Shown in pieces: positions 1 to 64,000 of a stretch of 64,000 bases of DNA. A model generated the notes under the pieces. The model did not search any database. It worked only from the letters and a program-made list of their open reading frames with translations, and was not told the origin of the DNA. A program made the position numbers and the translations under genes. The stretch's first letter is position 1. Each line of letters starts with the position of its first letter. The stretch is from Mesorhizobium sp. RMAD-H1 (GTDB lineage Bacteria; Pseudomonadota; Alphaproteobacteria; Rhizobiales; Rhizobiaceae), in the NCBI RefSeq assembly GCF_014191375.1, contig NZ_JACHWN010000002.1:310001-374000 (forward strand). The letters run 5' to 3'.

Positions 1-144
1 GCCGTCCTGCTCTGCGGCGCCGCCACCTTCGGCTTTGCCAATCTGTGCACGCTCAAGATCGGCGGCCAGACCGGCGACACGCTGGGCGCGGCGCAGCAGA
101 TCGCCGCGGTGGCGCTTCTGGCGGGTCTTGTCATGATGGTCTGA
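1..144 (+). CDS. cobS: Adenosylcobinamide-GDP ribazoletransferase, C-terminal end (partial)
   Basis: The reading frame is open from base 1 and stops at 142-144. It encodes the last 47 residues of a hydrophobic protein with the motif [13 protein letters not shown] followed by a final membrane segment, which is the C-terminal signature of CobS/CobV. CobS is an inner-membrane enzyme that joins alpha-ribazole (phosphate) to adenosylcobinamide-GDP, the last assembly step of cobalamin synthesis. The start lies outside the window. It fits the many cob genes between 23 and 45 kb, though it stands apart from them. The identification rests on this short, conserved tail. Confidence 0.85.
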
Positions 145-198
145 TGCGACCACATTGAAGGGAAACGGAAGGTCCGCCAACGAGATGAACCCAACGAG

Positions 199-438
199 AT
201 GAACATGGAATCGCCCTGCATCCTCGTCTGCTCGATAGACGCCAAGACCGGCTACTGCTTCGGTTGCGGCCGCACGATGGACGAGATCAGCGCCTGGACG
301 ATGATGTCGCCGGAGCGTCGCCGCGAGATCGCGGCCGCGCTTCCGGCACGCCTCGAAACGGTGGAGCGCAAGCCCAGGCGAGAGACCCGCCGGGCTCGCA
401 TGGCGCGCGAAAGGCTCGCACAGGGGAACGATGCATGA
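199..438 (+). CDS. DUF1289 family protein
   Basis: A 79-residue protein. The N-terminal half holds the DUF1289 cysteine pattern: CILVCSID, then [12 protein letters not shown], then a W and a basic segment (SPERRREI). Four closely spaced cysteines suggest a small metal-binding fold, but no function is established for the family. The C-terminal 25 residues are Arg-rich. It overlaps the next gene by four bases (ATGA at 435-438), so the two are probably translationally coupled. A second in-frame ATG at 205 is an alternative start. Confidence 0.8.
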
Positions 439-1139
439 ACCGCCTTTTCTGGATCATCGTCGCGGTCGTCGGCGCCATCATCCTGCTGCTGATGGCCAAT
501 AATGACAGCGGCAGCACGCTAGGGCTTGCCAATGACGCCTTCGCCCGCGCCGCCTATCTCGGCATCTGGGGCATCGTCATCGCCGCAGGGTTCCTCGGCT
601 CAGGCATCAGGCTCGGCGATTTCGCCCGCAACATCGCCATCTGGGTCGTCATCATCCTCGCCCTCGTCGCCGGCTATCAGTATCGTTACGAGCTGCAGGA
701 CGTCGCAAACCGCATCACGGCCGGCCTCGTCCCCGGCAGCGCCATGTCGAACAGGGCGAGCGACGGCAGCCTGACGGTCACGCTCGCCAAGAGCGCCAAC
801 GGGCATTTTCAGGTGAACGGCAGGGTCAATGGCGCGCGCGTGCCGTTCCTGGTCGATACCGGCGCCTCGATGATCATTCTCTCGAGCGATGATGCAAGAC
901 GCGCCGGGATCGACACCGACAGCCTCTCCTATTCGGTTCCGATCATGACCGCCAATGGCAGCACCAGCGCCGCGGCGGTCCGGCTTAAAACGCTGCAGAT
1001 CGGCGATATCGAGCGTCATGATATCCGCGCGCTGGTCGCGCAGGACAGCCGGCTGAGCGGCAGCCTGCTCGGCATGAATTTCCTCGATACGCTGCGCGGA
1101 TTTTCCGTCCGCGGCGACGAACTGGTCCTGTCGGATTGA
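435..1139 (+). CDS. Membrane-anchored retropepsin-like aspartic protease (TIGR02281 type)
   Basis: A 234-residue protein whose start overlaps the DUF1289 stop as ATGA. Three hydrophobic segments at about residues 5-21, 41-55 and 66-81 anchor it to the inner membrane. A single retropepsin-like domain follows, with the catalytic FLVDTGAS motif at Asp141 and a hydrophobic-hydrophobic-Gly motif near the end ([11 protein letters not shown]). Like viral retropepsins, such one-motif enzymes should act as dimers; the domain probably faces the periplasm. Substrates are unknown. A longer upstream reading frame exists, but it would run through the DUF1289 gene out of frame and is not credible. Confidence 0.8.
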
Positions 1140-1141
1140 AA

Positions 1142-2191
1142 TCAGGCCGCCTCGGCGGCGTTCTCCCCGATTTCGGCGAAGGCCTTGCGGATGACGCCGC
1201 TATCGGCATCCGCACGCGTCGCCTCGGTCGAGAGCAGCTGCCGCCAGCGTCGGGCGCCGGGCATGCCCTGGAAAAGCCCGATCATGTGGCGGGTCACATG
1301 CGAGAGCCTGCCGCCGGCGGCGATGTGCCTGTCGGCATAGTCGCACATCGTCTCGATGAGTGTGGCGGCATCGATGGGCGCATGCCCATCCCCGAAAATG
1401 CGCCGGTCTGCCTCGATCAGAACACCAGGATTGTGATAGGCGGCGCGGCCGAGCATGACGCCGTCGACATGCTCTAGATGGTCCAGCGCTTCATCGAGCG
1501 TCTGGATGCCGCCATTGATGCCGATGAAATGGTTCCGCAATTTCCCTTTCAGCCGATGGACGCGGTCGTAGTCGAGCGGCGGGATATCCCGGTTCTCCTT
1601 CGGCGACAGTCCCTGCAGCCAGGCCTTGCGCGCATGCACCCAGAGCGCATCGGCCCCGGCGTCGATCACCTGGCGGGCGAGCATATCGAGCGCCACCTCC
1701 GGGTCCTGATCGTCGACGCCGATCCGGCACTTGACGGTGACGGGGATATCGACCGCCCGCTTCATCGACGTGACACAGGCCGCGACCAGCCCGGGCGTCT
1801 TCATCAGGCAGGCGCCGAAGGTGCCTGACTGCACCCGGTCCGACGGGCAGCCGACATTGAGATTGATCTCGTCATAGCCGAAATCGGCGCCGATCCGCGC
1901 CGCCTCCGCAAGCTTCGCCGGATCGGAACCGCCGAGCTGCAGGGCGACGGGATGCTCCTCCGCCGAAAACCCGAGCAGCCGCTGGCGATGGCCGTGGATG
2001 GCGGCATCGGCCACCACCATCTCGGTATAGAGAAGCGCATGTCGCGTCATCTGGCGATGGAAGAACCGGCAATGCCGGTCCGTCCAGTCCATCATCGGGG
2101 CAATGGCCAAAACCGGAGGCTTGAAATATCCGGTTTCTTCTTCTCTTGCAGGCTGCTGCGTCACACGCCTCTCCGTCTTGTTTGCGTCCAT
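1142..2191 (-). CDS. dusA: tRNA-dihydrouridine(20/20a) synthase
   Basis: A 349-residue FMN-dependent enzyme that reduces uridines in the tRNA D-loop. Visible motifs are APMMDWTDRHCRFFHR near residue 31, NLNVGCPSDRVQ with the catalytic Cys, TVKCRIGVDD, and NGGIQTLDEA plus VMLGRAAYHNP for flavin phosphate binding. The R-rich GARRWRQLL segment towards the end is typical of DusA rather than DusB or DusC. It is convergent with the protease gene, with stop codons only two bases apart. The start gives a normal family length. Confidence 0.93.
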   Translation of the reverse strand: MDANKTERRVTQQPAREEETGYFKPPVLAIAPMMDWTDRHCRFFHRQMTRHALLYTEMVVADAAIHGHRQRLLGFSAEEHPVALQLGGSDPAKLAEAARIGADFGYDEINLNVGCPSDRVQSGTFGACLMKTPGLVAACVTSMKRAVDIPVTVKCRIGVDDQDPEVALDMLARQVIDAGADALWVHARKAWLQGLSPKENRDIPPLDYDRVHRLKGKLRNHFIGINGGIQTLDEALDHLEHVDGVMLGRAAYHNPGVLIEADRRIFGDGHAPIDAATLIETMCDYADRHIAAGGRLSHVTRHMIGLFQGMPGARRWRQLLSTEATRADADSGVIRKAFAEIGENAAEAA

Positions 2192-2404
2192 TTAGACCAA
2201 ATCCGGCAATTTTGCACTGGATTTGGTCCAATAGATCGAAAAGCCTCCCGGAACCCCGTTCCCGCAAGGGCGGGAAAGCGCCTTCCGTCACCAATGGTCT
2301 CGTCGCCGATATGCACGAACAGCTCCGTCGAGACGGCGCCCGGCCATATGCAGGTTATGTGGGTATTGTGCTTCTGGCCGGTAAGGCCGAACGCCGGTCC
2401 TTGA

Positions 2405-3298
2405 TCACGGGAACACCTCCCGGAGCGTGTCGATGAAGGCGCGCAGGCTGCCCGGCAGGTGGCGGCGGCCGGGATAATAAAGGATCAGGCCCGGGATCGG
2501 CGGGCACCAGTCCTCCAGCACCGGCCTCAGCGTCCCTTCCGTGAGCTGGGCGGCAATTGCATGCTCCGGCACATAGGCGATGCCGAGGCCGCGTTCGGCC
2601 GCCTCGACCATCAGCTCGATCCGGTCGAGCGTCAACCGCCCGGGCACATCGATCCTGATCTCCTCCCCGTGGCGCTCGAACTCCCAGCGATAGAGCTTGC
2701 CGCTCGGCATGCGGTGGCGGATGCAGGCATGCGCGCGCAGATCGTCCGGAAGGTGCGGCACGCCCGATCGCGCGAGATAGCCCGGCGAGGCGACCGCCAG
2801 AAAGCGTACCTCGCCCCCGAAGCGGACGCCGATCATATCCTGCGGCACCGACTCGCCGAGCCGGACACCTGCATCGAACCCCTCCGCCACGATGTCGACC
2901 AGCCTGCCTTCGGCGACGATGTCGACCGCCACCTCCGGATATCGCTCAAGCACCGCCGGCACCACCCGTTCGAGCAGGAGGCGGGCGGCGGCCTCGGGCG
3001 CGTTGATCCGCACCGTGCCGCTTGGGCTACCCCGGAAGGGATCGAGCTCCTCCAGCGCCAGATCGACGTCGCGCAAGGCAGGCGCGAGACGTGCGAGCAG
3101 GTGCTCGCCCGGTTCCGTCAGCGAGACGCTGCGGGTCGTCCGATGCAGGAGCCGCACGCCCAGCCTGCGTTCGAGCGCGCGCATCAAATGACTGACCGCC
3201 GAGGGCGACAGCCCGAGCTCGTCGGCCGCACGCTTGAAGCTGCGGTGCCGCGCAACGGCTGCGAAGGCATTGAGATCAGCAAGGTCCGGCTTTTTCAT
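2405..3298 (-). CDS. LysR-family transcriptional regulator
   Basis: A 297-residue regulator starting at the ATG read from 3298. An N-terminal winged helix-turn-helix (LADLNAFAAVARHRSFKRAA, then LGLSPSAVSHLMRALE) precedes a LysR substrate-binding domain. An upstream in-frame start 12 codons earlier is less likely. It is divergent from a short-chain dehydrogenase 98 bp away, the usual arrangement of a LysR regulator and its target. A perfect inverted repeat covers its own start codon, suggesting autoregulation. The inducer is unknown. Confidence 0.85.
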   Translation of the reverse strand: MKKPDLADLNAFAAVARHRSFKRAADELGLSPSAVSHLMRALERRLGVRLLHRTTRSVSLTEPGEHLLARLAPALRDVDLALEELDPFRGSPSGTVRINAPEAAARLLLERVVPAVLERYPEVAVDIVAEGRLVDIVAEGFDAGVRLGESVPQDMIGVRFGGEVRFLAVASPGYLARSGVPHLPDDLRAHACIRHRMPSGKLYRWEFERHGEEIRIDVPGRLTLDRIELMVEAAERGLGIAYVPEHAIAAQLTEGTLRPVLEDWCPPIPGLILYYPGRRHLPGSLRAFIDTLREVFP

Positions 3299-3318
3299 TG
3301 ATGAATCTCTTTCATCAA
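3298..3318. promoter_or_regulatory. Inverted repeat, probable LysR operator
   Basis: The sequence TTGATGAA, a five-base spacer, then TTCATCAA forms a perfect 8-bp inverted repeat of 21 bp overall. It contains T-N11-A spacings as in LysR boxes. It begins on the first base of the LysR start codon and lies in the intergenic region shared with the divergent SDR gene. Assignment as an operator is inference from position and symmetry. Confidence 0.5.
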
Positions 3319-3396
3319 CGCATACGAAATTCAAGGTCTAATCTCATTAATGCAATGCCCCTATCTCAGTCTCGGTACAAACAAAGGAGACCAATC

Positions 3397-4239
3397 ATGA
3401 CACGTACATGGTTCATTACCGGGGCATCTTCCGGCTTCGGCCGGCTGATGGCCGAAAAGCTGCTGGCGCGCGGCGACCGTGTTGCCGCGACGGTGCGCCG
3501 TCCCGATGCGCTGGACGATCTTCGCGCCGCCCATGGCGAGCGGCTCTGGATCGCCAATCTCGACCTCAGGGATACGGACGCGGTGCGCCGCACGCTCGAC
3601 CGCGCATTCGGCGAACTGGGACGCATCGACGTCATCGTCAGCAATGCCGGCTATGGCCTGCTGGGGGCCGCCGAGGAGGCGACCGATGCCCAGGTGCGCG
3701 ACATCATCGACACCAACCTTATCGGTTCGATCGCCGTCATCCGGGCTGCTCTGCCCCACCTGCGAGCCCAGGGCGGCGGCCGCATTCTCCAAGTATCCTC
3801 CGAAGGCGGGCAGATCGTCTATCCCGGTTTCAGCCTCTATCACGCCACCAAATGGGGTATCGAGGGTTTCGTCGAGACAGTCGCCAGGGAGGTGGCGCCC
3901 TTCGGTATCCAGTTCACCCTCGTCGAACCAGGGCCGGCACGGACCAACTTCGGAAGCGGCATCGTCCAGCCGGAACCGATCGCGGCCTATGACGGCACAC
4001 CCGCCCATCTCACGCGCGATGCGCTGTTCAGCGGTGAATGGGTTGTTATCGGCGACCCCAACCGGATGGCGGATGCGATGATTGCGGTGGGCAATGAAAC
4101 CACCCCACCTCTGCGGCTGGCGCTCGGCAGCACCTCCTATCAGGCGATCCGCGATGCGCTCCACAAGCGTCTGGACGAGTTGGAAGCGCATCGCGCGATC
4201 ACCGTCTCGACCGATTATCCCGCGGAGGAGCTCGCCTGA
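3397..4239 (+). CDS. SDR-family oxidoreductase
   Basis: A 280-residue classical short-chain dehydrogenase/reductase. The nucleotide-binding motif TGASSGFG lies at the N-terminus, NAG (SNAGYGLLG) at about residue 84, and catalytic Ser and YHATK further on. This start is preferred because AAGGAG lies about 8 bases upstream of the ATG at 3397; an earlier in-frame ATG has no such site. It is divergent from the LysR gene, which probably controls it. The substrate cannot be read from the sequence. Confidence 0.85.
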   Translation: MTRTWFITGASSGFGRLMAEKLLARGDRVAATVRRPDALDDLRAAHGERLWIANLDLRDTDAVRRTLDRAFGELGRIDVIVSNAGYGLLGAAEEATDAQVRDIIDTNLIGSIAVIRAALPHLRAQGGGRILQVSSEGGQIVYPGFSLYHATKWGIEGFVETVAREVAPFGIQFTLVEPGPARTNFGSGIVQPEPIAAYDGTPAHLTRDALFSGEWVVIGDPNRMADAMIAVGNETTPPLRLALGSTSYQAIRDALHKRLDELEAHRAITVSTDYPAEELA

Positions 4240-4306
4240 ATGCGGGGCGATCCCGCTCCATGGTGCATGGGGGCCGGGCCGGGAGATCGTTCCGGCCCCT
4301 GAAAAA

Positions 4307-4720
4307 TCAGGAGGACGAGGGACTCGCTTTGGCTACCCCTTCCAGATAAAGCCATCGATGCCGCCGGTCAGGCCAGTGAAGTGTCTGCGGCGGCGGGAAG
4401 TCCTGGTCTTCGAAACAGCCGGCGGAGATGGAAATCGCATCCTTGAGCGCCTCCGCGCGCATGAAAACCACCGACCCGCAGTGGACGCAAAAGTGCTGCT
4501 CCAGCCATGCCCCCGACGTGCCGGGCCTGCGCCAGGATTTCGTCTCCCCTTTCCGGCCGACCACGGCGGCATCGGGGTAGATGGCCCGGTAGGAGAAGGC
4601 TGTTCCGGTGCAGCGCTGGCATTCGTTGCAGGAGCAGGCATAGACCCGCCGCGGCTCGCCGGCACAGATGAGTTCCACCTGCCGGCAGGAGCACGTCGCC
4701 CTGCGCAAGGGCCTATGCAT
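4307..4720 (-). CDS. GFA (CENP-V/glutathione-dependent formaldehyde-activating) domain protein
   Basis: A 137-residue zinc-binding protein with the GFA pattern CSCRQVEL, CSCNECQRCTGTAFSYR and FCVHCGSVVF, giving the two cysteine-based zinc sites of the family. Members bind zinc and some act on S-hydroxymethylglutathione, but most are uncharacterised. The chosen start overlaps the end of the upstream imine-reductase-like gene by 8 bases, suggesting one transcript. The C-terminus ends in a short serine-rich tail. Confidence 0.8.
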   Translation of the reverse strand: MHRPLRRATCSCRQVELICAGEPRRVYACSCNECQRCTGTAFSYRAIYPDAAVVGRKGETKSWRRPGTSGAWLEQHFCVHCGSVVFMRAEALKDAISISAGCFEDQDFPPPQTLHWPDRRHRWLYLEGVAKASPSSS

Positions 4721-5630
4721 CCGCCTTCTCCGCGGCGTTGGAGGCGACCCTGTCATGCCGGATCAAGGGGGCAAGCGAGGCGAAGTCGGCGCCTGGACCG
4801 TGTTGTGCGAGCGCACGGCGAAAGACCCCGTCCATGGCTTGCGGCAGGGCTGCATCGATCCCCTGCTCATCGCAGACCTCCAGCAGATGCTGGAAAGCAC
4901 TGTAATGGGCGCCCAATGAGGCCAGCGTCTTCTCATCGCCGTCGAAGCGGTGGCTCGCCGTCCTGTCGATCAGATCAAACAGCGCCGCATCAACGACGGG
5001 CTTGAAGGCGAGGAGCTGGTTCCGGAATGATTCGAGGTCGATATCTTCCGCCTGGGCGACGGCCATGCCCTGCAGGGCGCCGAACAGACCGCCCCACATC
5101 TGCGTGAGCAATGCCGTATCAAGGGCGGAGGCCTGGCCTGGAACCTCCCCGACATAGGTTGTCCGGCCGCCAAGCGCGAGAAGCACGGGTTCAAAGGCCT
5201 GGAATGCCGCCCTGGACCCCGAATAGAGGAGTGCCGCCTCCGGCCGGCCGATGAAATCCGGCGTGGCCATGATCGCCCCGTCCAGGTAGGCGGCCCCTTG
5301 CGACGTAACCCACGCGCCTTCCTGCCGGGCAAGTCCCGGCGAGCCTGACGTGAGCTGCACCACGGTCTTGCCGGCCAGAATGGAAGCCACGCTGTCCCGC
5401 CGCAGCAAGGCATCGCTTGCCGCATAGTCCAGCACGTTGATGAATATGAGCTCGGCCTGCGCGACCACGTCCTCGACGCTCGCCCCGCTCCTTGCACCCA
5501 TCGCGATCAGCGGCTCGCATCTTGCCGCAGTGCGGTTCCACACCCATGTAGGATATCCGCTGTCGAGAAGCGTTCTGACAAGGGCGGAACCCATGCGTCC
5601 CGCGCCGATGACGCAAACTGGTTGTTTCAT
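4713..5630 (-). CDS. NAD(P)-dependent oxidoreductase, imine-reductase-like
   Basis: A 305-residue protein. An N-terminal Rossmann fold (VIGAGRMGSALVRTLLDSGY) and a helical C-terminal domain place it in the 3-hydroxyisobutyrate dehydrogenase superfamily. The segment YLDGAIMATP with LYSGS downstream resembles imine reductases and reductive aminases more than true beta-hydroxyacid dehydrogenases, and no clear catalytic lysine of the latter is visible. It is divergent from an HxlR-type regulator 129 bp away and heads an operon with the GFA gene. The physiological substrate is unknown. Confidence 0.7.
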   Translation of the reverse strand: MKQPVCVIGAGRMGSALVRTLLDSGYPTWVWNRTAARCEPLIAMGARSGASVEDVVAQAELIFINVLDYAASDALLRRDSVASILAGKTVVQLTSGSPGLARQEGAWVTSQGAAYLDGAIMATPDFIGRPEAALLYSGSRAAFQAFEPVLLALGGRTTYVGEVPGQASALDTALLTQMWGGLFGALQGMAVAQAEDIDLESFRNQLLAFKPVVDAALFDLIDRTASHRFDGDEKTLASLGAHYSAFQHLLEVCDEQGIDAALPQAMDGVFRRALAQHGPGADFASLAPLIRHDRVASNAAEKADA

Positions 5631-5718
5631 GATATTTCTCCGGCCTGGGCCATTTGAGGGTTTTCGTTTGGGCGCGCGCTGAGTCAGATTATGAATTCAC
5701 CCGGCGTTATGAAGTACG

Positions 5719-5734
5719 CACTTGCGGGTAAGTG
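5719..5734. promoter_or_regulatory. Short inverted repeat between divergent genes, possible HxlR operator
   Basis: CACTT at 5719-5723 and AAGTG at 5730-5734 form an inverted repeat spaced by six bases. It lies in the 129-bp region between the imine-reductase-like gene and the HxlR gene. HxlR regulators bind short palindromes next to their own gene. The match is short, so this is tentative. Confidence 0.3.
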
Positions 5735-5759
5735 TCGAAAACTGTCAGGAGATCGAGAT

Positions 5760-6101
5760 ATGAAGGACCAGGAGCCGGATGACTGCGGCTTCGCCACGGC
5801 GCTGCGGGCGATCGGCGGAAAATGGAAGACGTCATTGCTCTGGGCGCTCCACCTGCGCCCGCACCGGTTCGCCGAGTTGCGCCGGGTGTTGCCCGGCATC
5901 AGCGAAAAGGTCCTGACTCAGCAATTGCGGCAGATGGAGGCTGACGGCCTGGTCAGCCGCCATGATTTTGATGAGGTGCCACCCCGTGTCGAATATGCGA
6001 TCACGCCGCTGGGGCTGAGCCTCAACGATGCGGTGACGGCGATGTCGAAATGGGGCAAGCACCATGAGGCCTGGAAAGCGCATCAGGAGACCGCGGCATA
6101 G
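5760..6101 (+). CDS. HxlR-family (winged helix) transcriptional regulator
   Basis: A 113-residue regulator with the HxlR fold: a Cys near the N-terminus (DDCGFATALRAIGGKWKTSL), then the recognition region RFAELRRVLPGISEKVLTQQLRQME and the wing (RVEYAITPLG). The single Cys ahead of the domain is the position used for redox or electrophile sensing in relatives such as HypR and YodB, so an aldehyde or electrophile signal is possible. The ATG at 5760 follows AGGAG by 8 bases, whereas earlier in-frame starts lack a site. It is divergent from the imine-reductase-like operon. Confidence 0.85.
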   Translation: MKDQEPDDCGFATALRAIGGKWKTSLLWALHLRPHRFAELRRVLPGISEKVLTQQLRQMEADGLVSRHDFDEVPPRVEYAITPLGLSLNDAVTAMSKWGKHHEAWKAHQETAA

Positions 6102-6233
6102 CCGGCTTGTGTGTACACAGGACGCACCGTGTCACCTCAGGATGATTTCATTCTCTCCACGAATGAATGAACGGCCGCGGTGGGCAATCCCGCGGCTTTA
6201 TCGGCGGGCGGCCCAAGCGGGTCTTCCGGCCCG

Positions 6234-6860
6234 TCAGATCTGCTCGCAAACGGCGGCGAAGGCCGCGGCTTTCTCCAGAATGGCGATGAAGCGATTGCCG
6301 GCGATCTCGACCGGTCCCGAATTGTCGAGCACGATCGCGCCGTCGCGATGGGCGATCGCCTGGGCGCTGCGCCGCAGCCGCTCCTCGATCGCCGCCGCGT
6401 CCTCGCGCCCGCGCTGGGCCAGACGGCGCGCCAGCACTTGCCGTTCGGCATTGAGATGCACGACCCGGACATTGGCATAGGTGGCGCTGATCTCTCCAAG
6501 CGTGCTCCGCGAGACATTGGCGATGACCACCGAGCCGCCTTCCACGTGATGATCCACCGATTTGGGCAGCGCATAGCGCAGCCCGTGCGCATCCCAGTGC
6601 AGGCTGAAGGCGCCCGATTGCAGCGCCGCGTCGAAGGCCTGCTCGTTCAGCGTATCGTGTTCCTCCGCGTCTCCCGCCGCCGCGCGCGTCACGATCCGGC
6701 GGACGAAGTGGAATTCCGGGCGATGCTGCAGCCGCTCGCGCGCATAGGAAAGGATGGTGTCCTTGCCCGAGCCGCTGGGCCCCACCACGGCGACGAAAAC
6801 ACCGTTCCTCAGCGGCCGCGTCTCGCTCATGACGCGCTCGATCGAACCTGCTGCCGTCAT
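6234..6860 (-). CDS. phnN: Ribose 1,5-bisphosphate phosphokinase
   Basis: A 208-residue P-loop kinase (VVGPSGSGKDTIL) that phosphorylates ribose 1,5-bisphosphate to PRPP, the last step of the C-P lyase route. The guanylate-kinase-like fold is supported by FVRRIVTRAA and FSLHWDAHGLRYALP. The start at 6860 overlaps the phnM stop as ATGA and is preferred; an alternative ATG is at 6830. It is the last gene of a DUF1045-phnM-phnN operon. Confidence 0.9.
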   Translation of the reverse strand: MTAAGSIERVMSETRPLRNGVFVAVVGPSGSGKDTILSYARERLQHRPEFHFVRRIVTRAAAGDAEEHDTLNEQAFDAALQSGAFSLHWDAHGLRYALPKSVDHHVEGGSVVIANVSRSTLGEISATYANVRVVHLNAERQVLARRLAQRGREDAAAIEERLRRSAQAIAHRDGAIVLDNSGPVEIAGNRFIAILEKAAAFAAVCEQI

Positions 6861-7996
6861 ATCACCCGTTCTCCCTGGCGCCACACCGTCCTGATGACGG
6901 GCACATGATCATCGACACGCACGCGCACCAGATCGGCGCGCTTGCCCACGGCAATCTCGCCGCGGTCGTCGAGCCCGACGGCCTCGGCCGAATTCTTCGA
7001 GACGAGCCGCATCGCCTGCGGCAGGGTGATGCCCTCGACCACGTCGCTCAAGAAAAATGCCGACTGCATCAGGCTGAAGGGGATGTAGTCGGAGGAAAGG
7101 ATGTCGAGACAGCCTTTCTCGGCCAGTTCGCGCGCCGAGACATTGCCCGAATGCGATCCGCCGCGCACCACATTGGGCGCGCCCATCAGCACCGACAGTC
7201 CCGCTTCCTTGGAAGCCGCGGCGGCCGCCAGCGTGGTCGGAAACTCCGCAACGCGTATCCCCTGGCTTACCGCCTCCTCGACATGGGCGGCGGTGGCGTC
7301 GTCATGGCTCGCCAGCACGATGCCGCGCGCCCGGCAGGCTTCGGAAATCGTCCTGCGGTTGACCGCCGAATACCGCTCGGAATCGGCCATGCGCCTTTCG
7401 CAATAGCGGCGGAATTCCTCCTCCGAAGCTTTCAGCTTGCGCATGTAATAGACGCGGTAGCTCTCCGCATCGGCGAATTGCCGCTGTCCCGGCGCATGGT
7501 CCATCAGCGAGGCCATGCGCACCCGGTCATAGCCCTGCATGGCCGAGAAGGCTTCGAGGCAGTCCGGCGCCGAGACCTCGCAGCGCAGATGCAGGAAATG
7601 CTCGGCCCGCAGCCGGTTGTTCTTCATGCCGTCCGAAATCGCATCGGCCAGCACGGCCATGTCCTCCACGCCCACCTCCGTCTCGCCATCGAGGCCGACG
7701 CGCAGCGCATCGAAGACCGTGGTGATGCCGGAAGCGGCGATCTGCGCATCATGCGCCTGAACGGCGGCGAGCGGATTCCAGCGCACCTTGGGGCGCGGCG
7801 CGTAATGTCCCTCCAGATGATCGGTATGGAGCTCGATCAGCCCGGGCGTGAGGAAATCGCCCTCCAGATCCTCGCCGGCCGTCATCGCCCCTTCGGAAAT
7901 ATCGGCGATCTGCCCGTCCCGGACCAGCACGGAGCCTGTCAGCACCTCGTTTTCGAGGACGATCCGGGCATTTTTCAGAATGAATTCATGCGGCAT
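6857..7996 (-). CDS. phnM: Alpha-D-ribose 1-methylphosphonate 5-triphosphate diphosphatase
   Basis: A 379-residue amidohydrolase-superfamily enzyme that cleaves pyrophosphate from ribosyl phosphonate triphosphates before C-P lyase acts. The signature LTPGLIELHTDHLEGHYAPR carries metal ligands, with further ligands around SHDDATAAHVEE and the late SSDYIPFSLM. The ATG at 7996 has an AGGAAAAG site upstream; a GTG seven codons earlier is possible. It lies one base after the DUF1045 stop and overlaps phnN, so the three are one operon. Confidence 0.92.
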   Translation of the reverse strand: MPHEFILKNARIVLENEVLTGSVLVRDGQIADISEGAMTAGEDLEGDFLTPGLIELHTDHLEGHYAPRPKVRWNPLAAVQAHDAQIAASGITTVFDALRVGLDGETEVGVEDMAVLADAISDGMKNNRLRAEHFLHLRCEVSAPDCLEAFSAMQGYDRVRMASLMDHAPGQRQFADAESYRVYYMRKLKASEEEFRRYCERRMADSERYSAVNRRTISEACRARGIVLASHDDATAAHVEEAVSQGIRVAEFPTTLAAAAASKEAGLSVLMGAPNVVRGGSHSGNVSARELAEKGCLDILSSDYIPFSLMQSAFFLSDVVEGITLPQAMRLVSKNSAEAVGLDDRGEIAVGKRADLVRVRVDDHVPVIRTVWRQGERVI

Positions 7997-7997
7997 G

Positions 7998-8720
7998 TCA
8001 TGCACTTTTCCTGCCACGGGCTCCCGTCAATGAAGAATGGGCCAGCGGATGAAGGGAATGGACTTCGAACGGCGCGCCGGGCTCGGCTTCGACGAACAGC
8101 GCCAGATTGGCGATTTCGACCGGCTCGCTTAGGACCGGCTCGAAGAACGCATCAAGCATGCGCGCGACGCGAAGTCTATCTTTCTCCTCGACGCGCCCCG
8201 TCAAGGTCATATGGAAGCGGAAATCATCGAACACGTAAGGATAACCCCATTGATCGAGATTCCTCAACTGCGAAATACTTAATGTTTCAGGCCGCCGCTT
8301 GGCCCTCTCGGCATCGCTCGCTGGTGCGCGGAAGCGATCGAAGGCCACGACCACGTCATTCGCCAGTTGATCGAGCTCGAGCACCGGCTCCTCGGGCACC
8401 AGCGCGAAGAAATGGCCGAGAGCGGCCACCTGGAGCCGCGGGATCGTCACGGCGCCGGTCGATGATGCGAAATGCATCAACGCCGATAAAAGATCGCGTT
8501 CGGTCAAATTTTCGGCGAGCCGGAAGGGCGCCTTCAGGGTCGCATGGAAACCATAGCGCCGCGGCTCCACCGTCAGGCGCGCCACTTCCTCCGCCTCGAA
8601 GGAGCGGATCGCCGGCGGCTTTACCGTCTCGCCGCTGAAGGCGTTGCGGCCGAGCCAGTTGGCGGCCACCTTGGTGAGCGGGTCGCCGGCTGGCGGCGTG
8701 AAATAGATCGCGTAGCGCAT
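7998..8720 (-). CDS. DUF1045 phosphonate-metabolism protein (2H phosphoesterase-like)
   Basis: A 240-residue protein with two H-x-T motifs, FHATLKAPFR near residue 60 and FHMTLTGR near residue 168. This is the arrangement of 2H-type RNA ligase/cyclic phosphodiesterases. The family is found in phn operons. By position and fold it could open the cyclic ribose phosphate produced by C-P lyase, the job of PhnP elsewhere, but that is inference. It is the first gene of the operon with phnM and phnN. No C-P lyase core genes lie nearby. Confidence 0.8.
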   Translation of the reverse strand: MRYAIYFTPPAGDPLTKVAANWLGRNAFSGETVKPPAIRSFEAEEVARLTVEPRRYGFHATLKAPFRLAENLTERDLLSALMHFASSTGAVTIPRLQVAALGHFFALVPEEPVLELDQLANDVVVAFDRFRAPASDAERAKRRPETLSISQLRNLDQWGYPYVFDDFRFHMTLTGRVEEKDRLRVARMLDAFFEPVLSEPVEIANLALFVEAEPGAPFEVHSLHPLAHSSLTGARGRKSA

Positions 8721-8848
8721 GCCCGATTCCCTCGTTCCTTCCCCTTGTTACATGCAGAATATGACAAGCCAACAAAGGAAATCTCCGCCAATCGGCGTAA
8801 CTGCAGGCTGGCCTTTTGCCTTTCGCCTGACTATTGAGGGGCGATCAA

Positions 8849-9796
8849 ATGCAAGGGATGAGAAACGTGAGCGGATTTGCATCTATCGGCGAATGCATGA
8901 TCGAACTTTCCGGAGCCGCGGGCGACAATTGGCGCATGGGCTTTGCCGGTGATACCTTCAACACGATCTGGTATGTCCGCGCGCTTTCGGCTTCCGATTA
9001 CCCTGTCGACTATGTGAGCGCCTTCGGCGACGACCCGTTTTCCCAGAAACAGCGCGATTTTCTGGCCAAAAACGGCATCGGAATTGCAAACAGCCCTGTC
9101 ATTTCCGGCGCCCGGCCCGGCCTTTACGCCATCACGCTCGATGGCGCCGAGCGTTCCTTCACCTATTGGCGCAGCGACGCCGCCGCGCGCCGGCTTGCCA
9201 GCGACCGCGAAGCGCTCGCCGCCAGCCTGAACGGGCGCGATATCGTCTATTTCTCCGGTATCACCCTCGCCATCCTCTCCCCAAACGATCGCAGCACCCT
9301 GCTCGAGGCGATCGCAGCCGCGCGGGAAAACGGCAGCCGCATCGCCTTCGATCCGAATTACCGGCCAAGGCTCTGGGAAAATGTCGGGACGGCGCGGGCG
9401 GTGATCGGCGATGCCATGCGGCTTGCCGACATCGCGCTTCCCACCTTCCCCGATGAGAAGGACCTGTTCGGCGACGCCTCGCCGGCGGCGACGGCCGCGC
9501 GCATCGCGGCGCTGGGCGTGAAGGAAATCGTGGTGAAGGACGGCACCGGGCCGGCGCTGGTGACTGCGCAGGGGCTGGAAGAATCCGTGCCGGCGTTAAC
9601 GGCCAATGCCGTCGATACGACGGGCGCCGGCGACAGCTTCAACGGCGCCTATCTCTCGGCCCGTCTCCAGGGGCTTGCCCCCGCCGATGCCGCACGCCGC
9701 GCCCATTGCGTGGCGGCCCGCGTCGTCGAATTCCACGGGGCACTTGCGCCGATGGAGGAGGCCCGCACGGCGTTTGAGAGGCTGTGCGAGGCGTAA
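8849..9796 (+). CDS. kdgK: 2-keto-3-deoxygluconate kinase (PfkB family)
   Basis: A 315-residue PfkB-type sugar kinase. The N-terminal GECMIELSG and FAGDTFNTIWYVR, the acid-sugar motif FDPNYRPRLW and the anion-hole/catalytic motif DTTGAGDSFNGAYL match KDG kinases, which phosphorylate 2-keto-3-deoxygluconate in uronate catabolism. The ATG at 8849 is chosen because GAGGGG lies about 8 bases upstream; TTG at 8834 and ATG at 8858 are alternatives. No other uronate genes are in the window, and the gene stands alone. Confidence 0.85.
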   Translation: MQGMRNVSGFASIGECMIELSGAAGDNWRMGFAGDTFNTIWYVRALSASDYPVDYVSAFGDDPFSQKQRDFLAKNGIGIANSPVISGARPGLYAITLDGAERSFTYWRSDAAARRLASDREALAASLNGRDIVYFSGITLAILSPNDRSTLLEAIAAARENGSRIAFDPNYRPRLWENVGTARAVIGDAMRLADIALPTFPDEKDLFGDASPAATAARIAALGVKEIVVKDGTGPALVTAQGLEESVPALTANAVDTTGAGDSFNGAYLSARLQGLAPADAARRAHCVAARVVEFHGALAPMEEARTAFERLCEA

Positions 9797-9894
9797 GCCC
9801 GATCCAGGCCCATCGTCTCCGGAATGGATCCACGACGTTTCATGTCATGAAATGGCAGCCGTGTTTCCAGCGTAGCGGCTGTGGCGCTGTCGAG

Positions 9895-10037
9895 GCATGG
9901 ATTCCAGTGACAAGCACTGGAATGACGGGTTGAAAGATTGCTGGCCTGACGAAGATCGCCGAACCTATTCGGTGCATAAGATCAGCCGGAAACATCAATT
10001 TTTCCGTCATTCCAGTGCTTGTCACTGGAATCCATGC
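9895..10037. repeat. Paired inverted hairpin repeat (CAGTG-type arms)
   Basis: Two copies of a 34-bp hairpin-forming unit (9895-9928 and 10004-10037) face each other, so the whole 143 bp is a large inverted repeat with a 75-bp core. Each unit is itself a palindrome with CAGTG/CACTG arms around a central CTTGTC (or GACAAG). It fills most of the gene-free stretch 9797-10110 between convergent kdgK and galM and could end both transcripts. It is structurally related to the repeat at 30144-30253. Confidence 0.8.
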
Positions 10038-10110
10038 TCGCCTCCTCCGCTGCATCAACTGTTCAGGACTACCCAGACGCCAAGCAGCCCGGTTAAAGAG
10101 AAGCTACCTC

Positions 10111-11127
10111 CTACCCCCTGCTGAAACTATAATGCGTCGTCTGCGCATAGACCTCGCCCGGCCGCAGCACCGCCTGCGGGAAGTACGGGAAGCTCGGCGA
10201 ATCCGGCCAGATCTGCGGCTCGAAGCACAGGCCCGCATAATTGTCATAAGGCTTGCCCGTCAGTCCCACAGCCGGCCTCGCCACGGTGTTGCCTGCATAG
10301 AACTGCACGCCCGGCTCCGTCGTCGAAACGTCGAGGCGGACGCCGGATTTCGCCCCCTTGGCGGCCGCGCACCATTTGAGGGGCCCGCGCGCCGCCGCGA
10401 GGCAGAAATTATTGTCATAGACGACCTGCGCGCCATTCTCCTCCCGCCGCACCGGGCGGAAATCACGGAAATCATGCGTCGTGCCCTCGACCGGCAGGAC
10501 GCGGCCATCCGGCATCAGCGCCGCGTTCGATGGCAGATAGGCCTCCGCCCCGATCATCACCTGATGGTCGAGAATGTCGGTTTCGCCGCCATCGTCCAGG
10601 TTGAAATAGCTGTGATGGATGAGGTTGCAGATCGTCGGCTTGTCGGTCACGGCCTCTAGCCGGACGACCAGTGTCCCGCCCGGGCTCAGCATATAGGTGC
10701 AGCTGACATTGAGATTGCCGGGAAAGCCCATCTCGCCATCGGGGCTAAGGATGGCGAGCGTGACGAAATCCGGCCCCGAGCCGGTCACCCGCCAGACCCG
10801 CTTGCCCAGCCCCTTGCGCCCGCCATGCAGATTGTGAGTCCCAAGAAAATTGCGGTCCACCTCATAGGTGACGCCGTCGATGGTGAAGGTGCCGTTGCGG
10901 ATGCGGTTTGCCGATCGCCCGGCAATCGCCCCCATATGCGGCGAATGCGCCGGATAATCGGCAAAGTCCTGATAACCAAGCACGAGCGAAGGCTCGTGGC
11001 CCTCCAGCCGCAGGTCCTGAACGACCGCGCCCCAGGTGAGGACCTTCGCGGTCAGTCCCCCGCCGGAAAGGGTGATGCGATGAACCGCCTCGCCATCCGG
11101 CGTTTCTCCAAAGATTTCCGATGTCAC
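10111..11127 (-). CDS. galM: Aldose 1-epimerase (galactose mutarotase)
   Basis: A 338-residue galactose-mutarotase-like protein. Key features are the NRI motif in AGRSANRIRNGTF, the catalytic HHSYFNL near residue 177, the acidic DNNFCL and the late CFEPQIWPDSPS containing the catalytic glutamate. It interconverts alpha and beta sugar anomers in the cytoplasm. It is downstream of gabD on the same strand, separated by a tandem repeat, so co-transcription is uncertain. Confidence 0.92.
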   Translation of the reverse strand: MTSEIFGETPDGEAVHRITLSGGGLTAKVLTWGAVVQDLRLEGHEPSLVLGYQDFADYPAHSPHMGAIAGRSANRIRNGTFTIDGVTYEVDRNFLGTHNLHGGRKGLGKRVWRVTGSGPDFVTLAILSPDGEMGFPGNLNVSCTYMLSPGGTLVVRLEAVTDKPTICNLIHHSYFNLDDGGETDILDHQVMIGAEAYLPSNAALMPDGRVLPVEGTTHDFRDFRPVRREENGAQVVYDNNFCLAAARGPLKWCAAAKGAKSGVRLDVSTTEPGVQFYAGNTVARPAVGLTGKPYDNYAGLCFEPQIWPDSPSFPYFPQAVLRPGEVYAQTTHYSFSRG

Positions 11128-11167
11128 GATGTGCAGCCCTTCCGAGTGCGATGGGGAATAATGAGGT

Positions 11168-11309
11168 GTGAGATAGTGAAGGCAATGACCTGCTACCTCA
11201 CTATTCCCTACTCACTATTCCCTACTCACTATTCCCTACTCACTATTCCCTACTCACTATTCCCTACTCACTATTCCCTACTCACTATTCCCTACTCACT
11301 ATCTCACTA
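11168..11309. repeat. 14-bp tandem repeat array
   Basis: Seven exact head-to-tail copies of the 14-mer CTCACTATTCCCTA occupy 11197-11294, followed by a diverged copy reaching 11309. An inverted relative (GTGAGATAGTGAA) lies at about 11168-11180. The array fills the galM-gabD gap, and the last copy contains the gabD stop codon (TAG read on the minus strand from 11309). Related, diverged sequence occurs at 17005-17082, 27965-28052 and 41147-41214. Confidence 0.95.
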
Positions 11310-12767
11310 CTGAATCCCCAGTCCGCCGATGCAGACATATTTGGTGTCGAGATAGTCCTCGATGCCCTGATGCCCGCCTTCCTTGCCCAGGCCCGATTCC
11401 TTCAGGCCGCCGAACGGCGCCTCGACGGTCGTGATGATGCCTTCGTTGACGCCGATGAGGCCGTATTTCAGCCCCTCCATCACGCGGAAGGTGCGGCCGA
11501 GATCCTGCGTGTAGAAATAGCAGGCGAGGCCATATTCGGTATTGTTGGCGAGATCGATGGCCTCCTGCTCCGTCCTAAACTTGTAGACCGGCGCGACGGG
11601 GCCGAAGATTTCCTCCCTGGTGAAGCGCATGCGCGGCTTGGCGTCGGCAATCACGGTCGGCTGGAAGTAAGTGCCGCCGAGTGCATGGCGCTTGCCGCCG
11701 GTCAGGATCTTGCCGCCCTTCTTCTCGGCGTCCGCGATCAGCTCCTCGACCTTCTGCACCGCCTTGTCGTCGATCAGCGGCCCCTGCTGGGTACCCTCCT
11801 CCAGCCCGTTGCCGACCTTCAGCTTCTCGGCCGCCGCGGCGAATTTCTCGACGAATTTGTTGTAGATCTTCGACTGCACGAAGAAGCGGTTGGTGCACAC
11901 GCATGTCTGGCCGGAATTGCGGAACTTCGCCGCGATCGCCCCTTCCACCGCGCGGTCGAGATCGGCATCGTCGAAGACGATGAACGGCGCGTTGCCGCCG
12001 AGCTCCATCGACACCTTCTTGACCGTGCTGGCCGCCTGCTTGATCAGGATCTTGCCGACCTCGGTCGAGCCGGTGAAGGTGATCTTGCGCACCAGCGGGT
12101 TGCGGGTCAGTTCGCCGCCGATCTCGGATGCAGAGCCGGTCAGGACGTTGACGACGCCCTTCGGAATGCCCGCTTCCTCACACAGGACGCCCCAGGCGAG
12201 GCCGGAATAGGGCGTCTGCGTCGCCGGCTTGACCACCGCCGTGCAGCCGGAAGCAAGCGCCGGCCCGATCTTGCGGGCGAGCATCGAGGACGGGAAGTTC
12301 CACGGCGTGATCGCCGCGATCACGCCCACCGGCTCCTTCGTCACCATGATGCGGCGGTCACGCCAGGGCGACGGCACCACGTCGCCATAGACCCGGCGCG
12401 CTTCCTCGGCATACCAGAGGATATAGGCGGCCGACATCCCGATCTCGCCCTTCGCCTCGGTCAGCGACTTGCCCTGCTCAAGCGTCAGCAATTCGGCCAG
12501 CGAATCCTGGTTCTCGAGGATGAGATCGTGCAGCTTGCGCATCAGCTTGGCGCGCTCATTGGCCGACGTCTTCTTCCAGCTTTCGAAGGCTTCCGCCGCC
12601 GCCTGAATGGCGCGCGCCGTCTCCGCCTTGCCTGAATTCGGCACGGTCCCGATCTTCAGGCCCGTCGCCGGGTTGACGACATCGATGGTCTGGCCGGAAT
12701 CGGCCTCCACCCAGTCGCCGGCGATCAGATTGGCCTGTTTCATGAAATAGCTGGTCTTCTGAAGCAT
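11307..12767 (-). CDS. gabD: NAD(P)-dependent succinate-semialdehyde dehydrogenase
   Basis: A 486-residue aldehyde dehydrogenase. Motifs are PVGVIAAITPWNFP, the cofactor loop GSTEVGKIL, the catalytic Glu in MELGGNAPFIVF and the catalytic Cys in NSGQTCVCTNRFFVQ. Together with the C-terminal GYxD-like tail these match GabD-type succinate-semialdehyde dehydrogenases of 4-aminobutyrate degradation. The ATG at 12767 follows AAGGAGAACAGCG, so longer upstream starts are rejected. No GABA transaminase is nearby. Confidence 0.88.
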   Translation of the reverse strand: MLQKTSYFMKQANLIAGDWVEADSGQTIDVVNPATGLKIGTVPNSGKAETARAIQAAAEAFESWKKTSANERAKLMRKLHDLILENQDSLAELLTLEQGKSLTEAKGEIGMSAAYILWYAEEARRVYGDVVPSPWRDRRIMVTKEPVGVIAAITPWNFPSSMLARKIGPALASGCTAVVKPATQTPYSGLAWGVLCEEAGIPKGVVNVLTGSASEIGGELTRNPLVRKITFTGSTEVGKILIKQAASTVKKVSMELGGNAPFIVFDDADLDRAVEGAIAAKFRNSGQTCVCTNRFFVQSKIYNKFVEKFAAAAEKLKVGNGLEEGTQQGPLIDDKAVQKVEELIADAEKKGGKILTGGKRHALGGTYFQPTVIADAKPRMRFTREEIFGPVAPVYKFRTEQEAIDLANNTEYGLACYFYTQDLGRTFRVMEGLKYGLIGVNEGIITTVEAPFGGLKESGLGKEGGHQGIEDYLDTKYVCIGGLGIQ

Positions 12768-12942
12768 CGCTGTTCTCCTTGAGGCATGCTCGGCGATGAC
12801 CGCCGCCCTGCCCCTCTCCAATGTCCGGAATTTCTCGGAGCGATCATGAGGAATGTCAAGGAGAGTATCTTGCGCGGGCGGGCGGGTTGTCCACCCTTGC
12901 CGCCGCGCAATGACGCGGCATGGCAATCACGATTTGGCGAGA

Positions 12943-13899
12943 TCAGCCGAAGATATGCGTGGCGATTGCGATCCACAGCCCGAGCGTGAGGGCGGATATC
13001 CCCGTGGCGATCACCATCGAGGTGGAGGCGAGCGCCTGTCCGGTGCCGAACCGGGTGGCGATCAGGTAGGAATTGATGCCGGAGGGGAGCGCCGCGGCGG
13101 TGACGGCCACCTTGGCCGTCAAAGGCGGGAGCTGCAAGGCCCAGGCGACCGCCAGGACCACGGCCGGCATCAGCATCAGCTTGACCGTCGCGGTGAGCGA
13201 TGCCGCACGCACATTGCCCGATATGCCGAATTTCTTCAGTCCCATCCCCATGGCGAAGAGCGCGACCGGCCCGGCAACGCCCGCCAGCGTGTTGATCAGG
13301 GTCGATGCGAGTTCGGGCATGGCAAGACCGGTGAGGCGCCATGCCCATCCCGCCAGTATGCCGATGATCAGCGGATTGTGCAGAAGGCTTCGCAAAAACG
13401 CCTTCAGCGTCCCCGCAAGGCCGGTTTCGCCGGTCTGCACCCCGTCGCGCCGCATCGCCCATTCATTGAGGGCGATGGAAGCCGCCATCATCAGCGGCAG
13501 GTGGATCGAGATGATGAGCGAGATGATCTCCACCCCCTCCTGGCCGAACACGCCAAGCATCAGCGGCACGCCGAGGAACACCAGATTGGAGAATGCGCCC
13601 GACACGCCGGCCACCACGCCCGCGCGCCGGTCACGGCCGAACACCGTGCGGATCGCCCCATGGGAGATGAGCCACGCCCCGATCACGCCGGCAAAATAGG
13701 CCGTCCACAGCGCCCAGGGGGCGCTGCCGTGGAAATCCGCCGAGACCATGGTGCGGAACAGAAGCAACGGCGTCGATACCACGAAGACGAACTCGGAAAG
13801 CCCGTCGCCGGCCGCCTCGCTCAGTATCCGCAGGCGGGCCGCCGCATAGCCGATAAAAATAATGCTGAAGATGATGAATATCGTTCCGGCGAGTCCCAT
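12943..13899 (-). CDS. AEC-family (auxin efflux carrier type) transporter
   Basis: A 318-residue integral membrane protein with about ten hydrophobic segments in two halves. The pattern GLAGTIFIIFSIIFIGYAA at the N-terminus, NLVFLGVPLMLGVFG and LHNPLIIGILAGW is typical of the AEC family, whose bacterial members export or exchange organic acids such as malate. It is transcribed alone, divergent from acpXL. The substrate is unknown. Confidence 0.83.
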   Translation of the reverse strand: MGLAGTIFIIFSIIFIGYAAARLRILSEAAGDGLSEFVFVVSTPLLLFRTMVSADFHGSAPWALWTAYFAGVIGAWLISHGAIRTVFGRDRRAGVVAGVSGAFSNLVFLGVPLMLGVFGQEGVEIISLIISIHLPLMMAASIALNEWAMRRDGVQTGETGLAGTLKAFLRSLLHNPLIIGILAGWAWRLTGLAMPELASTLINTLAGVAGPVALFAMGMGLKKFGISGNVRAASLTATVKLMLMPAVVLAVAWALQLPPLTAKVAVTAAALPSGINSYLIATRFGTGQALASTSMVIATGISALTLGLWIAIATHIFG

Positions 13900-14115
13900 C
13901 TAGTCCGGATAGGATCTGGGGCCGCCGGATGCAACCCACGAAACGAGGTTAGCAAACACTTTACTGAAGCGACATAGCTTAGCGCGCGCAGGGCCGAGCG
14001 CTGCGGGTCGCGGGCGCTCGGCTTTACATCTTTCCCTGAGGCGCGAAAAACGCTAGACACGCGCAAATTGATCGGTAAGCCGCTTATCAACGGCGTAGGA
14101 TAAAGGAACCTCAAA

Positions 14116-14397
14116 TTGTCATCCACCTTCGACAAAGTCGCCGACATTATCTCTGAAACCAGCGAGATCGACCGCAGCACGATCACGCCGGAAAGCCACA
14201 CGATCGACGATCTCGGCATCGACAGCCTCGATTTCCTGGATATCGTCTTCGCCATCGACAAGGCGTTCGGCATCAAGATCCCGCTCGAGAAGTGGACGCA
14301 GGAAGTCAACGAGGGCAAGGTTCCGACGGAGGAATATTTCGTCCTGAAGAATCTCTGCGCCAAGATCGACGAGCTTGTTGCCGCCAAGAAGGCCTGA
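14116..14397 (+). CDS. acpXL: Specialised acyl carrier protein for very-long-chain acylation of lipid A
   Basis: A 93-residue acyl carrier protein with the phosphopantetheine site [18 protein letters not shown]; Ser is in DSLDF. The long C-terminal part ([21 protein letters not shown]) is characteristic of AcpXL, which carries the 27-hydroxyoctacosanoyl chain for LpxXL. The start is TTG at 14116, preceded by AAGGAACC; no ATG in frame fits. It leads the cluster acpXL-KAS-KAS-adh-lpxXL. A possible stem (13993-14001 with 14014-14022) lies in the 216-bp upstream region. Confidence 0.93.
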
Positions 14398-14402
14398 TCG
14401 AA

Positions 14403-14445
14403 GCATGCTCCCAAAAAGTTGAAGACTTTTTGGATGAGATCATGC
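14403..14445. repeat. Short GCATGC-ended palindrome
   Basis: The 43-bp sequence begins GCATGCTCCCAAAAAGT and ends ACTTTTTGGATGAGATCATGC, forming a hairpin with short loop between acpXL and the next gene. It resembles the small palindromes ending in GATCATGC that are widespread in rhizobial genomes. A diverged relative is at 15646-15687. Confidence 0.6.
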
Positions 14446-14469
14446 GCCCAGAATAGAGCGGCGGGAAAC

Positions 14470-15651
14470 ATGCAGAACAACAAAGTCCTCATCACCGGCA
14501 TCGGCATCGTGTCTTCGCTCGGCGAAGGAATCGATGCCCATTGGAATGCACTGGCCGGCAAGCCCGAGCCGAAGCTCGATACATCAAGCTTTGCACCCTA
14601 TACCGTACATCCTCTGGGCGAGGTGGACTGGAACCTGCAGATCCCCAAGCGCAGCGACCAGCGCCAGATGGAAACATGGCAGCGGCTGGGAACCTATGCG
14701 GCGGGCCTCGCGCTCCAGGACGCGGGGCTTAAAGAGAACGAGGCCCTGTGCTCGACCATGGACATGGTCGTGGCATCAGGCGGTGGCGAGCGCGACCTTG
14801 CCGCCGACACGACGATCCTCGCCGAGGGCCGCACTGCAGAAAACCGCGGCGTGATGCTGAACCAGCGGCTCTCCACAGAGCTTCGCCCCACCCTGTTCCT
14901 GGCGCAATTGTCCAATCTGGCCGCCGGCAACATCTCCATCGTCCACAAGGTGACGGGTTCGTCGCGCACCTTCATGGGCGAGGAAGCGGCGGGCATTGCC
15001 GCCATCGAGACGGCCGCCGCCCGCATCCGCTCCGGCCAGAGCAGCCACATGCTGGTCGGCAGCGCCTATAACACCGAGCATTGGGACATGCTCTTGGGCC
15101 ATGAGCTCGGCGGATACCTCAAATCCGACGGCTGGGCCCCGCTCTGGCAGCGTCAGGGCAGCGCCGGCGGCGGGCTCGTCACCGGCTCGGGCGGCGTGTT
15201 CCTTGTGCTCGAGAGCGCCGAACATGCGGCAAAGCGCGGCGCGCACGCCTATGCCGAGATCGAGCAGATCTCCAGCGGGCAGATACGCCGCGGCCGCGAC
15301 GATCTGAAGAAGGCGGTCGAGGCGATGCTCGAAAAGGCGGTCGACGGCGACGAAACGCCCTTCATCGTCTCCGGCGCTTCCGGCGCGCATGAGCCGACGG
15401 CGGCCGAAAAGGCCGTGCTCGACGCCCTCCCCGGCGCGGCCGCGCGCGGCGTTGCGGGCATCATCGGCCACCTGCGCGAGGCACAGTTCCCGCTGAGCGT
15501 TGCGCTAGCGGCGATCGCGGTCTCGAAGGGCGAGGCTTTCGCGCCGCTTGAGGAAAGCGAAAAGCCGCTCGACAAGCCGGTTTCCGCAGCCGTCGCCATC
15601 ACGATCGGGGTCACGCGCGCCGAGGGCGCCGCGCGCCTCGTCAAAGCATGA
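14470..15651 (+). CDS. Beta-ketoacyl synthase homologue lacking the active-site Cys (chain-length-factor-like)
   Basis: A 393-residue KAS-fold protein starting MQNNKVLITGIGIVSSLGEG, in the position of the rhizobial fabF2XL gene. Aligned with its neighbour, the active-site stretch TACASG is GEEAAG here, so the nucleophilic Cys is Glu. The first catalytic His (NAHGTST in the neighbour) is also not aligned, while the second (IIGHL) is kept. It therefore probably cannot condense on its own and may act as a partner of the next protein, as chain-length factors do in type II polyketide synthases. That role is inference. Confidence 0.8.
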   Translation: MQNNKVLITGIGIVSSLGEGIDAHWNALAGKPEPKLDTSSFAPYTVHPLGEVDWNLQIPKRSDQRQMETWQRLGTYAAGLALQDAGLKENEALCSTMDMVVASGGGERDLAADTTILAEGRTAENRGVMLNQRLSTELRPTLFLAQLSNLAAGNISIVHKVTGSSRTFMGEEAAGIAAIETAAARIRSGQSSHMLVGSAYNTEHWDMLLGHELGGYLKSDGWAPLWQRQGSAGGGLVTGSGGVFLVLESAEHAAKRGAHAYAEIEQISSGQIRRGRDDLKKAVEAMLEKAVDGDETPFIVSGASGAHEPTAAEKAVLDALPGAAARGVAGIIGHLREAQFPLSVALAAIAVSKGEAFAPLEESEKPLDKPVSAAVAITIGVTRAEGAARLVKA

Positions 15652-15687
15652 TCTGAAAAGTCACGGACTTATCGGCTAAAATCATGC
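15646..15687. repeat. Short GCATGATC-type palindrome overlapping a stop codon
   Basis: Begins GCATGATCTGAAAAGTCA and ends GCTAAAATCATGC, giving an imperfect hairpin. The TGA stop of the upstream KAS-like gene (15649-15651) lies inside it. Its ends match those of the repeat at 14403-14445. Confidence 0.5.
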
Positions 15688-15721
15688 GGCCAAACAACTC
15701 GAAGCCTGAGTGGAGAAACAG

Positions 15722-16999
<1,278 letters not shown>

Positions 17000-17004
17000 C
17001 CAGC

Positions 17005-17082
17005 GAATAGTGAGTGGTGAGATAGTGAGTAGTGAATAGGAATTTTCCCCTACTCACTATCTCACTACTCACTATCTCACTA
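17005..17082. repeat. Inverted repeat of GTGAGATAGTGAGTAGTGAA type
   Basis: The left arm (GTGAGATAGTGAGTAGTGAA) and right arm (CTACTCACTATCTCACTA, repeated) are complementary around AATTTT. The stretch fills the gap between the KAS gene and adh and would form a long hairpin in RNA. The arms are built from the same short words as the tandem array at 11168-11309. Confidence 0.85.
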
Positions 17083-17093
17083 AAGGAACACTC

Positions 17094-18122
17094 ATGCGCG
17101 CACTACAACTCATCGAAGACCGCCGCCTGGAACTGACCGACATCGCCCCGCCCCCGCCGCCCGGTCCCGGCGAGGTGACGGTGCGTATCAAGGCGGTGGC
17201 GCTCAACCATATCGATGTCTGGGGTTGGCGCGGCATGGCGTTCGCCAAGCGCAAGATGCCGCTGGTGATCGGCGCGGAAGCCTCCGGTGTGGTGGAAACG
17301 CTGGGTTCCGGCGTGGCGGGTGTGCTCCCCGGTCAGCTCGTTTCGATCTACGGCGCGCAGACCTGCGGCCTGTGCCGCCCCTGCCGCGAGGGCCGCGATA
17401 ATCTCTGCGAGCACGTCTCCGGCGTCCACGGCTTCCATCTCGACGGCTTTGCCCAGGAAAAGATCAATCTGCCGGCCCGCCTGCTCGTCCCCGCCCCTCC
17501 CGGCGTCGATGAAATCGGCGCGGCGGTTGCCCCCGTCACCTTCGGCACGGTCGAGCACATGCTGTTCGACAATGCCAGGCTCGAACCCGGCGAGACGATC
17601 CTCATTCAGGCCGGCGGCTCCGGCATCGGCACGGCGGCGATCCAGCTTGCCAAGAAGATGGGCTGCACCGTCATCACCACGGTCGGCTCGGACGACAAGA
17701 TCGAGAAGGCCAAGGCGCTCGGCGCCGACCACGTCATCAACTACCGCGAGGACCGCTTCGAGGGCGTGGTGCGCAAGCTGACGAAGAAGAAGGGCGTGGA
17801 CGTGGTCTTCGAGCATGTCGGCAAGGATACCTGGGCGGGCTCCATGCTGAGCCTGAAGCGTGGCGGCAGGCTTGTCACCTGCGGCTCGACCTCGGGCGTG
17901 TCGACCGAGATGAACCTGATGATGCTCTTCCAGCAGCAATTGAAGCTGCTCGGCTCCTTCGGCTGCCGCATGGAGAACATGGCCGACGCCATGCAGAAGA
18001 TGGCGCGCGGCCTGGTCCATCCGGTAATCGACACCGTGGTCGGCTTCGACGAGATCGACACCGCGCTGAAGCGCATGGAAGGCCGGGATGTGTTCGGCAA
18101 GATCATTCTGCGTGTGGATTAG
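17094..18122 (+). CDS. Zinc-type alcohol dehydrogenase of the AcpXL cluster
   Basis: A 342-residue medium-chain dehydrogenase. GLCRPCREGRDNLCEH supplies four cysteines for structural zinc, and QAGGSGIGTAAIQLAK is the Rossmann nucleotide-binding motif. In rhizobial lipid A clusters this gene (adh2XL) sits between the KAS genes and lpxXL; its exact step in making 27-hydroxyoctacosanoate is not settled. AAAGGA lies about 6 bases before the ATG. Confidence 0.85.
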   Translation: MRALQLIEDRRLELTDIAPPPPPGPGEVTVRIKAVALNHIDVWGWRGMAFAKRKMPLVIGAEASGVVETLGSGVAGVLPGQLVSIYGAQTCGLCRPCREGRDNLCEHVSGVHGFHLDGFAQEKINLPARLLVPAPPGVDEIGAAVAPVTFGTVEHMLFDNARLEPGETILIQAGGSGIGTAAIQLAKKMGCTVITTVGSDDKIEKAKALGADHVINYREDRFEGVVRKLTKKKGVDVVFEHVGKDTWAGSMLSLKRGGRLVTCGSTSGVSTEMNLMMLFQQQLKLLGSFGCRMENMADAMQKMARGLVHPVIDTVVGFDEIDTALKRMEGRDVFGKIILRVD

Positions 18123-18156
18123 GTGGATTCTTTCAGGTTGCGTCAAGCGATGAGCA

Positions 18157-18311
18157 CCCCCCTCTGCCCTGCCGGGCATCTCCCCCGCAAGGGGGGAGAT
18201 TGGCTGGCACTGCTGGCGGCGCCTACCCGGCGACGTCAGCGATTGGCGAAAGCGGATCTCATAGCTGATCTCCCCCCTTGCGGGGGAGATGTCCGGCAGG
18301 ACAGAGGGGGG
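18157..18311. repeat. Composite palindrome, family A, copy 1
   Basis: A 155-bp element between adh and lpxXL. It starts CCCCCCTCTGCCCTGCCGGG, has an inner hairpin with arms ATCTCCCCC/GGGGGGAGAT, a variable centre of about 60 bp, a second hairpin and the complementary end CCGGCAGGACAGAGGGGGG. Copies are at 23435, 29208, 36295 and 38912. Flanking GCGCTGTCCCGCC extends the terminal inverted repeat. Confidence 0.95.
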
Positions 18312-18358
18312 CGCTGTCCCGCCACCATCTCCATTTCAACGCGAAATCCCCTTCCCCC

Positions 18359-19282
18359 ATGCTGAAACTCAAACTCCTCCTCTGGCGCTACTGGCAGAAG
18401 CTGCGCCGCGCCAATTATTGGCTGTGGGCGCAGGCGGTTTTTCTTGTCTTGTGGCTGCTGCGCCGCCTCCCCGCCAGGAACGCCATCGAATTCGCGGCCA
18501 AAGCGGGCCGGCTCATCGGCCCCTATACGCCGCGCCACCGCGTCGCCGTCGCCAATCTGCGCCGCGCTTATCCCGAGAAACCCACTGCAGAGATCGAAAA
18601 GATCGCCGGCGACATGTGGGACGGCATGGCGCGGCTGTTCGCTGAATATATCTTCCTCGACGCGGTGTTCGATTATGATCCGAACGCGGCCGAGCCGGGC
18701 CTGATCGAAGTTCAGGGCAAGGAAATCTTCGAGCGTCTGCGCGACGAGAAGAAGCCGCATATCTTCTTCACCGCCCATACCGGCAATTTCGAGCTTCTGC
18801 CGATCTGCGCCGCCACTTTCGGATTGAACGTCACCGCCCTCTTCCGCCCGCCCAACAACCCGTTCATCGCGCAACACGTGCTGCAGGCCCGGCGCACCAA
18901 TATGGGCCATCTGGTGCCCTCGAAAGCAGGCGCCGCCTGGTCGCTCGCCCATGTCCTTGGCGAAAACGGAAATGTCGGCATGCTGGTCGACCAGAAGTTC
19001 CGCCGCGGCATTGTGTCGACCTTCTTCGGGCGCCCGGTAAGGACCAATCCGCTGCTCGCCAAGCTCGCCCGGCAATTCGATTGCGACGTCTATCCCGCGC
19101 GCTGCATCCGCCTGCCGAACGGGCGCTACAGGCTGGAGCTCTATGAGCGCATGGAGCTGCCGCGCGATGGGAAGGGCCAGGTCGACGTCGATGCCACCGC
19201 GCAGCTTCTCAACGATACGGTGGAGGAATGGGTGCGCCAGTATCCCGGCCAGTGGATGTGGTTCCACAAACGCTGGGGATAG
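18359..19282 (+). CDS. lpxXL: Very-long-chain acyltransferase of lipid A (LpxXL, HtrB/LpxL family)
   Basis: A 307-residue lysophospholipid-acyltransferase-type membrane protein. It has an N-terminal hydrophobic segment (residues about 18-33), the catalytic HX4E motif in FTAHTGNFELLP near residue 140, and DQKFRRGI and FFGRPVRTNP further on. LpxXL transfers the 27-hydroxyoctacosanoyl group from AcpXL to lipid A at the inner membrane. It closes the acpXL cluster. A family A palindrome lies directly upstream, and the ATG at 18359 lies 47 bp beyond it. Confidence 0.9.
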   Translation: MLKLKLLLWRYWQKLRRANYWLWAQAVFLVLWLLRRLPARNAIEFAAKAGRLIGPYTPRHRVAVANLRRAYPEKPTAEIEKIAGDMWDGMARLFAEYIFLDAVFDYDPNAAEPGLIEVQGKEIFERLRDEKKPHIFFTAHTGNFELLPICAATFGLNVTALFRPPNNPFIAQHVLQARRTNMGHLVPSKAGAAWSLAHVLGENGNVGMLVDQKFRRGIVSTFFGRPVRTNPLLAKLARQFDCDVYPARCIRLPNGRYRLELYERMELPRDGKGQVDVDATAQLLNDTVEEWVRQYPGQWMWFHKRWG

Positions 19283-19285
19283 GTC

Positions 19286-19717
19286 TCAATACCGGACGAT
19301 GATCCGCGTGTTCTTCGGCCCCGCCTTCCGGACCATGTCGTAAAACTTCGCCGCATTCGCTGATTTGAGCCGCACGCAGCCATGTGAAGCCGGCCTTCCA
19401 AGCCTCTTGACCGCGTCCGTGGCATGGATCGCATAACCGTGATGGAAGAACACCGCATAGGGCATCGGCGTGCCATCATATTGCTTCGAGTGCCACATAC
19501 GGTACATCCGCGTCGGACGATAGCGTCCCGTGGGCGTCTCAAATCCCTCGCGCCCCGTCGAGACACGCCAGTTGTAAAGCACGCGCCCACCCTTCGACAC
19601 CGTCATCGTCTGGTCGGCAATGCTCACCTCCGCCACAAGCTTGGATGCCAAGCTGTCTACAGCTGAAAGAAGACAAACACCCAAAGCGAGAGCGAAAACC
19701 AGAAATATCCTTTTCAT
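19286..19717 (-). CDS. L,D-transpeptidase (YkuD domain)
   Basis: A 143-residue secreted protein. Residues 1-24 form a signal peptide (KRIFLVFALALGVCLL). A YkuD domain follows with YAIHATDAVKRLGRPASHGCVRL, which contains the catalytic His and Cys (SHGCVRL near residue 115). Such enzymes form 3-3 peptidoglycan cross-links or attach proteins to the wall. It is convergent with lpxXL, with three bases between the stops. The 248 bp upstream (19718-19965) are AT-rich and hold no gene. Confidence 0.92.
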   Translation of the reverse strand: MKRIFLVFALALGVCLLSAVDSLASKLVAEVSIADQTMTVSKGGRVLYNWRVSTGREGFETPTGRYRPTRMYRMWHSKQYDGTPMPYAVFFHHGYAIHATDAVKRLGRPASHGCVRLKSANAAKFYDMVRKAGPKNTRIIVRY

Positions 19718-19965
19718 CTACTCACTCCAAACCCTGTTTATTTCAACAGAATGATTGGAAATTATGAAAATGACCTAAATCAATATACGATCATTTATTC
19801 ATCAATTCTCACTAAAAATTGATCTATACTTTACTACACTTCAAAAGCGCGACCGAACCTGCTGTTTCACGATCATGAATATATCCGGTACCACCATCTC
19901 CCAATTCCGTCATTGAGCAGGTCTTTCCCCTCGTGTAAGGGTTCGGAAAATCGTGGGGAACAGGC

Positions 19966-21468
19966 ATGATCTTCAGGACATTCGCAATATCGGCCCGCAA
20001 ATATACGCTGTTGGCATTGGCAGTGCTGCTCTTGTCGGTCACGAATGCCTTTGCCGCGCGGTCCGATCTCACCTTGGGGATGGTGCTTGAGCCGCCGCAT
20101 CTCGACCCGACCGCCGGCGCCGCCGCCGCGATCGACGAAATCGTCTATGCCAATATCTTCGAAGGCCTGACCCGCATCGCCCCGAGCGGCGAGGTCAAGC
20201 CGGCACTTGCGGAACGCTGGGAGATCTCGCCCGACCAGAAGACCTATGTCTTCCACCTGCATCAGGGTGTGAAATTCCATGACGACACGGCCTTTGGGGC
20301 GGACGACGTGAAATTCTCGCTCGACCGAGCCCGCGCGCCCGACTCCACCAATGCCCAGAAGGCCCTCTTCGCCGCCATCGACCATGTGGAGGTCATCGAC
20401 CCTGCGACCGTGAAAGTGACGCTGAAATACCCCTCCGGCGATTTCCTCTACAATATGGCATGGGGCGATGCGGTGATCGTCTCGCGGGCAAGCGCCGCCA
20501 CGAACCGGGAAAAGCCTGTCGGCACCGGTCCGTTCAAATTCCAGAACTGGGCAAAGGGATCGCAGATCGTCCTCGTTGGAAATCCCGATTATTGGGGCGG
20601 GAAGCCGGCGCTTGAGAAGGCGACCTTCCGCTTCATCCCCGATCCGGCGGCCGCCACCACGGCGCTGCTGGCCGGCGATGTGCAGGCGTTTCCCTCTTTC
20701 CCCGCCCCCGAAGCGGTGCCGCAGTTCCAGGCCGATCCGCGCTTCCAGGTGGTGATCGGCACAACCGAGGGCGAAACCATCCTGGCCGAGAACAATGCGC
20801 GCCCGCCTTTCGACAACCCCAAAGTGCGCCAGGCCATCGCTCATGCCATAGACCGCAGGGCCGTCATCGACGGCGCGATGTTCGGCCTCGCTACGCCCAT
20901 CGGCTCGTTCCTTCCGCCGCATCATCCGGCCTATGTCGACCTGACGGACGAACGGAAATACGATCCGGAGCTGGCGAAGACGCTTCTCGCCGAGGCCGGC
21001 TATCCCGACGGTTTCAGGACGACGCTGAAGCTGCCGCCGCCGGTCTATGCCAGGCGCGGCGGCGAGATCGTCGCGGCGCAGCTGCGCGCCGTCGGCATCG
21101 ATGCACAGATCATCCCCATCGAATGGGCGCAATGGCTGGATCAGGTCTTCAAAGGCAAGGACTACGACCTCACCATCATCGCCCATACCGAGCCGAACGA
21201 TTTGAACATCTTTGCCCGCGACGACTATTATTTCAACTATCGCAGCCCCGCCTTCAAGGCGCTGATCGCCCAGATCGAGGCGACCTCGGACGCGGCAAAG
21301 CGCAAGGAACTCTATCAGCGCGCGCAAGAGATCCTTTCCAGCGATGCGCCAGTCGCCTTCCTCTTCCAGCTTCCCAAGCTCGGCATATGGGATGCAAAGC
21401 TCCAGGGCCTGTGGAAGAGCTATCCCATACAGGCAAACGATCTGACGGCCGTGAAGTGGACGGAGTGA
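19966..21468 (+). CDS. ABC transporter substrate-binding protein (family 5, peptide/nickel type)
   Basis: A 500-residue periplasmic protein with a signal peptide (LLALAVLLLSVTNAFA at about residues 15-30). The family-5 signature appears as VKPALAERWEISPDQKTYVFHLHQGVKF, split here at the variable position by normal sequence, and VRQAIAHAIDRRAVID. It probably binds peptides or another oligomeric solute. It leads a set with two DppB/DppC-type permease genes but is separated from them by a 154-bp palindromic element. Confidence 0.9.
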   Translation: MIFRTFAISARKYTLLALAVLLLSVTNAFAARSDLTLGMVLEPPHLDPTAGAAAAIDEIVYANIFEGLTRIAPSGEVKPALAERWEISPDQKTYVFHLHQGVKFHDDTAFGADDVKFSLDRARAPDSTNAQKALFAAIDHVEVIDPATVKVTLKYPSGDFLYNMAWGDAVIVSRASAATNREKPVGTGPFKFQNWAKGSQIVLVGNPDYWGGKPALEKATFRFIPDPAAATTALLAGDVQAFPSFPAPEAVPQFQADPRFQVVIGTTEGETILAENNARPPFDNPKVRQAIAHAIDRRAVIDGAMFGLATPIGSFLPPHHPAYVDLTDERKYDPELAKTLLAEAGYPDGFRTTLKLPPPVYARRGGEIVAAQLRAVGIDAQIIPIEWAQWLDQVFKGKDYDLTIIAHTEPNDLNIFARDDYYFNYRSPAFKALIAQIEATSDAAKRKELYQRAQEILSSDAPVAFLFQLPKLGIWDAKLQGLWKSYPIQANDLTAVKWTE

Positions 21469-21490
21469 ACACCGTCATCGCGTATGAACG

Positions 21491-21644
21491 CCCCCCACCC
21501 TTACCCTCTCCCCGTAAAAACGGGGAGAGGGGAACCTTAATGTCGGCGCCTCTTTCTTCTCCCCCTGCACCCGGCAAGAAGAAAGTAACGGAAACATCCA
21601 TGTCCCCCTCGCCCCGCTTGCGGGGAGAGGGTAAGGGTGAGGGG
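21491..21644. repeat. Composite palindrome, family B, copy 1
   Basis: A 154-bp element: an outer inverted repeat (CACCCTTACCCTCTCCCCG and its complement), an inner CCCCG/CGGGG hairpin at each end and a central hairpin around CTGCACCCGGCAAG. It lies between the substrate-binding gene and the first permease of an ABC operon. Other copies are at 24914, 34467 and 37112. Confidence 0.93.
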
Positions 21645-21667
21645 CAAATTGCGGGAGGAGGCACCTC

Positions 21668-22615
21668 ATGCTCCCCTACCTCCTGAAACGCCTCGCAATC
21701 TCCCTCGCCACCCTCGCCGTCGCCTCCATTGTCGTCTTCGCCGTTCTGCAAATCCTCCCCGGCGACCCTGCGCGGCTGATGCTCGGCATCGGCGCAAGCG
21801 AAGATGCGGTTGCCGCGCTGCATGAACAGATGGGCCTCAACCAGCCGGTCATGCTCCGCTATATCGGTTGGGCCGGACATATGCTGACCGGTGATTTCGG
21901 CCGCTCCTATACCTATGCCGTACCGGTCGGAAGCCTCATCGCCGAACGTATCGCCGTCTCGCTTCCTCTCGCCGTCATGGCGCTCCTTCTTTCCACCGCC
22001 ATCGCCATCCCCGTCGGCCTCTATGCTGCCAACCGCCATGGCCGCGTGTCGGACATGACGATCATGGGCGTCACCCAGCTCGGCGTCGCGGTCCCGAATT
22101 TCTGGTTCGCGCTGCTGCTTGTCTATGTCTTCGCCGTCAGCCTGCGCCTCGTGCCCGCGGGTGGATTTCCCGGGTGGGAATCCGGCATCGGGCCGGCCCT
22201 GAAGGCGCTGATCCTCCCGGCCATCGCCCTCGCCCTGCCGCAAGCCGCCATCCTCGCGCGTGTCACCCGCTCGGCCCTCATCGAAACCTTGTCCGAAGAC
22301 TACATCCGCACCGCCCGCGCCAAGGGGCTGGCGCAATGGGCCATCCTCTGCCACCACGCTTTGCCCAATGCCCTGATCCCGGTCATCACCATCATGGGCC
22401 TGCAATTCTCCTTCCTGCTGGCGGGCACCATCATCATCGAGAACGTTTTCTACCTCCCCGGCCTCGGGCGACTGATCTTCCAGGCCATCACCCAGCGCGA
22501 CCTGATCGTCGTCGAAGGCGTCATCATGGTGCTGGTCGCCGCCATCATCCTCGTCAATCTGATCGTGGACCTCGCCTATGCGCTGGTCGATCCGCGCCTG
22601 AGGGACAGGCCATGA
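21668..22615 (+). CDS. ABC transporter permease, DppB type
   Basis: A 315-residue inner-membrane protein with six predicted segments. The N-terminal motif LQILPGDPARLMLG, the EAA-type loop (YIRTARAKGLAQWAILCHHAL) and VDLAYALVDPRLRDRP at the end are typical of DppB/OppB permeases. It overlaps the next permease by ATGA. It follows the substrate-binding gene after a family B palindrome. Confidence 0.9.
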   Translation: MLPYLLKRLAISLATLAVASIVVFAVLQILPGDPARLMLGIGASEDAVAALHEQMGLNQPVMLRYIGWAGHMLTGDFGRSYTYAVPVGSLIAERIAVSLPLAVMALLLSTAIAIPVGLYAANRHGRVSDMTIMGVTQLGVAVPNFWFALLLVYVFAVSLRLVPAGGFPGWESGIGPALKALILPAIALALPQAAILARVTRSALIETLSEDYIRTARAKGLAQWAILCHHALPNALIPVITIMGLQFSFLLAGTIIIENVFYLPGLGRLIFQAITQRDLIVVEGVIMVLVAAIILVNLIVDLAYALVDPRLRDRP

Positions 22616-23409
22616 ACCGCTCCCTCCTTATCGGCACCACCATCACCCTTGCCGTCATCGCCATGGCGATAACCTCGCTGATATGGACGCCCTACGACCC
22701 CACGGCCATCAATATCGCCGCCAAGCTGCAGGGATCATCGGCGGCGCACTGGCTCGGCACGGATCATTTCGGGCGCGACATCCTCTCCATGATCATGGCC
22801 GGCAGCCGCAATTCCATCGCCGTTGCGCTGGTGGCTGTCGGCATCGGCGCCGGGATCGGTATCCCGCTCGGCCTCTTCGCGGCGACACGCGGCGGCTGGC
22901 TCGATGAAATGCTGATGCGCTTCAACGACCTCGTCTTCGCCTTCCCCGCGCTCATCACCGCCATCATGATCACCGCCATCTTCGGCCCCGGCGCCTTCAA
23001 CGCAATCCTCGCCATCGGCATCTTCAACATTCCGGTATTCGCCAGGGTGGCGCGCGGCGGCGCGCTGGCTGTGATGCAGCGCGAGTTCATCCTCGCCGCG
23101 AAAGCGCTCGGCAAAAGCCCGGGCGGCATCACGCTTCACCACATCCTGCCCAACATCGCGAGCCTGCTGATCGTCCAGGCGACGATCCAGTTCGCCCTCG
23201 GCATCCTCGCCGAAGCCGGCCTCTCCTATCTGGGACTGGGCGCGCCGCCGCCGAGCCCAAGCTGGGGACGCATGCTGTTCGAGGCGCAGACCATGATCGG
23301 CCTCGCCCCACACATGGCGCTGTTTCCGGGCCTTGCCATCGTGGTGACGGTGCTGGGGCTCAATCTGCTGGGCGACGGGTTGAGGGATGCGCTGGACCCG
23401 AGGAGATAA
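22612..23409 (+). CDS. ABC transporter permease, DppC type
   Basis: A 265-residue permease starting at the ATG that overlaps the upstream stop. It has one N-terminal membrane segment, then HWLGTDHFGRDILSMIMAGSR, characteristic of DppC, an EAA loop (REFILAAKALGKSPGGITLHH) and LSYLGLGAPPPSPSWGRML. No DppD/DppF ATPase gene follows; the operon ends in a family A palindrome and a convergent cobD. The ATPases must be encoded elsewhere or shared. Confidence 0.9.
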   Translation: MNRSLLIGTTITLAVIAMAITSLIWTPYDPTAINIAAKLQGSSAAHWLGTDHFGRDILSMIMAGSRNSIAVALVAVGIGAGIGIPLGLFAATRGGWLDEMLMRFNDLVFAFPALITAIMITAIFGPGAFNAILAIGIFNIPVFARVARGGALAVMQREFILAAKALGKSPGGITLHHILPNIASLLIVQATIQFALGILAEAGLSYLGLGAPPPSPSWGRMLFEAQTMIGLAPHMALFPGLAIVVTVLGLNLLGDGLRDALDPRR

Positions 23410-23434
23410 TTCATTTTGATGGCAGCGCGAGACA

Positions 23435-23589
23435 CCCCCCTCTGCCCTGCCGGGCATCTCCCCCTCAAGGGGGGAGATTGCCTGCATTAATGGCGGCCCT
23501 TTGTTCTGCAACGTTTGTGATTGGCGAAAGCGGAACTGACAGCCGATCTCCCCCCTTGAGGGGGAGATGTCCGGCAGGACAGAGGGGGG
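23435..23589. repeat. Composite palindrome, family A, copy 2
   Basis: A 155-bp copy between the convergent DppC-type permease and cobD. It has the same ends and paired hairpins as the copy at 18157. At this site it may stop transcription from both sides. Confidence 0.95.
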
Positions 23590-23623
23590 TTACTGTCCTG
23601 CCAACATTTGAAAGCGAAACGCC

Positions 23624-24604
23624 CTAAAACACCAACCCCATCCCCCCAAGCACCAGCACAATACCGGCCAGCACCGTCATCGACACCCAGAACAGCTTGA
23701 GCGCCGCCTCGATATCACCCGCCCCCAGATCATGCCGCCCTGCCCCGTTCACCATCGGCTCGTTGACGATATCGCCCGCATAGACGCGCGGACCTGCCAG
23801 CGCCACATCCAGCGCCCCGGCATAGGCCGCTTCCGGCCAGCCGGCATTGGGCGAGCGATGCAGGCGCCCATCGCGCATCATCACGCCGAACGAGCGCCGC
23901 GCCGCGCCGCGCCCGCTCTGCAGCCATGCCGCAAGCACGACGAGCCCACCCGTGAGCCGTGCGGGTATCCAGTTCGCCACGTCGTCAAGCCTGGCGGCGA
24001 AACGGCCGAAATCGCGATAGCGCGGGCTGAGATGCCCGATCATCGAATCCGCCGTGTTGAGAAGCTTGTAGGCAAGCAAGCCCGGCAGCCCGAGGAGGAG
24101 ATACCAGAAAGCTGGCGCGACCACCCCGTCGGAACTGTTCTCCGCGAGGCTTTCGACCGCGGCGCGACTTACCCCCGCCTGGTCCAGCGACTGCGGATCG
24201 CGCCCGACGATCATCGAGACGGCACGCCTGCCGCCATCAAGCCCCTCTTCCCGCAAGGCGGTCGCCACCTGCCAGACGTGATCCGCAAGGCTCTTCTGCG
24301 CCAGGAGAACCGTTACCAGCGCGATCTCGATGAGCGCGCCGAACCACGACATCTGCCGCAACAGGCCGGAAAGCAACATGCCGATGACGAACACCGCCAG
24401 CAGCAGGGCGCCCACGGAGAGCGCCCCCATCTTCCGCCGCTCCTCCGCGCCTTGGCGCGCATCATTATAGCGCTCGTCGATGAAGGAGATCGCCTTTCCG
24501 AAGAGGACGACCGGATGCGGGATACCCCGCCACAGCCGCTCTGGATCGCCCAGGAAACGATCGGCAACCAAAGCCAGAAACAGAACGAGAAGCTTTATTT
24601 CCAT
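23624..24604 (-). CDS. cobD: Adenosylcobinamide-phosphate synthase
   Basis: A 326-residue membrane protein of the CbiB/CobD family, which attaches aminopropanol (phosphate) to adenosylcobyric acid. Motifs include LVADRFLGDPERLWRGIPHPVVLFGK near the N-terminus (split by two residues from the common form), AESLAENSSDGVVAPAFWY in the middle and PNAGWPEAAYAGALDVALAGP later. It is the last gene of the cobA-cobB-cobC-cobD operon and lies 30 bases after cobC. Confidence 0.92.
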   Translation of the reverse strand: MEIKLLVLFLALVADRFLGDPERLWRGIPHPVVLFGKAISFIDERYNDARQGAEERRKMGALSVGALLLAVFVIGMLLSGLLRQMSWFGALIEIALVTVLLAQKSLADHVWQVATALREEGLDGGRRAVSMIVGRDPQSLDQAGVSRAAVESLAENSSDGVVAPAFWYLLLGLPGLLAYKLLNTADSMIGHLSPRYRDFGRFAARLDDVANWIPARLTGGLVVLAAWLQSGRGAARRSFGVMMRDGRLHRSPNAGWPEAAYAGALDVALAGPRVYAGDIVNEPMVNGAGRHDLGAGDIEAALKLFWVSMTVLAGIVLVLGGMGLVF

Positions 24605-24634
24605 GGGCTTGACCGAAAAATGTGAATCAGGATC

Positions 24635-25786
24635 TCAGGCTCTTATATCTTTAAAAGCTTGCTCCAGACGGTCAAAATCCGCCTCATTAGCGGCAAGGCC
24701 GATGCGCAGCCACTCCCGTTCATAATCGAACTTGCGCACCAGTATGTGCCGCCGGCAAAGCTCCTCGTGAAGCACATGGGCTTGGCGGTGCCGAATGAGC
24801 GCAAACAGCGCCGTCCCGCCGATCTCTACCAGCCCCACGCGCTGGAAGACATCCGACAGCCGGGCGCGGCGGGCAAGGATGCGGCGGCGGAACGCATCGA
24901 GGATGGATCCCGGCCCCTCACCCTTACCCTCTCCCCGTTCTGACGGGGAGAGGGAGACATCGGCGTCGCCGCCTCCCTCCTCCTTCGCGCCTGGCGCAAA
25001 GGAAAAGGCGCCCACATCAAGGCCCCCCTCTCCCCGTGAAGAACGGGGAGAGGGTAAGGGTGAGGGGCAAAACGCATGAACGGCAATAGCCAGCGCCGGG
25101 CCGGAAACAGCCCACGGTCCGAGCCTTTCGGCCAATTTGCGCGCAATTTCCGCGCCGGAAATCGCAAAGCCCAGCCGCAAACCGGCAAGTCCGAAGAATT
25201 TTCCGAAGGATTTGAGGATGATCAGACTCTCGCTACCCGCCCCAGCCGCAATGCTCGTTTCCGGGTGGGCGTCGGCGAATGCCTCATCAACGATGAGGAG
25301 GCCACCACGCGCTTGCAGTTTCTGGGCCAGGCCCAAAAGCGCGTCGCCGGACACAACACGACCATCCGGATTGTTCGGATTGACCACCACCACGGCTTTC
25401 GCCGTCGCCGGAGCGGAGCCGATATCCGCGCAGGGCACGACCGCCCATCCTGCCCGCGCGAAGGCGGCGTGGTGCTCCTGATAGGTGGGAGAGAGAATAG
25501 CGACCTCGCCCGGCGCAACCAGTTCCGGCACGATCTGGATCAGCGCCTGGGTACCTGGAGCCGCCACGATGGCAGCCGTATCTGCCGCGCCATAATACCC
25601 CCGCGCCGCATCGAGCGCCTGGGTCAGCAGCGACTCGTCCGGAAGCCTGTTCCAGATTTCCGGCGCGATCTCCGGCAAGGGAAAGGCTTCCGGATTGATG
25701 CCGGTCGAAAGATCAAGCCAATCGGCCCGTGTCCCGCCGAAGCGCGCAATCGCCCGGTCGAGCGCGCCCCCATGCTCGATCGTCAT
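24635..25786 (-). CDS. cobC: Threonine-phosphate decarboxylase with an in-frame palindromic insert
   Basis: A 383-residue PLP-dependent aminotransferase-fold protein (family about 330). It starts MTIEHGGALDRAIARFGG, with DLSTGINPEAFP, VVVNPNNPDGRV and the PLP lysine region ILKSFGKFFGLAGLRLGF. It makes the aminopropanol phosphate used by CobD. Residues about 240-291 are encoded by a family B palindrome (PSPLPSPRSSRGEGG to GERGEGKGEG) inserted without a frameshift; removing it gives about 331 residues. The start overlaps the cobB stop by four bases. The decarboxylase is probably still active, but this is untested. Confidence 0.9.
   Translation of the reverse strand: MTIEHGGALDRAIARFGGTRADWLDLSTGINPEAFPLPEIAPEIWNRLPDESLLTQALDAARGYYGAADTAAIVAAPGTQALIQIVPELVAPGEVAILSPTYQEHHAAFARAGWAVVPCADIGSAPATAKAVVVVNPNNPDGRVVSGDALLGLAQKLQARGGLLIVDEAFADAHPETSIAAGAGSESLIILKSFGKFFGLAGLRLGFAISGAEIARKLAERLGPWAVSGPALAIAVHAFCPSPLPSPRSSRGEGGLDVGAFSFAPGAKEEGGGDADVSLSPSERGEGKGEGPGSILDAFRRRILARRARLSDVFQRVGLVEIGGTALFALIRHRQAHVLHEELCRRHILVRKFDYEREWLRIGLAANEADFDRLEQAFKDIRA
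24914..25067. repeat. Composite palindrome, family B, copy 2, inside cobC
   Basis: A 154-bp copy with the outer CCCCTCACCCTTACCCTCTC inverted repeat and inner hairpins. It lies wholly within the cobC coding sequence and keeps the frame open on the coding strand. Confidence 0.95.
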
Positions 25787-27090
25787 GCCCCTTCCCCGGC
25801 CATGTCGATCACATGCATGTAGGAGCCCGCCACCGAACCGACGCGCAGGCCTGCCTCGCCGAGATCGCTATCAAGCGCATCGGCAACACGGAAAAGCCTT
25901 GTCGCGTTCCCTTCTTTGACGATGCTGGCATAATGGAACTCATGGCCCCGAAGCGGCGCCTGCCAGAATGCCCCGGCAAGCGGCGTCAGTTTGCGGTAGC
26001 CCAGATGCAGCTTTCGTCTGGCGAAGCTCGTCTCCAGCGGCAGCAGCCCCAGCATTTCGTGCCGCTGACCGTCCGCATCCTCCAGCCCCTCGCCAAGCAC
26101 CATATAGCCGCCGCACTCGCCATAGATCGCAGTGCCCCTTGCCGCCGCCTGCCGCAGGCCATCGCGGAAGGTCGCCGCAGCAGCAAGCCGTCCGCCATGC
26201 AGTTCCGGATAGCCGCCCGGCAGGTAAATGGCGTCCGCCTGTGCGTCCGGCGCCTCGTCGGCCAGCGGTGAAAAGAAGCTCAAGGCGGCGCCACGCCGGC
26301 GCCAGCCGTCCAGAATATGGGCATAGGAGAAGGCGAAGGCATCGTCGCGCGCCACCGCGATGTGCTGTCCCAGCGGCGGCAGACGGGGTACATTGGCCGC
26401 CGCGGCGCCGGCATGAACCCGGCGCCCGATCTCGTCGAGCAGCGTCAGATCCAGCCGTCCGGCCATGACATCGGCCGCATGGGCAATGAAGGTTTCGAGG
26501 TCGCCGTGCTCGCCCGCCTGCACCAGCCCGAGATGGCGCTCCGGCAGATACAGTGCCTCGTCCCGCGGGACAGCGCCCAAAACCGGAATGCCGAGCGGTT
26601 CGAGCGCGGTGCGCAGCATCGCCTCGTGCCGGGCAGAGCCGACGCGGTTCAGCACCAGCCCCGCGATAAGCACGTTCTTGCGGAAATCGCGGAAGCCGCT
26701 GACGAGCGCCGCCACCGATTGCGACTGGCGGCTGCAATCCACCACCAGAACGACGGGCAGGCCGAGATGGACCGCCAGGTCGGCGGCGGAGCCGGTCCCG
26801 TCCATCGCGCCGTCGAAGAGGCCCATCATCGCCTCGACCACCAGCAGCTTTCCCCCTTCCGTCATGCGTGAGGAGAGCGCGCTGACCAGTTCCGGCCGCA
26901 TCGCCCACGGGTCGAGGTTGAAGCATTGCGCGCCGCTCGCGGCCGTATGAAAGGCCGGATCGATATAGTCCGGCCCGGCCTTGGCCGGCGCCAGCGCGAT
27001 CCTCCGCTCTTTGAGGGCGCGCAGCAGGCCGAGCGTAACCGTCGTCTTGCCCGAACCCGATGAGGGAGCGGCGATGAGAAAACCTTGCAT
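25783..27090 (-). CDS. cobB: Cobyrinic acid a,c-diamide synthase
   Basis: A 435-residue two-domain enzyme. The N-terminal ATPase domain has the P-loop APSSGSGKTTVTLG, and the C-terminal class I glutaminase domain has IYGECGGYMVLG with the catalytic Cys and a late His (GSYMHVIDM). It amidates the a and c side chains; in the aerobic route the substrate is hydrogenobyrinic acid. It sits nine bases after cobA and overlaps cobC. Confidence 0.93.
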   Translation of the reverse strand: MQGFLIAAPSSGSGKTTVTLGLLRALKERRIALAPAKAGPDYIDPAFHTAASGAQCFNLDPWAMRPELVSALSSRMTEGGKLLVVEAMMGLFDGAMDGTGSAADLAVHLGLPVVLVVDCSRQSQSVAALVSGFRDFRKNVLIAGLVLNRVGSARHEAMLRTALEPLGIPVLGAVPRDEALYLPERHLGLVQAGEHGDLETFIAHAADVMAGRLDLTLLDEIGRRVHAGAAAANVPRLPPLGQHIAVARDDAFAFSYAHILDGWRRRGAALSFFSPLADEAPDAQADAIYLPGGYPELHGGRLAAAATFRDGLRQAAARGTAIYGECGGYMVLGEGLEDADGQRHEMLGLLPLETSFARRKLHLGYRKLTPLAGAFWQAPLRGHEFHYASIVKEGNATRLFRVADALDSDLGEAGLRVGSVAGSYMHVIDMAGEGA

Positions 27091-27099
27091 GCGGACGAT

Positions 27100-27945
27100 C
27101 TACCCCGTTTCCTTGCCGTGGCGATTCTTCAAAGGATCGGCGACGAGCATACGGCCTTCCGCCGCGCCCATCCAGTCGAGCGCCGCGCGCAGCCGCACCA
27201 CCTCGCCGACGACGACGATGGCCGGCGGTTGCAGGCCTGCCGCTTCCACATCCGCCTCGGCCCGTGCCAGCGTCGTCACCAGGACCTTCTGTTCGGCCGT
27301 CGTGGCGTTGCAGATGAAGGCGGTGGGTTCATCCGGCGAACGCCCGGCCGCGATGAGCCGCCCGGTGATCAGGCCGATATGCTTCATCGCCATATACATG
27401 ACGATAACGGGCGATCCCCTGGCAATCGACGCCCAATCCATCATGTCGGGCACGACGCCGGTCGCGTCATGGCCGGTCAGGAAAGTGACGCTCTGGTTGA
27501 CGTCGCGATGCGTCGCCGGAATACCTGCATAGGCAAGGCCGCCGATGCCGGCGGTCACCCCCGGCACGATGCGGAACGGAACGCCATGCTCCACCAGCGT
27601 CAGCGCCTCCTCGCCGCCGCGACCGAAGACGAACGGATCGCCGCCCTTCAGCCGCAGGACGCGCTTGCCCTCACGGGCCAGCTCCACGAGCCGCAGCGAG
27701 ATATCGCGCTGCCTGGGCGACGGCTTGCCGCCGCGCTTGCCCGCATACTCCAATATGGCCCCCTCGCGCGCCAGGGCAAGGCATTGCGCGTCGACAAGCG
27801 CGTCATAGACGATCACATCGGCCTGCTCGAGGCCGTTGACGGCATGGAGCGTCAGGAGGCCGGGATCGCCCGGCCCCGCGCCGACGAGCCAGACATGGCC
27901 AGCCTCGAAGACCGGCAAGGCCATTCGTGTCCTCGTTGCGCTCAT
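27100..27945 (-). CDS. cobA: Uroporphyrinogen-III C-methyltransferase
   Basis: A 281-residue SAM-dependent enzyme that methylates C2 and C7 of uroporphyrinogen III to give precorrin-2. Motifs are VWLVGAGPGDPGLLTLHA, VLRLKGGDPFVFGRGGEEA and VPGVTAGIGGLAYAGIPATHR. There is no fused siroheme-synthase domain, so it is the CobA/SUMT form. It heads the cobA-cobB-cobC-cobD operon and is divergent from cbiD across a repeat-filled 120 bp. Confidence 0.94.
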   Translation of the reverse strand: MSATRTRMALPVFEAGHVWLVGAGPGDPGLLTLHAVNGLEQADVIVYDALVDAQCLALAREGAILEYAGKRGGKPSPRQRDISLRLVELAREGKRVLRLKGGDPFVFGRGGEEALTLVEHGVPFRIVPGVTAGIGGLAYAGIPATHRDVNQSVTFLTGHDATGVVPDMMDWASIARGSPVIVMYMAMKHIGLITGRLIAAGRSPDEPTAFICNATTAEQKVLVTTLARAEADVEAAGLQPPAIVVVGEVVRLRAALDWMGAAEGRMLVADPLKNRHGKETG

Positions 27946-27964
27946 TCTCCGTCTCCCGATGCTC

Positions 27965-28052
27965 AGTGAGATAATGAGGTAGTGAACAGTGAGATAGTGC
28001 CTTTTCCCTATTCACTATCTCACTATTCCCTACTCACTCTTCCCTATTCGCT
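27965..28052. repeat. Inverted repeat of GTGAGATAGTG type between cobA and cbiD
   Basis: The left part (TGAACAGTGAGATAGTG) and right part (CACTATCTCACTATTCCC and later TACTCACTCTTCCC) are complementary around CCTTTTCCCTATT. It shares words with the arrays at 11168 and 17005. It occupies the divergent promoter region of the two operons. Confidence 0.8.
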
Positions 28053-28065
28053 CTATAAGACGCCC

Positions 28066-29175
28066 ATGAGCGACGAACCAGATGCCGGGACAAGAAAAAC
28101 GCAGCCCCAGAAGGCGCTGCGGCGTGGCTGGACGACCGGCGCCTGCGCCACCGCGGCGACCAAGGCGGCCTTGACCGCGCTCATCACCGGCGAGTTTCCC
28201 GATCCTGTCGGCATCATCCTGCCCAAGGGCGAGGTGCCCTTCTTCCCGCTGGCGATCGAAAGCATCGGCGAAGGCTATGCAATGGCCGGCATCGTCAAGG
28301 ACGCGGGCGACGACCCTGACGTCACCCACGGCGCGACCATAATCTCCACCGTCTTCCCCGCCCCGCCCGGAAGCGGCATCGTCTTTGCCGCAGGCGAAGG
28401 GGTGGGCACCGTCACCCGCCCCGGCCTGCCGATCCCGCCCGGCGAAGCGGCGATCAACCCCGTGCCGCGCGCCATGATGCGCGCCGTCTGCGAGGAGATC
28501 TGTGCCGAATACGGCCTGCCCGCCGATCTCGTCGTCACCATTTCCGTTCCCGACGGCGAGGAAATCGCGAAGAAGACCTGGAACCCGCGTCTGGGGATCA
28601 TCGGCGGCATCTCCATTCTCGGCACCACCGGAATCGTCCACCCCTTCTCCTGCTCGGCATGGATCCACTCGATCCATCGCGGCATCGATGTCGCCCGCGC
28701 AGCCGGCCTCACCCATGTGCTGGGAGCGACGGGCTCCACCTCCGAGGACGCCGCCCGGAAGATCTATGATCTCCCCGAAATCGCGCTGCTCGACATGGGC
28801 GACTTCGCCGGCGGCCTGCTCAAATATCTGCGCGCCCACCCGATCGACAGGCTCACCATCGCCGGCGGCTTCGCCAAGCTGACCAAGCTCGCGCAAGGCG
28901 CCCTCGACCTGCACTCCTCGCGCAGCCAGGTGGACATGGGCTTTCTCTGGACGCAAGCGGAAAAGATCGGCGTGCCCGTGGACATGAAAGAGCGGATTCT
29001 CTCTGCCAACAGTGCACTGGAAGTGCTTGAGATGACTCGTGAAATGAGCTTCGACCTCGCCCGCCCGATCGCCGAACACGCCCACGCCACCGCGCTGGAT
29101 GTCCTGCGGGGTGCGCCGGTGGAGGTCGAGATCATCGTCACCGACCGCAAGGGGAATGTGCTTGCGCGGGTGTAG
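28066..29175 (+). CDS. cbiD: Cobalt-precorrin-5B C1-methyltransferase
   Basis: A 369-residue CbiD-family protein. The N-terminal RRGWTTGACATAATKAAL and the central GIIGGISILGTTGIVHPFSC are diagnostic. CbiD methylates C1 during ring contraction and deacylation in the oxygen-independent route. Here it sits among oxygen-dependent pathway genes (cobK, cobM, cobN), where it may stand in for CobF. The ATG at 28066 is chosen because further upstream the frame runs through repeat DNA. Confidence 0.92.
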   Translation: MSDEPDAGTRKTQPQKALRRGWTTGACATAATKAALTALITGEFPDPVGIILPKGEVPFFPLAIESIGEGYAMAGIVKDAGDDPDVTHGATIISTVFPAPPGSGIVFAAGEGVGTVTRPGLPIPPGEAAINPVPRAMMRAVCEEICAEYGLPADLVVTISVPDGEEIAKKTWNPRLGIIGGISILGTTGIVHPFSCSAWIHSIHRGIDVARAAGLTHVLGATGSTSEDAARKIYDLPEIALLDMGDFAGGLLKYLRAHPIDRLTIAGGFAKLTKLAQGALDLHSSRSQVDMGFLWTQAEKIGVPVDMKERILSANSALEVLEMTREMSFDLARPIAEHAHATALDVLRGAPVEVEIIVTDRKGNVLARV

Positions 29176-29207
29176 AGAGATTGAACGAGGAACGCCGGTG
29201 CTAGGCG

Positions 29208-29364
29208 CCCCCCTCTGGCCTGCCGGCCATCTCCCCCGCAAGGGGGGAGATTGGCTAGCATCTCCGTCGGCTCCTATTCTAAAACGTTCGCAATTGGCGC
29301 GAAGCATCGATGAAGGCGTAATCTCCCCCCTTGCGGGGGAGATGTCCGGCAGGACAGAGGGGGG
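29208..29364. repeat. Composite palindrome, family A, copy 3
   Basis: A 157-bp copy between cbiD and cobK. Its left end reads CTGGCCTGCCGGCC where other copies read CTGCCCTGCCGGGC, changes that keep the small inner palindrome. The rest matches the family. Confidence 0.94.
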
Positions 29365-29394
29365 CGCTGTCCCGCCAGCGTTTTTTAATTAGAC

Positions 29395-30132
29395 ATGCGC
29401 CCCACCATCCTCATCCTCGGCGGCACCACGGAAGCGGCGGAACTGGCCAGGCGCCTTGCCTCCCTGCCTCTCCGCGTCATCACCTCGCTCGCCGGGCGCA
29501 CGCGCGATCCGGCGAGGCTTCATGGGGAGGTGCGCAGCGGCGGGTTCGGCGGGGCGGAAGGGCTCGCCCGCTATATCGAGGCGGAGGGCATCAGCATCGT
29601 CGTGGACGCTACGCACCCCTTCGCCACGCGTATTTCTCCCAATGCGGCGAAGGCGGCGGAACTGGCCGGACGGCCCATCATCCGCCTGGAGCGTCCTGCA
29701 TGGCGCAAGACCGAAGGCGATGATTGGCAGGACGTCGCAACACTCGAAGAGACCGCATCTGCCATTCCGCCCAATTCGCGCGTGCTGCTGGCCCTCGGCC
29801 GCCAGCACATCGCCGGGTTTGCGACACGGCCCGACGTGCATTTCGTCGTGCGCATGATCGACCCGCCGGAAGCGCCACTTGGGCTTGCGTCATATGAACT
29901 GGTTCTCGCCCGGCCCGGCAATGTGGGAGACGAAACTGCCTTTCTGCACGACCGGCGGATCACCCATATCGTCTGCCGCAATTCGGGCGGCAGCGCCGCC
30001 TATGCCAAGCTGGAAGCGGCGAGGAAACTCAAGATCCCGGCCATCATGATCGCCCGCCCGCCGCAGAATTTCGCCAATGCCGTGGGCGATGTAGAGGCGG
30101 TGCTTGATTTCATCCGAACCCGCTTGGGATAG
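29395..30132 (+). CDS. cobK: Precorrin-6A reductase
   Basis: A 245-residue NADPH-dependent reductase of the CobK/CbiJ family. It has the Gly-rich start ILILGGTTEAAELARRLA, the motif VVDATHPFATRIS, and IVCRNSGGSAAYAKLEAAR near the end. It reduces the precorrin-6A macrocycle before the CobL step. It follows cbiD across a family A palindrome, and its start lies 30 bp beyond that repeat. Confidence 0.92.
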   Translation: MRPTILILGGTTEAAELARRLASLPLRVITSLAGRTRDPARLHGEVRSGGFGGAEGLARYIEAEGISIVVDATHPFATRISPNAAKAAELAGRPIIRLERPAWRKTEGDDWQDVATLEETASAIPPNSRVLLALGRQHIAGFATRPDVHFVVRMIDPPEAPLGLASYELVLARPGNVGDETAFLHDRRITHIVCRNSGGSAAYAKLEAARKLKIPAIMIARPPQNFANAVGDVEAVLDFIRTRLG

Positions 30133-30143
30133 CCTCCTCCGAC

Positions 30144-30253
30144 CGCCATTCTCGGGCTTGTCCCGAGTATCTACCGACGGGATGATTTGTCAGAACGGTA
30201 ATCACCCTTCCTTTCCGCGCCGCAGATTCTCGGGACAAGCCCGAGAATGACGG
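30144..30253. repeat. Paired inverted hairpin repeat (CTCGGG-type arms)
   Basis: Two inverted hairpin units, around ATTCTCGGGCTTGTCCCGAG and CTCGGGACAAGCCCGAGAAT, bracket a 60-bp core between convergent cobK and cobM. They share the frame CCGTCATTC...CTTGTC...GAATC with the repeat at 9895-10037, but with different arm bases. They could act as a bidirectional terminator. Confidence 0.8.
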
Positions 30254-30263
30254 AAGTGAGGGA

Positions 30264-31019
30264 TTACGAACCGCGTAGCGAATGCACATGATCCTTGTGG
30301 TAAAGCGCTGAATCCCGGAAATTCTGCGGATCGAGCCCGCGTCCCACAAAGATCATCGCGGTGCGGCTGAGCTTCGCCGCCTCCACCTTTTCCGCAATAT
30401 CCCCAAGCGTTCCCCTGACGAACTGCTCGTCCGGCCAGCCGACGCGGTAGGCGACGATCACCGGGCAATCGGCGCCATAGAGCGGCGTCAGCTCGCGTTC
30501 GATATGCGCAAGATTGCGGATGGAAAGGTGGATCACCAGCGTCGCGCCGGATTTGCCCAGCGTCGCCAGTTCCTCACCCTCCGGCATGCCGGAGGATTTC
30601 ATCGAGGTGCGGGTCAGGATGACCGTCTGGTTGACCTCCGGGATCGTCAGCTCCTGCTTCAGCGCGGCGGCCGCGGCGGCGAAGGCTGGAACGCCGGGCG
30701 TCACGTCATAGGGAATACCCAGTTGATCGAGACGCCGCATCTGCTCGGCAATTGCGCCATAGATCGACGGATCGCCCGAATGCACCCGCGCGACGTCCAG
30801 CCCTGCCCGGTGCGCCGCCGCCAATTCGGCAATGATCTCGTCGAGCGTCAGCGTCGAAGTGTCGACAACACGGGCTCCTTCGGGCGCAGACGCCACCACC
30901 TCCTTCGGCACCAGCGAGCCGGCATAGAGGCAGACCGGACAGCGCTCGATCAGCCGCAGGCCGCGGACAGTGATGAGATCGGGCGCGCCGGGACCGGCGC
31001 CGATGAAATGAACGGTCAT
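30264..31019 (-). CDS. cobM: Precorrin-4 C11-methyltransferase
   Basis: A 251-residue SAM-dependent methyltransferase: VHFIGAGPGAPDLITVRG at the N-terminus, VCLYAGSLVPKE, HSGDPSIYGAIAEQ and PGVPAFAAAAAALKQELT are CobM/CbiF signatures. It methylates C11 of precorrin-4. It is transcribed after cobE, 13 bases downstream. Confidence 0.94.
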   Translation of the reverse strand: MTVHFIGAGPGAPDLITVRGLRLIERCPVCLYAGSLVPKEVVASAPEGARVVDTSTLTLDEIIAELAAAHRAGLDVARVHSGDPSIYGAIAEQMRRLDQLGIPYDVTPGVPAFAAAAAALKQELTIPEVNQTVILTRTSMKSSGMPEGEELATLGKSGATLVIHLSIRNLAHIERELTPLYGADCPVIVAYRVGWPDEQFVRGTLGDIAEKVEAAKLSRTAMIFVGRGLDPQNFRDSALYHKDHVHSLRGS

Positions 31020-31032
31020 GGAAATTCTCCCG

Positions 31033-31455
31033 TTACTCGGCCATGGCGATGGCGACCGTCACATGCTGCGAGCGCATCTTCGGCACGATCAGCCGCGCGA
31101 AGGGGCCGGCCCCCGCCAAAGCCGCGCTTTCCGCCACCCCGTGGCAGCCGACGGCCTGATACACCGCTTCGGATGGATTGAGCAGGCGCGGCGTCTCCTC
31201 CTCGAGCCGCTGCGCATCGAAAAAGACGACCTCACGCCTGAAATGCTCGCCAAGCGCCCGGACGGCGGGCTCCGCCTTCTTTCTGTCAAGCGAGAAGATC
31301 CCGCCCAGCGCATCGACGGCAAAGCCTGAAACCTGCAACGCCCGCTCCGCCAGCCCGATCGCTTCGGCAGCCGCCGCGCCGCGCTCGCACCCCACCCCAA
31401 GCGCCAGGAACGGCCTTTTTTGTTCAGAAGCCCTGTCCTGTTCTTCGCCTGCCAT
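31033..31455 (-). CDS. cobE: Cobalamin biosynthesis protein CobE (CbiG C-terminal-domain type)
   Basis: A 140-residue protein. LALGVGCERGAAAAEAIGLAERAL near the N-terminus and VTVAIAMAE at the end match CobE, which corresponds to the C-terminal domain of CbiG and is required for aerobic cobalamin synthesis, although its exact step is not clear. The ATG at 31455 follows GGGAG by about 7 bases; a GTG 15 codons earlier is less likely. It precedes cobM in a two-gene operon. Confidence 0.82.
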   Translation of the reverse strand: MAGEEQDRASEQKRPFLALGVGCERGAAAAEAIGLAERALQVSGFAVDALGGIFSLDRKKAEPAVRALGEHFRREVVFFDAQRLEEETPRLLNPSEAVYQAVGCHGVAESAALAGAGPFARLIVPKMRSQHVTVAIAMAE

Positions 31456-31656
31456 CGAATATCTCCCGGCCGTCCGGCCATCCCCAACCGGATTGGTCAC
31501 TAAATATCGTTTCTGCTAAACTTTGCGTTGCGAATCGGTGCTTGCGTACGTGTTTCCCGCTTTTCCAATCACATCCTCCGCGATCGATACAGAGGGGGCT
31601 CTGTCGGATCGTATTGCGGCCTATCCATTTTCATCATCTCCAAGGAGGAGATCGTC

Positions 31657-31827
31657 ATGACGCTCAATGCACCCACCCGGCTCGTCTTCTTCATCAGCAT
31701 CATCATCGCCATCATATCGCTCATATCATTCTTCGGCGCGCTTACCTTCATTCCTGTCGCGGCCTACTGGATCCTGGCGATTGCCTATATCGTTCTCGTC
31801 GCCGGCTGCGCGTTCAAGAACATCTGA
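31657..31827 (+). CDS. Small two-segment membrane protein
   Basis: A 56-residue protein with two hydrophobic helices, about residues 8-28 and 32-52, ending KNI. A near-perfect ribosome-binding site (AAGGAGG) lies just upstream of the ATG at 31657. The gene sits between divergent cobE and the EamA gene, on the opposite strand to both, so it has its own promoter. I do not recognise the family. Confidence 0.7.
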   Translation: MTLNAPTRLVFFISIIIAIISLISFFGALTFIPVAAYWILAIAYIVLVAGCAFKNI

Positions 31828-31843
31828 CAGACGATCCTGTCCC

Positions 31844-32272
31844 TCATACCCTGATTGCGAGCAGCACGGCGCCGCTCGCAATCAGCAGCACGCCCAGCCA
31901 GTTGATAAGCGACAGCTTTTCGCCGAGGAATACCACCCCGAATATCGCAACGAGCACGATGGAAAGCTTGTCGATCGGCGCAACGCGGGCCGCATCACCC
32001 ATTTGCAATGCCCGGAAATAGGCAAGCCAGGAGCCGCCGGTCGCAAGGCCGGACAGGACGAGGAAAATCCAGGAATGGGCCGGAATATCGCCCGTTTTCT
32101 GCCATTGCCCGGAAAATGTGAGGAAAAGGCACAGGGCTGCGATGATGACGATCGTGCGGATCAGCGTCGCGAAATCCGAGTTGATGCCTTCGATGCCTAT
32201 TTTGGCGAAGATGGCAGTGAGCGCCGCGAACGCGGCCGATAGCACCGCCCAGAACTGCCAGCTTTGCGTCAT
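31844..32272 (-). CDS. EamA-like (DMT superfamily) membrane protein, single repeat unit
   Basis: A 142-residue protein with five hydrophobic segments. The EamA pattern is seen in FAALTAIFAKIGIEG and, near the end, FLGEKLSLINWLGVLLIASGAVLL. Most EamA transporters have two such units; this has one and should act as a dimer, like small multidrug-type DMT proteins. Its start directly abuts the cobO stop, so it is probably the last gene of the riboswitch-led cob operon. A link to cobalt or corrinoid transport is only inferred from position. Confidence 0.8.
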   Translation of the reverse strand: MTQSWQFWAVLSAAFAALTAIFAKIGIEGINSDFATLIRTIVIIAALCLFLTFSGQWQKTGDIPAHSWIFLVLSGLATGGSWLAYFRALQMGDAARVAPIDKLSIVLVAIFGVVFLGEKLSLINWLGVLLIASGAVLLAIRV

Positions 32273-32911
32273 CTAGAACTCGATCCCCTTCTGCGCCTTC
32301 ACGCCCGAGCGGAAGGGATGCTTGATCATCTCCATCTCGGTCACGAGATCGGCGAATTCGATCAGTTCGTCCTTGGCATTGCGCCCGGTGATGATCACAT
32401 GCTTCATGAAGGGCTTCTCCTTCAGCACCTCGATCACTTCCTCCACCGGCAGGTAATCATATCGTAGTACGATATTCAGCTCGTCGCAGAGCACCATGTC
32501 GTGCTCCTCGTCGAGAATCATTTTCTTCGCCTGCTCCCACGCATCGCGCGCCATGGCGATGTCGCGGGCGCGGTCCTGCGTTTCCCAGGTGAAGCCTTCG
32601 CCCATGGCGGAAATCGTCACCAGTTCGGGGAATTTCTCCAGCACCGAGCGCTCGCCCGTCTCCCACGAACCCTTGACGAACTGCACCACGCCGATCTTCA
32701 TGCCATGGCCGAGCGCGCGGAACACCATTCCGAAACCGGCGGTCGATTTTCCCTTGCCCTTGCCGGTATGGACGATCGTGAGGCCCTTCTCATCCGTCTT
32801 GGTGGCGAGGATCTTGTCCCGCGCGGCCTTCTTCTTCTTCATCTTATCAGCATGGCGAAGGTTCAGTTCCTCTTCGCTCAATCCCAGCAGTTTTTCTGAT
32901 TTTTCAGCCAT
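32273..32911 (-). CDS. cobO: Cob(I)yrinic acid a,c-diamide adenosyltransferase
   Basis: A 212-residue CobA/CobO-type adenosyltransferase. The P-loop HTGKGKGKSTAGFGMVFRA, VVQFVKGSWETGE and DMVLCDELNIVLRYDYLP are diagnostic. It adds the upper adenosyl ligand to the reduced cobalt corrinoid. It overlaps cobN by 8 bases and abuts the EamA gene. Confidence 0.95.
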   Translation of the reverse strand: MAEKSEKLLGLSEEELNLRHADKMKKKKAARDKILATKTDEKGLTIVHTGKGKGKSTAGFGMVFRALGHGMKIGVVQFVKGSWETGERSVLEKFPELVTISAMGEGFTWETQDRARDIAMARDAWEQAKKMILDEEHDMVLCDELNIVLRYDYLPVEEVIEVLKEKPFMKHVIITGRNAKDELIEFADLVTEMEMIKHPFRSGVKAQKGIEF

Positions 32912-35900
32912 TTGGCATCGCTCCCTGACTCATTTTATTAGAATTCGCTATTTCACTTAAATCGAAACGAGCGGAGTTCGAGCGCGGAACCCACAGTCCA
33001 CGGTCGATAGCTTGCAACAGCTTTTCCGCCATCTCGGCCAGCGCCGCCGGGTTCTTTTCCTCAAGGAATTCGCGCACGTCGTTGTCGGCCAGCAAGGACT
33101 GGTAGACCGCCTCGAAATGATGATTCTTGACCGCCCCGGTCGTCGCGGCGAACGCATAGAGGTAATCCACCGTCGCGGCCATCTCGAACGCCCCCTTGTA
33201 GCTGTGCCGCATCACCCCGGCGATCCACTTCGGATTGACGACGCGCGCCCGCACCACCCGGCCTACCTCCTCCTCCAGCGTGCGGACCACCGGGCGTTCG
33301 GGGCGCGAATGGTCGTTGTGGTAGATCGCCGGACGCCTGGCGGTAAGATGCTCGACGGCGACGGCCATGCCGCCCTCGAACTGATAATAATCGTCGGAAT
33401 CGAGAAGGTCGTGCTCGCGATTGTCCTGGTTCTGCACCACCGCCTCGACCGATTTCATCCGCTCCTCAAGCAGCCCGCGCTCGGCCTTGCCCTCCTCGCC
33501 CGCGCCATAGGCATAGCCGCCCCAGACGAGCCATGCCTCGGCGAGATCGCTCCGCTCCCGCCAGCCATTCTCGTCCATCAGCGCCTGCAACCCCGCGCCA
33601 TAAGCGCCGGGCTTGGCGCCGAACACGCGATACCCCGCCTTGCGCCGCGCCGCCTTCTCATCCTCGCCATCGGCCCGGAGCCGCGCCTCTTCGCGCCGCA
33701 TCCGCGCAGCGATGGGATTGTCCCCTTCATCCTCGTCGAGCGCGCCCACCGCCCGCACGGCTCGGTCGAACAGCGCGATCTGGTCAGGGAAGGCATCCCG
33801 GAAGAAGCCGGATATGCGTAAGGTCACATCCACGCGCGGACGCCCCAGCATCGCCGGCGGCACGATCTCATAGCCGGTGACGCGGCGCGAGGCCATGTCC
33901 CACACCGGCTTGACGCCGATCAGCGCCAGCGCCTGCGCGATATCGTCGCCGCCCGTGCGCATGTTGGAAGTGCCCCAGGCGGTGAGCCCGAACGAGGTCG
34001 GCCATTCGCCATGATCCTGCGTGTAGCGCGTGACCAGCAGTTCCGCCGATTTCTTTCCAAGTTCCCAAGCCGCCGGTGTCGGCACGGCGCGGCTGTCGAT
34101 GGAAAAGAAATTGCGCCCCGTCGGCAGCACGTCCGGCCGCCCCCGCGTCGGCGCGCCTGACGGGCCGGGCGCGACGAAACGGCCGTCGAGTGCGGCGAGG
34201 AATGCCTCCATCTCCGCCTTGCCACAGGCTTCCACCGCGGGCCGCAGATGGGAGGTGATACCATCCAGCACCGCGCGGGTCGCCATCCAGTTTTCGGGAC
34301 AGGCCACTTCGCCCGCCACCAGCTTGGCGGCCAGAAGTTCGATCCGCTCCACCGTATCGCCGGTGATGCGCCATGGGTCGGATGAGACGGCTTGCAGGAT
34401 TTCTGGTCTTGATCCGGTCCATGGAGCGGCCATGTTGCAATCCAGGGGGTCGAATGTCGTGGAATGCCCCTCACCCTTACCCTCTCCCCGCGCGCGGGGA
34501 GAGGGAGGCACGGGCGTTGCAGCCGCTTCCTTTTCCCCCTGCACCTGGCGGAAATGTGGGGCGGAAACGTTCACGTCCCCCTCTCCCCGTAAATCACGGG
34601 GAGAGGGTAAGGGTGAGGGGCTATCCCCAACGTTCACAGCGATCCCCGCATCCCGCGCAATCGCCCGCTGCAGACTCATATCCGCATCATCACCTGACCC
34701 ACGCGGCACCCGCGCCAGCGCCACGAGCAGGTCCGTCAGCAGCCGCCCTTCCGGGGACTGCCCGAACACATGCAGCCCGTCGCGGATCTGCATTTCCTTC
34801 AGATCGCATAAATAGGCGTCGAGCTTTTGCAGCGCCAAATCCTCGCCGTCGTGATCATGAATCCCCGCATCATGGTCCAGACCGATATCGCGCACCAGAT
34901 CGAGGATTTGCCCTTTGAGCCGCCTGAGCCGCCGCGGATCGACGCCCGATGCCTCGTAATATTCATCCACCAGCGCTTCGAGGTCCTTGAGCGGCCCGTA
35001 GCTCTCCGCTCTTGTCAGCGGCGGGGTCAGATGGTCGATGATGACGGCAGCGGAGCGGCGCTTGGCCTGCGTGCCCTCGCCCGGATCGTTGACGATGAAG
35101 GGATAGACATGCGGCACCGCGCCCAGCAACGCCTCCGGGTAGCAGGTCTCGGACAGCGCCAGCGCCTTGCCGGGCAGCCATTCGAGATTGCCATGCTTGC
35201 CCATATGCACGATGGCATCCGCGCCATATGTCTCGCGCAAACAGGCGTAGAAGGCGAGATAGCCATGCGGCGGCACGAGGTCGGGGGAGTGATAGCTGTC
35301 CTTGTGATCGATGTTATAGCCGCGCGCGGGCTGGATGCCGACCAGCGTCTCGCCGAACCGCGCCAGCGGCAGGGCGAAGCCGTCAATACGCTCAAGGAAG
35401 AACGGATCGGCCTCAGGCTGCCCCCACCGCGCGGTCACTTCATCCTGAATCTTTAGAGGAAGCTTTCCAAAGAAGTGCTTATATTGATTCAGGGAAAGCG
35501 TTTCGCGGATTTCGCGGCCATCCGTCGCCGCATTGGTCGGCCCGGCCATAAGATGGTTGATCAGCGCATCACCGCTACCAGGCAGATCGGCGACCGGATA
35601 CCCCGCCCCCTGCATCGCCCGAAGCGCCTCCAGCGTCCCCGCCGGGGTGTCGAGCCCAACGCCATTGCCAAGCCGCCCGTCGCGGTTCGGGTAATTGGCC
35701 ATGACGATGGCGACCCGCCGTTCCCGCGCCGCCTTGCGCCTGAGCCGCGCCCAGCGCGCCGCCAATTCTGCGACGAATTCCACCCGGTCCGCACGCGGCT
35801 CATGGGTGACGATATTGGCCTCGACCGCCTCGTCATAATGCCGCGCCGACTTGAACGAAACGGCGCGCGACAGCACACGGCCATCCACCTCCGGCAGCGC

Positions 35901-37052
35901 CACATTCATGGCAAGATCACGGGCGGAGAGCCCCTGCGGCGAGGCTTCCCACGCTTCTGCCACCGAACCGGAGAAGATCGTCTGCAACACGACAGCGCCG
36001 CGCTTTTCCAGCACCGTCGGCTCGCGGTCCATGCCGGGCGCGGAAACGGCAAAGCCGGTGGCGTTCAGCACCACATCGGGCGGCATCTCCGCAAACACCG
36101 CATCCAGCGTCGCCACCGACACCGGGTCCTTGAGGCTGGAGACGAACACGGGCAGCGGGTTCAGCCCCTTCGCCGCCAGTGCTTCGACGAGTGCTTCGAC
36201 GCCTTTCGTTTGGCCGCTCTGGACGAGGGCGCGGTAGAAGCAGATGGCGATGGTGGGACGTTCTTTTTGGCTAGCATTCTGGCGGCCGCGCTCACCCCCC
36301 TCTGCCCTGCCGGGCATCTCCCCCTCAAGGGGGGAGATTACGCTGTCATCAATACCGCTGCCAATCGCAAGCGTAGCCGGATGAGCACTGTCGCCCACGT
36401 CAGCCAATCTCCCCCCTTGCGGGGGAGATGTCCGGCAGGACAGAGGGGGGCCCTGTCCCGCAGACCTCTCCGCGTGAAACCCACTCACCTCCTCCACCGA
36501 AACCACGCCCCGCCCCGGCCACCATATCCCGGCCTTGAGCAACGGCGCAGCCTCCGCCGGCTTCTCGCCGGCACCCAACAGCGCCGCGCAATAATCCAGA
36601 AATCTCCGCGCGTTCTGCGCCCCGCCCTCGATCAGATAATGCCAGAGCGCATCGCGATCATCAGGCGCAACGGTCGAAAACCGATGCAGCCCCGCATCCG
36701 GCTTGTCATCGCCCGGCAGCACGGCAAGCTTGATCCCATGCGTCACCGCACAGGCATGCAGCGCCTCCAGCCCATAGGGCCAATAGCTCTCCCCGCCGAT
36801 GACCCGCACGACGATCACCTGAGCGTACCGCGCGGTACGCTCGATATAGGTATCCACCGACATCGGATGCGAAAGCGCCATGATGCTGGCAAGCCGGAGC
36901 GTCAGCCCGCCCGCCGCCGCGTGAGCCGCAGCCAGGCTCGCCAATTCCGTATCCGCCGCTGAAAGGAACAGGATATCGCCCGGCGACTGGCCAAGATCAA
37001 TAGCCTCGCCGCCTTCGGCGATGGTTCCTTTCTGGGCTAGAAGAAGATGCAT
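32904..37052 (-). CDS. cobN: Cobaltochelatase subunit CobN with two in-frame palindromic inserts
   Basis: A 1382-residue protein; CobN is normally about 1275. It is the large, tetrapyrrole-binding subunit of the ATP-dependent cobaltochelatase, working with CobS and CobT chelatase subunits not seen here. HMGKHGNLEWLPGKALALS and FGLTAWGTSNMRTGGDDIAQ are family motifs. Residues about 201-253 are encoded by a family A palindrome (ISPLEGEMPGRAEGG) and residues about 811-862 by a family B palindrome (PSPLPSPRDLRGEG). Subtracting both leaves about 1278, the normal length. Both inserts keep the frame, so the protein is probably made as one chain with two added loops. Confidence 0.95.
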   Translation of the reverse strand: MHLLLAQKGTIAEGGEAIDLGQSPGDILFLSAADTELASLAAAHAAAGGLTLRLASIMALSHPMSVDTYIERTARYAQVIVVRVIGGESYWPYGLEALHACAVTHGIKLAVLPGDDKPDAGLHRFSTVAPDDRDALWHYLIEGGAQNARRFLDYCAALLGAGEKPAEAAPLLKAGIWWPGRGVVSVEEVSGFHAERSAGQGPPLSCRTSPPQGGRLADVGDSAHPATLAIGSGIDDSVISPLEGEMPGRAEGGERGRQNASQKERPTIAICFYRALVQSGQTKGVEALVEALAAKGLNPLPVFVSSLKDPVSVATLDAVFAEMPPDVVLNATGFAVSAPGMDREPTVLEKRGAVVLQTIFSGSVAEAWEASPQGLSARDLAMNVALPEVDGRVLSRAVSFKSARHYDEAVEANIVTHEPRADRVEFVAELAARWARLRRKAARERRVAIVMANYPNRDGRLGNGVGLDTPAGTLEALRAMQGAGYPVADLPGSGDALINHLMAGPTNAATDGREIRETLSLNQYKHFFGKLPLKIQDEVTARWGQPEADPFFLERIDGFALPLARFGETLVGIQPARGYNIDHKDSYHSPDLVPPHGYLAFYACLRETYGADAIVHMGKHGNLEWLPGKALALSETCYPEALLGAVPHVYPFIVNDPGEGTQAKRRSAAVIIDHLTPPLTRAESYGPLKDLEALVDEYYEASGVDPRRLRRLKGQILDLVRDIGLDHDAGIHDHDGEDLALQKLDAYLCDLKEMQIRDGLHVFGQSPEGRLLTDLLVALARVPRGSGDDADMSLQRAIARDAGIAVNVGDSPSPLPSPRDLRGEGDVNVSAPHFRQVQGEKEAAATPVPPSPRARGEGKGEGHSTTFDPLDCNMAAPWTGSRPEILQAVSSDPWRITGDTVERIELLAAKLVAGEVACPENWMATRAVLDGITSHLRPAVEACGKAEMEAFLAALDGRFVAPGPSGAPTRGRPDVLPTGRNFFSIDSRAVPTPAAWELGKKSAELLVTRYTQDHGEWPTSFGLTAWGTSNMRTGGDDIAQALALIGVKPVWDMASRRVTGYEIVPPAMLGRPRVDVTLRISGFFRDAFPDQIALFDRAVRAVGALDEDEGDNPIAARMRREEARLRADGEDEKAARRKAGYRVFGAKPGAYGAGLQALMDENGWRERSDLAEAWLVWGGYAYGAGEEGKAERGLLEERMKSVEAVVQNQDNREHDLLDSDDYYQFEGGMAVAVEHLTARRPAIYHNDHSRPERPVVRTLEEEVGRVVRARVVNPKWIAGVMRHSYKGAFEMAATVDYLYAFAATTGAVKNHHFEAVYQSLLADNDVREFLEEKNPAALAEMAEKLLQAIDRGLWVPRSNSARFDLSEIANSNKMSQGAMPNG
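34467..34620. repeat. Composite palindrome, family B, copy 3, inside cobN
   Basis: A 154-bp copy in the second half of cobN, with the outer CCCTCACCCTTACCCTCTCC repeat and its complement. It is translated in frame as a Pro/Ser/Gly/Glu/Arg-rich segment. Confidence 0.95.
36295..36450. repeat. Composite palindrome, family A, copy 4, inside cobN
   Basis: A 156-bp (52-codon) copy near the start of cobN. Its length is a multiple of three and the coding frame stays open through both hairpins and the unique centre. Confidence 0.95.
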
Positions 37053-37111
37053 GCGTACTTTCCTATAGAAGCGCTGGCCGAACAGCGGCCACTCTTTTCC
37101 TGCGTGGACAG

Positions 37112-37265
37112 CCCCTCACCCTTACCCTCTCCCCGCACGCGGGGAGAGGGGGACATAGGCGTTCTCGCTTCACCTTTCTGCCAGGTGCAGGGGGTGCAGA
37201 AAGAGGCGGCGGCGTTGGCGCCCCCCTCTCCCCGTAATTCACGGGGAGAGGGTAAGGGTGAGGGG
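37112..37265. repeat. Composite palindrome, family B, copy 4
   Basis: A 154-bp copy filling most of the 242-bp gap between cobW and cobN, within the riboswitch-led operon. Confidence 0.95.
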
Positions 37266-37294
37266 CAATCCCGGCGGAACGAAACGCCAAGCGC

Positions 37295-38344
37295 TCACAC
37301 CGCTGCCCGCACCGCCCGCTCAATCGCCGCCGCATCAATATCATGCAGCCCGATCACCACCAGCCGCGAGGCGCGTTCTTCATCCGCACCCCATGCCCGG
37401 TCGAAATAATGCTCGATGCGCATCCCCACCGCCTGCACCACCAGGCGCATCGGCTTGCCGGGCACATCGACGAAGCCCTTCAGACGCAAAATGTCATGCG
37501 CCGCAATCACATCCTTCAGCTTCTCGATAAACGCCTTCGGCTCCGCCACCGGCCCAAGCCCCACGACGAAGCTCTCGAACTCGTCATGATCGTGCTCCTC
37601 GCCCGCCTCATGCTCCATCTCATGGTGCGACTTGCGGTTGGCGATGTCAGCTTCCGTGCCCACACCGAGGCCCAGCAGCACATCTGCGCCGAGCTTGCCG
37701 AAGCTGGCGGGCACCATGTTCGGCACGCGGGCGGCGCGGGCGGCGACGTCCTCGCGCACCTTCTCAAGCTGCACCAGATCGATCAGGTCCGCCTTGTTGA
37801 GCACGATCAGATCGGCAGCGCGGATCTGGTCCTCATAGAGTTCCTCCAGCGGGCTCTCATGGTCAAGCGCGTCGTCCCCGGCGCGCTGCGCATCCACCTT
37901 GTCATGATCGTCGGCGAAGCGGCCCTCCGAGACGGCAGCGGCGTCGATGACGGTGATGACGCCATCGACCGTCACCTGCGTCTTGATCTCCGGCCAGTTG
38001 AAAGCGGCGACGAGCGGCTGCGGCAGGGCGAGGCCCGATGTTTCGATGACGATATGATCCGGCCGGTCCGCCCGGTCGAGCAGCTTGGTCATGGTCGGGA
38101 TGAAATCATCCGCCACCGTGCAGCAGATGCAGCCATTGTTGAGCTCGATCACATCCTCCTCGCGGCAAGTCTCGATGCCGCAGCCCTTGAGGATGCCGCC
38201 GTCGACGCCCAGATCGCCGAACTCGTTGATGATCAGCGCGATGCGCTTGCCATTGGCGTTCTCGAGCAGATTGCGGATCATCGTCGTCTTGCCCGAGCCC
38301 AGAAAGCCGGTGATGACGGTTGCCGGTATCTTTTGTCCCTGCAT
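37295..38344 (-). CDS. cobW: Cobalamin biosynthesis protein CobW (COG0523 GTPase)
   Basis: A 349-residue metal-handling GTPase. The P-loop ITGFLGSGKTTMIRN and the metal-binding NGCICCTVADDF define the family, and NKADLI gives guanine specificity. A His/Glu-rich stretch (HHEMEHEAGEEHDHDE near residue 240) is probably a metal buffer. It is thought to deliver cobalt to the chelatase, consistent with its place before cobN. Confidence 0.94.
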   Translation of the reverse strand: MQGQKIPATVITGFLGSGKTTMIRNLLENANGKRIALIINEFGDLGVDGGILKGCGIETCREEDVIELNNGCICCTVADDFIPTMTKLLDRADRPDHIVIETSGLALPQPLVAAFNWPEIKTQVTVDGVITVIDAAAVSEGRFADDHDKVDAQRAGDDALDHESPLEELYEDQIRAADLIVLNKADLIDLVQLEKVREDVAARAARVPNMVPASFGKLGADVLLGLGVGTEADIANRKSHHEMEHEAGEEHDHDEFESFVVGLGPVAEPKAFIEKLKDVIAAHDILRLKGFVDVPGKPMRLVVQAVGMRIEHYFDRAWGADEERASRLVVIGLHDIDAAAIERAVRAAV

Positions 38345-38349
38345 GGGAA

Positions 38350-38865
38350 TTACCCTTTCAGTTTCAGCGGCAATCCCGCCGCTATGAAATAAACTTCGGT
38401 GGCGGCGGCTGCGACCGCCTGATTGACCCGTCCCGCATGGTCGCGGAACGCCCGCGCCATCGCGTTGTCAGGCACGATGCCGAGGCCCACCTCGTTGGAG
38501 ACGAACAGCACCGTACCCGGGAGTTCGGCCATAGCCGCGACAAGCCGACCGGTTTCGCCGGCAATGTCGCGCCCCGCCATCATCAGATTGGTGACCCAGA
38601 GGGTCAGGCAATCCACCAGCACCGCCCGCCCCTCGCCCGCATGAACTTGCAGCGAACCGACCAGATCTAGCGGTTCCTCGACCGTGGTCCAGACCAAACC
38701 ACGCCGTTCCTTGTGCAGCGCGATCCGCTCCCGCATCTCATCGTCATAGGCCTGCCCCGTCGCGATATAGACCGCTTCGAGGCTGGATTGTTCGACCATG
38801 CTTTCAGCGAAAGTGGATTTGCCCGAGCGCGCCCCGCCGAGGACGAAAATGGTTGTTCCGGGCAT
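38350..38865 (-). CDS. cobU: Adenosylcobinamide kinase / adenosylcobinamide-phosphate guanylyltransferase
   Basis: A 171-residue bifunctional enzyme (also called CobP). [15 protein letters not shown] is the P-loop, [13 protein letters not shown] and [12 protein letters not shown] are typical. It phosphorylates adenosylcobinamide and attaches GMP before the CobS step. It lies five bases upstream of cobW. Confidence 0.94.
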
Positions 38866-38911
38866 CTGTCAGAGCCCTTCATTTTCAGCTGGAAACGCTG
38901 GCGGGACAGTA

Positions 38912-39067
38912 CCCCCCTCTGCCCTGCCGGGCATCTCCCCCTCAAAGGGGGAGATTGGCTGTGATATACGCTTTCGCCAATCGCTGACGTTGCAAGATAA
39001 AGCGCCGCCATCGATGAAGGCCAATCTCCCCCCTTGAGGGGGAGATGTCCGGCAGGACAGAGGGGGG
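38912..39067. repeat. Composite palindrome, family A, copy 5
   Basis: A 156-bp copy between cbtA and cobU. The flank CGCTGGCGGGACAGT, the reverse complement of the right flank in other copies, shows that the terminal inverted repeat extends beyond the C-run. Confidence 0.95.
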
Positions 39068-39093
39068 TGGCTCCGCGCTTCCATCAAAACTTT

Positions 39094-39795
39094 CTAGCCT
39101 TCCAGCTCCGAGGCAGCATAACGCTGCAACAGCCAGCCGAGCGCCAGCCCCAGCACCGTCCACATGAAGAGGTTGGTCGCCAGCGACGCCACCGCATATT
39201 GCGAGGCGATGAGCGCCGGGACCGGCGAGGCGATATCCTCCGGATGCGGCGCGCCATAGAGATGCGGCAGCACGATCAGGAAGAGGCCAAGCACCCTCGC
39301 CCAGATCTCATGCCGCAGCACGATGAGATAGAGCCCGATGGCGGAAAGGAGCACCGTCACGACCCACCACAGTTGCCGCTCGCTCAAATCGGCGGCGGGC
39401 ATGGCCGGCAGTTCGGGCGCAAAGCCGAGCGAAGGCGCGAAGGCGAAAACGAAGAAGCCCGCCAGCCCCCAATAGATGCCGTTGCGCGGCGTGATGCGCT
39501 GTCCCAGAAGCAGCGCCACGCCGCCGAGCGCCAGCGCAAAGCCCGCGCCCGCCACGAGATTGGCGAGAATGGTGTTGCCAAGCCGCCCGAACGGCAGCTC
39601 CGCCCCGCCCTCCTCCGCCGCATCGGAATGGTCATGCGGCGCGGCCTCCGGCCCATGATGGTGACCGCCAGAGGCGTCCTCATAGGTCTCCGCCTGAAGG
39701 ATCAGCGGAACCGCTTTCAGATACATTGCGGGCGTGACGAGAATACCTGCAAAGAGGCCGGCTACGACCGTAGCCAGCAGATAACGAACCAGCAT
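39094..39795 (-). CDS. cbtA: Cobalt transporter subunit CbtA
   Basis: A 233-residue membrane protein with about six hydrophobic segments and a periplasmic His-rich loop (GGHHHGPEAAPHDHSDAA near residue 45). CbtA with CbtB is a proposed B12-regulated cobalt importer. It follows cbtB by 21 bases beneath the cobalamin riboswitch and is separated from cobU by a family A palindrome. Confidence 0.88.
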   Translation of the reverse strand: MLVRYLLATVVAGLFAGILVTPAMYLKAVPLILQAETYEDASGGHHHGPEAAPHDHSDAAEEGGAELPFGRLGNTILANLVAGAGFALALGGVALLLGQRITPRNGIYWGLAGFFVFAFAPSLGFAPELPAMPAADLSERQLWWVVTVLLSAIGLYLIVLRHEIWARVLGLFLIVLPHLYGAPHPEDIASPVPALIASQYAVASLATNLFMWTVLGLALGWLLQRYAASELEG

Positions 39796-39816
39796 GATTT
39801 GTCTCCTGGGATAGCC

Positions 39817-39999
39817 TTAATGGCAGGGGAAGCCGTAGGAGTGGCGCGTGTCATGCGCCGAATCATGCAGCGTGTCGGACTGGGCCAGCCCGACGCCGTA
39901 GATCAGGAAAGCGCCCAGCAGCAGCGAGACGGCAGCTGTCGTCAGACGCGTCGCAAGCGGCAGGGAAAGCGATTGGGAAATTTCGGTACGTGCAGCCAT
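39817..39999 (-). CDS. cbtB: Cobalt transporter subunit CbtB
   Basis: A 60-residue protein with one membrane segment (about residues 18-38) and a C-terminal metal-binding tail, HDSAHDTRHSYGFPCH. This His-containing end is the CbtB signature. It is the first gene after the cobalamin riboswitch. Confidence 0.9.
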   Translation of the reverse strand: MAARTEISQSLSLPLATRLTTAAVSLLLGAFLIYGVGLAQSDTLHDSAHDTRHSYGFPCH

Positions 40000-40066
40000 G
40001 ACAACCTCCGTGCAGGCAGCAGGGGAAAACGCCCCTCAGGTAGCGGGCACCATTGCCCTTCTGCGC

Positions 40067-40270
40067 CCGGCAGGTCTCCTGGCTCGCGGGTCAGAAGATC
40101 GGCGCCGCCTTCCCGGTTTCCCAGTGGCTGGCCGGGGGTATCCCGGCGCGTGGCATCGATCCTATCCGCTCTACAGTCGCGGGGTCGGCTGCGATAAGGA
40201 CGCCCGGCATGGGTCCGTCCGTCGCATTCCCTTTTGATCCCAAGGCTTCCGCCTTCGGGAACCGAACGCA
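40067..40270 (-). ncRNA. Cobalamin riboswitch upstream of cbtB
   Basis: On the minus strand the conserved parts appear in order: GGTTCCCGAAGGCGG with AAAGGGAATGCG, a diverged B12 box (CAGCCGACCCCGCGACTG, at about 40173-40193) and the 3' end AGGAGACCTGCC (40069-40080). High adenosylcobalamin should turn off the cbtB-cbtA-cobU-cobW-cobN-cobO operon. The B12 box departs from consensus, but all other parts are clear. Confidence 0.88.
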
Positions 40271-40278
40271 ATGGCGTC

Positions 40279-40307
40279 ACAGTATGATTTATGACGAATG
40301 GCGTCAA
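40279..40307 (-). promoter_or_regulatory. Candidate promoter for the riboswitch-cbtB operon
   Basis: On the minus strand TTGACG (40307-40302) and TACTGT (40284-40279) are separated by 17 bases, placing transcription start just before the riboswitch. Confidence 0.5.
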
Positions 40308-40321
40308 TCGAGCATGACGCT

Positions 40322-41074
40322 TCACCGAAACATCCCGCGCCGCATCGGGCCGGCCCAACGGCGCACCGCGTCATCGATCCTGTCGGCGTTCGGTGCGATA
40401 TGGCTCCAGAGCCAGCCCATCACCCAGAGGGTGGCAAGCCAGGCGACGAGCACATCGGAGAGGAAATGCGCGCCGAACAGGACACGATTGAGCGCGGCAA
40501 AGAGAAAAAACAGCGCGGCGATAATGCCGATAAGCTTACGCGCCGTCACGGGAACAAACACCAGAACGGACAATGCCGCAGCGGCAAGCGCGGCCTCGCC
40601 GGAGGGAAACGAGCAACTGCGGCTGCATAGGCCCGCGAATTGCCAGACGGGTGAAAATTCGGCCGCGCCGCCGAATTCGACAAGCCCCGCCGGGCGCGGA
40701 CGGCCGAAGAAGCTCTTGCCTATCTGCACCACGAGCCCAGGGCCCATGGCAAAGCTCGCCACGACATAAAACGCCTTGTGCGGAGCGAAAAAATGCAGCC
40801 GGCGCGGCCAGAGCGCATAGGCGGCGACGATGACCGGCATCAGCGGCAGCAGGGAATAAGGCACGGTGCGGTTGAAATCACGAATCGCCTTCAGGACAGC
40901 ATTTTCGCCCAGCGGAAAAACTTCCCCATCCGCAAACCAGCGGCTGACGGCAAGGTCAATGCCGGGAAAGACGATGAACACGAAGCTGACAATCAGAATC
41001 GTGAGGCTCAGCGATGCGGTGAGCGGCGCGGCCCCGCCTTCGGCATAATGCAGTTTGACCGTGGTTTTTCGCAT
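40322..41074 (-). CDS. PAP2-family phosphatase, membrane-bound, with variant motif
   Basis: A 250-residue protein with about six membrane segments. The three lipid-phosphatase motifs are KSFFGRPRP near residue 120, SFPSGEAALA near 153 and NRVLFGAHFLSDVL near 193. The central motif has Glu in place of the usual His (PSGH), though the nucleophilic His of motif 3 is present. It may act on undecaprenyl or lipid A phosphates, or on phospholipids. It is transcribed alone away from the two-component system. Confidence 0.82.
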   Translation of the reverse strand: MRKTTVKLHYAEGGAAPLTASLSLTILIVSFVFIVFPGIDLAVSRWFADGEVFPLGENAVLKAIRDFNRTVPYSLLPLMPVIVAAYALWPRRLHFFAPHKAFYVVASFAMGPGLVVQIGKSFFGRPRPAGLVEFGGAAEFSPVWQFAGLCSRSCSFPSGEAALAAAALSVLVFVPVTARKLIGIIAALFFLFAALNRVLFGAHFLSDVLVAWLATLWVMGWLWSHIAPNADRIDDAVRRWAGPMRRGMFR

Positions 41075-41146
41075 ACCGGAACCTCGTGAATTGGCTTCGG
41101 CAGCGGTTTGAGCGCTGGATTGTCAAGAAACGGCCAAGGCTTGATG

Positions 41147-41214
41147 AGCGAATGGCGAATCGTGCGTGGCGGATAGTGAAATTCCATTCGCTATTCGCTA
41201 CTCCCTATTCGCCC
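41147..41214. repeat. Diverged inverted repeat of GCGAATGGCGAAT type
   Basis: Left arm GCGAATGGCGAAT...GGATAGTGAA and right arm TTCGCTATTCGCTACTCCC are complementary around AATTCCA. It lies just upstream of the response regulator gene and is a relative of the repeats at 11168, 17005 and 27965. Confidence 0.7.
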
Positions 41215-41238
41215 TTCAATGGCGCGGAGCGCATGTGC

Positions 41239-41931
41239 ATGGAAAACAGCCTCATTCTGATCGTCGAGGATGAGCCGGAAATCGCCCAGATCCTTGATGC
41301 CTATCTCGTCCGCGAGGGCTACCGCACGGTGAGGGCAGCGGATGGGGAAACGGCCTTGCAGCATCATGCGCTGCTTTCCCCCGACCTCGTGCTGCTCGAT
41401 GTCGGCATCCCCAGGCTCGACGGTTTCGGCGTGCTCGCGCGGCTGCGCCAAGCGGGCAACACGCCGGTCATCATGGTGACGGCGCTGGCCGAAGACATCG
41501 ACCGGCTGAGCGGCCTCAGGCTGGGCGCGGATGATTATGTGGTGAAGCCCTTCAACCCGCAGGAGGTCGTCGCGCGGGTCAAGGCCGTACTGCGCCGCGC
41601 CCGGGGTGGCGCGCAGGAGAGCGTTCGCCGCTTCGGCGATATCGAAGTGGATTTTCAGGCCCACGCGGCATTCGTCCTGCAAGGCGACTCGCGACGGCCC
41701 ATCCCACTGACTCTGAGCGAGTTCCGCATCCTCGCCTACATGATCCGCCGTCCCACCCACGCCTTCGACCGGGCCGACATTCTCGACGCCTGCCTGCCGG
41801 AGAGCGACGCGCTGGCCCGCACGGTCGATACCCACATCTCCAACCTTCGCCGCAAGCTGGAAGAGTTGGGCCAAACGGGGCTCTTCTCCGCCATACGCGG
41901 CATCGGCTATCGCTTATCGGAGCCGAAATGA
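41239..41931 (+). CDS. OmpR-family response regulator
   Basis: A 230-residue regulator. The receiver domain has the acidic pair in IVEDEPE, the phosphoacceptor Asp in VLLDVGIPRLDGF and Lys in VVKPFNP. The C-terminal winged helix contains TVDTHISNLRRKLE and GIGYRL. It is closest in pattern to BaeR/AdeR. The ATG at 41239 fits GGAG nine bases upstream better than the ATG at 41233. It overlaps the kinase gene by ATGA. Confidence 0.9.
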   Translation: MENSLILIVEDEPEIAQILDAYLVREGYRTVRAADGETALQHHALLSPDLVLLDVGIPRLDGFGVLARLRQAGNTPVIMVTALAEDIDRLSGLRLGADDYVVKPFNPQEVVARVKAVLRRARGGAQESVRRFGDIEVDFQAHAAFVLQGDSRRPIPLTLSEFRILAYMIRRPTHAFDRADILDACLPESDALARTVDTHISNLRRKLEELGQTGLFSAIRGIGYRLSEPK

Positions 41932-43085
41932 AAATACGCCCGCTTCCACTCGCGACGACGACCGCCATCGTCATCGCGGCCATGCTGCTTCTGAGCGTCG
42001 GCCTCACCTATATAGGGGTGAACTGGTATGCGAATTATCTTGAAGCTGCCGGCATCCGTGATCTGCCGCCGCACGTAGCGGAAACCTATCGCGCCATGCT
42101 CGCGGGCATACCTCCGAGCGAAAAAGCGCTACGTGAGGTTCTTCATTATCTCCATGCCCTTGAGCAGCCCACGGATTTTGAACTCCTGATGTCGGTGCTG
42201 CTGTTCAGCCTGCTCTCCGCCATCGCCTGCGGCGCCATCGGCCTGTTCCTTGCCCGCCGCATCGCCCGCCCTCTGACTGAATTGGCCAATGCGGCGCAAG
42301 AACTGAAATCCGGCGATTTTTCCGCGCGCGTGGATACCGCACATTCCGGCACGCACGAGGTGGCAAGCCTCGTCGAAAGCTTCAATGCGCTGGCGAGCAG
42401 CCTGGAGACGATGGAGGAACGCCTCCGCTTCAACAATATGGCGGTGGCACATGAATTGCGCACGCCCGTCACCATCTTGCGCGGCTCGATCCAGGGAATG
42501 CTCGACGGCGTGTTTCCGATGGAAAGCAAGACGCTTTCCTCCCTGCTTGTTCAGGTCGAGGGGCTTTCCCGGCTGATCGAAGACCTGCGCACTCTTTCGC
42601 TGGCGGTCGGCCAGAAGCTGGTCGTGCACCGAACGATGCGAAATGTGGCGGAAGACGCGGAGATTGTGCTGGAATCCGCAAGACCGATGCTTGAAGCAAG
42701 CGGCCTTACGCTCCAAACCCGGCTCGATCCGGCGTCCGCCCCGGTCGATCCCGAGCGCATCCGTCAGGCCCTGCTTGCGCTTCTGGAAAACGCCTGCCGC
42801 TATGCCGCCGTGGGCAAATGGCTACGCTGCGAAACCTGTACATTGCCCGATGGCGGCGCAATGATCCGGCTCACCGATAACGGGCCGGGCTTCCCGGCCG
42901 ATATGAATACGCTCGCCCCCAGCCCATTCTGGCGCGGCGATCCCTCGCGGTCCCGCGCCACGGGTGGCACCGGCCTCGGCCTCTCCGTGGCGCGGGCAAT
43001 CGCCATCGCACATGGCGGCATTTTGAAGCTTGAAAACGGGGAAAAAGGTGGGGCAATCGTTTCGATCATCTTGCCGCAAGACTGA
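41928..43085 (+). CDS. Sensor histidine kinase (BaeS/AdeS type)
   Basis: A 385-residue inner-membrane kinase with segments at about 8-30 and 92-111 enclosing a periplasmic loop, then a HAMP linker, the H-box [14 protein letters not shown] near residue 178, and ATP-binding boxes [15 protein letters not shown] and [13 protein letters not shown]. It pairs with the upstream regulator. Its 3' end overlaps the convergent cobQ by 20 bp. The stimulus is unknown; envelope stress is possible from the BaeS resemblance. Confidence 0.9.
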
Positions 43086-44523
43086 ACAACCCGTCCACAT
43101 CCAGACACCCGGAGAGTTCCTCCGCCACCTCGTCCAGTGCCTGCTCCACCTGCGCACGATAAGGCACCGTACCACCCGTTACGCCCAGCGACTGCAGGAA
43201 TTTCGCCCGGAACGCATCGGAGCCGAACAGCCCGTGCAGATAGGTGCCGAAAACCCGGCCATCCGGTGACACTGCGCCATCCGGAACGTTGTTCAGGATA
43301 ATCGCCGGCCGCGCGCAGTCGGGCCCGGTGGTCCGTCCGAGATGGATTTCATAGCCCTCAAGCGGCACGTCGAATACCATCGAATGGGCCGCTGAGTTGC
43401 GCACTGTCTTTTCCGGCTCCATCACCGTTTCGACGTCGAGCAGGCCCAGCCCTTCGATTTCGCGACGATCGCCTTCGATCCCATCCGGATCGCGCACCGT
43501 GCGGCCCAGCATCTGGTAGCCGCCGCAAATACCGACGACATGGCCGCCGCGCCTCACATGCATCCGCAGATCGCGGTCCCAGCCATTCTCGCGGAACCGC
43601 TTGAGATCGCCGATGGTGGATTTCGAGCCGGGAATGACAACGAGCCCGGCATCATTAGGCAACCGCTCGCCGCTGCGCACCATCACCACCTCCACCTGCG
43701 GCTCGGCCTTGAGCGGGTCGAGATCGTCGAAATTGGCGATGCGGTCGAGCACCGGCACGGCCACCTTCAGCGCCCGGCCCTCACCCTTCGCCAGCCGCTC
43801 CAGCACCACCGAGTCCTCCGCCGGCAGGCGCGCGGCGGCTTTGAGCCACGGCACCACGCCGAATGAGCGCCAGCCGGTGAAACGCGTGATTGCGGCAAGG
43901 CCGTCATCGAACAGGGAGACGTCGCCGCGAAACTTGTTGATGAGATAACCCGCGATCATCCGCCGGTCTTCCTCCGGCAGGATCGCATGTGTACCGACGA
44001 TGGAGGCGATGACGCCGCCGCGGTCGATATCGCCGACCAGCACCACCGGCACGCCCGCCCGCGTCGCAAAGCCCATATTGGCGATATCCCCAGCGCGAAG
44101 ATTGATTTCCGCCGGCGAGCCCGCCCCTTCGACGATCACGAGGTCGGCCCCGGCGCGCACCTCGTCCCAGGACTGCATCACCGCATCCATCAATCGCGGC
44201 TTCAAAAGCTGGTATTCGCGGCCCTTGGCCTGCCCCGCCACCCTGCCCTGCACGACGATCTGGCTGCCCGTTTCCGATTGCGGCTTCAGGAGGACGGGAT
44301 TCATATGCACGGAGGACGGCACGCCTGAGGCCAGCGCCTGCAGCCATTGCGCCCTTCCGATCTCGCCGCCATCGTCGCTGACGGCGGCATTGTTCGACAT
44401 GTTCTGCGGCTTGAACGGACGCACCTTCAGCCCGCGCTGCCGCGCAAGCCGGCACAGCCCGGCGACCAGCACCGTCTTGCCGACATCCGAACCCGTTCCC
44501 TGCAACATGATGGCGCGCGTCAT
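43066..44523 (-). CDS. cobQ: Cobyric acid synthase
   Basis: A 485-residue glutamine-dependent amidotransferase that amidates side chains b, d, e and g of adenosylcobyrinic acid a,c-diamide. N-terminal ATPase motif [30 protein letters not shown]; glutaminase Cys in [12 protein letters not shown]; late His in [14 protein letters not shown]. It is transcribed alone, away from the other cob genes. Confidence 0.95.
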
Positions 44524-44646
44524 GCCGCCTGCCTAACGCATCCTTATCCTTCTGCCTAGACTCTCCACGGATAATGCGAAGGAAGCGTTTGCGCGCCGCA
44601 TCCATTGTTCTAGATTGGAGCCTGAAAGGCAGAATGGGAGGAGACC

Positions 44647-45816
44647 ATGGACGCCGTCATCGATCCATCGACCGGGCAGTTCGAGCTGACCGAAGACCAG
44701 CGCGCAATCCGGGAGATGGCGCGCAGCTTCGCTGCCGACCGCGTCGCGCCAAACGCACTGCAATGGGATCGCGAGAAGCATTTTCCCGCCGATGTCATCC
44801 GCGAGACCGGGCCGCTCGGCATGGGGGGCATCTATGTGCGCGAGGATGTCGGCGGATCGGGGCTGAAGCGCATCGATTCGGTTCTGATCTTCGAGGCGCT
44901 GGCCGGCGCCTGCCCCGCCTTCTCCGCCTTCATCTCCATCCACAACATGGCGGCATGGATGATCGACACCTTCGGCAATGAGGAACAAAGGCGGCGCTTC
45001 CTGCCAAAGCTTGTCTCGATGGAGTGGCTGGCGAGCTATTGCCTGACGGAGCCGGGTTCCGGCTCGGATGCGGCGGCGCTGCGCACCCGCGCGGTCCGCG
45101 ACGGCGACCATTATGTGCTGAACGGCGCCAAGCAGTTCATCTCAGGCGCCGGCGACAGCGATCTCTACGTCACCATGGTGCGCACCGGCGAGGACGGGCC
45201 GAAGGGCATTTCGGCGCTGGTCATCCCGAAGGACACGCCGGGGCTATCCTTCGGGGCCAACGAGCACAAGATGGGCTGGCACGCGCAATCGACCCGCCAG
45301 GTCGTCTTCGACAATTGCCGCGTGCCGGCGGAGAACCTTCTGGGCGAAGAAGGCACAGGCTTCCGCATCGCCATGGCGGGCCTTGATGGCGGGCGGCTCA
45401 ACATCGCCGCCTGCTCGCTCGGCGGCGCCCAATCCGCGCTCCACAAGGCGATAGACTATACCGCGCAGCGCAAGGCCTTCGGCCAGCCCATCAACCAGTT
45501 CCAGGCGCTGCAGTTTCGCCTCGCGGACATGGAGACCGAGCTTTCCGCCGCCAGGCTCCTGCTTTATGCGGCCGCCACCAAGCTGGACCGCAAGGCGCAC
45601 GACGCCGGCAAATGGTCGGCCATGGCCAAGCGCTATGTCACCGATGTCGGTTTCTGGGTCGCCAACGATGCGCTGCAGCTCTTCGGCGGCTATGGCTATC
45701 TCCACGATTACGGCGTGGAAAAGCTGGTGCGCGACCTGCGCGTCCACCAGATCCTCGAAGGCACCAACGAGATCATGCGCGTCATCATCGCCCGCCAGAT
45801 GATCGGGCGCTCATAA
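44647..45816 (+). CDS. Isobutyryl-CoA dehydrogenase (acyl-CoA dehydrogenase family)
   Basis: A 389-residue flavoprotein. CLTEPGSGSDAAALRT binds flavin and the C-terminal RVHQILEGTNEIMRVIIARQM is the conserved end. The partner gene immediately downstream is 3-hydroxyisobutyrate dehydrogenase, which supports a role in valine breakdown. GGGAGGAG lies just before the ATG. A short-branched-chain specificity other than isobutyryl-CoA cannot be excluded. Confidence 0.87.
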   Translation: MDAVIDPSTGQFELTEDQRAIREMARSFAADRVAPNALQWDREKHFPADVIRETGPLGMGGIYVREDVGGSGLKRIDSVLIFEALAGACPAFSAFISIHNMAAWMIDTFGNEEQRRRFLPKLVSMEWLASYCLTEPGSGSDAAALRTRAVRDGDHYVLNGAKQFISGAGDSDLYVTMVRTGEDGPKGISALVIPKDTPGLSFGANEHKMGWHAQSTRQVVFDNCRVPAENLLGEEGTGFRIAMAGLDGGRLNIAACSLGGAQSALHKAIDYTAQRKAFGQPINQFQALQFRLADMETELSAARLLLYAAATKLDRKAHDAGKWSAMAKRYVTDVGFWVANDALQLFGGYGYLHDYGVEKLVRDLRVHQILEGTNEIMRVIIARQMIGRS

Positions 45817-45842
45817 ATATAGATTCAGGGAGACGACGACAC

Positions 45843-46763
45843 ATGGCGACGATCGCATTCATCGGCCTCGGCAATATGGGCAATCCCATGGCCGCCAATC
45901 TGGTCAAGGCGGGGCACTCCGTGCAGGGGTTCGACCTCCTGCCGGAAAACCTGAGGATAGCCGCCGAAAACGGCGTCATGGTCATGCCCGGTGCCGCGGA
46001 AGCCGTGGAAGGCGCGGAAGTCGTCATCACCATGCTGCCGGCGGGAAAGCATGTCGTTTCCGTCTATCGGGATATCGCCCCAAAGGCCGGGAAAGATGCG
46101 CTTTTCATCGATTCTTCGACCATCGACGTGGAATCCGCGCGCAAGGCCCATGAAATCGCCAGGCAGCACAGCCTTTTGTCGATCGACGCGCCGGTGTCGG
46201 GCGGCGTCGGCGGGGCGGCCGCCGGCACGCTCACCTTCATGGCCGGCGGCTCCAACGAGGCTTTCGCCAGGGCCGAGCCGATCTTGCAGCCCATGGCCGG
46301 CCGCATCGTCCATTGCGGAGAGGCAGGCAGCGGCCAGGCGGCGAAGATCTGCAACAACATGATCCTCGGCATTTCGATGATCGGCGTTTCGGAAGCCTTC
46401 GTCTTGGCCGAGAAGCTCGGCCTGTCACACCAGGCCCTGTTCGACGTCGCCTCCACCTCCTCCGGCCAGTGCTGGTCGCTCAACACCTATTGCCCGGTTC
46501 CGGGTCCCGTGCCGGCTTCCCCCGCCAATCGGAACTATAAGCCCGGTTTTGCCGCAGCCCTGATGCTGAAGGATCTGAAGCTCGCGCAGGAGGCGGCCCA
46601 GGCCGCCAATGCCGCCACGCCACTCGGCGCGCATGCCGCGCAACTCTATCACCTCTTCAACGTCCACGGGCATGGCGGGGACGATTTTTCGGCCATTGTC
46701 AATTTTTTGCGCGGGATTCTGCCTACAAACACTGAGTCTGCCGCAAAAAATTCGGAAAAATGA
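45843..46763 (+). CDS. mmsB: 3-hydroxyisobutyrate dehydrogenase
   Basis: A 306-residue NAD-dependent enzyme: FIGLGNMGNPMAANLVKAGH, the substrate motif DAPVSGGVGGAAAGTL, and the catalytic Lys region GSGQAAKICNNMILG. It oxidises 3-hydroxyisobutyrate to methylmalonate semialdehyde in valine catabolism. It follows the acyl-CoA dehydrogenase by 26 bases with AGGGAGA upstream, so they form an operon. Confidence 0.93.
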   Translation: MATIAFIGLGNMGNPMAANLVKAGHSVQGFDLLPENLRIAAENGVMVMPGAAEAVEGAEVVITMLPAGKHVVSVYRDIAPKAGKDALFIDSSTIDVESARKAHEIARQHSLLSIDAPVSGGVGGAAAGTLTFMAGGSNEAFARAEPILQPMAGRIVHCGEAGSGQAAKICNNMILGISMIGVSEAFVLAEKLGLSHQALFDVASTSSGQCWSLNTYCPVPGPVPASPANRNYKPGFAAALMLKDLKLAQEAAQAANAATPLGAHAAQLYHLFNVHGHGGDDFSAIVNFLRGILPTNTESAAKNSEK

Positions 46764-48021
46764 CCGGATTTAGATTTGCTTAAGCTCTTGCTAACTTGGC
46801 GGTAACGATGTGGCGCTAAAAAGGGAGCCGAGACGGAACGACGCCGTCTTCCCGCTCCGGATCAGGTACTGCGTACCGGAGCTGTAGATTTCCCGCTGTC
46901 GTAGTGTTTTGGCGGGAGCGCCATGCGTAATTTGGCAAAGCCGTGCTTCTCCCTCCGGGACAGCACGGTTTTTGCCGTTCTACGTCGGTTTCTGGCGCAA
47001 GCCGTTCCTGTTTGATGGACACGCTCGACCTTCAGGCCGTTTTGCGCAACCGGCGCGGTGGAGAGACGGGCACTCACCACGACGACGCCATCGTCGGACT
47101 TGATCCGATGTTTCCTTCCGGAAGGGTGATGCAGCGCCCGCACGCCAGATGATGGATAGGGTTTCGACGGCCCGGAACGGATACCGGGGTCGCAGCCGAG
47201 CATGACGCAATTGCGACGTCCTGCCCCATCGCCAAGGCGAACCTTCGGGGCCTGCGGCCAGAGCATGGAAACACTGCCTCTGTTAAACGCTGAAACGCTT
47301 TGACCCGATCTGCGACACGAATCATCCACCCGGAAAACGCAAAAAACCGCCCGGAAGCGGCTCTATTTTCGTCTTCCGGGTCGATTTATCCCTGATTTTT
47401 CGCGGTGCGTCGATTCGGCGCGATGGCGACGGCGCGCGCCGTCAGCCGGCCGAGCCGCGCCAGACGACGGACACGCGCGACAACAATGATCGCGACCGGT
47501 TGTCTTCGGCGCGATTGCTGCGCTTTTCGGTTGAGTTCCAGGAAATGTGAACGCGGTCGTTCCTGTTGAAAATGTAAAGCATTGCCGCACTCCGGGGCAG
47601 ATTTGTCGTTTGATGTTGCAATGCGCCAATTTCTTTTTCGCAGCTGCCGTAAAGCCGTCGCAGGCTGTCGCTTTTAAGCTACTATGCCGCAATTTCGCGC
47701 ATGGCTGGGATGCAGATTTGTGCATCCTGCCCAAAGAGGCTTCATTCGCACCTGCAGCAAAAAATTGGGATGCTCGCCCTTGTTTTTATGGTCCCGATGG
47801 CCAATCCTTGGGACGGACGCCGGTAGCGGGGGCTCTTGGCCAGGCATTTATGCGTGCCCAATCGGGAGCGTGTCGCGATCCGGATATCAACCGTCGCCAA
47901 CAAGACGCTAATTTGCCAAGCGAGGAGTTTGCATGGATATGGGAAAAAATTGTCGGCTGGCCGCACAGCATGCCAGCGGACGCAATAAATCTTTGTGCTG
48001 TTGCGAATGGGAGAATATCTG
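46764..48021. other. 1.26-kb region without a recognised gene
   Basis: No long reading frame here resembles a protein on either strand. It holds several hairpins (GACGG/CCGTC near 46830, GGACAGCACGG near 46970), two small plus-strand frames joined as TGATG (46923-47015 and 47015-47152), a terminator-like hairpin on the minus strand (CCGC TTCCGG GCGG then TTTTTT, about 47340-47357) and an AT-richer end, 47560-48000, that probably contains the promoter of the betaine transporter. Confidence 0.6.
47442..47582 (-). CDS. Possible 46-residue small protein
   Basis: A small basic frame starting MLYIFNRNDRVHISWN with GGAG seven bases before its ATG and mostly G or C in third codon positions. A minus-strand terminator-like hairpin lies about 90 bp downstream. 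I recognise no family, and the frame could be chance. Confidence 0.25.
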   Translation of the reverse strand: MLYIFNRNDRVHISWNSTEKRSNRAEDNRSRSLLSRVSVVWRGSAG

Positions 48022-49035
48022 ATGAAGAGGCTTTTGGCTTCCACGATTCTGGCTGCCGGCATCGCCGGATTTTCAAGCACTTTTGTGAGCATGGCGTCTG
48101 CCGCCGAATGCGGTGACGTGACGATAGCCAACATGAACTGGCAGTCGGCCGAGGTTCTGGCCAATCTGGACAAGATCATCCTTACCGAAGGCTACGGCTG
48201 CAATGCCGAGCTCGTGGTCGGCGATACGGTCCCCACCATTACCTCGATGATAGAAAAGGGCCAACCCGACATCGCTCCCGAGGGCTGGATCGATTTCCTG
48301 CCTGATGTCGTCAATAACGGCGTCGAGCAGGGCAAGATCATCTCGGTCTCGAAAGCGCTCTCCGAGGGCGGAGTCTCGGGCTGGTGGATTCCGAAATACC
48401 TTGCCGATGCCCATCCCGACATCAAGACCATTCCCGACGCGCTGAAGCATCCCGAACTGTTCCCCGCACCGGAGGAACCCGGCAAGGGCGCGGTGTTCAA
48501 CGGCCCCTCCGGCTGGGGCGGCACGCGCGTGACCACCCAGTTCTTCAAGGCCTATGATGGGGAGAAGGCGGGCTTCGTCCTTGTCGATACGGGCTCGTCC
48601 GCCGGCCTCGACGGATCGATTGCCAAGGCCTATGAACGCAAGGAAGGCTGGATGGGTTTCTACTGGGCGCCGACCGCGCTTCTCGGCAAATACGACATGG
48701 TCAAGCTCGGTCACGCCGCACCATTCGATGAAGCGGAGTGGAAGCGCTGCAACACTGTCGAGAACTGCCCGGATCCCAAGCCCAACGAATGGCCGAAGGA
48801 CAATGTCGAAACCCTGGTGACCAAGGATTTCGCCGATCGCGCCGGGCCGGCGCTCGACTATCTGAAGGCCCGTTCCTGGTCGAATGACACCGTCAACAAG
48901 CTGCTCGCCTGGATGTCCGACAATCAGGCGACTGGGGAAGACGGCGCGAAGCATTTCCTCAAGAACAACGAGGATGTCTGGACCAAGTGGGTCTCGCCGG
49001 AAGCCGCGGAAAAGATCAAGGCTGCCGTGATGTAA
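48022..49035 (+). CDS. Glycine/proline betaine-type ABC transporter substrate-binding protein
   Basis: A 337-residue periplasmic OpuAC-type binding protein with a signal peptide ending near MASAAE (about residue 28). Trp-rich segments such as ANMNWQSAEV, DIAPEGWIDF, SGWWIPKYL and EGWMGFYWAP could build the aromatic cage for a quaternary ammonium group. The ATG at 48022 follows GGGAG by 8 bases. The ligand may be glycine betaine, proline betaine, or trimethylamine N-oxide as in TmoX-like proteins. It leads the transporter operon. Confidence 0.85.
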   Translation: MKRLLASTILAAGIAGFSSTFVSMASAAECGDVTIANMNWQSAEVLANLDKIILTEGYGCNAELVVGDTVPTITSMIEKGQPDIAPEGWIDFLPDVVNNGVEQGKIISVSKALSEGGVSGWWIPKYLADAHPDIKTIPDALKHPELFPAPEEPGKGAVFNGPSGWGGTRVTTQFFKAYDGEKAGFVLVDTGSSAGLDGSIAKAYERKEGWMGFYWAPTALLGKYDMVKLGHAAPFDEAEWKRCNTVENCPDPKPNEWPKDNVETLVTKDFADRAGPALDYLKARSWSNDTVNKLLAWMSDNQATGEDGAKHFLKNNEDVWTKWVSPEAAEKIKAAVM

Positions 49036-49044
49036 TTCGGCAGC

Positions 49045-49071
49045 GGGCGGCGGAGCACTCCGCCGCCCTTT
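49045..49071 (+). terminator. Strong hairpin between substrate-binding and permease genes
   Basis: GGGCGGCGGAG, a two-base loop, CTCCGCCGCCC and then TTT form a perfect 11-bp stem directly after the substrate-binding gene. It probably limits read-through or stabilises the upstream message so that the binding protein is made in excess of the permease. Confidence 0.65.
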
Positions 49072-49230
49072 CGCCGACCATGCAGGACATCGAAGCAGGC
49101 AGCCGCACCACCGGAATGGTCGCCCGACCTGACCGGGCGATATCAGTGCTCTCTGCATTTAGGATGACTGCGCAGGAAAAAAGCCGCAGAATGGGCAAAA
49201 AATGCGGCCAAAGAGGAGAACTGGTGTTTA

Positions 49231-50118
49231 ATGGATTGGCTGTACCGCTTCCCGCATATGGATGACAGCACGCTTACGGCGTTGAAGAAATCGATCGATG
49301 AGGGCTTCCGCACGTTCACGCGTGCCTATGGCGACACCATCGAATCCTTTTTCGACCCGCTGCAATATTTTCTCATTCAATCCGAGCGGTTCATGACCAC
49401 CACGCCGTGGCCGATCATCGTCGCGCTCATTGCAGCGATCGCCTGGTTCGCCAGCCGCAGCTGGAAGATCGTCGCAGGCACGATCATCACGCTCCTCCTC
49501 ATCGGCTTCTTCGACATGTGGACGGATACGATGAAGACTGTCTCGATGATCTTCGTCTGCACCGTTCTCTCCATAGCCGTCGGCATTCCCATCGGCATTC
49601 TCATGTCGCGCTCTGACCGTTTCCAGAGCCTCGTCAACCCGGTCCTGGACGTGATGCAGACGATGCCGAGCTTCGTCTATCTCATCCCTGTCGTCATGCT
49701 TCTGGGCATCGGCCGCGTTCCGGGCCTGATCGCCGTCGTCATCTACGCCATTCCGCCGATCATAAGGCTCACCAATCTCGGCATCAGGCTCGTCGACAAG
49801 GATGTGCTGGAAGCCGCCGACGCCTTCGGCTCGTCCAACTGGCAGCGGCTGAAGAACGTGCAGATGCCGCTGGCGCTCCCCACCATCATGGCCGGCATCA
49901 ACCAGACGATCATGATGGCGCTCGCCATGGTCGTCATCGCCTCGATGATCGGCGTCCAGGGGCTCGGCCAGCCCGTGCTCAAGGCCATCGCCAACCAGTA
50001 TTTCACGCTTGGCATCTTCAACGGCCTTGCCATCGTCGGCATCGCCATCATTTTCGACCGCGTAAGCCAGGCCTATGGCAAACGGCTGCAGAAACATCTG
50101 GAGACGGTCCATGGCTGA
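49231..50118 (+). CDS. Glycine betaine-type ABC transporter permease (ProW family)
   Basis: A 295-residue inner-membrane protein with about six to seven segments. Features are VDVMQTMPSFVYLIPVVMLLG (as LDVMQTMPSF here), IYAIPPIIRLTNLGIR, the coupling loop EAADAFGSSNWQRLKNVQMPLA and GIGVQGLGQPVL-like VASMIGVQGLGQPVL. It follows the binding-protein gene after 195 bp and overlaps the ATPase gene by 8 bases. Confidence 0.92.
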   Translation: MDWLYRFPHMDDSTLTALKKSIDEGFRTFTRAYGDTIESFFDPLQYFLIQSERFMTTTPWPIIVALIAAIAWFASRSWKIVAGTIITLLLIGFFDMWTDTMKTVSMIFVCTVLSIAVGIPIGILMSRSDRFQSLVNPVLDVMQTMPSFVYLIPVVMLLGIGRVPGLIAVVIYAIPPIIRLTNLGIRLVDKDVLEAADAFGSSNWQRLKNVQMPLALPTIMAGINQTIMMALAMVVIASMIGVQGLGQPVLKAIANQYFTLGIFNGLAIVGIAIIFDRVSQAYGKRLQKHLETVHG

Positions 50119-51175
50119 GACAAGCACGCACGGCACCGGCATCACCATCAAGCATCTCTACAAGATCTTCGGCAAAAACCCTCAGGCCTATGTCGACGCC
50201 GTCAAGAACGGGATGAGCAAGTCCGAGCTCAATTCCGAGCATGGCCATGTCCTCGGCCTGAAGGACATCAATATCGATATGCCCGCGGGTTGCATCCAGG
50301 TGGTGATGGGGCTGTCGGGCTCCGGCAAATCCACGCTGATCCGCCATATCAACCGCCTCATCGATCCGACGGCGGGCGAAGTGCTGGTCGATAATGACGA
50401 CGTCGTGAAGATGAACGAGGCGGAACTGCGCCAGTTCCGCCGCCACAAGACGGCGATGGTGTTCCAGAAATTCGCGTTGCTGCCGCATCGCACGGTTCTG
50501 GAGAACACCGTCTACGGACTGGAGATTCAGGGCGTGCCGCGGGCCAGGCAGCTTGAGGCGGCGCATCGCTGGATTTCCCGCGTCGGGCTCGAAGGCTTCG
50601 AGGACAGCTATCCCAACCAGCTTTCCGGCGGCATGCAGCAGCGCGTCGGCCTTGCCCGCGCGCTCACCAACGACGCGCCCATCCTGCTGATGGACGAGGC
50701 CTTCTCGGCGCTCGACCCGCTCATCCGCATGGACATGCAATCCGTCCTGCTTGACCTGCAGAAGGAGATCAAGAAGACCATCGTCTTCATCACCCACGAT
50801 CTCGACGAGGCGCTGCGCCTCGGCGACCGCATCGCCATCCTGCGCGACGGCGAGATCGTCCAGCAGGGCACGGGACAGGACATCGTGCTGAAGCCCGCCG
50901 ACGATTACATCTCGAGCTTCGTCAAGGAGGTCAATCGCGGGCGAGTCATCATGGTCGACACCATCATGACGCACGGCGCGCGCGGCGTTGGCCTGCCTTC
51001 CGTCGAGACCGGCACTGTCCTCGAACAGGCGGCGAGGATCATGACGGAGGCGGGCGTCAGCGAGATCCAGGTGCATGACGGAAAGGGAAAGCCCGTCGGC
51101 CATCTCGACATGCAGAGTGTCATCTCCGCCATGGTTACACCCATCACCCACGAGGCGAGACAGGCGGCCGAATAG
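50111..51175 (+). CDS. Glycine betaine-type ABC transporter ATPase (ProV family)
   Basis: A 354-residue ATPase: Walker A GLSGSGKSTLIRH, Q-loop VFQKFALLPHRTVLEN, signature LSGGMQQRVGLARAL, Walker B ILLMDEAFSALDPLIR and H-loop FITHDLDEA. A C-terminal CBS-like region (about residues 290-345) matches the osmoregulatory ProV/OpuAA type. The N-terminal KIFGKNPQAYVDAVKNG insertion is also typical. It is the last gene of the operon; a GGCCGG stem follows at 51181-51203. Confidence 0.93.
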   Translation: MAETSTHGTGITIKHLYKIFGKNPQAYVDAVKNGMSKSELNSEHGHVLGLKDINIDMPAGCIQVVMGLSGSGKSTLIRHINRLIDPTAGEVLVDNDDVVKMNEAELRQFRRHKTAMVFQKFALLPHRTVLENTVYGLEIQGVPRARQLEAAHRWISRVGLEGFEDSYPNQLSGGMQQRVGLARALTNDAPILLMDEAFSALDPLIRMDMQSVLLDLQKEIKKTIVFITHDLDEALRLGDRIAILRDGEIVQQGTGQDIVLKPADDYISSFVKEVNRGRVIMVDTIMTHGARGVGLPSVETGTVLEQAARIMTEAGVSEIQVHDGKGKPVGHLDMQSVISAMVTPITHEARQAAE

Positions 51176-51362
51176 GAAAATGGCCGGTGCGATGCGCCGG
51201 CCATGAACACCCGCCCGACATCAAGTCTTTTTTACCCCCGTCATTCCGTCATTGTATTAATAGCAAGATTCTGGGAAAAGGCTGCCGGCAGCTTTTGGCG
51301 GGGCCTGGGGAATTACTATATCTATCCCCGGCAATGTCGCGCCTATAGGATAGACAGCATTC

Positions 51363-52850
51363 ATGAATCTGGATCAGACGATATCCACCACCTCTCCCCG
51401 GCGCGTGCTCGGCATGCATCCGGCATTGCTGTTCGTCCTCATCTATTTCGCCTTCCAGGCGCTTTTCGTTACCTTCATCTCCAATGGCGCGGGGCTCGAC
51501 GATGCCGAGCAGCTTGCCAATATCGGCTATCTCGACTGGGGCTACGGTGGTTCGCAGCCGCCGCTCTATACATGGATCACCAATCTCGCCGCCTCGCTGA
51601 TCGGCACCAGCCTCATGACCTTGCAGATCGTCAAGTTCGGCCTGCTCGCCAGCATGTTCGCCAGCGTCTATGGCGGCATGCGCCTGCTCGGCCTGCCGCG
51701 CAACGTCGCCGCGGCCGGCATGCTAGGCCTGTTTCTGATCCCGCAGATCGGCTGGGAATCGCAGCGCGCGCTGACCCACTCCGTCGCCGGCACGACGGGC
51801 TGCGCCTGGGCTTTCCTGGCTTTCGCCTGGCATATGAGGTCGCGTTCCATCCTGTCGGCCGCCGTCTTCGGCCTGACGATGACTGCCGCCTTCCTCGGCA
51901 AGTTCAATGCCAGCTTCTTCCTCCTGACGCTGGTCGTCACCGCCCTGACGATCACCGATTACAGAAAGGTGCTCTTGTCGCGCCTGTCCTTCGTGACGGT
52001 GGCGGTATCGGCGCTTTGCCTTGCGCCGACGGGCGTGTGGATGCTGCAGCACAGGGACAGCGTGCTCGCCCGTTCCGGCAAATTCGAGATCGGCGCCACC
52101 GGCGATTTCCTTCTCGACCGGGCGCTGGGCCTCCTGCGTCTCTTCGAGGTCAGCTTCCTGTTCTCCATCCTCGCCGTCGCCGTGGCCGGCGTCATCTTCA
52201 TCGTCCATCGCAAGCGCAGGAACCCTGCCCCGGCAGCGCCGATCGCGGGCGAGAAGTTCCTGCTCCGCCTCATCCTCGTCGGCTTTGCCGTGGTCTTTGT
52301 CGGCGTCTGCCTGACCGGCGCGACCAATGTGAAGGACCGCTGGCTGCAGCCCGTGCTCTTCCTGCTGCCCGCCAGCCTTGCCTATCTTCTTCACCGCTAC
52401 CGGCTGACGGACAGGAGCCTGTTCGATTTCGGCATCGCCAGCATCGTCGTGGCGCTCCTTGTCACTCCTGTTCTTGCCGTCAACCTCACCTATGGCAGCC
52501 GCAACGACCCGCCCATCGGCCAGCTCGACTATGCGCAATTGTTCAAGCAAGTGCGCGAGGAAGGCGATTTCTCCACGATTCTGGCCGATTTTCCGCAGAT
52601 ACCCGGCAATTTCCGCCTTTATGACCCCTCCCTCAGGGTCGTTCACCCGGAAACCCCCGATGCGGCGTCACGCATCGTCAAGCCCCTGCTCGTCCTCTGG
52701 TTCGGCGGCGACCAGCCGCCGGAGAAGGTCGCCGGCATTCTTCAGGCGGCGCATATCGAACTGCCGGCCGACAGGATCGTCGCGACCGAGCTGCCCTACC
52801 GCACCCATCCCGACGTCACGCTTCCCGTGCATTACGTCATTGTCAATTGA
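51363..52850 (+). CDS. GT39-type (ArnT-like) membrane glycosyltransferase
   Basis: A 495-residue protein with about ten membrane segments. The periplasmic acidic motif GAGLDDAEQL near residue 45, followed by SQPPLYTWITN, is characteristic of lipid-linked sugar transferases (GT39/PMT-2 family). It probably modifies lipid A or another envelope glycan; the donor is unknown. It is a single gene between the transporter and the methyltransferase locus and seems unrelated to either. Confidence 0.83.
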   Translation: MNLDQTISTTSPRRVLGMHPALLFVLIYFAFQALFVTFISNGAGLDDAEQLANIGYLDWGYGGSQPPLYTWITNLAASLIGTSLMTLQIVKFGLLASMFASVYGGMRLLGLPRNVAAAGMLGLFLIPQIGWESQRALTHSVAGTTGCAWAFLAFAWHMRSRSILSAAVFGLTMTAAFLGKFNASFFLLTLVVTALTITDYRKVLLSRLSFVTVAVSALCLAPTGVWMLQHRDSVLARSGKFEIGATGDFLLDRALGLLRLFEVSFLFSILAVAVAGVIFIVHRKRRNPAPAAPIAGEKFLLRLILVGFAVVFVGVCLTGATNVKDRWLQPVLFLLPASLAYLLHRYRLTDRSLFDFGIASIVVALLVTPVLAVNLTYGSRNDPPIGQLDYAQLFKQVREEGDFSTILADFPQIPGNFRLYDPSLRVVHPETPDAASRIVKPLLVLWFGGDQPPEKVAGILQAAHIELPADRIVATELPYRTHPDVTLPVHYVIVN

Positions 52851-52873
52851 ACACGCCGCGCGCAGTAAATGCG

Positions 52874-52907
52874 TTGACCTGATATAAAGACTTCCTTATA
52901 TCTTTAT
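52874..52907 (+). promoter_or_regulatory. Promoter of the BHMT-like gene with overlapping AT-rich operator
   Basis: TTGACC (52874-52879), a 17-base spacer and TATATC (52897-52902) make a plausible promoter. The spacer and -10 lie in ATATAAAGA-CTTCC-TTATATCTTTAT (52882-52907), a hyphenated palindrome. It resembles AT-rich operators of ArsR-type regulators that sense S-adenosylmethionine or S-adenosylhomocysteine in alphaproteobacterial methionine genes. The regulator assignment is inference. Confidence 0.5.
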
Positions 52908-52935
52908 TTAATCTCAGCAAGCTGGAAACACGCGC

Positions 52936-53958
52936 ATGAACGCCGCTCCTTCATCGAACCCGCTAGCCGACCTCATCGCCGAGAAAGGCGTGCTGCTTGC
53001 CGATGGTGCGACAGGCACCAATCTCTTTGCCGCAGGGCTGGAAGCCGGCGAGGCGCCGGAGCTCTGGAACGAGAGCAATCCGGACAAGATCAGGGCGCTG
53101 CACCAAGGCTTCATCGATGCCGGCGCGGATATCATCCTCACCAATTCCTTCGGCGGCACCAGGCATCGCCTGAAGCTGCATCATGCGCAGGATCGCGTTT
53201 TCCACCTCAACAAAAAGGCGGCCGAGCTCGCCCGCTCCGTCGCCGACAAGGCCGGCCGCAAGGTCATCGTCGCGGGCTCCGTCGGGCCGACGGGTGAACT
53301 GCTCGTGCCGCTCGGCGCCTTGACCTATGAGGATGCGGTCGCAGCCTTCAAGGAACAGCTCGAGGGATTGAAGGCCGGCGGCATCGACGTCGCCTGGATC
53401 GAGACCATGTCGGCGCCCGATGAGATTCGCGCCGCCGCAGAGGCGGCGGTCTCGCTCGGCCTGCCTTACGTCTATACCGGCTCCTTCGATACTGCGGGCA
53501 AGACGATGATGGGGCTTCATCCGAAGGACATCCATCATGTCGTCGACGGGCTGGCGCAGAAGCCGGTGGCGGTCGGCGCCAATTGCGGCGTCGGAGCCGC
53601 CGATATCCTCTCCTCGCTGCTCGATATGACCGATGCCGATCCCGCTGCGACCGTCGTGGTCAAGGGCAATTGCGGCATACCCGAATTCCGCGGCTCGGAA
53701 ATCCATTATTCCGGAACGCCTGATCTGATGGCGAACTATGCGCATCTGGCCGCCAATGCCGGCGCCAGGATCATCGGCGGCTGCTGCGGCACCTCGTTCG
53801 CGCATCTGGCGGCGATGCGCAAGGCGCTCGACAATCACGTCCAGGGGCCGCGTCCGACCGTCGAGACCATTGTCGAGGTGATCGGCCCGATGCGCAACAA
53901 GACCGCCGGAAACGGCAGCGACACGCCGCGCCGCGAACGGCGTGGGCGGCGGGGATGA
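52936..53958 (+). CDS. Betaine-homocysteine S-methyltransferase-like enzyme
   Basis: A 340-residue zinc methyltransferase of the homocysteine S-methyltransferase family. LADGATGTNLF starts the barrel; TNSFGGTR follows; zinc ligands are Cys in GANCGVG and the pair in GGCCGTS. Rhizobial homologues make methionine and dimethylglycine from glycine betaine and homocysteine, matching the neighbouring betaine transporter. The last 20 residues are Arg/Gly-rich (RRERRGRRG). An alternative is a methyl donor other than betaine. Confidence 0.85.
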   Translation: MNAAPSSNPLADLIAEKGVLLADGATGTNLFAAGLEAGEAPELWNESNPDKIRALHQGFIDAGADIILTNSFGGTRHRLKLHHAQDRVFHLNKKAAELARSVADKAGRKVIVAGSVGPTGELLVPLGALTYEDAVAAFKEQLEGLKAGGIDVAWIETMSAPDEIRAAAEAAVSLGLPYVYTGSFDTAGKTMMGLHPKDIHHVVDGLAQKPVAVGANCGVGAADILSSLLDMTDADPAATVVVKGNCGIPEFRGSEIHYSGTPDLMANYAHLAANAGARIIGGCCGTSFAHLAAMRKALDNHVQGPRPTVETIVEVIGPMRNKTAGNGSDTPRRERRGRRG

Positions 53959-53973
53959 CCCACGACCATTGAT

Positions 53974-54666
53974 TCAGGAGTTGAGGAAGGCCGCCATGTG
54001 GAAGCGCTGCTGCGCGGCTTCATAGGCATGGCCCAGCCCGACCGGACAGGCGAGCCGCGCGAGACAGCCGCTTGTTCGGCAGGTCTCCCCCGCCCTGCCG
54101 CGCAGATGGTTCCGGCATGTTTCCACCGCAAAGCCGGTCCCGTCCAGGGCATCTACCGGACAGGCCGAGAGACAGGGTTTTGCCGTGCATCGCTCGCATG
54201 GATGGTCGGGCGTTTCGCGCGCCGGAAAGCCGATTTGCTCGTCGAACAGCAGAGCGCCGCGATAGGCGTGCCAGAGCCCGTAGACCGGGTGGATGAGCAG
54301 GCCGAGCGGCGACGGCTTCAGCCCTTCAGCCCTTTTCGCCCATTGCTGGAACGGCAGCCATGGCTTGTCCGAGGGAAAGACCGCCCTTGCGCCGAGTTGC
54401 CGTTCCATCTCACCGAGCACCTGTTTCGACCAGGCGTCGAGCGGATCGGCTCTCCCCCTGCCCTCCCCGGCACGCCAGCGTGTAAAATGCGGCCAGATCG
54501 ATGATCCGGCGTGTCCCACAAGCACCACGCTGCGCGCACGATCCAGCGCTGCTCCGCGCGGTGCGTCCTCATCGTCGCTGAAAACAAAACCGCCGCGCGG
54601 AATGAGCCCGAAGGGTTCCAGCGCGGCGGCGATTTCATGCATTGATGGCGGCAGACGCCCGGTCAT
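53974..54666 (-). CDS. 4Fe-4S cluster protein of the methyltransferase locus
   Basis: A 230-residue protein with two cysteine clusters near its end: CERCTAKPCLSACPVDAL (residues about 156-173) and CRNHLRGRAGETCRTSGC with LACPVG. Together these can bind two 4Fe-4S clusters, as in the C-terminal part of QueG-like reductases and small ferredoxins. It lies 86 bp downstream of mttB on the same strand. It may pass electrons to the corrinoid activator; this is inferred from context only. It is convergent with the BHMT-like gene (15 bp apart). Confidence 0.75.
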   Translation of the reverse strand: MTGRLPPSMHEIAAALEPFGLIPRGGFVFSDDEDAPRGAALDRARSVVLVGHAGSSIWPHFTRWRAGEGRGRADPLDAWSKQVLGEMERQLGARAVFPSDKPWLPFQQWAKRAEGLKPSPLGLLIHPVYGLWHAYRGALLFDEQIGFPARETPDHPCERCTAKPCLSACPVDALDGTGFAVETCRNHLRGRAGETCRTSGCLARLACPVGLGHAYEAAQQRFHMAAFLNS

Positions 54667-54752
54667 TTCCGGGTTCGTCCGCTGATGGCCGAACCCCAGA
54701 CCTCGTCATGGATCAGAGCGGCCACTTTAGCCCGGCCATCCTCGGGCTTCTT

Positions 54753-56330
54753 TCATGTGAAGGCGTCGGGCATCGACGCCTTCTTCTCGGCGATGAACGC
54801 CTTCAGCGCCTCGTCGATCGCCGGATCGAGATAGGGCGCTTCATACGTTTCGAGCCAGCGGCGCGCCAGATCGTTGGCGCGCTGGTCAGCCCGCTTTTCA
54901 CCCTCGGCCAACCATTGCTCGTAGGAATTGTTGTCGGCGATCGAGGAACGGTAGAACGCGCTCTGGAAATTGGCCTGAGTATGCGAACATCCCAGATAGT
55001 GGCTGCCCGGCCCCACTTCGCGGATGGCATCCATCGCCTGACCGTTTTCCGAGAGGTCGACGCCTTCGGCAAGTTTCTGCTGCATGCCGAGCTGGTCGAT
55101 ATCCATCATGAATTTATCATAGGAAGAGACCAGTCCGCCTTCGAGCCAGCCTGCCGCATGCAGCACGAAATTGGTGCCGGCCAGCAGGGTGGAATTCAGC
55201 GTGTTGGCGCTTTCATAGGCCGCCTGGGCGTCGGGAAGCTTCGAGGCGCAGAGCGAGCCGCCGGTGCGGAACGGCAGGCCGAGACGCCGGGCAAGCTGCG
55301 CCGCGCCATAGGAGACGAGCGACGGCTCCGGCGTGCCGAAGGTCGGCGCGCCCGACTGCATGGAGATCGACGAGGCAAACGTGCCGAAGATGACGGGCGC
55401 GCCGGGACGGATCAGCTGCGTGAAGGAGGCGCCGGCCAGCACCTCCGCCAGGATCTGCGTCAGCGTGCCGGCCACCGTCACCGGGCTCATCGCGCCGGCC
55501 AGGATGAAGGGCGTGACGATGCAGGCCTGGTTGTGCCTGGCATAGACTTTCAGCGCGCCCAGCATCGTCTCGTCGAACACCATCGGCGAGTTGGCGTTGA
55601 TCAGGCTGGTCAGCACCGTGTTGTTCTCGACGAAATCCTCGCCGAACAGGATCTTGCACATGGCGATCGTGTCTTCGGCCCGCTCCGGTGCGGTCACCGA
55701 CCCCATGAACGGCTTGTCCGAATAGCGCATATGCGCATAGATCATGTCGAGATGGCGCTTGTTGACCGGCACGTCCACCGGCTCGCACACCGTTCCGCCG
55801 GAATGGTGGATCGACGGCGCCATATAGGCGAGCTTCACGAAATTCTGGAAATCCTCGATCGTCGCATAACGACGGTTGCCGTCGAGGTCACGCACGAAGG
55901 GCGGGCCATAGACAGGGGCGAAAACCGTCGCATCGCCGCCGATCTGCACCGAGCGCTCGGGATTGCGCGCATGCTGGGTATAGATCGATGGCGCGGTCTT
56001 GAGCAGCGAGCGGCAAAGCCCTTTCGGGAAATGCACCCGCTCGCCCCTGACGTCCGCGCCGGCTTCCTTCCACAGCGCCAGCGCCTCCGCATCGTCGCGG
56101 AACTCGATGCCGATCTCTTCCAGAACGGTATCGGCATTGGCCTCGATCAGCGCCAGCCCTTCCTCGTTCAGCACCTCATAGACCGGCACCTTGCGGGTGA
56201 TATAGGTCAGCGACTTGCCCGGCCCGCCGCCGGACCGCGCGGCCCGTCTCGCCGCCGCCCCGCCGCTCGCGCCGCGTCCACGACGCCCGCCGCGCTCTTC
56301 ACCGGCTTCGACAGATGCTTCCTGGTCCAT
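54753..56330 (-). CDS. Trimethylamine methyltransferase (MttB) family protein, non-pyrrolysine
   Basis: A 525-residue corrinoid-dependent methyltransferase of the MttB superfamily. PVYEVLNEEGLALIEANADT, the barrel region AYMAPSIHHSGGTVCEPVDV and QSGAPTFGTPEPSLVSYGAA are family features. No in-frame amber codon interrupts it, so it belongs with glycine betaine, proline betaine or carnitine demethylases (MtgB, MtpB, MtcB) rather than pyrrolysine MttB. Residues about 12-35 are Gly/Arg-rich (RGGRRGRGASGG). AGGAG precedes the ATG at 56330. The true substrate is unknown; the adjacent betaine transporter favours a betaine. Confidence 0.88.
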   Translation of the reverse strand: MDQEASVEAGEERGGRRGRGASGGAAARRAARSGGGPGKSLTYITRKVPVYEVLNEEGLALIEANADTVLEEIGIEFRDDAEALALWKEAGADVRGERVHFPKGLCRSLLKTAPSIYTQHARNPERSVQIGGDATVFAPVYGPPFVRDLDGNRRYATIEDFQNFVKLAYMAPSIHHSGGTVCEPVDVPVNKRHLDMIYAHMRYSDKPFMGSVTAPERAEDTIAMCKILFGEDFVENNTVLTSLINANSPMVFDETMLGALKVYARHNQACIVTPFILAGAMSPVTVAGTLTQILAEVLAGASFTQLIRPGAPVIFGTFASSISMQSGAPTFGTPEPSLVSYGAAQLARRLGLPFRTGGSLCASKLPDAQAAYESANTLNSTLLAGTNFVLHAAGWLEGGLVSSYDKFMMDIDQLGMQQKLAEGVDLSENGQAMDAIREVGPGSHYLGCSHTQANFQSAFYRSSIADNNSYEQWLAEGEKRADQRANDLARRWLETYEAPYLDPAIDEALKAFIAEKKASMPDAFT

Positions 56331-56473
56331 CTTTTTCTCCTGCGCTTTGATTACGCAGTCTCCCTTTCGCACATATGGATATCTGAACCAACAACCTAAT
56401 CCCGGCAACGGAAAGAACGTTCCCGTGTGCGCCAAACCGTGGCGCGTTAAAGACAATCGGTCTCTCCCCTCGC

Positions 56474-56502
56474 TTGACAATATCTGCGCGCGCTCACTAG
56501 GT
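56474..56502 (+). promoter_or_regulatory. Promoter of the riboswitch-btuB transcript
   Basis: TTGACA (56474-56479), a 17-base spacer and CTAGGT (56497-56502), directly ahead of the riboswitch. The -35 is perfect and the -10 is of the kind common in alphaproteobacteria. Confidence 0.6.
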
Positions 56503-56690
56503 TCCGGCATGGAATCGGTTCCGCCCAAGGCGGATGAAAAGGGAACACGGTGCGGTCGGACCATCGACCAAAGCCGGGACTGCCCCCGCAACTGTAACCG
56601 TTGAGCCTTCATTCAGAGTGCCACTGGGCGCGAAAGCGTTCGGGAAGGCGAAGGAAGGCGATGACACGGGAGTCAGGAGACCTGCCTTTT
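56501..56690 (+). ncRNA. Cobalamin riboswitch upstream of the TonB-dependent receptor
   Basis: Conserved elements in order: AATCGGTTCCGCC, AAAGGGAACACGGTG, the B12 box GCCGGGACTGCCCCCGCAAC (56573-56594 region), GTGCCACTGGG with GGGAAGGCG, and the 3' GAGTCAGGAGACCTGCC ending near 56686. It should reduce receptor expression when adenosylcobalamin is plentiful. About 195 bp of leader follow before the ATG at 56885. Confidence 0.95.
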
Positions 56691-56884
56691 CCGGTCACCC
56701 ATGCTTGGCCACGGGGTGTGGCTGGGCGCGGTCGTCCGTGGCGGTGACACGAGATAGGTGTTGCCGCGTGCCGGAATGGCCGAGGGGGTGCAATCTGCTG
56801 ACCAGCGCCCAGCTCCATATCCGCCTGCGGTTTGTCATGAACTTCGGGGCGAGGGTTTTTCGCCTCCGATGCACTGGGGCGGAT

Positions 56885-58834
56885 ATGAAAAAGACGATTG
56901 TTGCGGCCGGTTTCCTCACATTGATGCTGCCAGGCACGGCGGACGCGCAGGAAAACGGCGCCGAAGCCAGCCAAACCATCATGCTGCAGCCGATCCTTGT
57001 CACGGCGGGGCTGACGCCGGTCGAGCAGGAAAAGACCGGCCGGGCATTCACGGTCATCACTGGCGAGGAGCTGGAACAGCGCCAGATCCGCTATGTCGCC
57101 GATGCGCTGCGGCAGGTGCCGGGCTTTGCCGTCTCGCGGACCGGCGCGGCCGGCGGGGTCACCCAAGTCCGCGTGCGCGGAGCGGAGGCCAACCAGCTGC
57201 TGGTGATGATCGACGGCGTCGAAGCCAACGAAATGTCGAGCGGCGAATATGATTTCGGCGGCCTGCTCGCCGACGATATCGACCGCATCGAGATATTGCG
57301 AGGGCCCCAGAGCGCCTTCTGGGGTTCGAACGCCATGGCCGGCGTGGTCAACATCATCACGAAGCGCGGCGAGCGGAACGGCTTCACCGTGAAGGGACGT
57401 TCGGAAGCAGGCACGCAGGGCACCTTTCTCGGCGGCCTTTCCTTGAGCGGCGGCGGCGAAAACTACGATATGGCGCTTTCCGGCACATGGCGGAGAAGCG
57501 ACGGCTTCAACATCTCCGATTTCGGCTCGGAGAAGGATGGCGACCGGAACGCGACTGTCAACGGCCGCCTGACGCTGGACCTGACGCCGGATCTGACGCT
57601 CGAGGGAACGCTGCGCTATGTCGACCGGCGCAATGCCATCGACCCGCAGGATTTCGCCTCGGGCAGCCCCACCTATGGCTATGTCATCGACGGCGACGAG
57701 GAGACGGCCGCCCGCGAGTTCTTCGGCTCGCTCGGTGCGACCCACGTCTCGCTCGACGGGGCGTTGACCCAGAAGGCCCGCTTCACCGGCGGCGACATCC
57801 ACCGCGAATACTTCCAGAACGGCTCCCGCACCTCGTGGAACGACGGCAACCGCTACACCGCCAGCTATCAGGCGACCTACGCCTTTGAAACACCTGGCTT
57901 TCTCGGCGCGAGTCACCAGATTACCGGCGGCTATGAATGGGAACGCGAAACCTTCCTACCCTCCCATCTCGATGAGACGCTGAGCCGCGACACGAACGCG
58001 CTCGTGGCGGAATATCGCGGCGAATTCCTCGGCCAGCTCTTCCTCAATGCGGGCATTCGCCGCGACTGGAACGACCGGTTCAGCAATACGGTGACCTACA
58101 GTCTCAGCGGCGCCTGGAAGATACCGGATAGCACGACGCGGCTTCACGCATCGGTGGGCACCGGCGTCACCAAGCCGACCTTCTTCGAGCAGTTCGGCTA
58201 CGTGCCCGATTCCTTCGCCGGCAATCCCGATCTCACACCGGAGAAGAGCCTGGGCTGGGATATCGGCGTCGAGCACGGCTTCTTCGGCGGCTTGCTGGTC
58301 GCCGACATCACCTATTTCAACCAGGACCTCACCGACGAGATCATCACCGTCTATGGCGGCGCGCCCGACTATACCTCCACCGTCGTCAATGGTGACGGCA
58401 AGAGCAGGCGGCAAGGCGTGGAACTCTCCGCCACGCTGAACCTCTTCGACGGCTTCCAGGCGGGTGCGAGCTATACCTATACCGATGCGACGGAACAGAG
58501 CGCGGCCGGCGACAAGCGCCTCGAGGAAGTGCGCCGCCCGAAGCATTCGGGCGCCTTGAACGCATCCTATACGTTCCTCGACCAGCGGGCACGGGTCTTC
58601 GGCGAGATCGTCTTCAACGGCAAGATGACGGACCAGGCCTTCGTGCCGGCCCTGCCCGCGCGGGTCACCCTCGATGCCTACACGGTGGTCAACATCGGCG
58701 GCAGTTTCAGGGTTAACGAACATGTCGAACTGTTCGGCCGCATCGAAAACCTCTTCGATGAGGATTACCAGGAGATTTTCAGCTATAACGCACCGGGCCG
58801 GGCCGCCTTTATCGGCGTCCGGGGCACGTTCTAG
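56885..58834 (+). CDS. btuB: TonB-dependent vitamin B12 receptor (BtuB type)
   Basis: A 649-residue outer-membrane receptor. Signal peptide to about residue 22 (PGTADAQ), TonB-box-like LQPILVTAG near residue 40, plug domain ending VVNIITKRG, then a beta-barrel ending in Phe (GVRGTF). Together with the cobalamin riboswitch this supports cobalamin or another corrinoid as ligand. It stands divergent from mttB, just before the corrinoid-protein gene. No btuCDF genes are in the window. Confidence 0.9.
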   Translation: MKKTIVAAGFLTLMLPGTADAQENGAEASQTIMLQPILVTAGLTPVEQEKTGRAFTVITGEELEQRQIRYVADALRQVPGFAVSRTGAAGGVTQVRVRGAEANQLLVMIDGVEANEMSSGEYDFGGLLADDIDRIEILRGPQSAFWGSNAMAGVVNIITKRGERNGFTVKGRSEAGTQGTFLGGLSLSGGGENYDMALSGTWRRSDGFNISDFGSEKDGDRNATVNGRLTLDLTPDLTLEGTLRYVDRRNAIDPQDFASGSPTYGYVIDGDEETAAREFFGSLGATHVSLDGALTQKARFTGGDIHREYFQNGSRTSWNDGNRYTASYQATYAFETPGFLGASHQITGGYEWERETFLPSHLDETLSRDTNALVAEYRGEFLGQLFLNAGIRRDWNDRFSNTVTYSLSGAWKIPDSTTRLHASVGTGVTKPTFFEQFGYVPDSFAGNPDLTPEKSLGWDIGVEHGFFGGLLVADITYFNQDLTDEIITVYGGAPDYTSTVVNGDGKSRRQGVELSATLNLFDGFQAGASYTYTDATEQSAAGDKRLEEVRRPKHSGALNASYTFLDQRARVFGEIVFNGKMTDQAFVPALPARVTLDAYTVVNIGGSFRVNEHVELFGRIENLFDEDYQEIFSYNAPGRAAFIGVRGTF

Positions 58835-58989
58835 CCCTTCACCGCATCGGCGGGATCGAGACCCGCCGCGCAATCCGGTCGCTTTCGCGTTTTGCGAAGT
58901 CGCTTTTGAGCGATGGATTTTTGCCGCTTGCACGATATGTAGTGAACATGCGATTGGCCCTTTTGGGCTCACGGTGAGGAATTGCGCTA

Positions 58990-59694
58990 ATGGCCGATGA
59001 TGAAATCATTCTTTCCGAACTTTCGGACGACGAACTCGTGCAGCAGATGCATGACGATCTCTATGACGGCCTGAAGGAGGAGATCGAGGAAGGCACCAAG
59101 ATCCTTCTCGAACGCGGTTGGGAGCCCTACAGGGTTTTGACCGAAGCGCTGGTCGAAGGCATGCGCATTGTCGGCGAGGATTTCCGCGACGGCATCCTCT
59201 TCGTGCCGGAGGTGCTGCTCTCCGCCAATGCCATGAAGGCGGGAATGCATATCCTGCGTCCCCTGCTCGCCGCCACCGGCGCGCCGAAACAGGGCAAGAT
59301 GGTGATCGGCACCGTCAAGGGCGACATCCACGACATCGGCAAGAACCTCGTCGGCATGATGATGGAGGGCGCGGGCTTCGACGTCATCGACCTCGGCATC
59401 AACAATCCGGTGGAAAACTACCTCGCAGCGATCGAGGAGCACCAGCCCGACATCGTCGGCATGTCTGCCCTGCTGACCACCACCATGCCCTATATGAAGG
59501 TCGTCATCGACACGATGAAGGAAAAGGGCATCCGTGACGACTATGTCGTGCTCGTCGGCGGCGCTCCGCTCAACGAGGAGTTCGGCAAGGCCGTCGGAGC
59601 CGACGCCTATTGCCGCGATGCGGCCGTAGCGGTCGAAACCGCCAAGGACTTCATGAAGCGCAAGCACAACCAGCGCACGGGCACTGCGGGATAA
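58990..59694 (+). CDS. Corrinoid (B12-binding) methyl-carrier protein, MttC/MtgC type
   Basis: A 234-residue protein. A helical cap domain (about residues 15-95) precedes a B12-binding domain with VKGDIHDIGKNLV, where His114 is the lower cobalt ligand, and VGMSALLTTTMPYM and VLVGGAPLNEEF. It would accept a methyl group from MttB and give it to the MtrH-like enzyme. It is transcribed in the direction of the downstream C1 genes. Confidence 0.93.
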   Translation: MADDEIILSELSDDELVQQMHDDLYDGLKEEIEEGTKILLERGWEPYRVLTEALVEGMRIVGEDFRDGILFVPEVLLSANAMKAGMHILRPLLAATGAPKQGKMVIGTVKGDIHDIGKNLVGMMMEGAGFDVIDLGINNPVENYLAAIEEHQPDIVGMSALLTTTMPYMKVVIDTMKEKGIRDDYVVLVGGAPLNEEFGKAVGADAYCRDAAVAVETAKDFMKRKHNQRTGTAG

Positions 59695-59714
59695 GCCGCC
59701 TGTCCGGAATCAAT

Positions 59715-59745
59715 AAGGGCGATCCCTTGAAGCGGGGATCGCCCT
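59715..59745. terminator. Hairpin between the corrinoid-protein and entericidin genes
   Basis: AAGGGCGATCCC and GGGATCGCCCT form an 11-bp stem with a short loop between the convergent corrinoid-protein gene and the entericidin gene. There is no strong T run on either side, so termination is uncertain. Confidence 0.45.
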
Positions 59746-59802
59746 GAAAATGCCTGTTCCAGGCAAAAGACGCTTGGCGTCCGCCCCTTGCGCCCTAGAG
59801 TC

Positions 59803-59937
59803 CTATTCGACGGTCTCCTGGATCGCATGGGCGGTGCTTTTGACGTCCTTGCCCACGCCGCGCACCGTATTGGCGCAGGCGGCGAGCGAGAACGCGCAGA
59901 GAATGGCAACCAACGGCACGATGCGTGACGGTTTCAT
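59803..59937 (-). CDS. Entericidin A/B-family small lipoprotein
   Basis: A 44-residue protein: Lys/Arg start, hydrophobic segment and lipobox LAAC near residue 21, then NTVRGVGKDVKSTAHAI, the entericidin pattern. These are envelope lipoproteins linked to stress or a lysis antidote in enterobacteria; the role here is unknown. It is on the opposite strand within the methyl-transfer locus, so it is independently expressed. Confidence 0.8.
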   Translation of the reverse strand: MKPSRIVPLVAILCAFSLAACANTVRGVGKDVKSTAHAIQETVE

Positions 59938-60008
59938 GGACGGTGTCTCCCGATCTGGTAGAATAGTCATCATCTGCGGAATCACATCCGCCGCAAGAGG
60001 TTAGCGTG

Positions 60009-60665
60009 ATGGACGCGCTTGGCAAGACGAAGTTTGACGCCCCGCCAAGCCCGCAGAAGCTGCGGGTGATCGCCTGCGGCATGATCGCCCGCGAAATCCT
60101 GGCGATTCGGGAACAGTTCGGCCTGGATCATATCGAGCTGAAGTGCCTTCCCGCCATCTATCATCACTATCCCGACAGGATTGCGCCCGCCGTCGAGCGC
60201 GCGATAAAGCGCGCGAGAAGCGGCGGCATCGAGCGCATTTTCGTCGGCTATGCCGATTGCGGCACGGGCGGCGCGCTCGACCGGATCTGCGAGAAATACG
60301 GCGTCGAGCGCATCGCCGGGCCGCACTGCTTCTCCTTTTATGTCGGCAACGAGGTCTTCGCCGAGCGCTGGGATGACGACATGACGTCCTTCTTCATGAC
60401 CGATTTCCTCGCCCGCCAGTTCGAGGCCTTTCTGGTCAAGCCGCTCGGCCTCGACCGTCATCCGGAGCTGCGCGACATCTATTTCGGCAATTATTCCAAA
60501 ATGATCTATCTGGCGCAGACGGACGATCCGGAACTCTCGCGAAAAGCGGAGGAAGCGGCGGCCTTCCTGGGCCTTGCCTATGAACGCCGTTTTACCGGCC
60601 TTGGCGATCTCGTCCCGGCCATCAGAGAAGCGGCCGGTGGCGACGTGTCACCGGTACGCAGGTGA
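60009..60665 (+). CDS. DUF1638 family protein
   Basis: A 218-residue protein. Conserved-looking segments are VIACGMIAREI, CLPAIYHHYPDRI, GYADCGTGGALDRIC and GPHCFSFYVG, with Cys and His residues suited to metal or corrinoid binding. The family recurs beside corrinoid methyltransferase genes in bacteria and methanogens but has no assigned function. The ATG at 60009 is preferred to the adjacent GTG. By position it may help load, chaperone or reactivate the corrinoid protein; this is inference. Confidence 0.82.
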   Translation: MDALGKTKFDAPPSPQKLRVIACGMIAREILAIREQFGLDHIELKCLPAIYHHYPDRIAPAVERAIKRARSGGIERIFVGYADCGTGGALDRICEKYGVERIAGPHCFSFYVGNEVFAERWDDDMTSFFMTDFLARQFEAFLVKPLGLDRHPELRDIYFGNYSKMIYLAQTDDPELSRKAEEAAAFLGLAYERRFTGLGDLVPAIREAAGGDVSPVRR

Positions 60666-60774
60666 CGACCGCCCCAAGGATGCTCCGAAAAACGACGATC
60701 CTCGTTTGAATTTTGAGAACCTAATTTCCGTCGCCGGAGTTCCTGTCATTGAAATATCATCATCGACAGGCGAT

Positions 60775-61464
60775 ATGCAGGGCATGAATGAGAAGCCTCA
60801 CACCCTATCCGGACAGGAAGTCTCCGTGCCGGCAACGATACAACCCGGTCCCGAGCGACCTTCCGGCTTTTCCGACAGCCGGTCCCTGTCCGAGGTTTTC
60901 GAGGCCCTGGCGGAAAAGGCCGATGGCCCGGTGAGTTTCGGCCAGATCGAGCAGGCTCTTTCCGACCGCAGCTTCGCTGCGCTGCTTACCTTCTTTGCCC
61001 TGGTCAACCTGCTGCCGCTTCCGCCGGGGACCGGCATCGTCACGGGCATTCCGCTGGCGCTCATTTCCGGCCAGATGGTGCTGGGCTGGGAAACGCCGTG
61101 GCTGCCGCGCTTCCTGCGCGAGCGATCGATGACGCCGGAGCGCTTCCGCCAGCTTTCGCAAAGGGGCGTGCCGTGGCTCAAGCGCATCGAGCGCTTCATC
61201 CAGCCGCGTGCCTGGCCGTTTGCCCGCCGCCACGGCGACCGCTGGCTGGGCCTGCTGACGCTGATCCTCGGGCTCGCGGTGGTCTTCCCCATCCCGCTGT
61301 CCAACTGGCTTCCGGCATTCGCCACCGCCATCATCGGCGCCGCGCTGACCGAGCGTGACGGCATCCTGATGGGCATCGGCGTCCTCATCGGCTTCATATC
61401 CCTCGGCATCATCGCCGCGGTGCTCTTCACCGCCGGAACGCTGATTACCAAACTGCCCTTCTGA
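60775..61464 (+). CDS. ExoD-family membrane protein
   Basis: A 229-residue protein. LSEVFEALAEKADGPVSFGQ leads into several hydrophobic segments with PLPPGTGIVTGIPLALISGQ, the ExoD pattern. ExoD affects exopolysaccharide production and alkali tolerance in Sinorhizobium. An ATG three codons later (60784) is an alternative start. It interrupts the methyl-transfer genes and has no obvious functional link. Confidence 0.8.
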   Translation: MQGMNEKPHTLSGQEVSVPATIQPGPERPSGFSDSRSLSEVFEALAEKADGPVSFGQIEQALSDRSFAALLTFFALVNLLPLPPGTGIVTGIPLALISGQMVLGWETPWLPRFLRERSMTPERFRQLSQRGVPWLKRIERFIQPRAWPFARRHGDRWLGLLTLILGLAVVFPIPLSNWLPAFATAIIGAALTERDGILMGIGVLIGFISLGIIAAVLFTAGTLITKLPF

Positions 61465-61589
61465 ACACGCAGGGTGATGGCGCAAATACGACAGCCCGCC
61501 ACGTCGCTTTTGAATGCCCCCACGTCGCCGCGCAGCAAGCAAGGCCCGGCAATTCCGGCGATGCTTGGATATATGGAGGATGAAAGTGC

Positions 61590-61892
61590 ATGGCCGACCT
61601 CGTTGTCGTCTATTGGCGGGATATACCCGCCCAGGTGATCGTCAAGCAAGGGCGCAAGAGCGCCAAGCGTGAGCTGCCGCTGCGGTTCACCGAAGCGATC
61701 GACATGTGCGCCATGCGCGTCGGGGCTGAGGCAACCGATGCCTATCTCGCCGAGTGGCGGCGCGGAGCGCCCCTGACTGTCGGCGACGACCTCGAAGCAG
61801 AAGCAAATGCGGCGTTTGAGCGCCTCGACAGTGATTATACCCAGGATCGCCTAGTGGCGCTGGTAAAGGCAGGTGGACATGAGCGTTCATGA
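61590..61892 (+). CDS. PF13769 (Virulence_fact) family small protein
   Basis: A 100-residue soluble protein: LVVVYWRDIPAQVIVKQGR, LPLRFTEAIDMCAMR and YLAEWRRG match the PF13769 family. The family name is historical, and no biochemical role is known. It overlaps the MetF-like gene by 14 bases, which suggests it works with that enzyme in the methyl-transfer route. Confidence 0.8.
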   Translation: MADLVVVYWRDIPAQVIVKQGRKSAKRELPLRFTEAIDMCAMRVGAEATDAYLAEWRRGAPLTVGDDLEAEANAAFERLDSDYTQDRLVALVKAGGHERS

Positions 61893-62799
61893 ATTGAAGT
61901 CCCGTGAGGCAAAAACCATGACCCATATCGGCGCATCGATCGAACTGGCACCGAAGCAGGCGATCGAAAGCCAGGACCTGCCGGGCCTGTTTCCCGCCGG
62001 CAGCCGGGTCTACATCACCGATATCGGCACCGATTCGGTCGACACGATGACGGCGGCCGCCAAGCGTGTGCACGATCTCGGCTACAAGCCCGTGCCGCAT
62101 TTCGCCTGCCGCCGCCTCACCACGAGGCAAGCGCTGGAAACCCGCATCCGCCGCGCTGCTGAAGAGGCCGGCGTAACCGACGTGCTCGTCATCGGCGGCG
62201 GCCTCGAGCGCCCCGCGGGTGAGTTCAACTCGACCATGCAGGTTCTCGAAACCGGGCTCTTCGACCGCTACGGCATCACCGAGATGGGCGTCGCAGGCCA
62301 TCCCGAGGGAAGCCCCGACTTTTCCGAAGCCGTCGCTGTCGAAGCCCTGCGCCTGAAGAAGAATTTCGGCGAGCGCACCGGCGCCAAGCTGCGCATCGTC
62401 ACCCAGTTCGGCTTCGATGCGGACCATTTCATCGCCTGGGCGGAAGGCCTGCGAGAAGCCGGCATCGACCTGCCGGTGCATCTGGGCGTCGCCGGCCCGG
62501 CCAAAATCACCACGCTCATCAAATATGCCGCCATGTGCGGCGTCGGCAATTCCATCACCTTCCTGAAGAAGAACGCGCTGGCGCTGACCGCGCTCGCCAC
62601 CACCCACTCGCCGGAAGGCGTCGTCGGCCCGATCGAGCGGCATGTGCTGGAGAACCCGACCAGCAATATCAAGCAGATCCACGTCTTTCCCTTCGGCGGC
62701 ATCAAGAAGGCTTCCGAATGGCTGGTGGAACGTGGTACGTGGAATTCCAACACTTCATCGCCCATCGCCGCCGCGCAACAAGGGAACAAACACATATGA
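61879..62799 (+). CDS. Methylenetetrahydrofolate reductase-like protein
   Basis: A 306-residue TIM-barrel protein of the MetF type. GSRVYITDIGTDSVDTM, KPVPHFACRRL, VTDVLVIGGG and AGHPEGSPDF correspond to the conserved strands. It probably oxidises methyl-tetrahydrofolate to methylene-tetrahydrofolate. The ATG at 61879 is preferred to a GTG two codons earlier. It overlaps the PF13769 gene at its start and the MtrH-like gene (ATGA) at its end. Confidence 0.85.
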   Translation: MSVHELKSREAKTMTHIGASIELAPKQAIESQDLPGLFPAGSRVYITDIGTDSVDTMTAAAKRVHDLGYKPVPHFACRRLTTRQALETRIRRAAEEAGVTDVLVIGGGLERPAGEFNSTMQVLETGLFDRYGITEMGVAGHPEGSPDFSEAVAVEALRLKKNFGERTGAKLRIVTQFGFDADHFIAWAEGLREAGIDLPVHLGVAGPAKITTLIKYAAMCGVGNSITFLKKNALALTALATTHSPEGVVGPIERHVLENPTSNIKQIHVFPFGGIKKASEWLVERGTWNSNTSSPIAAAQQGNKHI

Positions 62800-63770
62800 C
62801 CCGCACCATCGTCGCCTCCGCGACACGAGAAATCGTCATCGGTTTCGACCAGCCCTTCTGCGTGATCGGCGAGCGCATCAACCCGACGGGACGCAAGAAG
62901 CTTGCCGCCGAGATGGTGGCCGGCAATTTCGAGACGGTCATCAAGGACGCGCTCGAGCAGGCAGCGGCGGGCGCGACCATGCTCGACATCAATGCCGGCG
63001 TCACCGCCGTCGATCCGAACGCGACCGAGCCGGCGCTGCTGGTGCAGACGCTGGAGATCGTGCAGGGACTGGTGGACCTGCCGCTTTCCATCGATTCCTC
63101 CGTCAGTGCCGCCATCGAGGCCGGGCTGAAAGTCGCCAAGGGCCGCCCGCTGGTCAATTCGGTGACCGGCGAGGAGGAAAAGCTGGAGATGATCCTGCCG
63201 CTCATCAAGAAATATGATGTGCCTGTCGTGGCGATCTCCAATGACGAGACCGGCATTTCAGAGGATCCGGACGTCCGTTTCGAGGTGGCGAGAAAGATTG
63301 TCCAGCGCGCCGCCGACTACGGCATTCCGGCGCATGACATCGTCGTCGATCCGCTGGTCATGCCGATCGGCGCTATGGGCACCGCCGGCCTCCAGGTCTT
63401 CCGGCTGGTGCGGCGCCTGCGCGAGGAACTCGGCGTCAACACCACCTGCGGCCTCTCCAACATCTCCTTCGGCCTGCCGCACCGCCACGGCATCAACGCC
63501 GCCTTCATCCCGATGGTGATCGCCAGCGGCATGACTTCGGCCATCATGAACCCCTGCCGCCCGCAGGAGATGGAAATGGTCCACGCCGCGAATGTCTTGA
63601 ACGGCACCGATCCCAATTGCGGCAACTGGATCATGAAATACCGCGACCACCAGCCGGTCCATGCCGCCAACGTCAATTCCGGTCAGGCGGCGGCTCCGGC
63701 AGGCGGAAACGGCGGGAATGGTAGCCGCCGCCGCGGCGGACGCGACGCCCGGCGCGGGGCCATCGCCTGA
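62796..63770 (+). CDS. Methyltetrahydrofolate:corrinoid methyltransferase (MtrH/AcsE type)
   Basis: A 324-residue pterin-binding barrel (DHPS-like): CVIGERINPTGRKKLA, ATMLDINAGVTAVDPN and VDPLVMPIGAMGTAG are conserved in methyltetrahydrofolate methyltransferases. It would take the methyl group from the corrinoid protein to tetrahydrofolate. The last 30 residues are Gly/Arg-rich (GNGGNGSRRRGGRDARRG). It overlaps the MetF-like gene by four bases. Confidence 0.9.
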   Translation: MTRTIVASATREIVIGFDQPFCVIGERINPTGRKKLAAEMVAGNFETVIKDALEQAAAGATMLDINAGVTAVDPNATEPALLVQTLEIVQGLVDLPLSIDSSVSAAIEAGLKVAKGRPLVNSVTGEEEKLEMILPLIKKYDVPVVAISNDETGISEDPDVRFEVARKIVQRAADYGIPAHDIVVDPLVMPIGAMGTAGLQVFRLVRRLREELGVNTTCGLSNISFGLPHRHGINAAFIPMVIASGMTSAIMNPCRPQEMEMVHAANVLNGTDPNCGNWIMKYRDHQPVHAANVNSGQAAAPAGGNGGNGSRRRGGRDARRGAIA

Positions 63771-63875
63771 GGCATTCGGCTGCCGGCTTGAACGTCGGGG
63801 CCGCATGAATGATATGTCGGAGATGGAAGACGGGGGAGAAACGGCCCTCGTCTTTTTGCTGCAGGAGTTTCGATC

Positions 63876-64000
63876 GTGAATGCGCCAGTGAAAAGTCCCG
63901 ATGCACCGACCCGGCAGGCGCTCGTCCTTTTCATGCCCTCGGGCAAGCGCGGGCGTTTCCCGGTAGGTACGCCGATCCTTGAGGCGGCGCGGTCGCTGGG
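63876..64000 (+). CDS. RACo/RamA-type corrinoid activation protein, N-terminal end (partial)
   Basis: A GTG start at 63876 with AGGAG eight bases upstream opens a frame that continues past the window. The first 41 residues, including ALVLFMPSGKRGRFPVGTP and ILEAARSLG, match the start of the ferredoxin-like domain of DUF4445/ASKHA activators. These proteins reduce inactive Co(II) corrinoid using ATP. The identification rests on this short N-terminus and on context. Confidence 0.75.
   Translation, partial: MNAPVKSPDAPTRQALVLFMPSGKRGRFPVGTPILEAARSL

Follow-up and report, generated by a model that had tools for sequence, protein, structure and literature searches.

The window analyzed here, a 64,000-nucleotide stretch of the Mesorhizobium sp. 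RMAD-H1 genome, contained the cobaltochelatase subunit gene cobN at 32904-37052 on the minus strand (1382 codons; TIGR02257 score of 1723 bits, cut-off 822). The cobW gene (37295-38344) and an adenosylcobinamide kinase gene (38350-38865) were found next to it. Additionally, the window harbored cobC, encoding threonine-phosphate decarboxylase (TIGR01140; 24635-25786, minus strand, 383 aa).

Two composite palindromes were identified inside the CobN frame. Insert A (36295-36450, minus strand as judged from its spacer motif) is 156 bp long and corresponds, by arithmetic, to residues 201-253. Its arms (36295-36339 and 36406-36450) are 93% complementary and carry CCCCCCTCTGnCCTGCCGGnCATCTCCCCC in inverted orientation with a spacer between them. 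Insert B (34466-34621, no strand given) is also 156 bp long, corresponds to residues 811-862, and has inverted arms of GCCCCTCACCCTTACCCTCTCCCC. Both lengths are multiples of three, and both inserts are stop-free in the CobN frame. The first-pass annotation, made from the sequence alone, had described two composite palindromes in a 1382-codon CobN frame free of stops and frameshifts, and the open frame, inverted repeats, and lengths bear this out. It had also given insert A its correct length and residues; for insert B the residues were right, and the length of 154 bp is here corrected to 156 bp. Its families A and B are referred to as F1 and F2 (the labels F1 to F5 were coined in this analysis, and G000 denotes the window's own genome). 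The two elements had been regarded as unrelated, in agreement with our finding of two repeat families that are alike in architecture and share no arm sequence by eye. As RNA, insert A was predicted to fold with -128.3 kcal/mol (z -9.43) and insert B with -123.5 kcal/mol (z -9.70), and none of 200 dinucleotide shuffles of either folded equally well.

The arms of both families were present in many copies. In the 5.1-Mb genome, F1 arms were found at 81 + 82 places and F2 arms at 45 + 27 places (two mismatches at most), with none for the reversed-pattern controls. A total of 108 elements, namely those in the stretches retrieved from the genome and thus a subset of the whole, were delimited by a mismatch rule as 57 F1 doublets, 2 F1 single arms, 19 F2 doublets, and 30 F2 single arms. 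Most of them (87 of 108) lay in no open frame extending 60 aa on both sides, including the F1 copies at 18157-18311, 23435-23589, and 29208-29364 of the window. Another F1 copy (38912-39067) lay in the interval separating the adenosylcobinamide kinase gene from the minus-strand ORF that follows (39094-39795), and an F2 copy (37111-37266) occupied the gap between cobN and cobW. An open frame passed through a further F2 copy (21490-21645), with no Pfam family match for that frame. At the gathering threshold, Rfam gave no family at the elements, and two cobalamin riboswitches were its sole matches in the window.

Comparison with the solved CobN 9uk9 (1263 aa) delimited the additional segments. 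Residues 1-195, 264-805, and 866-1369 of the window CobN aligned with residues 1-196, 198-744, and 746-1249 of 9uk9, which had one unaligned residue at each insert point as compared with 68 (A) and 60 (B) residues in the window CobN. Without its 104 insert residues, the window CobN would have 1278 aa, and the open frame of drawn CobNs with both sites empty is mostly 1233-1288 aa long; a few are longer through an N-terminal run-on of the frame, and that of G105 has 1120 aa. The earlier suggestion that subtraction restores the normal length thus held, with the qualification that site A also has extra flanking residues: it measures 93 aa from anchor to anchor, 53 of which belong to the element, and most empty sites measure 15-32 aa. 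As judged from these comparisons, segments A and B are in-frame insertions of multi-copy repeats.

To examine the distribution of the inserts, 121 genomes were drawn from the family, using a query that omitted both inserts. This type of CobN was found in 62 genomes (E up to 1e-180), and the 59 genomes without a match at this threshold were left out. One open frame spanned both sites in all 62 CobNs, 20 of them element-bearing. In the alignment of these proteins, all internal runs of at least 18 residues in columns filled in fewer than 40% of the rows started at about 185-209 or 805-819 (window CobN numbering), and the only other such runs were N-terminal extensions of the open frame. According to arm-sequence rules, site A held a recognised element in 16 of 62 CobNs, a long unclassified segment in one, and was empty in 45, and the corresponding numbers for site B were 17, one, and 44. 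Recognised elements occurred at A or B in 20 CobNs, at both in 13, and at neither in 42. The segments were thus absent from 9uk9 and from most drawn CobNs, and on this sequence evidence they are not native conserved domains of the enzyme.

Each of the families F1, F2, F3, F4, and F5 was found at site A and each at site B, some only once and some alongside another family (the F2 rule admits a variant arm, and the F2 at site A of G089 is such a variant). In an enlarged set of 139 CobNs (the 62 drawn and 77 from insert-biased sets, after removal of G046 (L117) and repeated sequences), 70 positives at A and 73 at B fell in 41,772 bases, compared with two (G115 and L094) in the 506,892 bases of the remaining gene. 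Long unclassified segments in this set (3 at A, 9 at B) were neither counted as elements nor included in the counts of changes below. Named relatives among the best 80 of 270 matches to a query carrying the inserts, a set not used for frequencies, included Brucella endophytica, Phyllobacterium phragmitis, P. leguminum, P. salinisoli, Paramesorhizobium deserti, Rhizobium, and Sinorhizobium. Rhizobium phaseoli JHI366 and Sinorhizobium terangae USDA4894 are examples of strains with filled CobN sites.

The sites tended to be filled where the genome holds the family. Among 12 hand-picked genomes probed for F1, all seven with a filled CobN contained 13 to 332 arms, and of the five with an empty CobN, four (G018, G021, G029, and G091) contained none and G008 contained 30. 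F3 and F4 were multi-copy in some carriers (22 and 11 places in G131, 8 of F3 in G016, and 4 and 3 of F4 in G082 and G089, respectively), and the F3 pattern had no match in carrier G115 and the F4 pattern none in carrier G066. The F3 pattern reads the same backwards, so the reversed-pattern control is uninformative for this family.

Members of the window's genus differed in the occupation of the same sites. At site B, G000 and G003 contained F2, G001 and G004 contained F1, and G002 and G005 contained shorter remnants. Site A contained F1 in both G000 and G003, with the spacers in opposite directions (by eye in G003). Such shorter in-frame remnants were seen in CobN at A as well as B and in the NadB of G002, and these few cases suggest that collapsing in frame between its arms may be one way for an element to be lost. 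On core trees (FastTree; IQ-TREE quick), which are unrooted and whose change counts cannot separate gain from loss, at least nine changes between filled and empty were required at each site, and family identity required 12 changes at A and 10 at B. Shuffled labels gave a mean of 14-15 filled/empty changes as compared with the nine observed; the states cluster on the tree, indicating that part of the pattern is inheritance.

This clustering, the opposite spacers of F1 at site A, and the remnants in CobN and in the NadB of G002 are also what might be expected if each site had received one old insertion, later altered by gene conversion, inversion, and decay rather than by repeated new insertions; with unrooted trees, many losses could be accommodated. 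We regard this history as possible but rather unlikely. The arms of F1 to F5 differ, so that conversion from a single insertion is hardly conceivable, and a single genus has two genomes with F2 and two others with F1 at site B. The reading that we prefer is repeated filling and emptying of permissive linkers. A target sequence preference is conceivable, but the fact that different families have settled at the same sites favors permissiveness.

An AlphaFold model was obtained for residues 1-1190 of CobN (a truncated protein; 41 sequences, mean pLDDT of 72.5), and its best fold match was CobN 7c6o with a TM score of 0.53. Thirteen segments had a pLDDT below 50, of which the longest two were the inserts (205-262 and 807-864) and the other 11 were shorter. 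The first was modelled as coil between a helix (186-197) and a strand (267-273), and the second as coil following a helix (794-801). Both inserts are thus predicted to be low-confidence coil between ordered segments.

Substitution rates differed between the inserts and the rest of the gene. Between G000 and G003, dN/dS was 0.08 for the core (1224 codons) and 0.59 for site B (65 codons), and in ten Rhizobium genomes with F3 at site B the median was 0.11 for the core and 0.76 for the insert (45 non-independent pairs). These ratios indicate that the CobN core is under purifying selection and that the inserts are nearly neutral. There were also hints of a bias in reading phase: in descriptive counts without significance test, over related rows and with a null from one genome, F1 right arms in CobN were in one phase in 81 of 84 cases (for the draw alone, 18 of 20), as compared with 62 of 95 for the open frames of non-coding copies, and F1 left arms were in phase 0 in 61 of 69 cases and in phase 2 in eight, with a null favoring phase 1 (53 of 95). 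For the left-arm pattern, shared ancestry is the only explanation that we can offer.

The phase bias of the right arms, the position of both inserts between ordered segments of the model, hairpins of -123 to -128 kcal/mol, and the presence of several families at the same two places might also suggest recruitment. In that case insertion would be favored, either because a long mRNA hairpin between two ordered parts of the protein causes ribosome pausing or adjusts expression, or because the peptide is a useful linker. This appears improbable: 42 of 62 CobNs have no recognised element, the dN/dS of the inserts is near neutral, permissive linkers account for the convergence, and the phase bias cannot be separated from relatedness or from stop codons in the remaining phases. 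Slightly more doubtful still is the proposal that the CobN linkers are favored landing pads, where long mRNA hairpins between two ordered parts of the protein would slow the ribosome or tune the dosage of cobN. Whichever palindrome family a genome holds would then be captured there repeatedly, in a phase that yields a benign hydrophilic peptide, and would act as an exchangeable module for folding or dosage.

The segments could also be absent from the final protein, having been cut from the mRNA or skipped by ribosome hopping, or belonging to a silent gene for which a second CobN-like gene substitutes. The extreme hairpins would fit such a loss, and the genome does contain a second CobN-like ORF (1302 aa; locus L291, 1630-5538) that scored above the NF004644 cut-off. 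With this second gene, which is of another type, present in the genome, the cobN of the window may be non-essential, although the first-pass annotation had placed it in an essential pathway. We consider absence from the protein very improbable, however. An open frame would then be needless, yet it was found in 20 of 20 element-bearing drawn CobNs, as compared with about 30% of the frames of other copies (for F1, 95 of 318 in 53 doublets outside this set; for F2, 30 of 90 in 15 such doublets); this difference points to translation and purifying selection. In addition, the core dN/dS was 0.08 in the single pair tested, and the second gene is 35% identical over the matched stretch and adjoins a TonB-receptor-like gene.

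Finally, native CobN loops that are palindromic by chance can practically be dismissed: loop lengths do vary even in empty CobNs (mostly 15-32 aa at A and 4-13 aa at B), but dozens of further copies of these arms are scattered over the genome and none of 200 shuffles folded as well. More generally, the readings as chance palindrome, native domain, or pseudogene were rejected or made unlikely by the multi-copy arms, the shuffles, the absence in relatives, the open frames, and the core dN/dS.

The segments are very probably copies of two small non-autonomous families of mobile palindromes that were inserted in cobN and are translated as disordered loops, in permissive linkers that have been filled, refilled, and emptied. 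A putative mover acting in trans would spread the palindromes, and copies would land across the genome. Those landing in genes would survive selection only if they were in frame, free of stops, and in a permissive flexible linker, and CobN would offer two such places, after residues of about 194 and 805. In the Rhizobiaceae, both places may have gone through many rounds of filling, refilling by other families, and emptying, with surviving copies drifting, flipping, being replaced, or collapsing in frame. We infer that the cells produce the peptides and tolerate them, that the sites are picked by selection rather than by a target preference, and that the remnants arose by deletion between the arms.

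Several observations run counter to this reading of translated mobile palindromes. G008 has both CobN sites empty in spite of its 30 F1 arms, and the filled and empty states are clustered. No target duplication was found, and this genome gave no match to PF01797. The AlphaFold model is truncated and has 11 other segments below 50.

The PF01797 profile (Y1 transposase), with no match in this genome, had one in 9 of 41 searched genomes. In the same-genus relatives G003 and G004, the 6.0 and 6.5 kb examined around the Y1 genes contained no F1-F4 arm. A RAYT/IS200 element as the mover was rejected on these two grounds. Both inserts have terminal inverted repeats, a trait of MITEs. Complementary terminal dinucleotides were seen in 23 of 57 elements as compared with 20.6 after shuffling, and this comparison, limited to terminal dinucleotides with outer flanks that often carry another repeat module, does not support a target duplication.

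Translated palindromes are best known from Rickettsia. The passages of a review dealing with the Rickettsia palindromic elements (RPE; PMC2229807) describe palindromic repeats of 105-146 bp that are found in intergenic DNA and also as in-frame insertions in conserved genes, report that the RPE carrier enzyme Gmk is translated and active, and leave open whether such an insert ever benefits a protein. Compared with that description, the CobN inserts are similar in being palindromic and in frame in a conserved gene, with other copies between genes; in size and stem-loop form they are close (156 bp, slightly above the range, with long stems and z of about -9.5). They differ in that the hosts are Rhizobiaceae, the elements are GC-rich with two head-to-head arms and a spacer, and several families share the sites of one enzyme across a family. 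The first-pass annotation had likened the inserts to RPE that insert in genes and are tolerated as extra loops, and this analogy is supported by the sequence evidence, the coil of the AlphaFold model, and the near-neutral rates of the inserts. The best reading of the CobN inserts is that they represent repeatedly recolonised permissive linkers that may be called RPE-like, a term that refers to the analogy and not to membership in the RPE.

Intragenic REPs and REPINs of the GTAG and CGTC superfamilies are presented, in the relevant parts of PMC3733652, as inverted doublets of short palindromes that are mostly intergenic and in some cases located in ORFs; recB of X. campestris and that of X. oryzae carry different REPs at approximately the same position. 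The elements of this study resemble them in inverted pairing (57 F1 doublets to 2 single arms, and 19 F2 doublets to 30 single arms), in the location of some copies in ORFs, and in different repeats at one site, as in recB. They differ in that this genome has no Y1 transposase match and in that the re-use of sites is wider than in the recB pair of that source. By eye, GTAG and CGTC tags were absent from the F1 and F2 arms, and some F1 copies were flanked on the outside by a module with CTAC and CGTC. The Rhizobium-specific intergenic mosaic elements (RIME), abundant between rhizobial genes according to the passages on them in PMC2573895, are likewise palindromic repeats of rhizobia, and those passages speak of them as intergenic. 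The enterobacterial ERIC/RU elements and NEMIS, which are bacterial MITEs, are small non-autonomous repeats whose open frames are fused in frame to proteins, as outlined in parts of PMC2229807 and PMC2759123. They share in-frame fusion with the CobN elements, which differ in having no demonstrated target duplication or transposase link.

Among the matches listed, the open-licence literature contained nothing on palindromes in rhizobial CobN or on in-frame palindromes in Rhizobiaceae. Within that literature, the wide use of two places in one enzyme by multiple families appears to be new. One enzyme thereby provides many natural replicates, in which the same two places are filled by different families, empty in relatives, or partly decayed, and CobN can serve as a natural test of how proteins tolerate invading DNA. 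The carriers are soil bacteria, many of them culturable, which opens to direct testing how far mobile DNA in proteins is tolerated, what it costs, what becomes of it, and whether it may be recruited.

The phenomenon extends beyond what the first-pass annotation had described, with other families at the same sites in other genera and in-frame copies in cobC, cobG, nadB, pbpC, and other genes. Rhizobial protein stretches with motifs of the kind SPLxGEMxGRxEGG or SPRxRGEGKGEG may be mobile DNA. In this genome, 21 of the 108 elements were located in an open frame extending at least 60 aa on both sides, and 11 of the 108 were in frame in proteins with a family match: CobN (twice), the CobC of this window, CobG, PbpC, NadB, D-apionate lactonase, CydD, an ATP-grasp protein, and assimilatory-nitrate-reductase-like and hydantoinase/caprolactamase-like proteins. 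The ATP-grasp protein is the weakest of these, with a family match on one side of the element only, and in CobG, CydD, and the hydantoinase-like protein a single arm only was recognised. A Pfam scan covered ten frames, which account for the other ten of the 21 elements, and left aside three additional antisense frames at listed elements; no match was found except Tex_N, downstream of the element, in L270. B12 genes account for four of the 11 in-frame carriers, a number too small for testing.

Two of these sites could be followed in related genomes. In cobC, the F2 element (24913-25068) was shared by G000 and G001, the site was empty in G002, G003, and G004, and G005 contained a different short palindrome that is F5-like by eye. 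In NadB, F1 was present in G000, G001, and G003 and absent from G004, G005, and five more distant aligned relatives, and in G002 it had shrunk in frame to its outer arms.

B12 genes account for four of the 11 elements found in frame in conserved proteins (108 elements examined), because cobG of the same genome as the window also carries an in-frame arm of F2, the second palindrome family of cobN (L079:1501-1524 and L294:1938-1957; G000:C1 about 1134437). The window cobC gene (24635-25786, minus strand) contained an F2 palindrome in frame at 24913-25068, an insert that the earlier note leaves unmentioned, and the related genome G005 has a different short palindrome at this site.

Phase 0 was used by 61 of the 69 left arms of F1, the first family, in CobN (139 genomes); the open frames of non-coding F1 copies favour phase 1. 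Kinship may explain this phase-0 excess. In genome G008, both CobN insertion sites were empty despite 30 F1 arms in the genome. Additionally, F1 in nadB of G002 (L318) was reduced to its outer arms alone, still in frame, which looks like a hairpin collapse.

Next to many F1 copies stood another repeat module, which read GCTGGCGGGACAG or the complement of this sequence, and elsewhere GGCGCTCTACG; in the window, this module was located at 18312-18326, 29365-29379, 36451-36465, and 38897-38911. These copies appear as if nested inside another palindrome.

A second CobN-like ORF (1302 aa, NF004644 type; L291:1630-5538, G000:C3), in which no arms of families F1-F4 were found, adjoins a TonB-receptor-like gene. 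Cobalamin riboswitches (RF00174) were identified in the window at 40052-40281 (minus strand) and 56499-56703 (plus strand). Also, tandem 14-bp repeats (CTCACTATTCCCTA) occurred in two places, 11183-11316 and 28005-28068.
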